From contig JAFYOF010000127.1 in NCBI GenBank assembly GCA_017560305.1, positions 1 to 41,312 on the forward strand: DNA of 41,312 bases. Direction: 5' to 3'. The stretch is from Alistipes sp. GTDB lineage: Bacteria > Bacteroidota > Bacteroidia > Bacteroidales > Rikenellaceae. This document shows positions 1-41,312 of the stretch, one piece after another. Numbering within the stretch: the first letter of the stretch is position 1; the number at the start of each line of letters is the position of its first letter. The notes beneath the pieces were generated by a model that saw only the letters and a program-made list of their open reading frames with translations, was not told the origin of the DNA and made no database searches. Position numbers and translations under genes: made by a program.

Positions 1-1
1 C

Positions 2-367
2 CCTGCCGAGCAGGTCAAGGAGATTGAGTTGATGATTCTTCAGGCAGCACGCGTGCGCTTCTCGCACACCGAGTATATCGCCTGCCCAAGTTGCGGTCGC
101 ACGCTCTATGACATCGAGAAGACTCTCGCCGACATCAAGAGTCGCACATCACACCTGAAAAACCTCAAGATTGGCATTATGGGCTGCATCGTGAATGGCC
201 CGGGCGAGATGGCGGATGCCGACTACGGATATGTGGGTGCTGCGGCGGGCAGAATCACGCTCTACAAGGGTCGTGAGATTGTCGAGAAGAACATTCCGCA
301 GGAGGAGGCTATTGAGCATCTCATTGAACTTATCAAGCGTAACGGCGACTGGCAAGACCCCGAGTAG
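2..367 (+). CDS. ispG: IspG (GcpE), C-terminal fragment, 5' truncated by window edge
   Basis: 4-hydroxy-3-methylbut-2-en-1-yl diphosphate synthase catalyses the penultimate step of the MEP isoprenoid pathway with a [4Fe-4S] cluster. The reading frame is open from base 2. The visible 121 residues carry the cluster-binding CPSCGRT motif and the downstream GCIVNGPGE motif, which supply the three cysteines and the conserved glutamate of the family. The stop codon TAG directly abuts the start of recO, so the two are probably co-transcribed. The N-terminal TIM-barrel lies outside the window; the internal ATG at 29 is not the true start. Confidence 0.95.
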
Positions 368-1105
368 ATGGCTGGCGGCGCGATGAAGAAATACACCTCG
401 CGAGGCGTGGTGCTGGGCACAATCAAGTACGGCGACAAGGGCGTTGTCGTACAGATGCTCACATCCACCCACGGACGCCAGAGTTATATGGTGCAGGGGC
501 TTGGCTCACGACGCGGACACAGCAAGCTGGCGATGTTCCAGCCTATGTTCGCGCTGGAGTTCGAGGGCTTGGAGTCATCGCGTATGCAGATGCACCGACT
601 GGGCGAGGTGCAGAACGGCATCGTACTGCAATCTACACCTTTTGATATAAAAAAATCGACCATCGCTCTCTTTATGGCAGAGGTTTTGCATCGTCTGGTG
701 AAGGAGAGTGAGGCGAACGATATGCTGTTCGACTTCGTGTGGGGCTCGGTCGAGGCGCTGGATGCCGCCACCGAGGGCGTAGCGAACTTCCACCTATGGT
801 TTCTTGCGCACCTTTGTCGCTTTTTGGGTTTCGCACCAGGCAACGAACATATGCCCGATGCGTGGCTCAACATCGCCGAGGGTCTCTACACCACGCAAGA
901 GCCGCCACGCGAACACCGAATGTCACAGGAAAACGCACTCATCCTCCGCGATATGCTGGAGTGCGATGTGCGCTACCTTGCCGAGATTGGACTCAACCGC
1001 CACCAGAGAGTGGACTTCCTCGCGGCACTTGTAGGATATTACGGTTATCATCTTGACACTATCAACTCCGTGCAGTCAATCAGGATTTTGCAAGAGGTTT
1101 TTTGA
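368..1105 (+). CDS. recO: DNA repair protein RecO
   Basis: RecO acts with RecF and RecR to load RecA on single-stranded DNA in gap repair. The product is about 240 residues, the normal family length. It opens with an OB-fold strand pattern (SRGVVLGTIKYGDKGVVVQML) and continues into the helical domain typical of RecO, with FHLWFLAHLCRFLGF in its middle. Two starts are possible: ATG 368, which abuts the ispG stop, or ATG 383 (MKKYTSRG), which fits the family N-terminus better. The 3' end overlaps the next gene by a few bases, suggesting an ispG-recO-orf operon. Function rests on fold-level similarity rather than catalytic residues. Confidence 0.88.
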   Translation: MAGGAMKKYTSRGVVLGTIKYGDKGVVVQMLTSTHGRQSYMVQGLGSRRGHSKLAMFQPMFALEFEGLESSRMQMHRLGEVQNGIVLQSTPFDIKKSTIALFMAEVLHRLVKESEANDMLFDFVWGSVEALDAATEGVANFHLWFLAHLCRFLGFAPGNEHMPDAWLNIAEGLYTTQEPPREHRMSQENALILRDMLECDVRYLAEIGLNRHQRVDFLAALVGYYGYHLDTINSVQSIRILQEVF

Positions 1106-1107
1106 TA

Positions 1108-1560
1108 GTGAAATACATTATTTACTTTTGTTTCGCCCTGCTGATGCTGGGCGCACTTGTTGTCGACTATTACGACGACCAGCAGATTTACGCCCTGCGT
1201 CAGGCCGCTGCCGCCGAGCAACAGCCCCGCCGTTGGAGAAGTGGCGACACCATCTGGTATGAGATTGACTCTCTGCCCGCACTCCCCTCACCCGCCGAGT
1301 GGGACTCACTGCGTATGGTGTGGGACTCGCTCCACGGCGAGTGGATTTCGCCCATCGCTCCGCCCGAGCAGACTGCGCCCCACCTCCCTGCGGAGTTCAA
1401 GTTCGACTACCGCCTGCCCTACTGGAACATCTACCGCCGCTCATTCACCCGCTGGGGCATCACCTTCTCAACGGGGCAACCCGACCCGTTCAACCCCTAC
1501 CCCGCATCAAATACCCTTGACGCATCGGTGACATCCCACCCGCTCAACAGACCACGATGA
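1108..1560 (+). CDS. hypothetical membrane-anchored protein, Pro/Trp-rich
   Basis: I do not recognise this protein. It has one N-terminal hydrophobic segment (roughly residues 3-20, IIYFCFALLMLGALVVDYY) followed by about 125 hydrophilic residues rich in Pro, Trp, Ser and Asp, including a twice-seen WDSL pattern. It would be a signal-anchored or secreted envelope protein. No ATG fits: TTG 1102 overlaps the recO stop and GTG 1108 follows it, so GTG 1108 is chosen. GC-rich codon use matches recO. The stop codon is immediately followed by an A-tract and a hairpin. Translational coupling to recO is inferred from the overlap; no functional link is implied. Confidence 0.6.
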   Translation: MKYIIYFCFALLMLGALVVDYYDDQQIYALRQAAAAEQQPRRWRSGDTIWYEIDSLPALPSPAEWDSLRMVWDSLHGEWISPIAPPEQTAPHLPAEFKFDYRLPYWNIYRRSFTRWGITFSTGQPDPFNPYPASNTLDASVTSHPLNRPR

Positions 1561-1590
1561 AAAAAAGGTTGCCACACAAATGACAACCTT
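1560..1590 (-). terminator. intrinsic terminator of the minus-strand oxidoreductase gene
   Basis: The arms 1565-1574 and 1581-1590 pair over 10 positions around a 6-base loop. The single C/A mismatch on the plus strand becomes a G-U wobble in minus-strand RNA, and the A-tract at 1560-1566 becomes its U-tract, so the hairpin works in the minus direction. It overlaps the stop codon of the convergent upstream gene. Confidence 0.72.
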
Positions 1591-1614
1591 ACTATTATAT
1601 ATATATTACGCTAT

Positions 1615-1736
1615 AAATTTTCATAGCAGGATGAATTTTTAGGCTGGTCGAAGATTTAGGGTGCGGAGCATACCTGGGCGTATGTAAGCAACCCGAAATC
1701 AAGCCAGACACCAAAAGAGCCTTGCTATGGAAATTT
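1615..1736. repeat. 122-bp imperfect palindrome between convergent genes
   Basis: The outer arms (1615-1630 and 1720-1736, TCATAGCAGG against CCTTGCTATGG) are complementary with small bulges. Nested inside are further complementary blocks in the right order: CTGG/CCAG, GATTT/AAATC, GGGT/ACCC and CATAC/GTATG at the tip. The right arm reaches into the stop codon of the oxidoreductase gene. This is a long rod-like structure, not a simple terminator. It could be a dispersed intergenic repeat, a structured 3' UTR or a small RNA. I see no second copy in this window. Confidence 0.65.
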
Positions 1737-3120
1737 ACTTTGCCAATTCGTAAGCCTTAGTAGTAGTGTAATACTTCGCCTTCATATGCGAGCGCTCCCA
1801 AGCAGGAATCTCGCCAGCGGCAAGGTAACCAAGGTAGACCTTCATCACAGAGCTGAAACGCACCTCGTGGCTCTTGACAATCGACGATGGGATGATGACC
1901 TGATACTCCGAGTCGGAAATCTTGCGGTGCGAGAGGTTGGGGTATCTCTTGTCCAACGACTTGAGCGCCGCCGCCAGACGAGCCTCAAATGTCTCATCAC
2001 CACTCTTGTCCACCACATAGAGCATAGGCTTGTAGCCCTGCGCCGCACCCTGACGAATCTCGATATTTGCCTTTGTACCCTTCACAACTGAGTAGTGAGT
2101 ATCGCCAGTACCCTCGGTACCAACCTCCGCCATAAAGTTCCAGATGACGCTCACGCGGCAGTTCACGCCCGCCAGCTGATAGTTCATCTCGCCATTTGAG
2201 TAGACCTGCAAAGTGTCGTTCACAACATCCTTCTGCAAGAATGATGGGTAGTCCTCCTTGCCTGTCACCAGACGGTATTTGTCGCGAGGAATCTTTGTCG
2301 CCCAGCGACTTGCCGAAGTGAACTTGATATCATTCTCATAATCAATCTCCTGCTCGGGCATTACCGTACACTGCACCAAATCGACAAGGTGTGTCGTCAC
2401 ATCCACGATACCCTCGCCCTGCTGCTTCACATCGAAGTACCACTCTGGGCGGCGCAAAGGCTCGCCAGAGACATACTTGAAGAAGTGGTGAACGCTCTCC
2501 TTGGTGATGGCAGGCTCCTCGGGCGTACCCTTCTCCATCTCACCGAAGAGTTCAGGCATAGCCACCAGCACACGCTGCAACTCGTTGTTAATCTCGCTGC
2601 GCTCAGTCATAATATCGTAGACCATCACGCCACTCTCCGCTGCCGCATCGAGGGTCTGCTCAAGCATCTTGAAACTCTTGCCGTCGATAGCCATCGGCTT
2701 GTCTGCCAGCACATTGATACCAGCATCCACCGCCGCCTGCACATATCCTGTCTTCTTACCGTTGTTACCCGCCAGAACGAGCACATTGCCTCGGCGCTCC
2801 TGAATCATCCGCTGCAGGTAGTCATCGCCCGTATAGAGATGCTCAACCCACGATGTCGGGCGCTCGGCGCGCGTGTTGTAACGCTCGATGCGGTCGAGGT
2901 GCATCTCAACATCAGCACCCTTGGGAGCATAGACATGCACCGTGGGGTCAACCTCGTTGTACATATACATCTGCACCAGCGCCGCGTGGAAGTGACCAGG
3001 GTCAAGCGTCAGCAACTTGACCTCATTCTGTCGGCCGCTGAACTTGCCGAACTTCAACTGCTCACAACCCACCAAAGCGACCGTAGCAACAGCCAAAATC
3101 GCCGCAAAAATCTTTCTCAT
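1735..3120 (-). CDS. Gfo/Idh/MocA-type lipoprotein oxidoreductase
   Basis: A putative NAD(P)-dependent oxidoreductase of the Bacteroidetes group with an N-terminal Gfo/Idh-like Rossmann domain and a family-specific C-terminal domain. The product is 461 residues with a lipoprotein signal peptide (lipobox LVGC, Cys19), so it is exported and lipid-anchored. Rossmann-like features include VLVLAGNNGKKTGYV and the substrate-side INVLADKPMAID around residues 135-145, the position of the family's EKP motif. The substrate is unknown; relatives in Bacteroidetes often act on sugars or sugar derivatives. It is monocistronic, with its own promoter and a terminator at 1560-1590. Annotation as an oxidoreductase is firm at family level only. 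Confidence 0.8.
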   Translation of the reverse strand: MRKIFAAILAVATVALVGCEQLKFGKFSGRQNEVKLLTLDPGHFHAALVQMYMYNEVDPTVHVYAPKGADVEMHLDRIERYNTRAERPTSWVEHLYTGDDYLQRMIQERRGNVLVLAGNNGKKTGYVQAAVDAGINVLADKPMAIDGKSFKMLEQTLDAAAESGVMVYDIMTERSEINNELQRVLVAMPELFGEMEKGTPEEPAITKESVHHFFKYVSGEPLRRPEWYFDVKQQGEGIVDVTTHLVDLVQCTVMPEQEIDYENDIKFTSASRWATKIPRDKYRLVTGKEDYPSFLQKDVVNDTLQVYSNGEMNYQLAGVNCRVSVIWNFMAEVGTEGTGDTHYSVVKGTKANIEIRQGAAQGYKPMLYVVDKSGDETFEARLAAALKSLDKRYPNLSHRKISDSEYQVIIPSSIVKSHEVRFSSVMKVYLGYLAAGEIPAWERSHMKAKYYTTTKAYELAK

Positions 3121-3147
3121 ATCTTGTAAAATTTAATATTCCTTTGG

Positions 3148-3155
3148 CAAAGATA
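3148..3155 (-). promoter_or_regulatory. -7 element for the oxidoreductase gene
   Basis: The minus strand reads TATCTTTG, matching the Bacteroidetes -7 consensus TAnnTTTG, about 28 bases upstream of the start codon. The -33 position about 20 bp upstream reads TTTCG rather than TTTG, so the site is probable but imperfect. Confidence 0.6.
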
Positions 3156-3219
3156 ACATAATTTTGCGTTTGTGGCGAAAAAAATATGCGTAAATGGCTG
3201 ATATTTACATTTTTTAGAG

Positions 3220-3227
3220 TATCTTTG
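3220..3227 (+). promoter_or_regulatory. -7 element for rpsA
   Basis: TATCTTTG matches the Bacteroidetes -7 consensus, about 95 bases upstream of the rpsA ATG. No clear TTTG is seen at -33. It lies back to back with the divergent oxidoreductase promoter. Confidence 0.55.
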
Positions 3228-3321
3228 CCGTCGCTTTCGCGCGCGGATAAGGCGGGCGTGAGCACAAACATTTAATTATTAACATTTTAACGGGCGATTG
3301 TATCGCAAAAATTTTTCCACG

Positions 3322-5112
3322 ATGGAAGTATTGAACAATGTAGCAAACGAGAGTTTCGATTGGAACGCGTTTGAGAATGATTTGGATCTCTATGGCGGTC
3401 AGTCAAAGGAGCAGGTAACTGAGGCTTATGACCAGACTTTGTCTAACATCGCTGTTGGCGAGGTTGTTGAGGGTACTGTTAGCGAGATCAACAAGCGCGA
3501 GGTAACCGTAAACATCGGCTACAAGAGCGAGGGTATGATTCAGGCAACTGAGTTCCGCTACAACCCAGAGTTGACCGTAGGCGACAAGGTTGAGGTTTAT
3601 GTTGAGTCTGTAGAGGACAAGAGCGGTGCTTTGGCACTCTCGCACAAGAAGGCTCGTCAGCTCAAGTCTTGGGATCGTGTAAACGAGGCTTTGAACAACG
3701 ACGAGATCATCAAGGGTTATGTAAAGTGCCGCACAAAGGGTGGTATGATCGTAGATGTATTCGGTATCGAGGCATTCTTGCCAGGTTCACAGATCGATGT
3801 GAAGCCTATCCGCGACTACGATGTATATGTTGACAAGACTATGGAGTTCAAGGTTGTTAAGATCAACCAGGAGTTCCGCAATGTAGTTGTATCACACAAG
3901 GCTCTTATCGAGGCAGAGCTCGAGGCTCAGAAGCAGGTTATCATGTCTAAGCTTGAGAAGGGTCAGATCCTTGAGGGTACAGTTAAGAACATCACTAACT
4001 ACGGTGTATTCATCGACCTCGGTGGCGTAGATGGTTTGATCCACATTACAGACCTTTCTTGGGGTCGCGTAAACAAGCCAGAGGAGTTGGTTGAGCTCGA
4101 CCAGAAGCTTAATGTTGTTATCATCGACTTCGACGAGCAGAAGAAGCGTATCGCTTTGGGCTTGAAGCAGCTTACTCCACACCCATGGGAGGCTTTGGAT
4201 GCTAACCTCAAGGTTGGTGACACAGTTAAGGGTAAGGTAGTTGTTATGGCTGACTACGGTGCATTCGTTGAGATCGCAGCAGGCGTTGAGGGCTTGATCC
4301 ATGTATCAGAGATGTCTTGGAGCCAGCACTTGCGTTCAGCACAGGAGTTCTTGAAGGTAGGTGACGATGTAGAGGCAGTTATCTTGACACTCGACCGCGA
4401 GGAGCGCAAGATGTCACTCGGCATCAAGCAGCTTACTCCAGATCCATGGGCTGGTATCGAGGCAAAGTATCCTGTAGGCACAAAGTGCACAGCAAAGGTT
4501 CGCAACTTCACTAACTTCGGCGTATTCGTAGAGATCGAGGAGGGTATCGATGGTTTGATCCACATCTCTGACCTCTCTTGGACAAAGAAGGTTAAGCACC
4601 CAAGCGAGTTCACTCAGATCGGTGCTGAGATCGAGGTTGTAGTATTGGAGATCGACAAGGAGAACCGTCGTTTGAGCCTTGGTCACAAGCAGCTCGAGGA
4701 GAATCCTTGGAACGAGATCGAGACAAAGTTCGCTGTTGACACAGTTCACAACGCAACTATCTCAGAGACAACTGACAAGGGCGCTATCGTAGTATTGGGC
4801 GAGAACATCACTGGTTTCGTTCCTGCTAAGCAGCTCGTAAAGGAGGACGGTACAACTTTGAAGGCTGGCGAGACAGCTGATTTCAAGGTTATCGAGTTCT
4901 CAAAGGCTACAAAGCGTATCACTCTCTCACACTCACGCATCTATGAGGAGGCAAAGCGTGCAGAGATCGCTGCTGAGAAGGCAGAGAAGCGTGCTGCTGC
5001 TGACGCAACCAAGTCATCACTCAAGAAGGTAAACGCTTCAATCGAGAAGACTACTTTGGGTGATATCGCAGGCTTGGCTGAGTTGAAGGCTGCAATGGAG
5101 AAGAATAAGTAA
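3322..5112 (+). CDS. rpsA: 30S ribosomal protein S1
   Basis: S1 binds mRNA on the 30S subunit and helps initiate translation, which matters especially in Bacteroidetes where Shine-Dalgarno pairing is little used. The 596-residue product carries six S1/OB-fold repeats, beginning near residues 42, 125, 210, 295, 380 and 470. The third to fifth are the most canonical (for example YGVFIDLGGVDGLIHITDLSW). An Ala/Lys/Glu-rich tail follows, ending AAMEKNK. The start ATG 3322 (MEVLNNVANES) is preferred over the upstream in-frame TTG 3298. Codon use is strongly biased, as expected for high expression, which also creates long meaningless antisense frames. A strong terminator follows. Confidence 0.96.
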   Translation: MEVLNNVANESFDWNAFENDLDLYGGQSKEQVTEAYDQTLSNIAVGEVVEGTVSEINKREVTVNIGYKSEGMIQATEFRYNPELTVGDKVEVYVESVEDKSGALALSHKKARQLKSWDRVNEALNNDEIIKGYVKCRTKGGMIVDVFGIEAFLPGSQIDVKPIRDYDVYVDKTMEFKVVKINQEFRNVVVSHKALIEAELEAQKQVIMSKLEKGQILEGTVKNITNYGVFIDLGGVDGLIHITDLSWGRVNKPEELVELDQKLNVVIIDFDEQKKRIALGLKQLTPHPWEALDANLKVGDTVKGKVVVMADYGAFVEIAAGVEGLIHVSEMSWSQHLRSAQEFLKVGDDVEAVILTLDREERKMSLGIKQLTPDPWAGIEAKYPVGTKCTAKVRNFTNFGVFVEIEEGIDGLIHISDLSWTKKVKHPSEFTQIGAEIEVVVLEIDKENRRLSLGHKQLEENPWNEIETKFAVDTVHNATISETTDKGAIVVLGENITGFVPAKQLVKEDGTTLKAGETADFKVIEFSKATKRITLSHSRIYEEAKRAEIAAEKAEKRAAADATKSSLKKVNASIEKTTLGDIAGLAELKAAMEKNK

Positions 5113-5138
5113 TCATTACTTATATAACTCTGAATGGG

Positions 5139-5170
5139 CTCCCGCATCGCAAGGTGCGGGAGTTTTTTTT
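5139..5170 (+). terminator. rpsA intrinsic terminator
   Basis: A perfect 8-bp GC-rich stem, CTCCCGCA (5139-5146) with TGCGGGAG (5155-5162), is followed by eight T residues. This is a textbook Rho-independent terminator for rpsA. Confidence 0.93.
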
Positions 5171-5176
5171 GTGTGT

Positions 5177-5205
5177 AAAAAAAGAGCCATCCAAACGATG
5201 ACTCT
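5177..5205 (-). terminator. intrinsic terminator of the GIY-YIG gene
   Basis: AGAGCCAT (5183-5190) pairs with ATGACTCT (5198-5205). The one plus-strand C/A mismatch is a G-U wobble in minus-strand RNA, and the A-run 5177-5183 gives the U-tract. It lies just past the stop codon of the minus-strand nuclease gene. Confidence 0.75.
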
Positions 5206-5219
5206 ATAAATATTAGTTA

Positions 5220-6020
5220 TTAGTTATTATTCAACCCAAAGGAGTTTGTGCCTAACTTACGCTTAAATAACTGCTCTTTGCGAATTACCTCATCGGGCGT
5301 TACCGTCTTGGGTAATAACATTAGAATTGAGAATTGGAAATATTTATAAGCATACTCACCATCTGCCGCCACAAGTGCTCTCAATGCCTTATTGCCGCCG
5401 TGACCACCCGTTGCTACATATTCGCTCCAGCGACCCCACAAACCATCCTCGCCGTAGGCTGAACCGATGTATAATTTTCCCGTATTTGTATCGTTAATAA
5501 GATATATTCCTTTAACCGCAGACAGAGCTCTGCGCCAATCTGCATAGTTATTTTTCACAATCTCACAGAGTTCATTGAAGTCAAGAATAAAGTCGAAATA
5601 ATCTGTAAAACTCTTATAGTGTAATCCTGGAGAAATTTCTATCACCTCCATCTCATTTTTAATCCATTGATGCCACGATATAGCATTTCCCCATCGAATA
5701 ATAACACGCTCTTTCAAATCTTCATACCCTGCGACTTCACTCATCGTGTACTTATATTCCTCGGCGTTTAGGGTTTTGCTCTCCACCTTATAAACACCAA
5801 CAAAACGAGCAAGAACACCATCCTCGCCAATGAACGAAACAATGTAATCAACATCCTTGAATATATCCTTCGATTGCGTGTTTTGATAGTCAAGAAATTC
5901 CTTGCGATTAGTTTTGTACATATTATACAAATCAACCCTTCTATCCTTGTGCCTTACAAGTTTAACACGCGCCGTGCGGTCAAGTCCTCTATTGTATAAA
6001 AGTTCTTGGATAGTAATCAT
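5220..6020 (-). CDS. GIY-YIG nuclease family protein with unknown N-terminal domain
   Basis: The 266-residue product has a C-terminal GIY-YIG domain (about residues 168-266). GIY is at 171-173 and YIG at 184-186; the catalytic-type Arg is in WGRW (near 197), a metal-binding-type Glu in RKEQLFKRKLG (249), and the domain ends with the usual Asn (GLNNN). All expected active-site positions are therefore present and it is probably an active metal-dependent nuclease. The first about 165 residues are a separate domain I do not recognise, perhaps for DNA recognition. No methyltransferase or recombinase lies nearby, so it appears to be a stand-alone gene. Its biological target is unknown. Confidence 0.8.
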   Translation of the reverse strand: MITIQELLYNRGLDRTARVKLVRHKDRRVDLYNMYKTNRKEFLDYQNTQSKDIFKDVDYIVSFIGEDGVLARFVGVYKVESKTLNAEEYKYTMSEVAGYEDLKERVIIRWGNAISWHQWIKNEMEVIEISPGLHYKSFTDYFDFILDFNELCEIVKNNYADWRRALSAVKGIYLINDTNTGKLYIGSAYGEDGLWGRWSEYVATGGHGGNKALRALVAADGEYAYKYFQFSILMLLPKTVTPDEVIRKEQLFKRKLGTNSFGLNNN

Positions 6021-6047
6021 CTTCTTCTATTTTAAGTCTCTTCACTA

Positions 6048-6055
6048 CAAATTTA
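6048..6055 (-). promoter_or_regulatory. -7 element for the GIY-YIG gene
   Basis: The minus strand reads TAAATTTG, fitting TAnnTTTG, about 28 bases upstream of the start. The -33 region has no clean TTTG, so confidence is moderate. Confidence 0.45.
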
Positions 6056-6120
6056 CAATTTTTCCTTCAACTTTCCACACATCTAGACCATAATAAAAAG
6101 AATAATTTTGAATTCTTAAT

Positions 6121-6152
6121 TTTGAATTTTGAATTTATAAAATGTATCTTTG
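6121..6152 (+). promoter_or_regulatory. Bacteroidetes promoter for thiL
   Basis: TTTG (6121-6124), 20 bp, then TATCTTTG (6145-6152) is a full match to the Bacteroidetes sigma-factor consensus. It leaves a 5' UTR of only about 10-15 bases before the thiL ATG. Confidence 0.8.
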
Positions 6153-6170
6153 TAAAAAATATATCTACTT

Positions 6171-7202
6171 ATGAGCGAGAAAAAGCGTACCGAGATTGCT
6201 GAGTTGGGCGAATTCGGATTGATTGACGAATTGACAAAGGGTGCTACAAAAAACAACAAGACCACATTGCGTGGTGTGGGTGATGATGCGGCGGTGATTG
6301 CGGCGGGTCGTGAGGATGCCGTGGTGGTGACCACCGATTCGTTGCTCGAGGGCATCGACTTCGACCTCACATACTTCCCCCTGAAGCATCTTGGCTACAA
6401 GGCGGTGACCGTGGGTGTGAGCGATGTGCTTGCTATGAACGCCCTGCCCGAGCAGATTATGATTTCGCTCGGCGTATCGTCGAAGCTCCCCGTTGAGGCG
6501 CTGAAGGACCTCTACGAGGGCATAGAGTTTGCCTGCAACGAGTTGGGCGTAGACCTCGTGGGTGGCGACACAACAGCCTCAATGACTGGTCTGGTGATTA
6601 ACATCACCACCATCGGTCGCGCAAAGCGCAAGGCTATCGCCTACCGCAGCGGTGCGCAGTTCAACGACCTGATTTGCATCACGGGCAACCTCGGCGCAGC
6701 CTATATGGGTCTGCATCTGCTGGAGCGCGAGAAGCGAGTGCTGAAGGATGTGCAGAGCCCAGAGCCTCAGTTTGCGGGCTATGAGTATCTGTTGCAGCGC
6801 TACCTCAAACCACGCGCACGAAAGGATATCATCGAGGCGCTGGCAGCGGAGAAGATTGTACCTACATCTATGATTGATATCTCGGATGGTCTGGCGAGCG
6901 AGGTGTTGCAGATTTGCAAGTCATCGAAGTGTGGCGCACGAATCTATCTCGACCGCATTCCTATCGCCAAGCAGACCACAGCTCTTGCCGAGGAGATGCA
7001 CGCTGACCCTGTTGTGGCGGCGCTGAATGGCGGCAACGACTATGAGTTGATGTTCACCGTGCCTCTGGCTATGCAGGAGCAGGTGATGGCTCTCGGTCTG
7101 GTGGATGTGGTGGGTCATATCACCCGCGAATCTACGGGCGCATACCTAGTTACTCCCGACGGCAGCGACATCAAGTTGCGTGCGCAGGGATTTAAGGAGT
7201 AG
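6171..7202 (+). CDS. thiL: thiamine-monophosphate kinase
   Basis: ThiL phosphorylates thiamine monophosphate with ATP to give thiamine pyrophosphate, the last step of cofactor synthesis, in the cytoplasm. The 343-residue length is normal. Motifs of the PurM/ThiL family are present: the metal-binding GVGDDAAVI near residue 36, TTDSLLEGIDF near residue 54, VGGDTTAS, and DISDGLASEVLQI in the C-terminal half. It has its own canonical promoter and is followed after 3 bases by a 35-residue membrane peptide gene. No other thiamine genes are in the window. Confidence 0.95.
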   Translation: MSEKKRTEIAELGEFGLIDELTKGATKNNKTTLRGVGDDAAVIAAGREDAVVVTTDSLLEGIDFDLTYFPLKHLGYKAVTVGVSDVLAMNALPEQIMISLGVSSKLPVEALKDLYEGIEFACNELGVDLVGGDTTASMTGLVINITTIGRAKRKAIAYRSGAQFNDLICITGNLGAAYMGLHLLEREKRVLKDVQSPEPQFAGYEYLLQRYLKPRARKDIIEALAAEKIVPTSMIDISDGLASEVLQICKSSKCGARIYLDRIPIAKQTTALAEEMHADPVVAALNGGNDYELMFTVPLAMQEQVMALGLVDVVGHITRESTGAYLVTPDGSDIKLRAQGFKE

Positions 7203-7205
7203 GCT

Positions 7206-7313
7206 ATGAAAAAGAGTTTTAGAATGATATTGATGCTCTGCGGCGCCGTAGTGATGTTTGTCGCTATGGCGCTGGCAGCGTATGCCTATTGGCAGTCAAT
7301 CACAATGCAGTAA
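7206..7313 (+). CDS. 35-residue single-pass membrane peptide downstream of thiL
   Basis: A small frame starts 3 bases after the thiL stop and ends at TAA 7311-7313. The peptide begins MKKSFRMILMLCGAVVMF and is almost entirely one hydrophobic helix with a positively charged N-terminus, ending AYWQSITMQ. The tight spacing behind thiL and the Lys/Arg-then-hydrophobic layout argue for real translation. It could be a membrane peptide or an orphan signal-anchor. No function is assigned. Confidence 0.5.
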   Translation: MKKSFRMILMLCGAVVMFVAMALAAYAYWQSITMQ

Positions 7314-7321
7314 GGGCTGCG

Positions 7322-7972
7322 CTAATCCCACGCAGGATAGAGTCTGGACTCCTGCCCCTTGTCATTTCTTATAATCATCACCTTGTGCTGGGCAGAGTTG
7401 CCCTCCTCGTCATAGGCGAGGCGAGCCTGGACGCTGAAGTGCTTTGTCTGGCGCGTAGGTATCTCAAGCGTTGGGTCATCCTTTTTACCCTCTTTCACCT
7501 CGCGCTGTGGCGGAAGCGAGAGTGTGCCGTGCAGCGTGATGGTATTCTCCTCGCCCGTGAGTTGCCAAATCTCGAAACGGAAAGTGCTCTCGGGAGAGTT
7601 CTGCACCACCCTGCCGCGAGGCTCAAGCAGGATGTCGATACGCAACGCACTCGACTTGTCGCTTATCCACTGACCCAGAAAACGGGGATATGTCGCATCT
7701 GCCGTAACGCTCTGCGCCACGGGCAACGACTCATCATCCGACGGCATATATATCACCTCGGCAATATTACCCTCCACAACACTGCCACCACTGAAGAGTG
7801 TATTGTCATCCACCGCATAGCGGCGCACATCGGGAACAGAATCGAGGATATGGAGAACTATCTCGTTGCTGTTGTTGGTATCAACGATGTAACCCGCCAC
7901 ACTCAGCGGCTCGATATGCTCACGGCACGAGGCGAGCAGAGTGAGTAATATAATATATATGTATCGTCTCAT
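7322..7972 (-). CDS. hypothetical lipoprotein
   Basis: A 216-residue protein with a type II signal peptide: MRRYIYIILL, lipobox LASC, Cys16. It is therefore exported and lipid-anchored, probably at the outer membrane. The mature part is predicted to be mostly beta strand, with an ALRIDILLEP segment and a Lys-rich loop EVKEGKKDD. I do not recognise the family. It is convergent with thiL and its small downstream gene, which end 8 bases away, and its start is divergent from adk. It is probably monocistronic. Confidence 0.7.
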   Translation of the reverse strand: MRRYIYIILLTLLASCREHIEPLSVAGYIVDTNNSNEIVLHILDSVPDVRRYAVDDNTLFSGGSVVEGNIAEVIYMPSDDESLPVAQSVTADATYPRFLGQWISDKSSALRIDILLEPRGRVVQNSPESTFRFEIWQLTGEENTITLHGTLSLPPQREVKEGKKDDPTLEIPTRQTKHFSVQARLAYDEEGNSAQHKVMIIRNDKGQESRLYPAWD

Positions 7973-7989
7973 TGCTTTCTAATTTTCGG

Positions 7990-7997
7990 CAAAGTTA
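7990..7997 (-). promoter_or_regulatory. -7 element for the lipoprotein gene
   Basis: The minus strand reads TAACTTTG, matching TAnnTTTG, about 18 bases upstream of the start codon. No clear -33 TTTG is seen. Confidence 0.45.
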
Positions 7998-8144
7998 GCA
8001 AATTGTCACCTTTTCGCGTTTTGAGCGGCAGAAAAAATTCGCATCACACCACTCAAACTTTTTAAAGTTACAGAAAAATACTCATTTTGTGCTTTTTTAT
8101 GCAATAATTTTTCACTCTCAAGCACTTTTTTCTTTAAGTTTTTG

Positions 8145-8152
8145 TAATTTTG
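8145..8152 (+). promoter_or_regulatory. -7 element for adk
   Basis: TAATTTTG matches the -7 consensus, about 33 bases upstream of the adk ATG. A T-rich stretch at 8125-8132 sits at about the -33 position but is not an exact TTTG. Confidence 0.5.
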
Positions 8153-8185
8153 GCGCCGATTAGGTTTTAATTAATCATAAAAACT

Positions 8186-8761
8186 ATGTTAAATATCATA
8201 TTGTTTGGCGCTCCTGGTTGTGGCAAGGGCACACAGGCTGCGTTGATTAAGGAGAAGTACAACATCAACCACATCTCAACAGGCGAGGTTATCCGTGGCG
8301 AGATTATGGGTGGCACTGAGTTGGGTAAGAGTATGCAGGGTTATATCGAGGCGGGTCAGCTGGCTCCAGACTCAATCGTTATCGGTATGATTCACAACTA
8401 TATGCAGGAGCACAAGGATGCATCGGGCAACATCTTCGATGGCTTCCCACGCACAACTGCACAGGCTGTTGCGTTCGACGAGATTCTCTCGGCTGATGGC
8501 GAGAGCGTGAGCGTGATGATCTATATGGATGTTCCTGAGGAGGAGTTGGTTAAGCGCATCCTTTTGCGTGGTAAGGACTCAGGTCGTGCCGACGACGCTT
8601 CAGAGGATGTTATCCGCAACCGAATCGCTGTATATCGCGAGCAGACAGCTATCGTGGCAGAGCACTACTCAAAGCAGGGTAAGTATGTTGCCATCGACGG
8701 TGTAGGTACTCTCGAGGAGGTATTTGAGCGCATTTGCGCAGCTATCGACGCTGCGAAATAG
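8186..8761 (+). CDS. adk: adenylate kinase, short form
   Basis: Adenylate kinase interconverts ATP + AMP and 2 ADP in the cytoplasm. The 191-residue protein starts with the P-loop GAPGCGKGTQ (residues 8-17), has the AMP-binding STGEVIRGEI segment and DGFPRT, and a short LID (RGKDSGRADD) without the zinc-binding cysteines of the long form. Length fits the short-LID group common in Bacteroidetes. It has its own promoter and is followed by the tRNA-Glu/rpsT unit. Confidence 0.96.
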   Translation: MLNIILFGAPGCGKGTQAALIKEKYNINHISTGEVIRGEIMGGTELGKSMQGYIEAGQLAPDSIVIGMIHNYMQEHKDASGNIFDGFPRTTAQAVAFDEILSADGESVSVMIYMDVPEEELVKRILLRGKDSGRADDASEDVIRNRIAVYREQTAIVAEHYSKQGKYVAIDGVGTLEEVFERICAAIDAAK

Positions 8762-8813
8762 ATAGGAAAAGAGGCAAATTGGGGCTTTTGTGCAACTTTT
8801 TTGCACTGACCTA

Positions 8814-8843
8814 TTGTATTTTGTTTTTTTTTCCGTACCTTTG
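8814..8843 (+). promoter_or_regulatory. promoter for tRNA-Glu (and probably rpsT)
   Basis: TTG (8814-8816), 19 bp, then TACCTTTG (8836-8843) fits the Bacteroidetes consensus. It lies about 40 bases upstream of the tRNA. No further consensus promoter is seen between the tRNA and rpsT, so both may come from this start. Confidence 0.7.
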
Positions 8844-8884
8844 CGTCGCTAAATCGCTACGAATGAGTAGTGTTATAGCGGTAG

Positions 8885-8956
8885 GGTCCATTCGTCTATC
8901 GGTTAGGACGCAAGATTTTCATCCTTGAAAGAGGAGTTCGACTCTCCTATGGACTA
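8885..8956 (+). tRNA. tRNA-Glu (anticodon TTC)
   Basis: The 72-base cloverleaf has acceptor arms GGTCCAT and ATGGACT plus discriminator A, a D-arm with GGTTAGGAC, an anticodon loop TTTTCAT (anticodon TTC, for Glu), and a T-arm GAGGAGTTCGACTCTCC. CCA is not encoded. The last anticodon-stem pair (A/C) and the first acceptor pair (G/T) are imperfect, but the identity is clear. Confidence 0.93.
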
Positions 8957-9143
8957 CGGACTTACACCCTCGGGTGTTTGACAGCGGTAAAACTAATTTG
9001 ACGCCTACGCGGTGTCACTGGTCGCAAGACCTCGGCAAAGAGCCCTGTGGGGCAGATGTGAGGGGGGGGGCTGAAAGGAGGCGCTCTACTTCACGAAAAA
9101 AAGAAAGCAGAAAAAGTAAAAAATAAAAAAGAATTTTAAGATT
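8957..9143 (+). promoter_or_regulatory. structured leader between tRNA-Glu and rpsT
   Basis: This 187-base stretch has no credible reading frame but four local hairpins in series: 8964-8977 (ACACC/GGTGT with a CTCG loop), 9000-9016 (GACGCC/GGTGTC), 9020-9031 (GGTC-GCAA-GACC, a GNRA tetraloop) and 9042-9053 (GCCC-TGTG-GGGC). A G8 run (9062-9069) and the Shine-Dalgarno-like AAAGGAGG (9073-9080) follow, then an A-rich stretch up to the rpsT ATG. Autogenous control of S20 synthesis is known in other bacteria; that this leader does the same is inference. Confidence 0.55.
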
Positions 9144-9395
9144 ATGGCAAACCACAAGTCATCAAAGAAGAGAATCCGCCAGACAGTAACAAAGCGCGCT
9201 CACAACCGTTTGTATCACAAGACTGCTCGTAACGCTGTTAAGGCTTTGCGTAACACAACTGAGAAGGCAGCTGCTGAGGCATTGCTTCCAAAGGTATCGT
9301 CTATGCTCGATAAGTTGGCTAAGACTAACATTATCCACAAGAACAAGGCTGCTAACTTGAAGAGCTCTTTGGCACTCCATGTTAACGCATTGTAA
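9144..9395 (+). CDS. rpsT: 30S ribosomal protein S20
   Basis: S20 is a primary 16S rRNA-binding protein of the small subunit. The 83-residue product is highly basic and helical, beginning [14 protein letters not shown] and containing the family pattern [17 protein letters not shown]. Length is normal. It follows tRNA-Glu after a structured leader and is closed by a strong terminator, so tRNA, leader and rpsT may form one transcript that is cut by tRNA processing. Confidence 0.96.
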
Positions 9396-9419
9396 TCTGA
9401 ACGGATTTCAACAAGATAG

Positions 9420-9447
9420 AAGGCTGTCCTAATGGGCAGCCTTTTCT
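9420..9447 (+). terminator. rpsT intrinsic terminator
   Basis: AAGGCTGTCC (9420-9429) pairs with GGGCAGCCTT (9434-9443) over 10 positions including one G-T wobble, with loop TAAT and the run TTTTCTT after it. Confidence 0.88.
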
Positions 9448-9477
9448 TGTCTATATCGTGCAAAATGATTATATTTG
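9447..9477 (+). promoter_or_regulatory. promoter for the phosphodiesterase lipoprotein
   Basis: TTG (9447-9449), 20 bp, then TATATTTG (9470-9477) fits the Bacteroidetes consensus, about 27 bases upstream of the ATG. The -33 box lies in the tail of the rpsT terminator. Confidence 0.7.
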
Positions 9478-9503
9478 TGGTAGTAACCTAAAACATTATT
9501 GAT

Positions 9504-10412
9504 ATGAGAAGAATTTACCTTGTATGCTTGTCTTTGATAGCAATGGTGGCTCTGTGCTCTTGCACTGAAAACCAGAGCGTGAAAGGCGTTAAACATGTTG
9601 TGATGATTGGTCTGGATGGTCTGGCGGGCAATACCGTAGACGCGGCAGATATGCCTACCCTGAAGCAGTTGATGGCAGAGGGCGCGTGGACACTCAAGGC
9701 GCGAAGCATCCTCCCATCGTCAAGCGCCTGCAACTGGGCGTCGATGTATATGGGCGTGGGTCCCGAGATGCACGGCTACAACACCTGGGGCAGCCGCAAA
9801 CCCGACTTCCCATCTATGGAGCTGGGCGAGAACGGCATCTTCCCAACCATCTTCACCATCCTGCGCCGCCAAAGCGCCGAGAGCAACCTCGCAGCATTCT
9901 ATGAGTGGGATGTTCAGGGCGATTTGATTGACAACAAGGCCGTAAACCACCATCAGCATATCCCAATGAGAGATGGCGGAAGCGAGGATATCGTGAGCGG
10001 CTACATCTCCTATTTGAAGTTGAACAAGCCAAAGTTTTCAATCTGCATCTTCGACTCGCCCGATGTTGAGGGTCACGGCTATGGCTGGGGCTCGGAGGAG
10101 TATATGAAGCGTCTGCCTGTTGTGGATGCACATATCGCAGAGATTATCGAGGCAACCAAGGAGGCTGGCATCTATGACGAGACCATCTTCATCGTAGCAT
10201 CCGACCACGGCGGCATCAACCGCGGTCACGGCAGCATCACGATGGATGAGATGGAGGCTGTGCTGGTATTCTGCGGCAAGGGCATCAAGAAGGGTCATCA
10301 GATTGAAGCCCCAGTAGTGCGCTATGACACCGCACCTACCATCGCCCGAATTTTCGGCGCCGAGACGCCCGCCGTATGGCGCGGCCGCCCTGTCGAGGAG
10401 ATTTTCGAGTAA
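9504..10412 (+). CDS. alkaline phosphatase superfamily (type I phosphodiesterase/NPP-like) lipoprotein
   Basis: A secreted hydrolase of the alkaline phosphatase superfamily that would cleave phosphate mono- or diesters with two metal ions. The 302-residue protein has a lipoprotein signal (LCSC, Cys20). Metal-binding motifs are in the expected order: MIGLDG (Asp38), a Ser-rich nucleophile region (PSSSACNWASM), FDSPDVEGHGYG (Asp and His), ASDHGG (Asp234-His235) and GHG (His242). This resembles short Bacteroidetes NPP-like proteins. The substrate is not deducible. Start ATG 9504 has a promoter at proper distance, and a strong terminator follows the stop. Confidence 0.85.
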   Translation: MRRIYLVCLSLIAMVALCSCTENQSVKGVKHVVMIGLDGLAGNTVDAADMPTLKQLMAEGAWTLKARSILPSSSACNWASMYMGVGPEMHGYNTWGSRKPDFPSMELGENGIFPTIFTILRRQSAESNLAAFYEWDVQGDLIDNKAVNHHQHIPMRDGGSEDIVSGYISYLKLNKPKFSICIFDSPDVEGHGYGWGSEEYMKRLPVVDAHIAEIIEATKEAGIYDETIFIVASDHGGINRGHGSITMDEMEAVLVFCGKGIKKGHQIEAPVVRYDTAPTIARIFGAETPAVWRGRPVEEIFE

Positions 10413-10429
10413 GAGCATTTAAACCAAAT

Positions 10430-10463
10430 AAGCCCTGCCTAAATATTTTAGGCGGGGCTTTGT
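10430..10463 (+). terminator. terminator of the phosphodiesterase gene
   Basis: A 14-position stem pairs 10430-10443 with 10447-10460 (AAGCCCTGCCTAAA with TTTAGGCGGGGCTT, one G-T wobble) around a 3-base loop, followed by TTTG-rich sequence. Confidence 0.85.
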
Positions 10464-10492
10464 TGTACTCCTATCCCAACGAGCACAACACT

Positions 10493-10538
10493 AAAAAAGG
10501 TTGCCGACCAAATGGTTAGCAACCTTTAATTCTTTTTT
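10493..10538. terminator. bidirectional-looking hairpin downstream of the Zeta-like unit
   Basis: The stem AAAGGTTGC (10496-10504) and GCAACCTTT (10519-10527) is extended inward by ACC/GGT. The A-run 10493-10498 gives a U-tract for minus-strand RNA, and the T-run 10532-10538 follows on the plus strand. It closely resembles the hairpin at 1560-1590. Its likely job is to end the minus-strand kinase/partner transcript. Confidence 0.65.
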
Positions 10539-10557
10539 TGTAGCCGCAGAAGGCACT

Positions 10558-10594
10558 TGCAATGGTCCGCAAATAAAGAGTCAAAACCATTGCA
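10558..10594. repeat. inverted repeat in a 137-bp gene-free stretch
   Basis: TGCAATGGT (10558-10566) and ACCATTGCA (10586-10594) are perfect 9-bp complements around a 19-base loop. It lies in the 3' region of the kinase/partner transcript. It may be an RNA stem or a protein site. No other feature is seen between 10539 and 10666. Confidence 0.45.
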
Positions 10595-10666
10595 GAATGT
10601 GGGGACATTCCTACTGCTCAAAATTTTATTTCGTGTCTACCTTCTCATCCACTCACCCCGAGGAGT

Positions 10667-10828
10667 CTACTCCTTCAGGTCTTCGGCTGTGATGTGCGTA
10701 ACCTTGCCGTCACGCATCACTACCAATTCGCCATCCTCTCTTAACACCTTCTCCTTCAGACGCTGCTGCGCCAAAAGGATACCTGCATCTATCTTCTCCT
10801 GCAACTGCTCAAGTTCCAATTCACTCAT
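10667..10828 (-). CDS. 53-residue acidic partner of the Zeta-like kinase
   Basis: This small frame starts 6 bases after the stop codon of the kinase gene. It encodes MSELELEQLQEKIDAG...THITAEDLKE, a Glu/Leu/Gln-rich helical N-terminal half (possible coiled coil, residues 3-30) followed by a small strand-like segment ELVVMRDGKVTHI. Its tight coupling to a Zeta-type kinase makes a toxin-antitoxin or effector-regulator pair plausible, although canonical epsilon antitoxins are upstream, larger and unrelated in sequence. The function is inferred from context only. Confidence 0.65.
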   Translation of the reverse strand: MSELELEQLQEKIDAGILLAQQRLKEKVLREDGELVVMRDGKVTHITAEDLKE

Positions 10829-10834
10829 ACGCTT

Positions 10835-11404
10835 CTACATTTTGCAAATTGTACGATAAGTTAACGAATCAACTACCTCTCGTATTTCGTCGCGAGATCC
10901 GTATGCCACCTTTTTTACGCCCTCCACTGAACTATTGTTGTAGATGACCCAATAATCGCAGATGGGTGTATATAGTGTTGTAAGATATTTCAAACCTCTA
11001 TAATAGCGGCGGCGCACAACCTCGGGTGGCACATTGTGACCTCCCTCGATTACTCGGCGCGCTACACGCTCAACCGCCTGATCGGGTGTGGGCAGATAGA
11101 AGAAGAGCAACGAAACGAAGTAGCCTCTCTCCTGCGCCATCTCGATAAAACGGGTGTAGTATCGGGTAGCCAGCGTGGTCTCAAAAGCAAAATCCGCGCC
11201 ATCGGCCATCAGGGCATCCATACGCTGACGCATCAGGCGACCAGCCTCGATAGAGACGCGCGATGGGTTGAATGGCGACAATCCCTTTGCAATCTCGTCG
11301 GCATTCACAAAGTCGTGACACTCCAGCATCTCTGGCAACACGGCATACGAAGCCGTGGTCTTACCAGCACCGTTACATCCTGCTATGATATAAAGTTTTG
11401 GCAT
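10835..11404 (-). CDS. Zeta-toxin-like P-loop kinase
   Basis: A 189-residue P-loop NTPase of the Zeta toxin/AAA_33 type. Known Zeta toxins phosphorylate UDP-N-acetylglucosamine and block cell-wall synthesis; many chromosomal relatives are uncharacterised. The Walker A is AGCNGAGKTT (residues 8-17), followed by FVNADEIAKGLSPFNPSR, which resembles the Zeta substrate-binding segment, then FETTLA and a Lid-like Arg-rich RVARRVIEGGHNVPPEVVRRRY. The start MPKLYIIAG at 11404 is chosen because a consensus promoter lies immediately upstream; the open frame extends to 11491. It forms a two-gene unit with the 53-residue partner. Confidence 0.82.
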   Translation of the reverse strand: MPKLYIIAGCNGAGKTTASYAVLPEMLECHDFVNADEIAKGLSPFNPSRVSIEAGRLMRQRMDALMADGADFAFETTLATRYYTRFIEMAQERGYFVSLLFFYLPTPDQAVERVARRVIEGGHNVPPEVVRRRYYRGLKYLTTLYTPICDYWVIYNNSSVEGVKKVAYGSRDEIREVVDSLTYRTICKM

Positions 11405-11426
11405 ACGATGTCCATAGTAATTATTG

Positions 11427-11457
11427 CAAAGATAATAATAATCTTTTAATTTCCAAA
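11427..11457 (-). promoter_or_regulatory. promoter for the Zeta-like kinase unit
   Basis: On the minus strand TTTG (11454-11457), 19 bp, then TATCTTTG (11427-11434) is a full consensus match, about 22 bases upstream of the chosen ATG at 11404. Confidence 0.8.
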
Positions 11458-11574
11458 TCTTTTTCAACGACTCGCAATTTCTCATCAACACTCCAAAAAG
11501 GGCACCACATTTGCACTGAAGCGGGGAAAACGCATAAGAATATGATTTTTACAACCATTAAACTCTTTTTGATT

Positions 11575-12204
11575 ATGGCAACCACTATGAGCAAGATTGA
11601 GCTAAGGCCACTACCCTACGGCTACAAGGATCTGGAGCCCTACATTTCGGAGCAGACGCTCATCTACCACCACGACAAGCACCTTAAAGCCTATGTGAAC
11701 AAGACCCTCGAACTGATTGCAGACACGCCTCTTGCCGACGCCACGCTGGAGCAGATTGTACTCTCATCGGATGGCGCTCTGTTTAACAATGCAGCACAGG
11801 TGTGGAACCACAACTTCTACTTCGAGCAATTCTCACCTAGGCCACAGTCCAGACCCGAGGGCAGACTTGCCAAGGCGATAGACGAGACCTATGGCGATTA
11901 CGACAAACTGCGCGAGAAGATGACCGCCGAGGCGCTCTCGTTATTTGGTTCGGGATGGGTGTGGCTGGTGAGTGACTCTCACGGCAAACTGAAGATTGTA
12001 AGCAAGTCCAATGCGGGCAATCCGCTGACAGATGGGCTCTATCCACTGCTTGCGATAGATGTGTGGGAACACGCCTACTACATCGACCATCGTAACGCTC
12101 GCAAAGATGGCGTCAATGCACTGTGGAACATCATCAACTGGCGCACCATTGATGCCCGCTATGATGATATCCTCGAGGGTCAGCACCACAACGCAATAAA
12201 ATAA
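11575..12204 (+). CDS. sodB: superoxide dismutase, iron type
   Basis: Converts superoxide to oxygen and hydrogen peroxide in the cytoplasm. The 209-residue product has the four metal ligands: His32 in YHHDKH, His in VWNHNFYF, and Asp and His in AIDVWEHAYYID. NNAAQVWNH carries the Gln typical of Fe-SOD and SNAGNPLT carries Ala where Mn-SOD has Gln, so the iron form is indicated (some Bacteroides enzymes accept either metal). ATG 11575 is chosen; ATG 11587 (MSKIEL) is equally possible, and the open frame upstream is not family-like. It has a good terminator. Confidence 0.94.
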   Translation: MATTMSKIELRPLPYGYKDLEPYISEQTLIYHHDKHLKAYVNKTLELIADTPLADATLEQIVLSSDGALFNNAAQVWNHNFYFEQFSPRPQSRPEGRLAKAIDETYGDYDKLREKMTAEALSLFGSGWVWLVSDSHGKLKIVSKSNAGNPLTDGLYPLLAIDVWEHAYYIDHRNARKDGVNALWNIINWRTIDARYDDILEGQHHNAIK

Positions 12205-12244
12205 CTCCTCTTTTACCACTCTTTAGCGCCTGCGCAAGGCGCAA

Positions 12245-12276
12245 CGGGGCTATCTTTTCGGGTAGTCCCGATTTTT
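12245..12276 (+). terminator. sodB intrinsic terminator
   Basis: CGGGGCTATC (12245-12254) pairs with GGTAGTCCCG (12261-12270) using two G-T wobbles, followed by ATTTTTT. Confidence 0.85.
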
Positions 12277-12287
12277 TGTTTGGCGAG

Positions 12288-12321
12288 TTTGCTACAATTT
12301 GGATAAAATTCATTACCTTTA
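12288..12321 (+). promoter_or_regulatory. probable promoter of the NusG-like gene
   Basis: TTTG (12288-12291), 22 bp, then TACCTTTA (12314-12321) is close to the consensus (last base differs). It would give a 5' UTR of about 85-90 bases before the TTG start, with no other feature seen in it. Confidence 0.5.
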
Positions 12322-12415
12322 CGAAACTAACCCTGCCGCCAAAGAGTGTTTTTCGGCGCAAAATATGGCTTATAGGGTTATGCAGGGCAGATTTTAACAG
12401 ATTAAAGTTTATAAC

Positions 12416-12955
12416 TTGGAGCAGAGCGAAGATAAGGTTTGGTATGCTATGAGGGCTACCTATGGTCGAAATCTGGGGGCAAAATTCATTGCCGACAGGT
12501 TATCGATTGATAATTATATACCTATGCGCCAGGTTGTGTCGCAACGCAAGGGTGTGAAGATTCGCAAGCAGGTGCCGCTGGTGAAGGATTTGATATTTCT
12601 GCGCGCCACAAAGGAGGAGATTACCGACATCAAGCGACAGGTGACATATCTGCAGTACATCACGCGACCAGTGAACAAGAAGAACGAGCCTATCATTGTG
12701 CCCGAGGAGCAGATGCGCAGTTTTATAGACTTTACATTGAAAAATGATGAGGACCTGATCTACCTCAACCCCAGCGAAGTGGACCTGCAGGCGGGCACGC
12801 GCATCAGGATTCACGGTGGTGAGTTTGATGGTTACGAGGGTTGGTTTGTAAAGATTGCGGGCAAGCGAAACCGAAGAATTGTGGTGATGATTGACAGCAT
12901 CATAGCCGTTGCCGCACAGGTAAGTCCCGACCTTGTAGAGGTCATCAAGGATTAA
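12416..12955 (+). CDS. NusG-like transcription antiterminator, UpxY family
   Basis: A NusG paralogue that would bind RNA polymerase and promote elongation through a polysaccharide operon, as UpxY proteins do in Bacteroides capsule loci. The 179-residue product opens with the NGN motif VWYAMRATYGRN (from residue 8), continues through an NGN core and ends with a KOW domain (GTRIRIHGGEFDGYEGWFVKI). The WYAM motif lies too close to the first ATG (12449) for that to be the start, so TTG 12416 is chosen. Unlike typical UpxY genes it is not the first gene of the polysaccharide operon: it is monocistronic, on the opposite strand, with no UpxZ-like gene beside it. Its stop overlaps that of the ABC gene by the bases TTA. 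Confidence 0.85.
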   Translation: MEQSEDKVWYAMRATYGRNLGAKFIADRLSIDNYIPMRQVVSQRKGVKIRKQVPLVKDLIFLRATKEEITDIKRQVTYLQYITRPVNKKNEPIIVPEEQMRSFIDFTLKNDEDLIYLNPSEVDLQAGTRIRIHGGEFDGYEGWFVKIAGKRNRRIVVMIDSIIAVAAQVSPDLVEVIKD

Positions 12956-14580
12956 GCCTCCAGCGAGATAACATCCTCACACATAGCCGACAAGGCGAGG
13001 CTGTGAGTGACTATAACCACAGTCTTATCCTTCACACACTCCGCCATTCGCTGCATCAGAAGCGACTCGGTAGCATTATCCAGCGCCGCCGATGGTTCAT
13101 CAAGCAACAAGAGATTTCCCGAACGCAACAGACCGCGCGCAATAGCGATTCTCTGCGCCTGACCCTCGCTGAAGCCATCGCCCATCTCACCACATTGAGT
13201 ATCCAGTCCATCGGGCAATTCGAAGACAAAATCAGCAACTGCAACATACAACGCCTGACTCATCTGCTCCTCCGTAGCATTGGGATTTGCCAGCAGGAGA
13301 TTACTGCGGATAGTACCGCTCAAAAGAGAATTCCCCTGCGGAACATAGGCTATATTGCATCGTGTAAGGGCTGAAGCCGCAACACTGCGCTCGTCATTAT
13401 AGAACTCAACGCTACCCTTCGTAGGCTCAATAAGCGCCAGAATAAGTCGCATCATCGTACTCTTTCCCACGCCCGTAGGACCTACGATAGCGGTCATCGT
13501 AGATGGTTTGATGTCCTTATTCAAACCCCTGATTACCTCATCGTTGGCATCGTAGGAGAAGTGGACATCACTGAAACGGATACCCACATTACCCTCAAGA
13601 TGAATGCCCTCACCCAACTGCTCGCGAGGCATATTAACGATGTCGGAGAGTCTGTCAAGCGAAGTAGACATATGAATAAACGAAGGTAGCTGGCGGCTCA
13701 TATCCACCACAGGGCGCTGCACCTGCGCAACGAGTTGCAGGAAGGCAGTCATCATACCGAATGTGATTGCACCACTCTTAAGACCAACAACACCCCACAT
13801 AAACGCCACCAGATAGCCAAAGGCGAAACCCATCTGCACGACCTTGCGCGAGAAGAGCGAGAAGTCAATCCTGCGAAGAACAAGGTTTCGCAGATTGGAC
13901 TGCATCGAAGCCAAATCATCCGATGCGGTGAGGGTGTACTCCATCGTCGAGACCAGCGTTCTGTTCTGCATATACTCCTGCATATAGGAGGTGAGGCGGC
14001 TATCCATCTCACGGATATCCTTCGTATAGCGGCGGATTCGCTTCATATAGATGCGGCTGAACAACAGCGCAAAGGGCATAATCACCACCACAGCAATTGC
14101 CAATCGCCAATCGAGCGTGAGGAGGAATATCATCGCCGCCACGAACTGCACGCCCGTAACCAGCACCGATGGAAGAATGCGACACATCGTATCAGACACC
14201 ATAAAGACATCCTCATCCAGACGATTCATCAACTCACCCGTATGCATACCCTCACGACCCGCCCAGCGGCTGGTCATAATATGATGGAAGAGTTTGTAGC
14301 GGAGTTTGTTTCTTAATGACACCTCGGCATTCACCTCGATGCGTGCACCAATGGTCGAAAGCAGAATCTGCGACAAGATGCTCACAACCAGCAACGCCGC
14401 GCCCAACCAGAATGAGCCCTCGCTATTGCCCGTAGCGATATCCACCATCTGCTTGCTCTGCCAGATGAAGAAGAGCGAGATGAAGATATGACACACGCCA
14501 AGCACGCCGCGAAGCACTATCTTGCCACGCAGGCCCTTGATGGCTTGCCACAACCAATGGATATATTCGCCGATTGACAT
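12952..14580 (-). CDS. ABC exporter, fused membrane and ATPase domains
   Basis: A half-size type IV ABC exporter (MsbA/peptide or lipid exporter class), 542 residues. The N-terminal part has about six membrane segments (residues 20-290). The C-terminal ATPase has Walker A GPTGVGKST (367-375), signature FSEGQ (470-474, instead of LSGGQ), Walker B LLLLDEP (490-496) and H-loop His526. It lacks a C39 peptidase domain. It has its own canonical promoter and is probably monocistronic. The substrate is unknown; being near a polysaccharide locus and a PqqD-type protein, lipid-linked glycan or peptide are options. It ends convergent with the NusG-like gene with overlapping stops and no terminator between. 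Confidence 0.88.
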   Translation of the reverse strand: MSIGEYIHWLWQAIKGLRGKIVLRGVLGVCHIFISLFFIWQSKQMVDIATGNSEGSFWLGAALLVVSILSQILLSTIGARIEVNAEVSLRNKLRYKLFHHIMTSRWAGREGMHTGELMNRLDEDVFMVSDTMCRILPSVLVTGVQFVAAMIFLLTLDWRLAIAVVVIMPFALLFSRIYMKRIRRYTKDIREMDSRLTSYMQEYMQNRTLVSTMEYTLTASDDLASMQSNLRNLVLRRIDFSLFSRKVVQMGFAFGYLVAFMWGVVGLKSGAITFGMMTAFLQLVAQVQRPVVDMSRQLPSFIHMSTSLDRLSDIVNMPREQLGEGIHLEGNVGIRFSDVHFSYDANDEVIRGLNKDIKPSTMTAIVGPTGVGKSTMMRLILALIEPTKGSVEFYNDERSVAASALTRCNIAYVPQGNSLLSGTIRSNLLLANPNATEEQMSQALYVAVADFVFELPDGLDTQCGEMGDGFSEGQAQRIAIARGLLRSGNLLLLDEPSAALDNATESLLMQRMAECVKDKTVVIVTHSLALSAMCEDVISLEA

Positions 14581-14594
14581 AGGTTTAGTTTTTA

Positions 14595-14625
14595 CAAAGG
14601 TAGGTATTTTTTGAGAATAGACAAA
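14595..14625 (-). promoter_or_regulatory. promoter of the ABC exporter gene
   Basis: On the minus strand TTTG (14622-14625), 19 bp, then TACCTTTG (14595-14602) is a full consensus match about 15 bases upstream of the ATG. The -33 box is embedded in the A-tract of the upstream porin terminator. Confidence 0.8.
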
Positions 14626-14656
14626 AAAAATGCACCACCCACTTGGGATGGTGCAT
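14623..14656 (-). terminator. terminator of the OmpA-family porin gene
   Basis: ATGCACCACCC (14630-14640) pairs with GGATGGTGCAT (14646-14656); the single C/A mismatch is a G-U wobble in minus-strand RNA, and the A-run 14623-14630 supplies the U-tract. Confidence 0.82.
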
Positions 14657-14711
14657 ATCGTTTTGGCTTATATCAACTTCCCTGCGGAAGTTGCAAGCCC
14701 GCTTTAGCAAA

Positions 14712-15875
14712 TTACTTCACGCTGATGATAGTTGCGCGGCTGAGGCGTGGATCATCGTAGAACATATTGTTCACGCCACCGTGGAACTCAACTGTGAGCT
14801 GGTCTGCATTAACACCGTACTCGTTCACGAGGCAGTTGTAAACAGCCTGTGCACGCTCCTTAGAGAGGCGGTTGTTAATCTGGTCGTTACCAGTTGCAGC
14901 GTCAGCATAACCAGAGATTGTGTAAACTACATCGTTGTTGAGGTCCTTGATAGCCTTAGCCAAGAGGCTGAGGTTCACGCGTGCCTCGTCAACAAGCTCG
15001 CTCTTGTTAATCTCGAATGTTACGAATACTGGAGCAACAACCTTAACCTGCTCCTTGCGTACCTCTGGCTTGCGGTTCTTGAGGTCAGCATTCTCCTTCT
15101 CCAAAGCTGCTACCTCACGACGCAAGTTGTCGAGTGCTGTCTGGTTAGTTGTCTCGCGAACGATTGTTGTGTTGCGATCCCAACCACGCTTGTTGAAGTT
15201 GTAAGACAAACCGAGTGTTGCGCTGAGGTTACCCTCGTGGTTACGACCACCTACCTCGCCCTCGAATGTGTCAGCCAACATACCGCCACGAACATCAAGG
15301 TAGATATCGAATCTCTCGCCCAAACGGAAAGAGTTCATAATACCTGCTGCATAAGTTACGCTCTGGTTCTTTGGCTCATCCCAAGTGCAGATCCAACCTA
15401 CACCAACATATGGCTGAATATCCCAGAAACGATCCTCACGGTAACCACCGATAATGTTCGAAAGGTTGAACATAAAGTCAACATGAGCATTAACGAAAGG
15501 ATACTGCTGGTATGTAAGCCAGTAACCGTGACCGCCCTTCTCTGGTACAGCCTCACCTGTTGAGTGAGCTCCGTTCTGAGTAGCGCCCTTATAAGAGAGA
15601 CCATGTACCATCAAACGAGTACCGATAGATGGAGTAAACCACTTACCTACTGCGATCTCATATGCAGGAGTCAAACGATCCATAAACACCAACTCCTTGT
15701 TATGGTCACCGAAATATGCCTGTGCACCAGCACCTGCCTGAATAAACCAGTTATCCCAAAAACCGTTTGTAATGAAACGATGCTTATTCTCGTCGACAAT
15801 CACCGTCTCGGTTGTCTGTGCAAAGAGTGCGTTTGCGCTCAATGCAAGAACAAAAATCATAAATAACTTCTTCAT
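14712..15875 (-). CDS. OmpA-family outer membrane porin
   Basis: An abundant-type outer membrane protein with a beta-barrel and a peptidoglycan-binding OmpA domain. The 387-residue product has a Sec signal peptide (cleavage after ANALFA, near residue 19), a barrel region about 35-230, a short coiled coil (LRREVAALEKENADLKNR), and a C-terminal OmpA domain (about 270-387). This domain has FEINKSELVDEARVNL and the helix NNRLSKERAQAVYNCL; the peptidoglycan-contacting Asp/Arg are in the SGYADAATG and NRLSKERA segments. Own promoter and terminator indicate an independent unit. Codon choice resembles rpsA, suggesting high expression. It is probably not part of the polysaccharide machinery. Confidence 0.92.
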   Translation of the reverse strand: MKKLFMIFVLALSANALFAQTTETVIVDENKHRFITNGFWDNWFIQAGAGAQAYFGDHNKELVFMDRLTPAYEIAVGKWFTPSIGTRLMVHGLSYKGATQNGAHSTGEAVPEKGGHGYWLTYQQYPFVNAHVDFMFNLSNIIGGYREDRFWDIQPYVGVGWICTWDEPKNQSVTYAAGIMNSFRLGERFDIYLDVRGGMLADTFEGEVGGRNHEGNLSATLGLSYNFNKRGWDRNTTIVRETTNQTALDNLRREVAALEKENADLKNRKPEVRKEQVKVVAPVFVTFEINKSELVDEARVNLSLLAKAIKDLNNDVVYTISGYADAATGNDQINNRLSKERAQAVYNCLVNEYGVNADQLTVEFHGGVNNMFYDDPRLSRATIISVK

Positions 15876-15936
15876 CTTAATCTACTCTTTTATTTATTTT
15901 TGTTAAATATAATCCCTCAAAAAATCAATTTACGCA

Positions 15937-15944
15937 CAAAGTTA
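15937..15944 (-). promoter_or_regulatory. -7 element for the porin gene
   Basis: The minus strand reads TAACTTTG, matching the consensus, about 62 bases upstream of the start codon. No clear TTTG is visible at -33. Confidence 0.5.
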
Positions 15945-16065
15945 CAAATAATATTCTTTGGTTGGTGCTTTTTTCTAAACTTTTTTAACAATTTATTTAC
16001 ACTCTAACTGTGCTGTAAACATCCTGCAAATCAGCCATTCGCAACAACCAAGAAGATTTGTAACT

Positions 16066-16094
16066 AAAAGGAGCGCCTTATGGAAAGGCGCCCT
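16066..16094 (-). terminator. terminator of the hprK-like/wza/wzc transcript
   Basis: GAGCGCCTT (16071-16079) pairs with AAGGCGCCC (16085-16093); the A/C mismatch is a U-G wobble in minus-strand RNA, and A 16066-16069 gives a short U-tract. It lies just after the Wzc stop codon. Confidence 0.7.
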
Positions 16095-16100
16095 TTCCGT

Positions 16101-18494
16101 TTATGCTCTATTATTTCTAAATCTTGAGAATAAACCCTTCTTCTGCGTACCATAGCCGTAGCCGTAACCATAACCGCCATAACCATAGCCTCCATAGCCA
16201 TAGCCGTAACCATATCCATAACCACGGCGGTGGATATCGCTGCCGTTAAAGATAAGTGCCATATTACGAAGTTTCTTCTCCTGATAGAGTTCCTCAAGTT
16301 CTGGCAACTGACGACGGTCAAGACGACCAGCGCGCACCACAAACAATGTGATATCGGCTACACGGTTTGAAATATCGCCATCGGCAATAATTCCAAATGG
16401 CACATTATCAATAATGATAAAGTCGTAAACCTCTCGCATCTGCGCTACAAGCTCATCCAAACGCTCGCTGAGCAACAACTCCGATGGGTTTGGAGCAACC
16501 ATACCTGCAGGAACGAGGTCTACATTTGGCATAAAGTCAGTATGCAAAATATCAGTTGCTGTCAATGTTGGGTCAGCGAGATAGTTGGTCAAACCAATCT
16601 GACGACGACCCAATGACTGGCTCAATGTACCCTTACGGATATCCGCATCAATCAAAAGCACCTTCTTCTGTGCATTCGCCAAACTGCGTGCAAGGTTAGT
16701 TGTAACAAAGGTCTTACCTGCACTCTCGTTGAAAGATGTGAGTGTCAAAACCTTAAGTTCCTTTTCACCCTTGAGCATAAAGTTCATATTCGTACGAAGG
16801 ATGCGGAATGACTCAACAAGAATCTCGCTCAACTCTGGCGCAACATTGCCATCAGCAACACTCTTTGCAAAGCCCTTATCCTGAGGAATATCACCGATAA
16901 TAGGAACGCTAACTGCATTCTTGATCTCACGGCGAGAGTGAACTCGCGTATCAAGGAACATAAGCAAAAGGAACCACACCGCTGGAATCGCAAGACCAAC
17001 CAAAATACCGAGAAGAATAATGCGATTACGCATTGGCGAGATAGGCACATTGCTACCCGATGTATCTTCGATAATCTGCGCATTGGTATCCACCATCGAC
17101 TGCGTCAAGGCGTTCTCCTCACGCTTGTTTAGAAGGAAAGTATAGAGCGCCTCCTTGAGTTTCTGTTGACGCTCGATAGAGAGCATACCACGCTCCTGAC
17201 TTGGGATCTGCTGGAAACGAGCCTTCGCTCTGCGCTCGCGGCTTTGCAAATCCTCAGTCTGCGCCTCTATATTAGCAATAAGGTTGCCGATTGTTCTTAC
17301 AATTGTCTGCTTCAAAGCGTGCAGATTCTTGTTCAACTCCAAAACAACTGGGTTGTTTGTATTACCATCCTCGGCAAGTTTGTCGCGGCGCAACTTCAGC
17401 ATATTGTACTGATTGATAAGTTCCTCAGTATTTGCGCTACTCAAACCTGTATTGGCAGGGATAAGCTCTACATCCTTGGTTGGGTCTGTCAAGTAGGCGT
17501 GGATATACTTCGCAAGTTCCAACTGCGCATGCAACTCTGCTACATCCTGACTATACTTGATTGTCTCGCTCTCATAACGACCCGCGGTAGGAGCAACGCC
17601 GTTAATCATCTGGTTAGAGATCTTAAACGCCTCCAAATCCTTCTCAACGCTGCCCAAATCCTGCTCGATAATAATCAGTCGCTCGTTGATAAAGTTTGCT
17701 GTGTTGATTGCAATCTGGTTCTTATCCTTGATTGACTGCTCGTTGTAGATTGCAATAATCGTATTAAGGATATCCTCTGCCTTGATTGGCGAGTTATCCT
17801 TCAACGAGAGTTTCAGGATAGGAGCCTCCTGCTCTACCTGACGAATAGCAAAGTTAGACAGATAGTAACCCGCCATCGCATCCACAGGCACCTGTGACAC
17901 ATAGATTGGTCTATCAATCCACGACTCGTTCAGGAAGTTTGTTGGCGTAAAGCGCAACTCGCCCGCAGGCGTAGGGATTGGCTCATTCAACTTACCGACA
18001 AAGATTTCAGTCTCCGCAGCACCTGAGAAACTGCTCAACTCGATACCGCCCTCTGGCTTCAATGTCGCAACAAAATTGATTGAGCGATTCTTGCTCTCCT
18101 CGGGAACAACGAGGGTTACAGGAGAGGTTGTATAGCACTCCTCATAACGCAGGTTAGACTTAATCTTGTAGCTGATATTCGCATTCAAGCGATTGATAAC
18201 AGCACGGAAAAGGTTCTTTGACTGGAAACGATAGATCTCGTTTGTTACATTCACCTTATTGATAAGATTATCATAGCGGTCGAAACTTGCCGAGTAGCGG
18301 TTTGAACTCTCGGGGTCCTTGATGATAATCGTTGCCGTTCTGAAGTAGACAAATGGAGCGCTGGCATACTTATACCACGCCACGCCTACGCAGAGCAGGA
18401 TAGAGAGCACGAACCAGGGCCACTTTGACAAAAGATACAAAGCAAGGTCTATGAGGTTCAACTCATCTGATTTCTTATTATTTGTGGGTTTCAT
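16101..18494 (-). CDS. wzc: Wzc-like polysaccharide co-polymerase/bacterial tyrosine kinase
   Basis: An inner-membrane protein that controls chain length and export of Wzy-dependent polysaccharide by cyclic autophosphorylation. The 797-residue product has a Wzz domain with membrane helices near residues 29-55 and 500-525, a periplasmic coiled-coil region (270-460), and a C-terminal BY-kinase. The kinase has Walker A around NESAGKT (589-595), Walker A' LLIDADIR (613-620) and Walker B IIIDNVP (693-699). The kinase ends in a Gly-Tyr repeat tail with 11 tyrosines (about 758-783), the expected autophosphorylation cluster, then TQKKGLFSRFRNNRA. The gene follows wza after 25 bases. The unusually regular tail is encoded by a hexanucleotide repeat. 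Confidence 0.94.
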   Translation of the reverse strand: MKPTNNKKSDELNLIDLALYLLSKWPWFVLSILLCVGVAWYKYASAPFVYFRTATIIIKDPESSNRYSASFDRYDNLINKVNVTNEIYRFQSKNLFRAVINRLNANISYKIKSNLRYEECYTTSPVTLVVPEESKNRSINFVATLKPEGGIELSSFSGAAETEIFVGKLNEPIPTPAGELRFTPTNFLNESWIDRPIYVSQVPVDAMAGYYLSNFAIRQVEQEAPILKLSLKDNSPIKAEDILNTIIAIYNEQSIKDKNQIAINTANFINERLIIIEQDLGSVEKDLEAFKISNQMINGVAPTAGRYESETIKYSQDVAELHAQLELAKYIHAYLTDPTKDVELIPANTGLSSANTEELINQYNMLKLRRDKLAEDGNTNNPVVLELNKNLHALKQTIVRTIGNLIANIEAQTEDLQSRERRAKARFQQIPSQERGMLSIERQQKLKEALYTFLLNKREENALTQSMVDTNAQIIEDTSGSNVPISPMRNRIILLGILVGLAIPAVWFLLLMFLDTRVHSRREIKNAVSVPIIGDIPQDKGFAKSVADGNVAPELSEILVESFRILRTNMNFMLKGEKELKVLTLTSFNESAGKTFVTTNLARSLANAQKKVLLIDADIRKGTLSQSLGRRQIGLTNYLADPTLTATDILHTDFMPNVDLVPAGMVAPNPSELLLSERLDELVAQMREVYDFIIIDNVPFGIIADGDISNRVADITLFVVRAGRLDRRQLPELEELYQEKKLRNMALIFNGSDIHRRGYGYGYGYGYGGYGYGGYGYGYGYGTQKKGLFSRFRNNRA
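16145..16222 (-). repeat. degenerate hexanucleotide repeat encoding the Wzc Gly-Tyr tail
   Basis: About twelve imperfect copies of a 6-base unit (GGY TAY on the coding strand), interrupted by two extra Gly codons, encode the tyrosine tail. Because the unit is six bases, gain or loss of a copy stays in frame and changes only the number of tyrosines. Confidence 0.85.
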
Positions 18495-18519
18495 AGTATA
18501 TAATTATTTTTCTTATTCT

Positions 18520-19311
18520 TTATCGTGTGGTGTACCACAAAATTACAGAAGCTGTACTTGCCAATGATGTAATAAGAGAGATGTACTGGATAATCTTATC
18601 CTCTGCAGATCTCTGCTTGAACTTTGGCTCGACATAAACGATATCGTTCTGCTGCAAATAATAGCAAGGAGAGTCGAAAATCTCTTTGCTCTGTATATTG
18701 TGAATAAACTTTTGACGCTTGCCATCAATCTCACGAATTACAATCACGCGATCAAGGCGAGCATTCGAAGCCAAATCACCAGCATTTGCAATAGCCTCCA
18801 GAATAGTTACTCTGTCGCCATCAACGGTATAGACACCGCTACCAACTGCACCAAGCATCACATACTTAAAGTTAAGGAACTCAACCGACACATGTGGGTC
18901 GCTGATATAATTACCCTCAACAATCTTGTTCTGGATTAACTCCTTCACATCGCCAACACGCAAGCCCTCAACCTTGAGTTTGCCAAGCATTGGGAATACG
19001 ATATAACCCTCGTTGTCAACTCGGTAGCCGAGGTCCTTTGCCGCGCCATCACGCTGCGCGCTGATATCACCACCATCGGTTGAGATATTCACGATGCCGT
19101 TCTGATTGTTGAAAGGCAACGCCAACTCGGGATTCTTGCAGCTCACCACAATACCCAATCGGTCATCGCAATGAACAATCGCCTCGTGGTTGACACTCAC
19201 ATTCAAAATCTCATCATCTGCCCAGTCTGCCAGATAAGGAATCTTCTTATGCGAGGCACAAGACGAGAGCAATGCCAATGCAAGGAAAAATAGATAAAAC
19301 TTCGTTCTCAT
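18520..19311 (-). CDS. wza: Wza-like polysaccharide export lipoprotein
   Basis: The outer-membrane export channel component for capsule/EPS. The 263-residue product has a lipoprotein signal (LSSC, Cys18), a Poly_export domain (about 35-125), and an SLBB region (VMLGAVGSGVYTVDGDRVTILEAIANAGDL, near 150-180). It ends in a hydrophobic helix (ITSLASTASVILWY), as is usual for the shorter Bacteroidetes Wza proteins that lack the long E. coli barrel helix. It lies between the HprK-like gene (33 bases upstream) and wzc (25 bases downstream) in one transcript. Confidence 0.92.
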   Translation of the reverse strand: MRTKFYLFFLALALLSSCASHKKIPYLADWADDEILNVSVNHEAIVHCDDRLGIVVSCKNPELALPFNNQNGIVNISTDGGDISAQRDGAAKDLGYRVDNEGYIVFPMLGKLKVEGLRVGDVKELIQNKIVEGNYISDPHVSVEFLNFKYVMLGAVGSGVYTVDGDRVTILEAIANAGDLASNARLDRVIVIREIDGKRQKFIHNIQSKEIFDSPCYYLQQNDIVYVEPKFKQRSAEDKIIQYISLITSLASTASVILWYTTR

Positions 19312-19344
19312 AATTGATATTTTTATTAACTTATTTATTTCTTA

Positions 19345-20226
19345 TTATTTCTCAATCGCTTCACGGCAAACTTGCGCCGCATCGGTGTTTGGCAGACAAT
19401 CCATCACGCCCACCTTTACCGACTGCGCTACCGCTGCCAGCGTATCACACATTTTGTTGTACAACTCATCATCGAATCTTAGCACAGCACAACTTGGCAA
19501 CATCTCCACAAATGCCTCACATCCTCGGCGGCGTGTAAAACGATTCTCTGGCGCCTGACGCAGACGCACCACGCCCTGCACCTGGGCTGAACGATTCTTG
19601 TAGCAATGGGTCTTGCCGCTCCAGGGAGAGCCGTAAACCTTCACCTCACCGCCCTCAATTCTTATCATCGGATTATCGTCGTTGAGCAACTCCGACTCCC
19701 CAAAAGCCTCCAGCCACATACGCGAATGGGTACTCTTGCCCGTGCCGCTCTTGCCGAGGAACATATAAGCCTTGTCGCCGAGTGTAACGGTTGAAGAGTG
19801 AATCGAAACGCCATCGTGCCACACTATCGCCTGACCAAATGCGATGCGGAGCAACGATGAAAGCGATGCCGCGCACATCTTGTCCTGCCAATCCAACGAC
19901 AAAAGCGCCTTGCTGAAGCGGTCGGTCAGGAACATATAGTGAGTATGCTGATGATTATCGAATGTTGTTGTGATTACATAACCACCCTCCACTCGGATGA
20001 TGGTCACGCAACCCATATCATTTACTACCTGCTCAAGCACCTCTCCAGACTCCAGGCTGGGGATAAGCTCCTCTGCCACACACTCCGCCTCAAGGATAGG
20101 TGTCTGCTCGCCCGCTTCCTCAACGCGGAAATCGCGCATAGTAGGCAGCAATGCATCAACCGCCACACCCTCGGGCACAGAGAGCATCATTGTGAGATTT
20201 GCTATATTGTAGTAGTATTTCTTCAT
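19345..20226 (-). CDS. HprK-related serine kinase-like protein
   Basis: A P-loop protein resembling the C-terminal kinase domain of HPr kinase/phosphorylase. The 293-residue product has an unrecognised N-terminal part (1-130), then VWHDGVSIHSSTVTLG leading into Walker A LGKSGTGKSTHSR (157-169) and LLNDDNP (180-186), the position of the HprK Asp-rich motif. The C-terminal section with GSPWSGKTH and AVLRFDDELYNK also fits HprK-related kinases of polysaccharide and peptide-modification clusters. No HPr or PTS gene is nearby. It is the first gene of a wza-wzc transcript with its own promoter, and follows a PqqD-like and a nucleotidyltransferase gene. The target is unknown. Confidence 0.8.
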   Translation of the reverse strand: MKKYYYNIANLTMMLSVPEGVAVDALLPTMRDFRVEEAGEQTPILEAECVAEELIPSLESGEVLEQVVNDMGCVTIIRVEGGYVITTTFDNHQHTHYMFLTDRFSKALLSLDWQDKMCAASLSSLLRIAFGQAIVWHDGVSIHSSTVTLGDKAYMFLGKSGTGKSTHSRMWLEAFGESELLNDDNPMIRIEGGEVKVYGSPWSGKTHCYKNRSAQVQGVVRLRQAPENRFTRRRGCEAFVEMLPSCAVLRFDDELYNKMCDTLAAVAQSVKVGVMDCLPNTDAAQVCREAIEK

Positions 20227-20267
20227 TCTTGCTATTTATACTCGTTTCCCTTACGATTAAGAAGTCC

Positions 20268-20298
20268 CAAAGTTACCATCTAAACTGATAAATTCCAA
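20268..20298 (-). promoter_or_regulatory. internal promoter for hprK-like/wza/wzc
   Basis: On the minus strand TTG (20296-20298), 20 bp, then TAACTTTG (20268-20275) fits the consensus, about 42 bases before the start codon. It separates the export genes from the long glycosyltransferase transcript. The 110-base gap 20227-20336 holds nothing else I can support. Confidence 0.7.
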
Positions 20299-20336
20299 CT
20301 CTCGGACTCCATTTATGTAACAATATCCCTCTATAT

Positions 20337-21434
20337 TTATCGCACCTGACCTCTCAACAAATCCACGAATATCCAAAAGGCCTCCTTTGGAGCATATCGA
20401 TAGACAAATGGGAGTTTTTTGCAAAAGGTTATAGCTGTGTTCAGTTTTCTTCTCCACGCAGAGTTTTCGGCTGCTGTTCTATCGTCGTGCTGGCATCCAA
20501 AGTTACCTGCTTGGCAAACTATTTCAAGCAAAGGATGAGCATCTTTTGCAATATCCATATAAGGCAAACTCACCTGAGGCAAACCAAGATGCTTGACTAA
20601 AAATGCGTGCAGCAACTGATTCCATCTACCTAAACCAAGTTTTTGGCAAACCTTCTGCATCTCGGTCTTATCGACCCTATCGCTCAGGCAGTAACTCGCT
20701 CGTGCCATATCGCACAACTGACGCAATCCGACACCCCAACCAAGCGCGTGCTTTAGAATATGAGTGTTTAGCATCAACAGATTAAGTACGGGCGATGGAA
20801 TTGCAATCTTCAAATCTTCTTCCGCACCGAGCAACATCGTTTCATACCCATAACTCCACACCAACTCATCCACATAACCCTGCACAAATGGGTTATGCAA
20901 ATCCGTCAAACGAGAGTGGTGCTCCACATCGAAGCCCTGCCACTTATAGATGCCTGCGCCATCGGGCATCATTGTAAATGAGCCGCTTATCCTCTTTGCG
21001 ACCTCTGCTGCCGCAGCCCACTCATCCGCCGAAAACCACAAATCGATGTCGCCCGACTCTCTGAGTGATGGCACGGCATACATCTGTGCCACGCCTTGTC
21101 CCTTCTGCAGCACGGGATGCAGACCCGCCTCACTAAAGACCTTGCATAGAGCTGCCAGCGCCTTGTTCATCTGCTCGCTGCGCCGCTCGATGGCATCCAC
21201 CTGCGCCACCCATTTCAGACCGTGCATCGTTGGCGGCATCAGGTGCTCGGGCAGATAGGATATTCCGCGATAGACTATGCCTGTCACGGTCTGCGAATGG
21301 GAAATCCTGTAGAGTTCACGCCACTGCTGCTCATCGAGTGGGAAGAGGGACATTTCATCCACCTCGCGCTCCCACAAACCAGCACGCAACAACGCCAGCA
21401 ACGCCGAAAAAACTCTATCCTTCAAGATCTTCAT
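20337..21434 (-). CDS. nucleotidyltransferase family protein (NTP_transf_5 type)
   Basis: A 365-residue protein of the uncharacterised nucleotidyltransferase group found in polysaccharide and RiPP-like loci. The polymerase-beta-type active site is visible: LQKGQG (109-114), then P-S-L-R125 and SGDIDLWF (127-134) giving the paired Asp129/Asp131. The C-terminal half is helical (HILKHALGWGVGLRQLCD). The predicted activity is transfer of a nucleotide or nucleotide-like group to a protein, sugar or small molecule; the substrate is unknown. It starts 7 bases after the PqqD-like gene, so the two are translationally linked. Confidence 0.78.
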   Translation of the reverse strand: MKILKDRVFSALLALLRAGLWEREVDEMSLFPLDEQQWRELYRISHSQTVTGIVYRGISYLPEHLMPPTMHGLKWVAQVDAIERRSEQMNKALAALCKVFSEAGLHPVLQKGQGVAQMYAVPSLRESGDIDLWFSADEWAAAAEVAKRISGSFTMMPDGAGIYKWQGFDVEHHSRLTDLHNPFVQGYVDELVWSYGYETMLLGAEEDLKIAIPSPVLNLLMLNTHILKHALGWGVGLRQLCDMARASYCLSDRVDKTEMQKVCQKLGLGRWNQLLHAFLVKHLGLPQVSLPYMDIAKDAHPLLEIVCQAGNFGCQHDDRTAAENSAWRRKLNTAITFCKKLPFVYRYAPKEAFWIFVDLLRGQVR

Positions 21435-21441
21435 CCCCCAC

Positions 21442-21711
21442 CTATTCTGTCACAAGACCGAGCTTGATCCACTCCTCAACCAGCGCCTTCACATCCTCAA
21501 TGGTCTGAGCATACTCCACCTCATACTCCTCGCAGAGATAGTTCGCCATCTGCTCCACATCCAGTTCGCCATCGCCAATGTGTTGCCAAATCTGCGCAGC
21601 GGTCTCGTTGAGCGTGTAGACATTCGTGAGATTCACCTCGCTGGCAAGCGCATCCACAAGCATATAGACGCTGCCCATCTTGCGAAGTTTAAGTTGTGAC
21701 CTTAGTTTCAT
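21442..21711 (-). CDS. PqqD family protein (RRE-type peptide-binding domain)
   Basis: An 89-residue PqqD-fold protein. PqqD domains (RiPP recognition elements) bind leader peptides and present them to modifying enzymes. The sequence shows the family pattern YTLNETAAQIWQHIGDGELDVEQM and the winged-helix continuation LCEEYEVEYAQTIEDVKALVEEWIKLGLV. It is 10 bases after the priming sugar transferase gene and 7 bases before the nucleotidyltransferase. No radical SAM enzyme or cyclase is in the window, and no obvious precursor peptide, so it may work on a different partner. Confidence 0.88.
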   Translation of the reverse strand: MKLRSQLKLRKMGSVYMLVDALASEVNLTNVYTLNETAAQIWQHIGDGELDVEQMANYLCEEYEVEYAQTIEDVKALVEEWIKLGLVTE

Positions 21712-21721
21712 TCTCTTTTCG

Positions 21722-22396
21722 TTAGAACTTCTTGCCTGTGAGGATTGACACAGCGGTCAAGAAGATGATTTTAATATCGAGCCACAATGAACGGTTGTAG
21801 AGATAGTCCAAATCCATACGCAGACGCTCCAGCATCTTCTCCATCGTGTCGGTGTAGCCGTTGTACAATGTCGCCATAGAGAACAAGCCTGGGCGCATAT
21901 TGTAAAGCAACTTGTAGTCGGGGTTGTACTCCATAATCTGGTCGATGAAGAACTGGCGCTCGGGGCGATAACCCACAAACGACATATCTCCCTTCAACAC
22001 ATTCCACAACTGCGGCAACTCATCGACATGATGGTCGCGGATGAAACGACCCACCTTTGTCAAGCGGTCATCATCGCTGCCGTTGTAGAGCTGAGGACGA
22101 CCACCGCTCTCGGCATCAATAATCATCGAGCGGAACTTGTAGAGGGTGAATGGCTTGCCCTTCATTCCGATACGCTCCTGACTAAAGATTGGGTTGCCTC
22201 CATCCTCAAGTTTGATTGCAATCCATATAATCAGACATACGGGTGAGAACACCAGCAGTCCGACAATGGCTGCGAAGAGGTCAAACGAGCGTTTGATAAA
22301 CGCCGCCAACCACGAATACTTAATCTGCTTGTCCGCGGCATTCCCACTGCCTGCACAAGCAACTCTTTCTTCCGTTACCTTAATCCCTTTTTCCAT
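21722..22396 (-). CDS. initiating phosphoglycosyl transferase (WcaJ/WbaP-like, short form)
   Basis: Starts the polysaccharide repeat by moving a sugar-phosphate from a UDP-sugar to undecaprenyl phosphate at the inner membrane. The 224-residue monotopic enzyme has one hydrophobic re-entrant segment (about 39-62, FDLFAAIVGLLVFSPVCLIIWIAIKL), then KFRSM (87-91), the catalytic pair region DELPQLWNVLKGDMSFVG (125-142) and YRPER (143-147). It lacks the N-terminal multi-helix domain of full-length WcaJ, as is usual in Bacteroidetes. The first sugar cannot be read from sequence. It follows a GT4 gene by 2 bases and is followed by the PqqD gene. Confidence 0.93.
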   Translation of the reverse strand: MEKGIKVTEERVACAGSGNAADKQIKYSWLAAFIKRSFDLFAAIVGLLVFSPVCLIIWIAIKLEDGGNPIFSQERIGMKGKPFTLYKFRSMIIDAESGGRPQLYNGSDDDRLTKVGRFIRDHHVDELPQLWNVLKGDMSFVGYRPERQFFIDQIMEYNPDYKLLYNMRPGLFSMATLYNGYTDTMEKMLERLRMDLDYLYNRSLWLDIKIIFLTAVSILTGKKF

Positions 22397-22398
22397 AT

Positions 22399-23511
22399 TT
22401 ACTCTTTCACTTTGTTATATATTTCAATGCAATTGTCAATCATCTTCTCATAGGTGAAGACCTGCTCATAACGCTTGCGCGCTCCCTCGCAGAACTGCGC
22501 GTAACGCTCCTGGTCGCCCGCAATCGCCACAAAGGCATCAGCCAGCGCCTTGTCATCGCAAGGTGGAACATTCAATCCCGACTCGCCGTGAGCATTCACC
22601 CAGTGCGTACCCGAGCCCTCGATGGTTGTCGCCACCACTGGCTTGCCGCACGACATAGCCTCAATCTGCACGATACCAAATGCCTCGGTCTTTGACACCG
22701 AACTCAGACAGAAGATATCGCAAGCGGCGTAATAAGACTCAAGGTCAGCATCCTCGATGAAGCCAAGCAACTTGACCTTCTCGCCCAGCTGCGCTGCATC
22801 AATCTGCGCCTGCAACTTCTCCCTCAGCGGGCCCGTACCGCCAATGAGCACGATATAATCCTCGGGCAAATGCGCCGCCGACTTGATGAGATACTCAAAT
22901 CCCTTGTACTCCACCAGACGACCCAGCGAGAAGATAATCTTCTTGCCCTTGTACTCCTCACGGAAGCGGTTTGGCTTGCCCACCATACCATCGCAAGGGT
23001 AGACACCGATAGGCAGATAGGTCACCTTATGCTGCACCTTCGACAGGAAGTTCGACTCCTTGATATAGACCGGCGTAGTGCCCACAACGATGTCGGCACG
23101 CTCCAGCAACCAGTTCTGGAATGGCTTGAACAACTTTATCAGGTGCTTCTGCTTGATGATGTCGCTGTGCCAGTGCAACACAACCTTACCCTCATAACCC
23201 GACATATAGAGCGCCATACACGCCATAGGGTCGGGATGATGGATGTGGATAATATCGTACTTATGGTTGTTCTTGTATAACTTCTGAATCATATTTGGCG
23301 ATATCATCGTCGCGGCATACTTCGCCAGCGCACCGCAACAAATCAATCGGGCATTGTTGTTGAGTTTCTTGGTGTAACTGCGTCCCTCAACCGCCGCACA
23401 CATCATATCGCACTTGATGCCTCGCTCCGACAATCCCAATGTCAAATCGTACATCACCTTCTCTACCCCACCACCGATGGGATAGAATTTTCCCAACTGA
23501 AGAATCCTCAT
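22399..23511 (-). CDS. GT4 family glycosyltransferase
   Basis: A GT-B fold glycosyltransferase of 370 residues acting on the cytoplasmic face. It opens FYPIGGGVEKVMYDLTLGL (donor/acceptor N-domain glycine loop), has the C-domain FSLGRLVEYKGFEYLI, and the GT4 EX7E motif in SKTEAFGIVQIEAMSCGKPVVAT (about 285-307). Its ATG abuts the stop of the preceding GT4 gene, so they are translationally coupled. The sugar and linkage are not deducible. GC-rich codon use matches the flanking conserved part of the locus rather than the AT-rich core. Confidence 0.9.
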   Translation of the reverse strand: MRILQLGKFYPIGGGVEKVMYDLTLGLSERGIKCDMMCAAVEGRSYTKKLNNNARLICCGALAKYAATMISPNMIQKLYKNNHKYDIIHIHHPDPMACMALYMSGYEGKVVLHWHSDIIKQKHLIKLFKPFQNWLLERADIVVGTTPVYIKESNFLSKVQHKVTYLPIGVYPCDGMVGKPNRFREEYKGKKIIFSLGRLVEYKGFEYLIKSAAHLPEDYIVLIGGTGPLREKLQAQIDAAQLGEKVKLLGFIEDADLESYYAACDIFCLSSVSKTEAFGIVQIEAMSCGKPVVATTIEGSGTHWVNAHGESGLNVPPCDDKALADAFVAIAGDQERYAQFCEGARKRYEQVFTYEKMIDNCIEIYNKVKE

Positions 23512-24753
23512 TTACTCTTTGTTTGATATCATTTGCTCGTACAAATCCAGATACTCTGCATAGCACTTGTTCTTGTCGAAGTGCTCCTCAGCAAAGGCTC
23601 TGCAACCTGCACGATAATACTCTTTTCCCTGTCGCTCAATGCCTCTCACTGCTTCCAACAGACCTTTTACATCACCCTGCTCGACAATCACTCCCGTCTG
23701 AGGCGTGATAGCCTCAACACTACCCCCCGTGCGGTAAGTCACCACAGGCGTACCACAGGCTATCGCCTCGAGGTTTACCGTAGGATAGTTGTCCTGCCAA
23801 GTGGGGTTCACAAATACATCCGCCACCGAATACAACTGCGCCAACTGCTCAACACTCTCGGTGCGGGCAATGCCTACGATGTTGGCGGGAAGCGTCTGCT
23901 TCTGCTTCTCGTCAATGCCGACAAGCACAATCACCTCACCTTCGCCAATCATCCTGCTCATCTGCATAAAGTCATCCCAGCCCTTCTCCTTGCTCCAGAT
24001 ACTCGCCACGCCGAGAATGATATGCTTACCCGCAGGTATGCCATAGTTCTCCTTTATCTCCGTGCCATCAATCGGGCGGAACAGATTCAAATCAATACCG
24101 TTGTGAATGACCTGGGAGTTACGCTCACCCAGGAATGAGTTTCGCATCTCATTCTGAATCCAGTTCGACACGGGCACAATCTTCATCAAGTGATTCGGCA
24201 CAGATGTAAACGCCTGCAACTTCTCCTGATAGTTCCTCGCCGAGCGGTCCACAAACCAACTAGATGGGAACCTGCGCTGCTGCGGGCAATCGCCACAACC
24301 GCTACGCCACTTATCGCAACCCGCCGAGGAGTAGTAATAGCAATGTCCCGTATAGAGCCAGCAATCGTGCACGGTCCAGATAACGGGAATCCCGCTCTTT
24401 GAAAGGTAGTCGAAAAGTATCTTGTAGTTAAGGAAATAACCATGGATGTTGTGGATGTGAATTACATCTGGCTGCAGACTCTTTATCTGTTCGACAAACT
24501 CGCGTGTCGCCGCATCCGACGCAAGACCGTGGCGGTCCAGCAGACGCGTCATCACTCCGTGCCACACAACACTCAACTTATTTCCTACGGGCAAAATATT
24601 TGATTTCGACTCTTTAACGCCATCACGACCCTTGCTGTATGCGATATAGCTCTCCCAGCCATTGCGCATCGCCAAGTCACCTATCTCCTGCATAATTCTA
24701 CCCGTTGAGGTAGAGTTGCGGATTACGGGGTTAATTTGTAGCAGTCGTTTCAT
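23512..24753 (-). CDS. GT4 family glycosyltransferase, WcaC-like
   Basis: A 413-residue GT-B enzyme. The N-domain contains VIHIHNIHGYFLNYKILFDYL and a Cys/His-rich VHDCWLYTGHCYYYSSAGCDKWRSGC segment typical of the WcaC/colanic-acid-like GT4 group. The C-domain has LGVASIWSKEKGWDDF and an EX7E-type motif in YPTVNLEAIACGTPVVTY. It overlaps the upstream GT4 gene by 23 bases. Its exact donor is unknown. Confidence 0.9.
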   Translation of the reverse strand: MKRLLQINPVIRNSTSTGRIMQEIGDLAMRNGWESYIAYSKGRDGVKESKSNILPVGNKLSVVWHGVMTRLLDRHGLASDAATREFVEQIKSLQPDVIHIHNIHGYFLNYKILFDYLSKSGIPVIWTVHDCWLYTGHCYYYSSAGCDKWRSGCGDCPQQRRFPSSWFVDRSARNYQEKLQAFTSVPNHLMKIVPVSNWIQNEMRNSFLGERNSQVIHNGIDLNLFRPIDGTEIKENYGIPAGKHIILGVASIWSKEKGWDDFMQMSRMIGEGEVIVLVGIDEKQKQTLPANIVGIARTESVEQLAQLYSVADVFVNPTWQDNYPTVNLEAIACGTPVVTYRTGGSVEAITPQTGVIVEQGDVKGLLEAVRGIERQGKEYYRAGCRAFAEEHFDKNKCYAEYLDLYEQMISNKE

Positions 24754-25891
24754 TTTCGTTCTTCAATGCCAGAAAAAGGTCATACCACATCTGCATCACC
24801 TTTTCCTCATCATATTTTTGGGTTATCTTCTTCGCCTCGACAGACAGACGCACTCTGTACTCATCATCCAACATCACGCTCTTCATCGCCTCTGCGAGGG
24901 CTTCGATGTCGCCCTCGGGGACAAGCACACCATTGCGGTCAGTTGTAATGATATCCTTCGGGCCACACTTATAATCAAAAGTCACCACAGGCAGACCATA
25001 CGCCATCGCCTCAATCATCACCATCGGCAGACCCTCATAGTGAGAACTCATCACAAGCAGCGAACTCTCCGAGTACTCCTTGCCGATATTGTTTGTTGGC
25101 GCATTCACGGCAGTCACATCAGCAATACCGCGCTGCAAAATCATCTCATTAAGCATCTGCTGCCACTCACCCTGACCAAAGATATCCAGTCGCCAATCCT
25201 TTAGACGAGGCTCCTTTGTCACGATATCCCACGCCTTGATCAAGCGGTCAAATCCCTTCTGATAGTCCAATCGGCCTACGGCAATCACTCGCTTCGACTT
25301 CACATCCGACATCTTGCCAACCACAACTTTCGCGGCATTGGGAATAACCTGAATATTGGGCAATGCGCCCCAATAGCCCTTATCCTCCTCGGTAAGGACC
25401 ACAAACTTATCAAATCGGCGCACCAAACGCTCATCCTGCCAGGTACGGAAACGGTCAAGCAAACCTATCACGCCACCGCGGTTGTACTGCAAACGGAAAA
25501 ACTTATTGAAATGCAACTCCAGGACCTTCTTGCTACCATCCTTGATATCAGGAATAAACGACGACTCCGAAGGGAAGAGTGACACAACAACATCCGCCTG
25601 CTCGCGCTTCAAAAACTCAGTCAACGCCTTTTTGTGCTGGCGACGCTTTTGGTAATATGTGAATATCTTCTTCACTGCACCCTCTGCATCACCCGCCGAG
25701 TAGTTCACACCCAAATCGACGATTTTCACGCCCTCGGGAAACGGATAAAAGGGAGGTCGCCCACTCTGATTCGTCGTCACAATGGTAATATCCCACCCAT
25801 AGCGCTCCTTCAGATATGTCACCTTATTCAGCAGCACACGCTCCATCCCCCCAGGGTTATATATCGAATGTATGCAGTAGATGAGTTTCAT
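24731..25891 (-). CDS. GT4 family glycosyltransferase
   Basis: A 386-residue GT-B enzyme that opens IYNPGGMERVLLNKVTYL and carries VIAVGRLDYQKGFDRLIKAW and SHYEGLPMVMIEAMAYGLPVVTF (EX7E region, about residues 280-300) in the C-domain. This resembles GT4 enzymes of O-antigen and capsule loci. It starts 2 bases after the acyltransferase stop and overlaps the next GT4 gene, so all belong to one transcript. Confidence 0.9.
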   Translation of the reverse strand: MKLIYCIHSIYNPGGMERVLLNKVTYLKERYGWDITIVTTNQSGRPPFYPFPEGVKIVDLGVNYSAGDAEGAVKKIFTYYQKRRQHKKALTEFLKREQADVVVSLFPSESSFIPDIKDGSKKVLELHFNKFFRLQYNRGGVIGLLDRFRTWQDERLVRRFDKFVVLTEEDKGYWGALPNIQVIPNAAKVVVGKMSDVKSKRVIAVGRLDYQKGFDRLIKAWDIVTKEPRLKDWRLDIFGQGEWQQMLNEMILQRGIADVTAVNAPTNNIGKEYSESSLLVMSSHYEGLPMVMIEAMAYGLPVVTFDYKCGPKDIITTDRNGVLVPEGDIEALAEAMKSVMLDDEYRVRLSVEAKKITQKYDEEKVMQMWYDLFLALKNENETTATN

Positions 25892-25893
25892 TA

Positions 25894-26895
25894 TTATCGA
25901 ATTAATTGAACTGCTTTACAAGTAATTAATTTCACAATCCACGCAAACACAACAGTAAGCAATAAAGTCAACGATGTAAAAATAGTTCTATTCTCAACTA
26001 TTCCCGCTATATGCATTAGATATAAAATTACCACCCCGTGACATAAATATACCTCATACGATATTTTACTCAGAAACATCAACAAATGCGAATGTCCCAA
26101 GACTTCAACTCGCAAAGAAGAGCAAAGTAAACTAAACATCACCGGAATAATCGCATATACTATGGAATAACAGATGATTGTTAATTGTGAAAATTTCGAA
26201 CCCAAGATATAACTGATACCTATTAATAACATTAATAATGGGACCGCTAGATATTTTACCGATGATTTTGATTGAGACCGCTCAATCAAACTATTCTCAA
26301 TCTTTGAATATATCAATCCTGACAAAAATGCCCATATAGAAATGTACCAACACCTTCCGAGATCCAAATTTGTTGCAATTAACACAAAAATAGTCGTTGC
26401 ACATCCTATAAATAATTCCAAATATTTTGTACTACAATACTTCGTTAAAACATAAAAACTTGTATACAAAAATAAAATTGCAACTATAAACCATCGTTCT
26501 CCATTGTTTTTCAAAACTCCGATTATATCTTGAGTCGCAGCTTCTCCGTTCAATATTATTTGACAAACAACAACTACTATGAATGGCAATAATATTCCAA
26601 GAAAAACCCGTTTGAAAAGAAATGAGTCTAAATATTTTGTTCCCTTCTCAGTTAACGATTTAGACAATCCATAACCCGACACAAATAAGAAGATAGAAAC
26701 TACAATCGCTCCCCAACTTTTAAATTGAGATAAGAATTCATATCCTACAGACAAATAAATATGATGTAGGATTATTATAACCGCAAGCACACCTCTCAAT
26801 GGTTCTATCTTCGCCTTGTCAAACTGCTTGATTCCATTGCCACCAAACAAAGAGGATATGTAAAGCAGTATTAATACTAACGCAAATGCTACCAT
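25894..26895 (-). CDS. acyltransferase 3 family membrane protein
   Basis: A multi-spanning protein of 333 residues with about ten hydrophobic segments, likely adding acetyl or another acyl group to the polysaccharide. Family features are RGVLAVIIILHHIYL near residues 34-48 with the conserved His pair region, and FLFVSGYGLSKS around 73-84. It is shorter than many relatives and begins with one extra hydrophobic helix. The ATG shares one base with the Wzy-like stop (TAATG). AT-rich compared with the downstream GT4 genes: the composition change falls close to this boundary. Confidence 0.85.
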   Translation of the reverse strand: MVAFALVLILLYISSLFGGNGIKQFDKAKIEPLRGVLAVIIILHHIYLSVGYEFLSQFKSWGAIVVSIFLFVSGYGLSKSLTEKGTKYLDSFLFKRVFLGILLPFIVVVVCQIILNGEAATQDIIGVLKNNGERWFIVAILFLYTSFYVLTKYCSTKYLELFIGCATTIFVLIATNLDLGRCWYISIWAFLSGLIYSKIENSLIERSQSKSSVKYLAVPLLMLLIGISYILGSKFSQLTIICYSIVYAIIPVMFSLLCSSLRVEVLGHSHLLMFLSKISYEVYLCHGVVILYLMHIAGIVENRTIFTSLTLLLTVVFAWIVKLITCKAVQLIR

Positions 26896-28199
26896 TATTC
26901 TATTTTAAGATTATCACAACAAGACAAGTCATAATCATTTTCTTCAGTAGTAACACACAAGAACAACGCAAACACCAAGAAGATATCAGTCGCAACCTTA
27001 AACCACAAAATAAAGTTTGCCAACAGCAATAACCAAAAGAGTAACGATTCTGTTCTAAATTTTCTAGAGCAAACTTGTGCATTTTTTATAAAATACAACA
27101 TAAAGGCTATCAGGCCGAGAATACCAAAATAGAATATAAATCGCAGATAACCAACATCTGTCCATTTATAGAATCCAGTCATTGTAGGACCTACATAATA
27201 TGGGTCTATCAAACTCGGGCCATCAAAATATCCATCACCTATAATCCAGGTCTTCGTTTTATCTGGGAAAACATACATATTCATCAACATATTGTTAGAA
27301 TGTACATCCCATTCACCTTTCTCAGCCAAAGAGAAGAAACCCTCAAATGCAAAACGCAGATCATCTTGAAATACGGGGCTAGTATTATAACGATAAATAA
27401 CCAACGGAAGCGTGATCAATAAGACCAATGCAAATTTCTTCCATACATATGAGTAATCAGTATATAGTTTTAAACGAAATACTCCACTCTTCGCCAGCCA
27501 ATAAACTAAAGCGAGGATAACTCCCATCGTAGTTGTTCGTGATATCATATTTCCAGCAATGGAGATGTAGATAAACGCAACCAGATAGAGCCAAATATAT
27601 TTCATCGCCACTTTATCTTCCTTCAAAGATGTAATATAGGCAATCATCACCAAAATTGCGGCAAAACGAGAACCTGCGACATCTAGTGCGCAACCAATGC
27701 CATAAAGACGGCTCTCATTCTTTCCCATATGACCGCCACTACCCAAAAAACTATCCACAAAACCCTTCACCAAAGGATAAGAGTCAATCAATAGAGCTAT
27801 GGTACACTGTGCTACGCATATAGCAATAAGATAGTTACAAATAAGTTTCACTGACACATATCCATGCACTTTGCGCATAAGCGACACCGCCACATAGGCT
27901 CCACTCAACCACACCCACATTGAGACAATGTAGGATGCGTAGGTATAATCTGGAGTTTCATTATAGGTCACCGAAATCAAGCCCATCAACGACACCAATG
28001 CCGCAAACACCGACAAGACAAATATATCCTTACTCAACACAGAGTTACGCGCCTTACTCAACTGCACTCCGAGCAACACCAAACCGAATCCCGCCATAAT
28101 CATCTTGGTGTTGAACCCAGGCAAAAAGGTGAACTCGAATGGGAAAAAGTAAAAACTTGTTATTATCGCAGTAAATATGATGGAGATATACTTTGCCAT
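26895..28199 (-). CDS. wzy: Wzy-like polysaccharide polymerase
   Basis: An inner-membrane polymerase that joins lipid-linked repeat units in the periplasm. The 434-residue product has about eleven hydrophobic segments and a long hydrophilic loop around residues 275-340 (VFQDDLRFAFEGFF ... VGPTMTGFYKWTDVG), the usual layout of Wzy/O-antigen ligase-type proteins, whose sequences are poorly conserved. The assignment rests on topology plus its place between glycosyltransferase genes in a locus that has Wzx, Wza and Wzc but no other polymerase. Confidence 0.82.
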   Translation of the reverse strand: MAKYISIIFTAIITSFYFFPFEFTFLPGFNTKMIMAGFGLVLLGVQLSKARNSVLSKDIFVLSVFAALVSLMGLISVTYNETPDYTYASYIVSMWVWLSGAYVAVSLMRKVHGYVSVKLICNYLIAICVAQCTIALLIDSYPLVKGFVDSFLGSGGHMGKNESRLYGIGCALDVAGSRFAAILVMIAYITSLKEDKVAMKYIWLYLVAFIYISIAGNMISRTTTMGVILALVYWLAKSGVFRLKLYTDYSYVWKKFALVLLITLPLVIYRYNTSPVFQDDLRFAFEGFFSLAEKGEWDVHSNNMLMNMYVFPDKTKTWIIGDGYFDGPSLIDPYYVGPTMTGFYKWTDVGYLRFIFYFGILGLIAFMLYFIKNAQVCSRKFRTESLLFWLLLLANFILWFKVATDIFLVFALFLCVTTEENDYDLSCCDNLKIE

Positions 28200-28201
28200 C
28201 G

Positions 28202-29182
28202 TTATCTATATATTATTCCGTAAATGAATTTTATCACTAGCCTATAATACAACCTCAGCAGCCAATATTGCTTTGCCGCCGCCCAACGCTGTATCAATAC
28301 CGTGCGAAATGGCTGATCGGGATTTTGTCCAATGAAGGCATTGGATTCAGGAAACCACTCCTGCCACATTTGAAAATCGCTCTTCTTATCAGAAATCAAC
28401 AATGGAAGTTTGAGTGTCAGTTTCAACTGATTCAAATTCTTCAGGAACTGCTCCTTGCCTGACGTCTTCAAGTATCGCTCTAACTCCTCTACATTAGTCG
28501 TCACCTGTCCGCTATATGCCGAGAAGTTCTTTGTCATTGCATTCGAGTTTGTCTGGATGTAATAATACAGAGGACGATGGATGATCGACACCTTGCCTGC
28601 CGCCAACAATATCTTCATCATCACCATCATATCCTCTCCCATATTAGCCTTGGGGATAAATCGGAATGACTGCGCCTCAAAAAGGTCTCGACGAACCATA
28701 AACAGCCACAGATTCCACCTCATCACGCCATTGCACATCTTTTCAAACGCCTCGACACCAGTTGTCACATCTGGCTGCACCATATGGCGAGCGTTATTCT
28801 CGAATGTCAAGTTCCACTCGCAACCAACAATATCACAACCTTGCTCTTTCGCTCTATCATACATCATCTGCAATGCATCCGCATCACAATAGTCATCCGC
28901 ATCAAGGAAATATATATATTCACCCTGAGCATTATCAAGACCCGTATTACGAGCTGCAGCAGCACCTTGATTCTGCGAGTGAGAGATAATCTTCACCTCA
29001 ACATCCTCTCTCTTATGACACTCCAACGCTCGGTTCAACTCCTTCAAAGAGTTATCCTTGCAACAATCGTCAACAAAGATGACCTCAAAACCCTTGAGGG
29101 TCTGCCCCATTAACGACTGCACCGAGCGAGCGATGACCGCCTCTACATTATATATCGGGACAATTACCGAAACCTTTGCCAT
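28202..29182 (-). CDS. GT2 family glycosyltransferase
   Basis: A 326-residue GT-A enzyme: VSVIVPIYNVEAVIARSVQSL at the N-terminus, the nucleotide-binding FVDDCCKDNS near residues 36-45, and the metal-binding DXD region YFLDADDYCD near 92-101. C-terminal half is positively charged and may contact the membrane. It lies 6 bases after the next GT2 gene and 2 bases before wzy. The sugar is unknown. Confidence 0.9.
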   Translation of the reverse strand: MAKVSVIVPIYNVEAVIARSVQSLMGQTLKGFEVIFVDDCCKDNSLKELNRALECHKREDVEVKIISHSQNQGAAAARNTGLDNAQGEYIYFLDADDYCDADALQMMYDRAKEQGCDIVGCEWNLTFENNARHMVQPDVTTGVEAFEKMCNGVMRWNLWLFMVRRDLFEAQSFRFIPKANMGEDMMVMMKILLAAGKVSIIHRPLYYYIQTNSNAMTKNFSAYSGQVTTNVEELERYLKTSGKEQFLKNLNQLKLTLKLPLLISDKKSDFQMWQEWFPESNAFIGQNPDQPFRTVLIQRWAAAKQYWLLRLYYRLVIKFIYGIIYR

Positions 29183-29188
29183 CGTTTT

Positions 29189-30217
29189 CTAACCCCAAAT
29201 AGCACCATCTACCTTGTGACCTCGAAGTCTGTACAAGAGCAGATAGAATAATTTTTTATACGCTTTACCCAATGCTTCGGGTAAATGATAGTGAAAATCT
29301 CGAACGAGATATGGTAAACTTATTACACCTCGACGATAGGCCTCCAATGGTTTGATATACACCTGACGGCAAAATCTTGGATACGCCATCTTGTAGAGGT
29401 CATACTCTCCTTTCTGAATCAAAGAGTACATTATTCCGCATTTCTTACCCTCTATCACACAATACTCATCTGCACCATTTTGACGACCCTCTGCCTTTAC
29501 AAATGCCACAATCTCATCGAACACATCCAGATAAATACGCAAGTCCTTCTCAATTGACATACTTGTCATAATCGAAGCACCTCGCACATAATAGTTATAT
29601 AGAGGTTTTTTTACTACATACATACTCTGCGCCTTGCATGCCACCTGAAAGTTCCACAACACATCCTCGTGAATCAAGCCCTCCTTGAAATAGAGACTGT
29701 TCTCCATCAAGAATTGCCTGCGGCACAACTTATTCCACGCCATCACATACCACTTTCCTGCGGCATAGGCGCTTATAATCTCCTTGTTTGACCCAAGCAA
29801 CCCCTCATCAAGCGACAAAGGCAAGTAACCGCCATCACCAACAACCCGATAGTCGCCGATAACTACATCCTTCTCCCCATCCTTCAATGGCGCAACCAAA
29901 GATTCAATACACTCCGACACAATATCATCATCGCTATCCAAGAAATAGATGTAATCACCTGTCGCTGCAGCCAATCCCGTATTTCTCGCTGCTGAGAGGC
30001 CTCGATTACGCTCGTGATGGAGAATTGTGCAACTGAAATCTTCGTTTTCCGCAATCAAACGCTCCAATATCGATATGCTATCATCTGCGCCACAATCATC
30101 AACAAACAGAACTTCAAGATTTCTGTAAGTCTGATTCTTAATTGACTCCCAACATCGCTCAATATACACTGCGACATTGTAAACGGGAACTATAATACTA
30201 ATTTTAGGAGCGTACAT
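29189..30217 (-). CDS. GT2 family glycosyltransferase
   Basis: A 342-residue GT-A enzyme opening KISIIVPVYNVAVYIERCWESI, with FVDDCGADDS and the DXD region YFLDSDDDIV. It overlaps the GT32 gene by 14 bases. Its N-terminal half is similar in layout to the adjacent GT2 but the C-terminal half differs, implying a different acceptor. Confidence 0.9.
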   Translation of the reverse strand: MYAPKISIIVPVYNVAVYIERCWESIKNQTYRNLEVLFVDDCGADDSISILERLIAENEDFSCTILHHERNRGLSAARNTGLAAATGDYIYFLDSDDDIVSECIESLVAPLKDGEKDVVIGDYRVVGDGGYLPLSLDEGLLGSNKEIISAYAAGKWYVMAWNKLCRRQFLMENSLYFKEGLIHEDVLWNFQVACKAQSMYVVKKPLYNYYVRGASIMTSMSIEKDLRIYLDVFDEIVAFVKAEGRQNGADEYCVIEGKKCGIMYSLIQKGEYDLYKMAYPRFCRQVYIKPLEAYRRGVISLPYLVRDFHYHLPEALGKAYKKLFYLLLYRLRGHKVDGAIWG

Positions 30218-30932
30218 TTTTTATCAACCTTATGATTCGTTCTTTAGTTGAAGCTATCTTCGCGATTGTCTTATTAGAGAAAAACACAGACAAGAATCGA
30301 GTCAATGGAGAATGCCAAGTCCCCGAAAAGTGGTGAACAACGACGGTATTATTTGTAATATTATATTCACCTGTATTCCACGATTTCGGACTAAAATACT
30401 CTGATGGATAAATCTCCACATCTCCAACCCTCTGCTTTGCTCCGCCAACTTGCAACCCTCGTTGTAAAAAGTATTGTGTCACATACTCAACATTGGTGGT
30501 CAAATCCATTCGTCCATTCGCAACAAATGTTCTACTTTCGTATTCAGCCATCAGTTCTTTTATCCACAATGCACCTGGGGCAGATGCAATAAACGCTGTG
30601 GACAACCTATCCCCACACTCAAAACCTATAAGTGCACTATGATACAAGAAAGAATCCAATGACTTAACGACCTCGACATCGGTATCCATATATACACCTC
30701 CACATGTCTGCAAAGCATAGAGTCTAACATAATCTGAAACAAACGCAAACTTTTTACACTCGTACGCCTGCTGCACATAAATAGGCGCCTGTGCAATATC
30801 AAACTCTTTCTCTGTCCAAACCATCAACTGATAATCCGGCAATTTATTCTGCCAATTTGCTATATATCGCCTTACAGACTGAGGCATTTGCGAACCTCCA
30901 AACCAACAACAATGTATTATTTTTGGAATCAT
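30204..30932 (-). CDS. GT32 family (OCH1-like) glycosyltransferase
   Basis: A 242-residue glycosyltransferase with the sugar-binding DXD-type motif. It opens IPKIIHCCWFGGSQMPQSV, has AFVSDYVRLYALQTCGGVYMDTDVEV (about 63-88) carrying the DTD motif, and a late HHFSGTWHSPLTR segment common to bacterial capsular GT32 enzymes. It starts 3 bases after the preceding GT2 stop. Donor unknown, often galactose or mannose type in relatives. Confidence 0.88.
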   Translation of the reverse strand: MIPKIIHCCWFGGSQMPQSVRRYIANWQNKLPDYQLMVWTEKEFDIAQAPIYVQQAYECKKFAFVSDYVRLYALQTCGGVYMDTDVEVVKSLDSFLYHSALIGFECGDRLSTAFIASAPGALWIKELMAEYESRTFVANGRMDLTTNVEYVTQYFLQRGLQVGGAKQRVGDVEIYPSEYFSPKSWNTGEYNITNNTVVVHHFSGTWHSPLTRFLSVFFSNKTIAKIASTKERIIRLIKNVRS

Positions 30933-30935
30933 CTC

Positions 30936-31898
30936 CTATTTAATTATATTCAAATATACCAACGCATCCTTAATACCTTGAAAGAATGCGTTACTCTGCT
31001 TCTTATTACCCAAAACTCGCATCAAAGCATATTTCAAAGCCTGTATTCCAAAGGCATACGCCAAACAAACAACCGCCCAAATACGCTTCAATACAGACTC
31101 CTCCGAGCAATATATAAACCTATACCAAAATATAAGTTTGTTTCTATACTCCGAATAAATCAATCGCGCTATACGATCATCAGAATTTGCAGTCGCACTT
31201 CCCGCATCCAGGTGCACTATTCCGCTATCAAATGAGGTCAGGACTTTTAACCCACACTTATGCATCTTGTAAAACATCACCTGATCATCTGGCAAGGCGT
31301 AAGGCGTCTCATCCAACCACAGCTCTTCGGGATAATTTATCTTTAAGAAATCTTCTTTGCTACAAAGAAAGCAATTTCCAGCATTTGTCTGCGACTCATA
31401 CACCGCCCTGGTCGGGTTATTGTTGTATGAAAAACCTGCAGTAGGGAGTACTTTGAACGCCCATCTGTCATCCTTCCCAAATCGGCAAACCTCTTTACCT
31501 ATCAAAGACATTCGTAATTTTGCCGACAGCGCAACTTTATGATTCAAGAAAGTACACGGAGCAATAACCTGCGCTGATTCCGCTGCCATCTCATTGAACA
31601 AATGCTCAACTGCTGTCGGAGGCAGATAAACATCGTCATCCAAAAAGAGAATGTAATCAGTGGTCACCTCGTCATATGGCAACGCACGCTGCGCTACCAT
31701 TCCCTTCTTGACATAGACATATTTCTCTATACCTATAGTCTCATGAGGCAACGGATAACCCTCTGCTATATATACAATTATCTCCGATGGCGGACAAGTT
31801 TGCGCCTTCAAGGAATCCAGCGTCTGCTGATACTTCTCTCCTGCGCGTCCCAATGTACGAATAACTGCGGTGTAGGTCATATTTTCAAAAGAATTCAT
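30936..31898 (-). CDS. GT2 family glycosyltransferase
   Basis: A GT-A enzyme with a DXD-type LFLDDDVYLP and a following AQVIAPCTFLNHK region. The open frame reaches 32006, but that would overlap the acyltransferase gene and gives a non-family N-terminus. ATG 31898 (MNSFENMTYTAVIRTLGR) is chosen; ATG 31880 (MTYTAVIRTLG) and ATG 31907 are alternatives. C-terminal section with hydrophobic stretches (CLAYAFGIQALKYALM) suggests membrane association. Confidence 0.82.
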   Translation of the reverse strand: MNSFENMTYTAVIRTLGRAGEKYQQTLDSLKAQTCPPSEIIVYIAEGYPLPHETIGIEKYVYVKKGMVAQRALPYDEVTTDYILFLDDDVYLPPTAVEHLFNEMAAESAQVIAPCTFLNHKVALSAKLRMSLIGKEVCRFGKDDRWAFKVLPTAGFSYNNNPTRAVYESQTNAGNCFLCSKEDFLKINYPEELWLDETPYALPDDQVMFYKMHKCGLKVLTSFDSGIVHLDAGSATANSDDRIARLIYSEYRNKLIFWYRFIYCSEESVLKRIWAVVCLAYAFGIQALKYALMRVLGNKKQSNAFFQGIKDALVYLNIIK

Positions 31899-31918
31899 TA
31901 CCAACATATCCTTTGCGC

Positions 31919-33055
31919 CTACTTTCTGCCAGTCAATATTCGCAACAAACCTGGAGATAACTTTTTCATAACCACATATACAGTTAGTAACGACAACACT
32001 GTACACGCTGTACTTAATATATATACCAAAATTGTCTCCACTCCGCTATTTGGTCGAATAAGCATAAACATAACTTTTGTAACTCTTGCACAAATCAATA
32101 TATGAGAAACATATATAAAGAAACTCGCCGCCGGTAGAATCTTGCTCGGTTTGAAATTCGTATTCTTTAAAACATATATAGATATGTTGTATACAAACAA
32201 CAGAAAACCTAAAGTGCTGATTTGTTTAAATATTTCTGCAAGCGCAGCATTATCATATTTTGTGGCGATCAATGTCAAAAGCGAAAATAGTGGATAAATT
32301 ACCATTGAACTTGTAAAGAATTTTCCAAACACCACCACCATATCTTTATTGTGAACACTCAAATATGCTCCCATTGAGAAAAACAAAAGCGCATTTCCAT
32401 AAGGCAGCGAATAGTTAAAACTGAAGTATATAATCAACAATGCTACTATCAGCCAATATTTTGTATGCTTTATAAGTTTAAATATTATCGGCGTAAGTAA
32501 CACAATCACCATCAAATCACGCAAAAACCAAAGTGGTGCATTTAATGGCATTAACGAAGCCTCTATTATTCGTTCTCCCGTGGGAGATATTGGGACAAAT
32601 AATTCTCCATTATATTTCCAGAAACAAGATAGAATATTTTTAAGGGTAAAATTGACTTCTGTACCATATGTAGAAAAAGATGATATGCCATTAAGAATGG
32701 ACTTCGCAACCGGAATAACCATCTCTAACAAGTTCCATATTACATATGGGATAAGCAATGTAAAGACTCTATTCTTTAATTTCCTTTTAAATACAGTAAA
32801 ATTATAATTACCAACTCCTAAAAAAAATACATATCCTGATATGAAAAAGAATGTTGGCACACTAATACTTCTTAAAAATGCCTCAATAAACAGCAATAAA
32901 TCAATGTATATCGAAATATTTGCAACATCATATACTCCATTGCTCACAATTACCGATTCCTTATTGAACACATGCTCTATGACAACAATTACGGCCAACG
33001 GGAATCTCAATAAATCCAAGCTTTGTGTGCGTATATCTTTTTCAAGTTGGGGCAT
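31919..33055 (-). CDS. acyltransferase 3 family membrane protein
   Basis: A 378-residue multi-spanning protein with about ten hydrophobic segments. It shows the family start SLDLLRFPLAVIVVIEHVFN (about 12-31, conserved His28), SVPTFFFISGYVFFLG (64-79) and APLWFLRDLMVIVLLTPI. It is probably an O-acyltransferase that decorates the polysaccharide, and is not closely similar to the other acyltransferase at 25.9 kb. An 83-base gap without clear features precedes it. Confidence 0.87.
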   Translation of the reverse strand: MPQLEKDIRTQSLDLLRFPLAVIVVIEHVFNKESVIVSNGVYDVANISIYIDLLLFIEAFLRSISVPTFFFISGYVFFLGVGNYNFTVFKRKLKNRVFTLLIPYVIWNLLEMVIPVAKSILNGISSFSTYGTEVNFTLKNILSCFWKYNGELFVPISPTGERIIEASLMPLNAPLWFLRDLMVIVLLTPIIFKLIKHTKYWLIVALLIIYFSFNYSLPYGNALLFFSMGAYLSVHNKDMVVVFGKFFTSSMVIYPLFSLLTLIATKYDNAALAEIFKQISTLGFLLFVYNISIYVLKNTNFKPSKILPAASFFIYVSHILICARVTKVMFMLIRPNSGVETILVYILSTACTVLSLLTVYVVMKKLSPGLLRILTGRK

Positions 33056-33138
33056 AATAAAAATTTATATTTATGACAAGTCAATTATTCTATTACAGTT
33101 GGCATTTCCAACAGCTGTTATTCTTTTCTCCTTGTCTA

Positions 33139-33984
33139 TTATTCGTTATATTTAATTTCTGCGATTTTAAACATTTTCATTACGCTATACTTTAATGTCA
33201 TCAAGACCAATTCCTTTATGCAACGACATAATTCCCTTGGGTTCTTTTTTAATAAACGCAATGCAACTCTTGGGATATGCCACTTTTGATAGTGCATAAT
33301 CATATATACAGTATTGATCTTCTCCGTTTTTGTATGTGTAATAGAATCTTTTTCGTAATAATATTTTCGCAGTTTTTCATTATATCCCACTGTATAGAAT
33401 TGCTCTGCTAACAAATATAACAAATAACATTCTGTATAATAATTTGCTTTAACGGTAGGGAAAGGGTACATTTTCACATATTCCGTTCTAAATGTATTCC
33501 ATTTGTCACCTCTTACCTTATGAATGCTGTAAAAATCTTCGTAATTCGAGACTATTCCATCATACGGATATTCGGAACCACAGACCACTTCAGTATCTGC
33601 ATCCACACACAACACATCTATTCCCGATATTTTATCATCTGCAAAATGTTCATTCCATTTTTCATTTAAAAATGATAGCGATTCTGGGACAAATGCATCA
33701 TCACAATCTAAATTGATAAATATCTCTCCTTTTGCAATTTTAGCAGCCTCATTCCAAGCAATATGTTTGCCTCTATTTTCCTTTGAATCAATTATTGTGA
33801 TATCCCAATCTTTACCCTTAATCAACCCATTTAGAACTTGGATACTATCATCAGTTGATCCATCATTTACAACAATCCACTCAAAGTTGCGATATACAGA
33901 ATTCCCCAAAGACTCTACAACTCGATGTATAGTTTTTTCTCCATTGTACAAAGGTGTAAAAATTGAAAATTTAAACTCTCTCAT
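33139..33984 (-). CDS. GT2 family glycosyltransferase
   Basis: A 281-residue GT-A enzyme opening FKFSIFTPLYNGEKTIHRV, with IVVNDGSTDDS and the DXD region FINLDCDDAFVP. The tail is Lys/Arg-rich with a hydrophobic end. AT-rich codon use, as for neighbours. One base separates it from the upstream GT2 gene. Confidence 0.9.
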   Translation of the reverse strand: MREFKFSIFTPLYNGEKTIHRVVESLGNSVYRNFEWIVVNDGSTDDSIQVLNGLIKGKDWDITIIDSKENRGKHIAWNEAAKIAKGEIFINLDCDDAFVPESLSFLNEKWNEHFADDKISGIDVLCVDADTEVVCGSEYPYDGIVSNYEDFYSIHKVRGDKWNTFRTEYVKMYPFPTVKANYYTECYLLYLLAEQFYTVGYNEKLRKYYYEKDSITHTKTEKINTVYMIMHYQKWHIPRVALRLLKKNPRELCRCIKELVLMTLKYSVMKMFKIAEIKYNE

Positions 33985-33985
33985 T

Positions 33986-34891
33986 TTATTTAAACAACCT
34001 CTTAATTCGTTTTTCTATTGCCAAAATATATTTACATAATAGATTATGTCTTATATTCAAAGTGCACCAATATCTAAAAGATAGACGCTGTCCTTTTGAC
34101 CATTCTTTTAAATCAATAACCCAAGGACGATTGTAGGGAACTTTTATCTTACAAATTATTAAATTCTCTAATGTTAATAGATTCCTTACCGCTAACTCAT
34201 TTGCAAATTCACTCCAATCATTTCCTAAACTGCGTTTTAAGGCATCCATTAACATCTCCTCATATTCGAGACTAAATTTTCTTGTACTAGTTACAGACTC
34301 TAAATTGTGACGATAATAGTATATTGACTCATTTATTATTCTTATGGTACGAGCATTCTTACCTACCATCAAATTCATTATTTCATCCTCACCAACAAAT
34401 ATTTCCCGTGTTAGCGACAAAGTATCTTTTTCAAACAAAATTCGTCTATACAATCTTGCAGGAACACCTTTTGCTATTTCTCCGACTAAAGTTTTTTTAA
34501 TAAATTCTATCGCAGATATATCTGAGCTTTCAATTTTTTCAGTTTTTATTCTTGTTAATATAATATCTACATTATCATCTATTGCAATCGTTAAACTATG
34601 CAATGCTGTATTCGTTATAGTGTCATCACTATCCACAAACAAAACAAAATCACCTTTGGATTGCTCTACGCCTAATCGCCTGGCACTCGTAACACCTCCG
34701 TTTTCTTTGTGAAATACCTTCACACGAGAATCATCTGCGGCATACTTATCGCAAATAACGCCCGAAGAATCCATTGAGCCATCATCAATAAGCAACAACT
34801 CAAAATCAGTGAATGTTTGTGCTAATATGCTTTGAATACATTCATCCAAAAATTTTTCCGTGTTATAAACTGGAACGATAACTGATATCAT
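33986..34891 (-). CDS. GT2 family glycosyltransferase, N-terminal half shared with the GT2 at 36 kb
   Basis: A 301-residue GT-A enzyme opening ISVIVPVYNTEKFLDECI, with LLIDDGSMDSSG and FVDSDDTITN. The first about 70 codons are nearly the same DNA as the start of the gene at 35809-36750, while the C-terminal two thirds are unrelated. This is the pattern left by partial duplication or recombination between glycosyltransferase genes. Confidence 0.9.
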   Translation of the reverse strand: MISVIVPVYNTEKFLDECIQSILAQTFTDFELLLIDDGSMDSSGVICDKYAADDSRVKVFHKENGGVTSARRLGVEQSKGDFVLFVDSDDTITNTALHSLTIAIDDNVDIILTRIKTEKIESSDISAIEFIKKTLVGEIAKGVPARLYRRILFEKDTLSLTREIFVGEDEIMNLMVGKNARTIRIINESIYYYRHNLESVTSTRKFSLEYEEMLMDALKRSLGNDWSEFANELAVRNLLTLENLIICKIKVPYNRPWVIDLKEWSKGQRLSFRYWCTLNIRHNLLCKYILAIEKRIKRLFK

Positions 34892-34897
34892 TTTGTT

Positions 34898-35785
34898 CTA
34901 TTTAAGTTCTTTAATTATTCTCTCCGCAATATTTATGTTCTTGCCATCAAATTTTCTTGCGAATAAACATTTCGACTCTTTCAATCGTCGGTAGTCATTC
35001 ATCGTAAATGATGGCAAAAAGCTATCGGTTTCAGTTATTACCCAGTTTATCTCGCGCATACATCCCAAGCTCTCGGTTTTTAAATCGTAAACCTTATCTC
35101 TGAAATCTGAATTCCAGCATAGTGTATGCTTGTAAATTTCATCTGCACAAAAGGTATGATGAAATCTTTTATATATCTGCTGTCTCTGCGACAAAAGGAA
35201 GGCTACAAAATCATTAGTCACACTTGACCAGTTTGTGCCTCGAGTCAAATCAATATCCCCATTACGAATCACGCCTACAACTAATTGCAGTTTAGCAAAA
35301 AGCGCACGCACTATACTACTAAATGTATATATTCTCTGTTTGGTAAATTTTTGTGGGAATAAATGAAATATCTGCGCCTTCTTTCTTAGTTCAACTGATA
35401 AATCTCCCTGAAAGAACCCAATAAACTCTTTTCCTTGATTTGCATTGAAGAAACGATGAATGTAATCCTGATTTTTCAATGGTATATCAACTCCCGAGAT
35501 AAGATGATAGTACAAATACTCAACGCCTAATTGCTTTTGATTGTTAAATGCCGATTCAAACAACTCCATCTCGGTCTCTATCTGACTATAATCACCCCAG
35601 TAAACCCTCTTTCGATTTTCCAGAATGACTAAAGTCGATTTATCACTTTTCAAACTAGGCAACCGTTCTACCTTTGCATCAAAATGCACATAAATATCGT
35701 TACGCACATCATCCAATGCACTTATCAAAAGTTCTAATATCTCGAACTCATTGTGAGCAATTATCAGGTAGGCGTGCTTTTGCAT
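34898..35785 (-). CDS. GT14 family beta-1,6-N-acetylglucosaminyltransferase-like protein
   Basis: A 295-residue protein of the core-2/I-branching enzyme family, which in animals adds beta-1,6-GlcNAc branches; bacterial members lie in capsule loci. Family features are HAYLIIAHNEFEILELLI at the start, the DVRNDIYVHFDAK segment, RVYWGDYSQIETEMEL, and YYHLISGVDIPL (about 92-103), followed by SVTNDFVAFLL. It lacks the signal-anchor of animal enzymes. A branch-forming role is plausible. Confidence 0.88.
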   Translation of the reverse strand: MQKHAYLIIAHNEFEILELLISALDDVRNDIYVHFDAKVERLPSLKSDKSTLVILENRKRVYWGDYSQIETEMELFESAFNNQKQLGVEYLYYHLISGVDIPLKNQDYIHRFFNANQGKEFIGFFQGDLSVELRKKAQIFHLFPQKFTKQRIYTFSSIVRALFAKLQLVVGVIRNGDIDLTRGTNWSSVTNDFVAFLLSQRQQIYKRFHHTFCADEIYKHTLCWNSDFRDKVYDLKTESLGCMREINWVITETDSFLPSFTMNDYRRLKESKCLFARKFDGKNINIAERIIKELK

Positions 35786-35808
35786 AATTGTCTTATCTAG
35801 TTAAATTC

Positions 35809-36750
35809 TCAAATACGAATATCGAGCAACCGGTTAATGATATTACAACACATCGCTACACCTATTTCAATCAACTTGCGTTTTGCTCCGTAGTGAATTG
35901 AATCACAATTATGTATATATTTATGTGTCCAAGTTTCCATATTATACCAATTCATTACTTCCTTTTCGTGATACAGTAGAAATGCTTTTGCTTCAAGAAT
36001 TTTAGTTGCTATATTTGGTTTTATCTCCAAATAAAAATCCTCATTTTTAATAAAAGCATTAAACTCCTTTAAATTTTCAAGCATCATCATGCATTGCGAA
36101 TACGAATATACGGCCATCAAAGATTCTCCTGATCGATAGCAATGTGTATACAAGAATTTTTTTACATGAGTATTTTTTTTAGAGAGTAAATACAATTTAG
36201 ATGTAACTAAAAAATCTTCTCCATAATAATTCTCTTCTGGAAACTTTATAATATTATTCACGTACAGGGAGGTCTTTACCAAAGTAACCCACAATGCCGA
36301 TATTGGCATTCGAAAATAGTTACTAATAAATTCCACTTTTCCATTATCTGACTCAGGGTATTCTATCTTACTTATCAAATCACCATCAATATCAGCATAA
36401 TCACAATACGCAATATCTGCATTCTCCGTGATAGCCGCATTTAATAAGTGTTTATACATATTTGGTGCAATGTAATCATCCGAATCAACCCAACCAATCC
36501 ACTCTCCTCGAGCTTTATCTAGACCAAAATTACGAGCAGAACTCACACCTCCATTTTCTTTGTGAAATACCTTCACACGAGAATCCTCTGCGGCATACTT
36601 ATCGCAAATCGCACCCGAAGAATCTGTTGAGCCATCATCAACAAGCAGCAACTCAAAATCAGTGTATGTTTGCGCTAATATGCTTTGGATACAACGATCC
36701 AAATATTTTTCTGTATTATAAACAGGAACAATAATTGAAATTAATACCAT
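35809..36750 (-). CDS. GT2 family glycosyltransferase
   Basis: A 313-residue GT-A enzyme opening ISIIVPVYNTEKYLDRCI, with LLVDDGSTDSSG and the DXD region GWVDSDDYIAP. The 5' part is highly similar at DNA level to the GT2 gene at 33986-34891. It starts 2 bases after the preceding gene. Confidence 0.9.
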   Translation of the reverse strand: MVLISIIVPVYNTEKYLDRCIQSILAQTYTDFELLLVDDGSTDSSGAICDKYAAEDSRVKVFHKENGGVSSARNFGLDKARGEWIGWVDSDDYIAPNMYKHLLNAAITENADIAYCDYADIDGDLISKIEYPESDNGKVEFISNYFRMPISALWVTLVKTSLYVNNIIKFPEENYYGEDFLVTSKLYLLSKKNTHVKKFLYTHCYRSGESLMAVYSYSQCMMMLENLKEFNAFIKNEDFYLEIKPNIATKILEAKAFLLYHEKEVMNWYNMETWTHKYIHNCDSIHYGAKRKLIEIGVAMCCNIINRLLDIRI

Positions 36751-36752
36751 AA

Positions 36753-37673
36753 TTAACGCCTAAAATAATTACAAGTTTTACACATAAAATTGAATCCAGT
36801 CTCAAAACCAAACTCCTTATACATCACACAAAGTATTCTTATATACAATATTATATTTGCTTTAAAAAATGATACTCCAAGATATCCTCCAAATGCTTCA
36901 ATTGAATTCTTTAATAGTGTTGCTGAAATCTTATCTTTTTCAACTTCATAAATCCCAAGAGAAGTCTCCCCTTCCGCTTTGATTTGACTAGCCTTAGTTG
37001 CCCCCTGCCATATGCCACCACTATGAATACGATATACACCCATCATATCTTTTAACATTACTCCTTTTCCTTTCCTTAACAAGGAATACATAAGCGTAAC
37101 ATCCTTAGATTTTGCGTACAAAGAATAATGCTCTACATCCAACGCACTCGTCCGAAATAATATCGTTAATGGTTGTGTGACCCATTCTTTGCGCTGAATA
37201 AAATACTCAAGGTCATAGTGAAAATTTTCTTTTTCGCTAAATGGCAACCAATCTTTTTTTAATGTCTTGTCATTTTGATTATAAACCATAAACCTATGCG
37301 AACACATCACATGATCAGGATTATTTTCCAAGAAATCCACCTGCTTTTGCAATTTCAATGGGTCAGTCCAATAGTCATCGCCCTCACATAAGGCAATATA
37401 CTTTCCTTTTGCGCGAGGGAAATTAAATGTTGCGGAAACTTTTACGCCCTTTGAATATTGATTCTCAGTCTGATATATCGGCTTGAAAATGTCCGGGTAT
37501 TTCGCTGTATATTCTCGAATTATTTCAGCAGACTTGTCGGTTGATGCATCATCGTGAACCAATACCTCAAACGGGAAATTGGTTTTCTGCATCATAAAAC
37601 CCTCAAAACACTCTCTCAGAAATGGTTCGTGGTTATATACCAAACAACTAATGCTTACTAATGGCGTTTCCAT
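36753..37673 (-). CDS. GT2 family glycosyltransferase
   Basis: A 306-residue GT-A enzyme with a distinctive start VSISCLVYNHEPFLRECFEGF, VLVHDDASTDKSAE, and an acceptor-side ALCEGDDYWTDPLKLQKQVDFL (about 105-126), a subgroup common in capsule loci. It overlaps wzx by 16 bases. The donor is unknown. Confidence 0.9.
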   Translation of the reverse strand: METPLVSISCLVYNHEPFLRECFEGFMMQKTNFPFEVLVHDDASTDKSAEIIREYTAKYPDIFKPIYQTENQYSKGVKVSATFNFPRAKGKYIALCEGDDYWTDPLKLQKQVDFLENNPDHVMCSHRFMVYNQNDKTLKKDWLPFSEKENFHYDLEYFIQRKEWVTQPLTILFRTSALDVEHYSLYAKSKDVTLMYSLLRKGKGVMLKDMMGVYRIHSGGIWQGATKASQIKAEGETSLGIYEVEKDKISATLLKNSIEAFGGYLGVSFFKANIILYIRILCVMYKEFGFETGFNFMCKTCNYFRR

Positions 37674-39106
37674 AACTTCGACTTAACTATATTTAGCAAT
37701 ATTTCAAATTCTGAAAAACGGAGCATATATGCTCCTAACAAATAATACGCTCCACCAACAACAACTCCACCCAATAATTTCAACCACATAGTAGGCATCA
37801 ACTGAACTGTTCCCCAAGCGAGAACACCCATTACCAATGAGTGGAGAATGATGTGGGATAAATCTTTTATCTGCGAAAAAATTCCATAGTCAATCGTTTT
37901 TCTGGTGTAGTATGTATTAACCACCAATGCCGTCAAAGAACCTGCTATGCGTCCATAGCACATTACCACTATTCCAAACGGAAGAGTCGCACACAATATC
38001 AGCACGCCAAGGATCTTCTTCACAATCTCCAATCTCAAAAAGAAATCCGAGCGACCCTTGACAATCAAAATATTGAGATTAATAGCGTGAATTGGATACC
38101 ACATCATCGCAAAACAAACTATCTGCAAGAGGATAATCGCTCCCTCCCACTTATCCGTAAAGACAATCCTTATGAACGGTTCAGCAACGGCCGCCAAACC
38201 AACCATCAATGGGAAAATCACAAATGCAGATATGCGAATCATCTGACGATACGCCGCCTTCAACCTCTCGTCCTGGTCCTGTATTTTACACAAAACAGGA
38301 AATGTCACGCTCTGCAAAACTCCCGTCAGATTTGAAGATGGAAACGATGCTAGACTATTCGCTTTGCCGTAGAGTCCCAAAATCGTTGGAGAAAAAACCT
38401 TACCAATTACGATTGTGTAAACATTGTTGTAGAGTGTGTCAAGCAAGCCTGATGCTAACATTCTTGAGCCAAATGAAAACATATCTTTGAATGATTTCAT
38501 TGAGAATACCAACAACGGTTTCCAGCGCACAAAGTACCACAACAGAATCGTATTAAGCAAAGAACCAACCACCGACTGCACAACCAAGGCCCACACTCCA
38601 TATCCTTTGTATGCCATCAACAAGCCCACAATGCCTGTAGAACACACGCAAGCAATGGAAATCTTAGCACGGGTCTTAAAGTTGATATTTATTGACAGTT
38701 GCGCTCCGTGAATTCCCGCAAAGGCAGATATTACAAGAGTCGAAGAAACAACTTTGGTTATCGTTTCAAGAAGTGGAATATCATAAAATGCCGCGATATA
38801 CGGTGAGGCAAACCACAACGCCAGATAGAAAAATATTGCAACTGCGATGTTGAAATAATAGACCGTGGACATATCGACATCCGTTCTATCCTTTTTTCGA
38901 ATTATCGCAGAAGAAAATCCACTATCAATGAATGCCTGTGAGACTCCCAAGAATATGCCCAACATCGCCACAACTCCATAATCGGATGGAGCCAGCAACC
39001 TTGCAATCAGGATGCTGAAGATGAACTGAATTCCTTGAGTGGAGAAGCGTTCTACACTGCTCCACAAAACACCATTTACGGTTTTATCTTTCAAAGATTG
39101 GCTCAT
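37658..39106 (-). CDS. wzx: Wzx-like flippase (oligosaccharide translocase, WzxC type)
   Basis: Moves the undecaprenyl-linked repeat unit across the inner membrane. The 482-residue product has about 12-14 membrane segments and the family N-terminus GVLWSSVERFSTQGIQFIFSILIARLLAPSDYGVVAMLGIF. Its presence with Wzy, Wza and Wzc identifies a Wzx/Wzy-dependent pathway. It follows the HAD phosphatase gene by 12 bases. Confidence 0.93.
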   Translation of the reverse strand: MSQSLKDKTVNGVLWSSVERFSTQGIQFIFSILIARLLAPSDYGVVAMLGIFLGVSQAFIDSGFSSAIIRKKDRTDVDMSTVYYFNIAVAIFFYLALWFASPYIAAFYDIPLLETITKVVSSTLVISAFAGIHGAQLSININFKTRAKISIACVCSTGIVGLLMAYKGYGVWALVVQSVVGSLLNTILLWYFVRWKPLLVFSMKSFKDMFSFGSRMLASGLLDTLYNNVYTIVIGKVFSPTILGLYGKANSLASFPSSNLTGVLQSVTFPVLCKIQDQDERLKAAYRQMIRISAFVIFPLMVGLAAVAEPFIRIVFTDKWEGAIILLQIVCFAMMWYPIHAINLNILIVKGRSDFFLRLEIVKKILGVLILCATLPFGIVVMCYGRIAGSLTALVVNTYYTRKTIDYGIFSQIKDLSHIILHSLVMGVLAWGTVQLMPTMWLKLLGGVVVGGAYYLLGAYMLRFSEFEILLNIVKSKLWKRH

Positions 39107-39118
39107 AATTCCAAGTTT

Positions 39119-39547
39119 TTACCCGAACAGCCGCTGCCAGAGGGAAGGTTTCTGGGGGCGGAGGGGGGTGAGGGAGTTATCGGAGAGGAATTTTTCGTAG
39201 CTGATGCCGCGGGAGATCATCTCGTAGATGACGCCCCAGTCGGGCAGGCCGCCGACATTGCGGTCGTCGATGAACATATCGGCCTTGAGCTTGCGGCTGC
39301 GGATGGCGCTCTGGTCGACATCCTCGTCGGGGTAGTTGCTATTGACTGCAAAAAAGTCAACTCCGCGCTTGTGACAAAACTCAACTGCCTCCTGCAGCAG
39401 TCGACCCTCGCGGCAACTCCACAAAATCAGTCGATGACCATCGTCCTGAAGTTGTTTCAAGGTTGCAATCGCAAACGGGATTTCCTTGCCGATAGATGGA
39501 TATTTATGCTCCACTATCGTACCATCAAAATCTACGGCTATAATCAT
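39119..39547 (-). CDS. HAD superfamily phosphatase-like protein, first gene of the polysaccharide operon
   Basis: A 142-residue HAD-fold protein resembling a small Bacteroidetes hydrolase group. The nucleophile motif is IIAVDFDGTIVEH (Asp6, Asp8), motif II is LILWSCREG, and the late acidic motif is MFIDDRNVGGLPD. The lack of a cap domain suggests a phosphatase with a macromolecular or small sugar-phosphate substrate. It is the promoter-proximal gene of the capsule transcript. The final residues (PSLWQRLFG) form an amphipathic tail. Its role in polysaccharide synthesis is inferred from location. Confidence 0.82.
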   Translation of the reverse strand: MIIAVDFDGTIVEHKYPSIGKEIPFAIATLKQLQDDGHRLILWSCREGRLLQEAVEFCHKRGVDFFAVNSNYPDEDVDQSAIRSRKLKADMFIDDRNVGGLPDWGVIYEMISRGISYEKFLSDNSLTPLRPQKPSLWQRLFG

Positions 39548-39718
39548 TTTAATGATTAGTTAAATTTTCGAGTGCCTCGCCGAGGTCTGAAATCGCCACA
39601 TATGGACACACCCTCGGGGCATTGATACACACGCAAACAGTTGTGCATCAATCAGTTAGAAGAATTAAAATAGTGTTATTTGCGTCACCCTTAATAAAAA
39701 GCAGGCAAAACAACATCG
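39541..39718 (-). promoter_or_regulatory. 5' leader of the polysaccharide operon
   Basis: About 165 bases lie between the predicted start of transcription and the HAD start codon. They hold an inverted repeat (ATTGATACACA at 39621-39631 with TGTGCATCAAT at 39642-39652), a small CCTC/GAGG stem near 39586, and a perfect 8-bp palindrome TAATCATT/AATGATTA (39541-39558) spanning the start codon. Capsule leaders in Bacteroides are sites of UpxY-dependent antitermination; this leader could act likewise. Confidence 0.5.
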
Positions 39719-39749
39719 CAAATGTAGAAATTTTAATCTTTTTTAACAA
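39719..39749 (-). promoter_or_regulatory. promoter of the polysaccharide operon
   Basis: On the minus strand TTG (39747-39749), 20 bp, then TACATTTG (39719-39726) fits the consensus. I see no flanking inverted repeats of the invertible-promoter type, so phase inversion is not indicated. Confidence 0.72.
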
Positions 39750-39834
39750 GAAAAACAGACACTAATTTTATCATTTTCAGCATAATTGCGCATTTCCGCC
39801 AAAGCAGCGAGAAGTGGCATTTGAAAAACATTTT

Positions 39835-39842
39835 TAACTTTG
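39835..39842 (+). promoter_or_regulatory. -7 element possibly for the sigma-factor operon
   Basis: TAACTTTG matches the -7 consensus, but no TTTG is at the proper -33 distance. It would give an unusually long 5' UTR of about 285 bases that contains the phased A-tracts. Confidence 0.4.
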
Positions 39843-39887
39843 ATGTTACAAAACCGCGAGTTGTGCGTATTATAGATGCTTTCAGGG

Positions 39888-40133
39888 TGAAAATTGAGCC
39901 AAATTTTGCAGCAAAATGGGGCGCAAATTCAGCAAAAACGGGTGGCAAAATGAGTAAAAATCACCCGAAAAATCACCCCGAAAAAAGCAATAAAACAAGG
40001 GTGCAAAACAGAGCAAAACAAGGGTTGGATTTGAGCAAAAAGAAACAAAAAAAGCAGCAAAATTTCAGCGAAAACCAACGCTAAAAAGTAGCGAAAATCA
40101 GCCCAAAAGTGTAGAGAAAACGAGCAGACCAAA
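39888..40133. repeat. phased A-tract array (predicted curved DNA)
   Basis: About 21 short A-runs (3-7 A, mostly preceded by GC or G) occur with spacing of roughly 10-13 bases, averaging about 11.4, over some 245 bases. A-tracts near the helical period are known to bend DNA. The array fills the gap between the capsule promoter and the ECF sigma start. The open frame 39821-40084 crossing it is low-complexity Lys/Asn-rich and is not accepted as a gene. Confidence 0.6.
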
Positions 40134-40135
40134 CG

Positions 40136-40621
40136 ATGAGAAGTGAAGAACTGAACAGAGAATTTCTTGCCATCAAGGATACGGCATATCGCTATGCCGT
40201 GAGCCTGCTCCACGACCCTGTTTGGGCAGAGGATGCCACGCAGGACCTCTACGAAAAACTATGGCGGCGACGGCTATTTATAAGAGAAGGTACATTTCGC
40301 CAGTTGGCGATGGTGAGCATCCGCAACATCTGCCTCGACCTGATGCGCGAGCGGGAGCGCAGACGGCAGAGTGAGCCACCGCAACACATTGCGGCAACAA
40401 CAAATGAGGATAGTGAACTCATACAGATGGTCGGCAAGATAATAGCCACGCTGCCCGAGCGCGAGAGGGAGGTGATTCACCTGCACGACTGCGAGGGGTT
40501 GGGCTACGGCGAGATAGCCGAGATAATTGACTCGAGCGAGAGCGCCGCGCGAATGGCGTGCAGCCGAGCACGACAAAAGGTAAAAGAGGAACTTATAAAG
40601 GTGATGAATTATGGAGTATAA
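40136..40621 (+). CDS. ECF-type RNA polymerase sigma factor
   Basis: A 161-residue sigma-70 family, extracytoplasmic-function type regulator. Region 2 is AYRYAVSLLHDPVWAEDATQDLYEKLWRRR (about residues 17-46) and region 4 is LPEREREVIHLHDCEGLGYGEIAEIIDSSESAARMACSRARQKVKEEL (about 107-155). Its stop overlaps the start of the next gene by 11 bases, coupling it to the membrane-anchored partner. Target genes are unknown; the secreted protein downstream is a candidate. Confidence 0.92.
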   Translation: MRSEELNREFLAIKDTAYRYAVSLLHDPVWAEDATQDLYEKLWRRRLFIREGTFRQLAMVSIRNICLDLMRERERRRQSEPPQHIAATTNEDSELIQMVGKIIATLPEREREVIHLHDCEGLGYGEIAEIIDSSESAARMACSRARQKVKEELIKVMNYGV

Positions 40622-41018
40622 GGATTTAATGCAACGATACTGGCAGGCGCAGACCAACGCCGCCGAGGAGCAGGAGTTGCGCGAGCAACTGCTCCAGAAC
40701 ACCTCACCCACCGCCGAGGAACGCGCCGCACGAGCGATGATGATGCACGCCGCAGCGCCGCAACAGAGCGTACGCATAAGACTCCACCAGCCGACATCCC
40801 GCATTTGGCAGATGGCATTGGCTACGGGACTTTGCGCGCTCATTATCGGCATAACGATAATGCTCAAACAGCCAACCATTTACGGCTACTACAACGGCGA
40901 GCCTATCACCTCGCTTGCCGAGGCGCAGTACCACGCCGACAAGATTTTTGCCAACCTCGCCCAGACGGAGATTCCCACCGACGAGGAGTTGATTGAAAAA
41001 CTATTTAGATTGGAATAA
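40611..41018 (+). CDS. short membrane-anchored anti-sigma-like protein
   Basis: A 135-residue protein with a cytoplasmic helical N-terminus (MEYKDLMQRYWQAQTNAAEE...LREQLLQN), one membrane helix (about residues 66-86, MALATGLCALIIGITIML), and a short periplasmic tail ending in an acidic helix (DEELIEKLFRLE). Position and overlap with the ECF sigma gene, plus topology, fit an anti-sigma factor. No zinc-binding HXXXC motif or FecR domain is seen, so the family is not recognised. Confidence 0.75.
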   Translation: MEYKDLMQRYWQAQTNAAEEQELREQLLQNTSPTAEERAARAMMMHAAAPQQSVRIRLHQPTSRIWQMALATGLCALIIGITIMLKQPTIYGYYNGEPITSLAEAQYHADKIFANLAQTEIPTDEELIEKLFRLE

Positions 41019-41041
41019 AACTCTCAAACTATTAAAAAGAT

Positions 41042-41312
41042 ATGAAACGATTCTTAATTTTTGCCCTTGTGGCAATCGCCTGTTTCGCCACCAGTGAGGC
41101 GCAGGCACAAACAATCTCAATCGGTGCTTCGGGCATCAAATTCAACGACAGCGACCCCTCGCAGCAGAAAGTTGAGCCCGTGGGCGCCTCCCCTATTATC
41201 CACATTGACAAGACGAAAAAAGATGCACTGACAATAAAGGTTGGTCGCGACACCCGCACTACAATCCCTATGTTCGAGTTGGGTTGGAATGTTCCGACTA
41301 ATGTGTGGTACA
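41042..41312 (+). CDS. secreted protein, 3' truncated by window edge
   Basis: The visible 90 residues start MKRFLIFALVAIACFATSEAQAQ, a Sec signal peptide with probable cleavage after AQA. The mature part begins TISIGASGIKFNDSDPS and has beta-rich character, in the style of Bacteroidetes outer-membrane or periplasmic proteins. The gene follows the anti-sigma-like gene by 23 bases, so it is probably in the same operon and may be part of its regulon. The family is not recognised. Confidence 0.7.
   Translation, partial: MKRFLIFALVAIACFATSEAQAQTISIGASGIKFNDSDPSQQKVEPVGASPIIHIDKTKKDALTIKVGRDTRTTIPMFELGWNVPTNVWY

Follow-up and report, generated by a model that had tools for sequence, protein, structure and literature searches.

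A PqqD, nucleotidyltransferase and kinase trio in Bacteroidota capsule loci as the probable core of an LPP-like peptide-phosphorylation pathway

What do a PqqD-family protein, a nucleotidyltransferase (NTase) and a P-loop kinase do in the capsule locus of an Alistipes species? The question is raised by a contig of 41,312 nucleotides, analysed here over its whole length (the window). Reading its minus strand from 22.4 to 13 kb, one meets genes for a priming sugar transferase, the PqqD protein, the NTase, the kinase, Wza, Wzc, an OmpA-family protein and an MsbA-type ABC exporter (Table 1). Pfam matches and gene order thus confirm an earlier note on this DNA, which had seen the three genes lying consecutively between the priming sugar transferase and wza/wzc. 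Because glycosyltransferases, acyltransferases and a flippase-type protein are encoded further up, we regard the window as a polysaccharide locus. The same note had proposed that a promoter at 20268-20298 splits the module into two transcripts, and this proposal was not upheld: the pattern, built on what we take to be the promoter consensus, has 3 matches in the window versus 1.09 expected, and 8 of 100 shuffled sequences contained at least 3. A TTTG form of the promoter is enriched across the window (6 versus 1.16), yet it is missing at 20268-20298.

Table 1. Genes of the module and of its surroundings in the window, listed in the direction of transcription.
Feature	Position	Strand	Evidence
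Priming sugar transferase (context)	21722..22396	-	PF02397
PqqD-family discrete RRE (LppB-like), 89 aa	21442..21711	-	PF05402, 55 bits
NTP_transf_5 nucleotidyltransferase (LppN/PsmN-like), 365 aa	20337..21434	-	PF14907, 118.9 bits
PEPCK/HprK-fold P-loop kinase (LppK-like), 293 aa	19345..20226	-	Fold match, invariant residues
Wza-type export lipoprotein (context)	18520..19311	-	PF02563
Wzc-type tyrosine autokinase (context)	16101..18494	-	TIGR01007, 149.6 bits versus cut-off 108.05
OmpA-family outer-membrane protein, between Wzc and exporter	14712..15875	-	PF00691
MsbA-type ABC exporter (LppD-like), 542 aa	12952..14580	-	PF00664, PF00005

Genome contigs were scanned with a kinase profile, and the best 80 of at least 590 loci were taken (L092, L098 and L100 were also retrieved, with no further use). 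Among these best 80, a PqqD gene lies within 5 kb of the kinase in 73 and an NTase gene in 41. At the loci of this set where the kinase stands beside Wza or Wzc, PqqD is present in 34/34 and the NTase in 33/34; the co-occurrence of the trio in other genomes, on which the earlier reading depended, is therefore borne out by 33 of 34 such loci with both partners. Two architectures were apparent. The capsule type shares the arrangement of the window, with strong conservation of the order priming enzyme-PqqD-NTase-kinase-Wza-Wzc; in many Bacteroidales loci of this type the priming sugar transferase is the immediate upstream neighbour of PqqD. The OmpA gene directly follows Wzc in L001, L004 and L015 and lies farther downstream in L007 and others. 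In the second type the kinase is followed by a gene of about 150 aa and PqqD, in some cases also by an NTase and an ABC gene. Module genes are not always adjacent: in G334 the kinase lies about 97 kb from PqqD and NTase. At the genome level, an order-wide sample contained PqqD in 20/20 kinase-positive versus 163/275 other genomes, and the NTase in 19/20 versus 76/275. In a phylum-wide sample, 35/247 genomes had a kinase match at E <= 0.001; strong matches (E < 1e-50) occurred in only 2 of these genomes, so we based our statistics on the samples of order and family.

The published system that best matches this gene set is that of the Linear Polyphosphorylated Peptides (LPP; genes lppA, K, B, S, D and N; Popov et al. 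2026, PMC13381572), rather than the HPr-rel-A system. According to the part of that paper available to us, the LPP core set comprises a SipW-like peptidase, a discrete RRE, an HprK-like kinase, an NTP transferase and an MsbA-like transporter; the genes were first met in capsule loci and often lie beside capsule loci of Bacilli. The precursor leader carries the motif YxxPxVLxHQxIxFETxxS, cleavage occurs after the T, the core starts with AQS, and Ser 3 is polyphosphorylated; the YxxP motif of the leader is bound by discrete lasso/LPP RREs. The discussion of the paper describes the pathway as restricted to Bacillota, and its results describe the peptidase cluster as predominantly Bacillota. The likeness extends to a frequent position in capsule loci and to the lack of a B2 peptidase, none having been found here, whereas the host phylum differs, being Bacteroidota in our case. 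Among the open-licence papers listed by our searches, no title described a system of this kind from Bacteroidota; the part of a Bacteroidales RiPP survey available to us (PMC10352776) makes no mention of S24 or nucleotidyltransferase, nor do the corresponding parts of two RRE-mining papers (PMC7470986, PMC12710340) mention Bacteroid or kinase.

The window PqqD (PF05402) corresponds to the discrete RRE of the LPP set. A profile of 23 module PqqDs retrieved four sequences from the PDB at E <= 0.1, all of them lasso or LPP RREs, with a stronger match to the lasso RRE TfuB1 (4e-7) than to LppB (E 0.017). As a single query, the window PqqD also gave chance matches, its top match being a clamp protein, and no stretch passed alone; its best NCBIfam models were lasso RREs, below cut-off (33.5 versus 70 bits). 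N35 and D73 of the window protein are invariant in the alignment of the 23 module PqqDs, and they fall on N33 and D70 of LppB in a HMMER alignment to 9x8z, with the LppB numbering matched to the residues named in the paper. In the LppB crystal structure, as reported in the available text (PMC13381572), these two residues bond the leader backbone around the Pro, and the Tyr.

The NTase (PF14907) is the counterpart of the LPP NTP transferase. K111, G128, D129, D131 and E171 are invariant in 33 sequences. An AlphaFold2 model (pLDDT 88.4) submitted to Foldseek had the nucleotidyltransferase-like protein 5uvd as its best match (E 3e-4), which was weak and the only one at E <= 0.001. As for chemistry, deletion of lppN changed nothing visible in the heterologous host, as far as the available part of PMC13381572 tells, and PsmN is linked to hexose addition in pseudomycoidin in the portion of a review at hand (PMC9266682).

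The kinase takes the place of the HprK-like kinase of LPP, through its PEPCK/HprK fold and invariant His, Lys, Asp and Asp residues. PEPCK aligns over the full length of the kinase model, and fold and P-loop are shared with both HPr kinase/phosphorylase and PEPCK. The window kinase differs from HPr kinase in that the HprK Pfam model did not match it at E up to 0.1, and its alignment has a conserved YGxPWSGKTxCY block. Of 8000 scored candidates, 7264 matched the kinase. H143, K164, D183 and D184 are invariant in 32 sequences and may correspond to the His-Lys-Asp-Asp set found in lasso-tailoring kinases (available part of PMC9266682). The earlier note had likened the trio to the HPr-related (HPr-rel-A) system, which has a PqqD-like and HprK-like pair in common with it. 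The corresponding models do match weakly; however, both fall far below cut-off, the kinase scoring 13.3 bits against 200 (TIGR04352) and PqqD 19.1 against 35 (TIGR04353), so this likening was dropped and we consider an HPr-rel-A identity the least plausible explanation of all.

The trio could also be a lasso-peptide tailoring cassette of the paeninodin/pseudomycoidin type (PadeK, PsmK, PsmN), where the RRE, an HprK-like kinase with the His-Lys-Asp-Asp set and the NTase belong to the same families and, as noted above, lasso RREs provide the best, sub-threshold NCBIfam models for PqqD. In those systems, however, the phosphorylated Ser is C-terminal according to the available part of PMC9266682, whereas the kept Ser of the peptides described below follows the leader. 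Moreover, lasso systems have a B2 leader peptidase, and B2 (PF13471) was found in 0/35 kinase-positive genomes, a set that leaves the window's own genome outside, versus 2/14 control genomes. Pfam scans of 28 window proteins returned no macrolactam cyclase (Asn synthase-like). A lasso cassette thus appears very improbable. In the second architecture, the gene of about 150 aa beside PqqD had been considered as a B2 candidate and was rejected, as it encodes an S24/S26 peptidase in the members scanned.

Indeed, the gene set proved larger than the three genes originally described: the trio recurs as such, the window supplies an ABC exporter besides, and relatives add a peptidase and precursors. 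The exporter at 12952-14580 supplies the MsbA-like transporter of the LPP set, and we assign it to the module because it shares 62% identity with the ABC gene that occupies the corresponding position in L001, and 47% with the ABC of the L053 module; it reaches 215.9 bits with the MsbA equivalog model, under the cut-off of 602. The gene of about 150 aa encodes an S24/S26, SipW-like peptidase in the members scanned, where Pfam returned Peptidase_S24 and signal-peptidase models, mostly weakly and with one member unmatched; Ser, His and Asp are invariant in a ten-row alignment. A gene of about 150 aa that lies upstream of the kinase in Prevotella-type loci was considered as a precursor and rejected; it has a signal-peptide-like start and was found in this subset only. 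A peptidase profile matches 54 of the best 80 of at least 590 loci, and several Sphingobacterium loci carry a peptidase and an ABC gene within the capsule-type block itself. Across 81 genomes of one family (Rikenellaceae), the peptidase (E <= 1e-8) was present in exactly the 25 kinase-positive genomes (E <= 1e-15) and in 0 of the 56 others, and it lies within 5 kb of the kinase in 22 of the 25. The window copy departs from LPP here, as a profile search of the 41 kb detected no SipW-like peptidase (best E 0.1).

The earlier note had suggested looking for a conserved fourth small gene, and such a family was found in relatives. In a number of loci a small ORF downstream of Wzc encodes 57-73 aa with a common head and a variable acidic tail; the family motif is YxxP...ExG[IF]AxS followed by the acidic tail, AxS commonly coming after ExG[IF]. 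Two profiles were built, A3 from 19 sequences and later A4 from 29, and Tyr, Pro and Glu are invariant in both sets, the sequences having been picked for likeness. Among 62 peptide ORFs, a Ser stands at positions 19-22 (leader Tyr = 1) in 59, and the tails, of median length 26, contain 379 acidic versus 59 basic residues. A regex count of the motifs demanded P and an E, whose frequency there is by construction. Like LPP precursors, these peptides have a YxxP leader, a Ser near the leader/core junction (AQS in LPP, AxS here) and a short variable core; unlike them, they keep YxxP and the Ser without the HQ and FET residues of the leader (LPP features from the available part of PMC13381572). The full LPP motif is absent from the relatives' peptides, and none was found in the window, where two profiles and a motif scan detected no precursor (best E 0.27, for a stretch within the frame of a glycosyltransferase; 5.6 for the second profile). 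Against the PDB the peptide profile gave nothing significant; the leader of TfuA, a lasso precursor, ranked first (E 0.62). Because the full motif is lacking and the RRE is closer to TfuB1 than to LppB, the Bacteroidota gene set is not classed as a member of LPP; it would be a set that works like it.

Peptide genes follow the kinase through genomes. In a 40-genome test, A3 matched 10/20 kinase-positive and 0/20 kinase-negative genomes. In the 81 genomes of the family, 25 of which have the kinase, A3 matched 18/25 kinase-positive versus 3/56 others, and A4 (E <= 0.01) matched 23/25, missing G589 and G616, versus 1/56 (G569). Without the three genomes that contributed to the profile, the A4 counts become 20/22 versus 1/56 (p ~2e-15, uncorrected for kinship). 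In the order-wide sample, which contains the A4 contributors G001 and G504, A4 matched 12/20 kinase-positive genomes versus 5/275 others, leaving 8/20 kinase-positive genomes without a detected peptide. This linkage of kinase, peptidase and peptide is correlational.

Could the trio instead regulate the capsule, PqqD handing one of the capsule proteins (the priming enzyme, Wza or Wzc) over for modification by kinase and NTase, which would tune polysaccharide assembly, while the small peptides serve other copies? The kept gene order from priming enzyme to Wzc would fit, as would the lack of a peptide in the window and the kinase tree (the 80 loci plus the window, no row dropped), in which capsule-locus kinases cluster (4 label changes versus 26.4 on shuffling) and the window kinase pairs with that of L001 with support 100/99. 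On the other hand, peptide ORFs are themselves found at capsule loci: 24 of the best 80 of at least 590 loci have one (E <= 0.1), and in the fetched flank they occur at 20/33 loci where Wzc is labelled versus 4/47 where it is not. Moreover, the RRE residues of PqqD fit a pocket for a YxxP leader. A capsule regulator is thus unlikely in our view, and we favour a pathway that modifies peptides.

A different objection is that the peptides accompany the kinase genes for another reason, for example through lipoprotein partners, and that the trio modifies something else. In G001, G618, G591 and others, most peptide genes lie off the kinase contig or distant from the kinase. We took 36 regions around peptide-profile matches, 35 of which contain 37 peptide ORFs at E <= 0.01. 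For 36 of the 37, a same-strand ORF of at least 100 aa comes next, starting -60 to +200 bp from the stop; 34 of these 36 (34 of the 37 peptides) match a lipobox regex, loose enough to match also 62/183 ORFs of at least 150 aa from these loci, and the remaining two are lipoprotein-like by eye. The pairing is weak at L085, which is cut by the contig end, and at L087. Ten paired lipoproteins that were scanned are mutually different, with LRR (BspA type or DUF285), BACON or CBM26 domains, or no convincing Pfam domain. This dispersal of precursors over the genome, paired with lipoprotein genes, is a further difference from LPP as presented in the available part of PMC13381572. The dispersal beside lipoprotein genes in the G001 family, and a linkage made up entirely of co-occurrence, are what bystander peptides would leave behind; against this, the YxxP motif present in the peptides is the one bound by discrete lasso/LPP RREs (same part of PMC13381572), and within one family their presence closely tracks kinase plus peptidase. 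We therefore hold it improbable that the peptides are not the substrates, and retain them as candidate precursors.

Where, then, would the precursor of the window system be encoded? The nearest genome for comparison is G001, that of locus L001, an Alistipes MAG of the family Rikenellaceae; the comparison covered its regions L001 and L081. Most genes between the ABC exporter and roughly 32 kb have a match (L001), and a second match, 78% identical, spans 39119-39547 (L081). Just past the latter's counterpart, G001 has a peptide gene followed by a gene for an 802-aa lipoprotein (L081); at the corresponding edge of its capsule locus, the window carries a gene of sigma-70 type where G001 has the peptide gene. 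G001 also has a second, scattered set, with kinase and peptidase on one contig and PqqD and NTase on two others. Because the window lacks peptide and peptidase, has the sigma-70-type gene at that position, and G001 has this second set, we infer that the window holds a capsule-dedicated copy whose precursor and peptidase would be encoded outside the 41 kb, elsewhere in the source genome. The absence of both from the window copy, and an RRE whose closest match is not LppB, set it apart from LPP (available part of PMC13381572).

All together, the trio probably forms the catalytic core of a Bacteroidota pathway that resembles LPP, in which an RRE guides the phosphorylation of peptides whose precursors are encoded in trans. 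PqqD would hold a small peptide by its YxxP leader, the PEPCK/HprK-type kinase would phosphorylate the widely kept Ser at the leader/core junction (ExG[IF]AxS), and the NTP_transf_5 enzyme may attach a further group onto the phosphate. The SipW-like S24/S26 peptidase, encoded elsewhere, would cut off the leader, with the cut probably falling immediately ahead of AxS, and the peptide would leave through the ABC exporter. That PqqD binds the leader, that the Ser of AxS is phosphorylated and that cleavage precedes AxS are predictions from the LPP scheme, the invariant Tyr, Pro and Glu, the AxS itself and the fall of N35/D73 on N33/D70. Of the suggestion in the earlier note that the trio modifies a peptide or protein, the combination of an RRE with peptide-modifying enzymes stands, and phosphorylation of a peptide is the best-supported chemistry.

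A broader and more tentative picture is possible. In many Bacteroidota, one set of RRE, kinase, peptidase and exporter might serve dispersed peptides, one per operon, each sharing a transcript with a different surface lipoprotein (LRR, BACON, CBM or unknown), in addition to a dedicated capsule-locus copy making a phosphopeptide, perhaps sugar-bearing, that decorates or anchors the polysaccharide. Ties of the system to the polysaccharide and to the paired lipoproteins are putative.

If this reading is right, a pathway described in 2026 as restricted to Bacillota would extend to Bacteroidota, and it would gain a family of candidate precursors whose phospho-Ser and cleavage site are predicted. 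A peptide-modifying pathway would also be tied to capsule export and to surface lipoproteins, and the role of the PqqD, NTase and kinase genes in capsule loci would become a question for pull-down and mass spectrometry.

Among the related loci fetched around profile matches, some of the Prevotella type carry, directly upstream of the kinase gene, a protein of about 150 aa with a signal-peptide-like start and no family assignment; three examples are listed in the table and further loci share the arrangement. One member, from locus L060, had no Pfam match. Locus L003, on a contig filed as Rickettsiales, holds a Bacteroidales-type capsule module, and its kinase was placed with those of Bacteroides in the tree of 81 kinases; this contig was probably mis-binned. 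The nucleotidyltransferase homolog P0123 (550 aa) contains a near-exact internal repeat, about 180 residues long, that has the look of an assembly artefact.

Features of the window and of related loci
Feature	Sequence	Position	Strand	Remark
NusG-type (UpxY-like) antiterminator gene	window	12416-12955	+	PF02357
TTTG-N19-TAnnTTTG promoter-like match	window	14595-14625	-	directly upstream of ABC exporter
Wzc	window	16101-18494	-	
Sigma-70-type gene (Pfam) and small gene	window	40136-41018	+	
Protein of about 150 aa	L032	9564-9995		upstream of kinase
Protein of about 150 aa	L044	1105-1566		upstream of kinase
Protein of about 150 aa	L071	9499-10008		upstream of kinase

Within the window, Wzc ends in a long, Tyr-Gly-rich C-terminal tail, a feature shared by the majority of the Wzc proteins listed for its relatives. 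The position occupied by a peptide and lipoprotein pair in G001, a related Rikenellaceae genome, is held here by a sigma-70-type gene and a small gene, the latter without a family in the Pfam scan.

The MsbA-type ABC exporter gene lies tail to tail with the antiterminator gene, its end overlapping it by 4 bases. A promoter-like match lies just upstream of the exporter gene; its pattern, TTTG-N19-TAnnTTTG, occurs more often in the window than expected (6 matches vs 1.16). Together, the match and the enrichment suggest that the exporter may have a promoter of its own.
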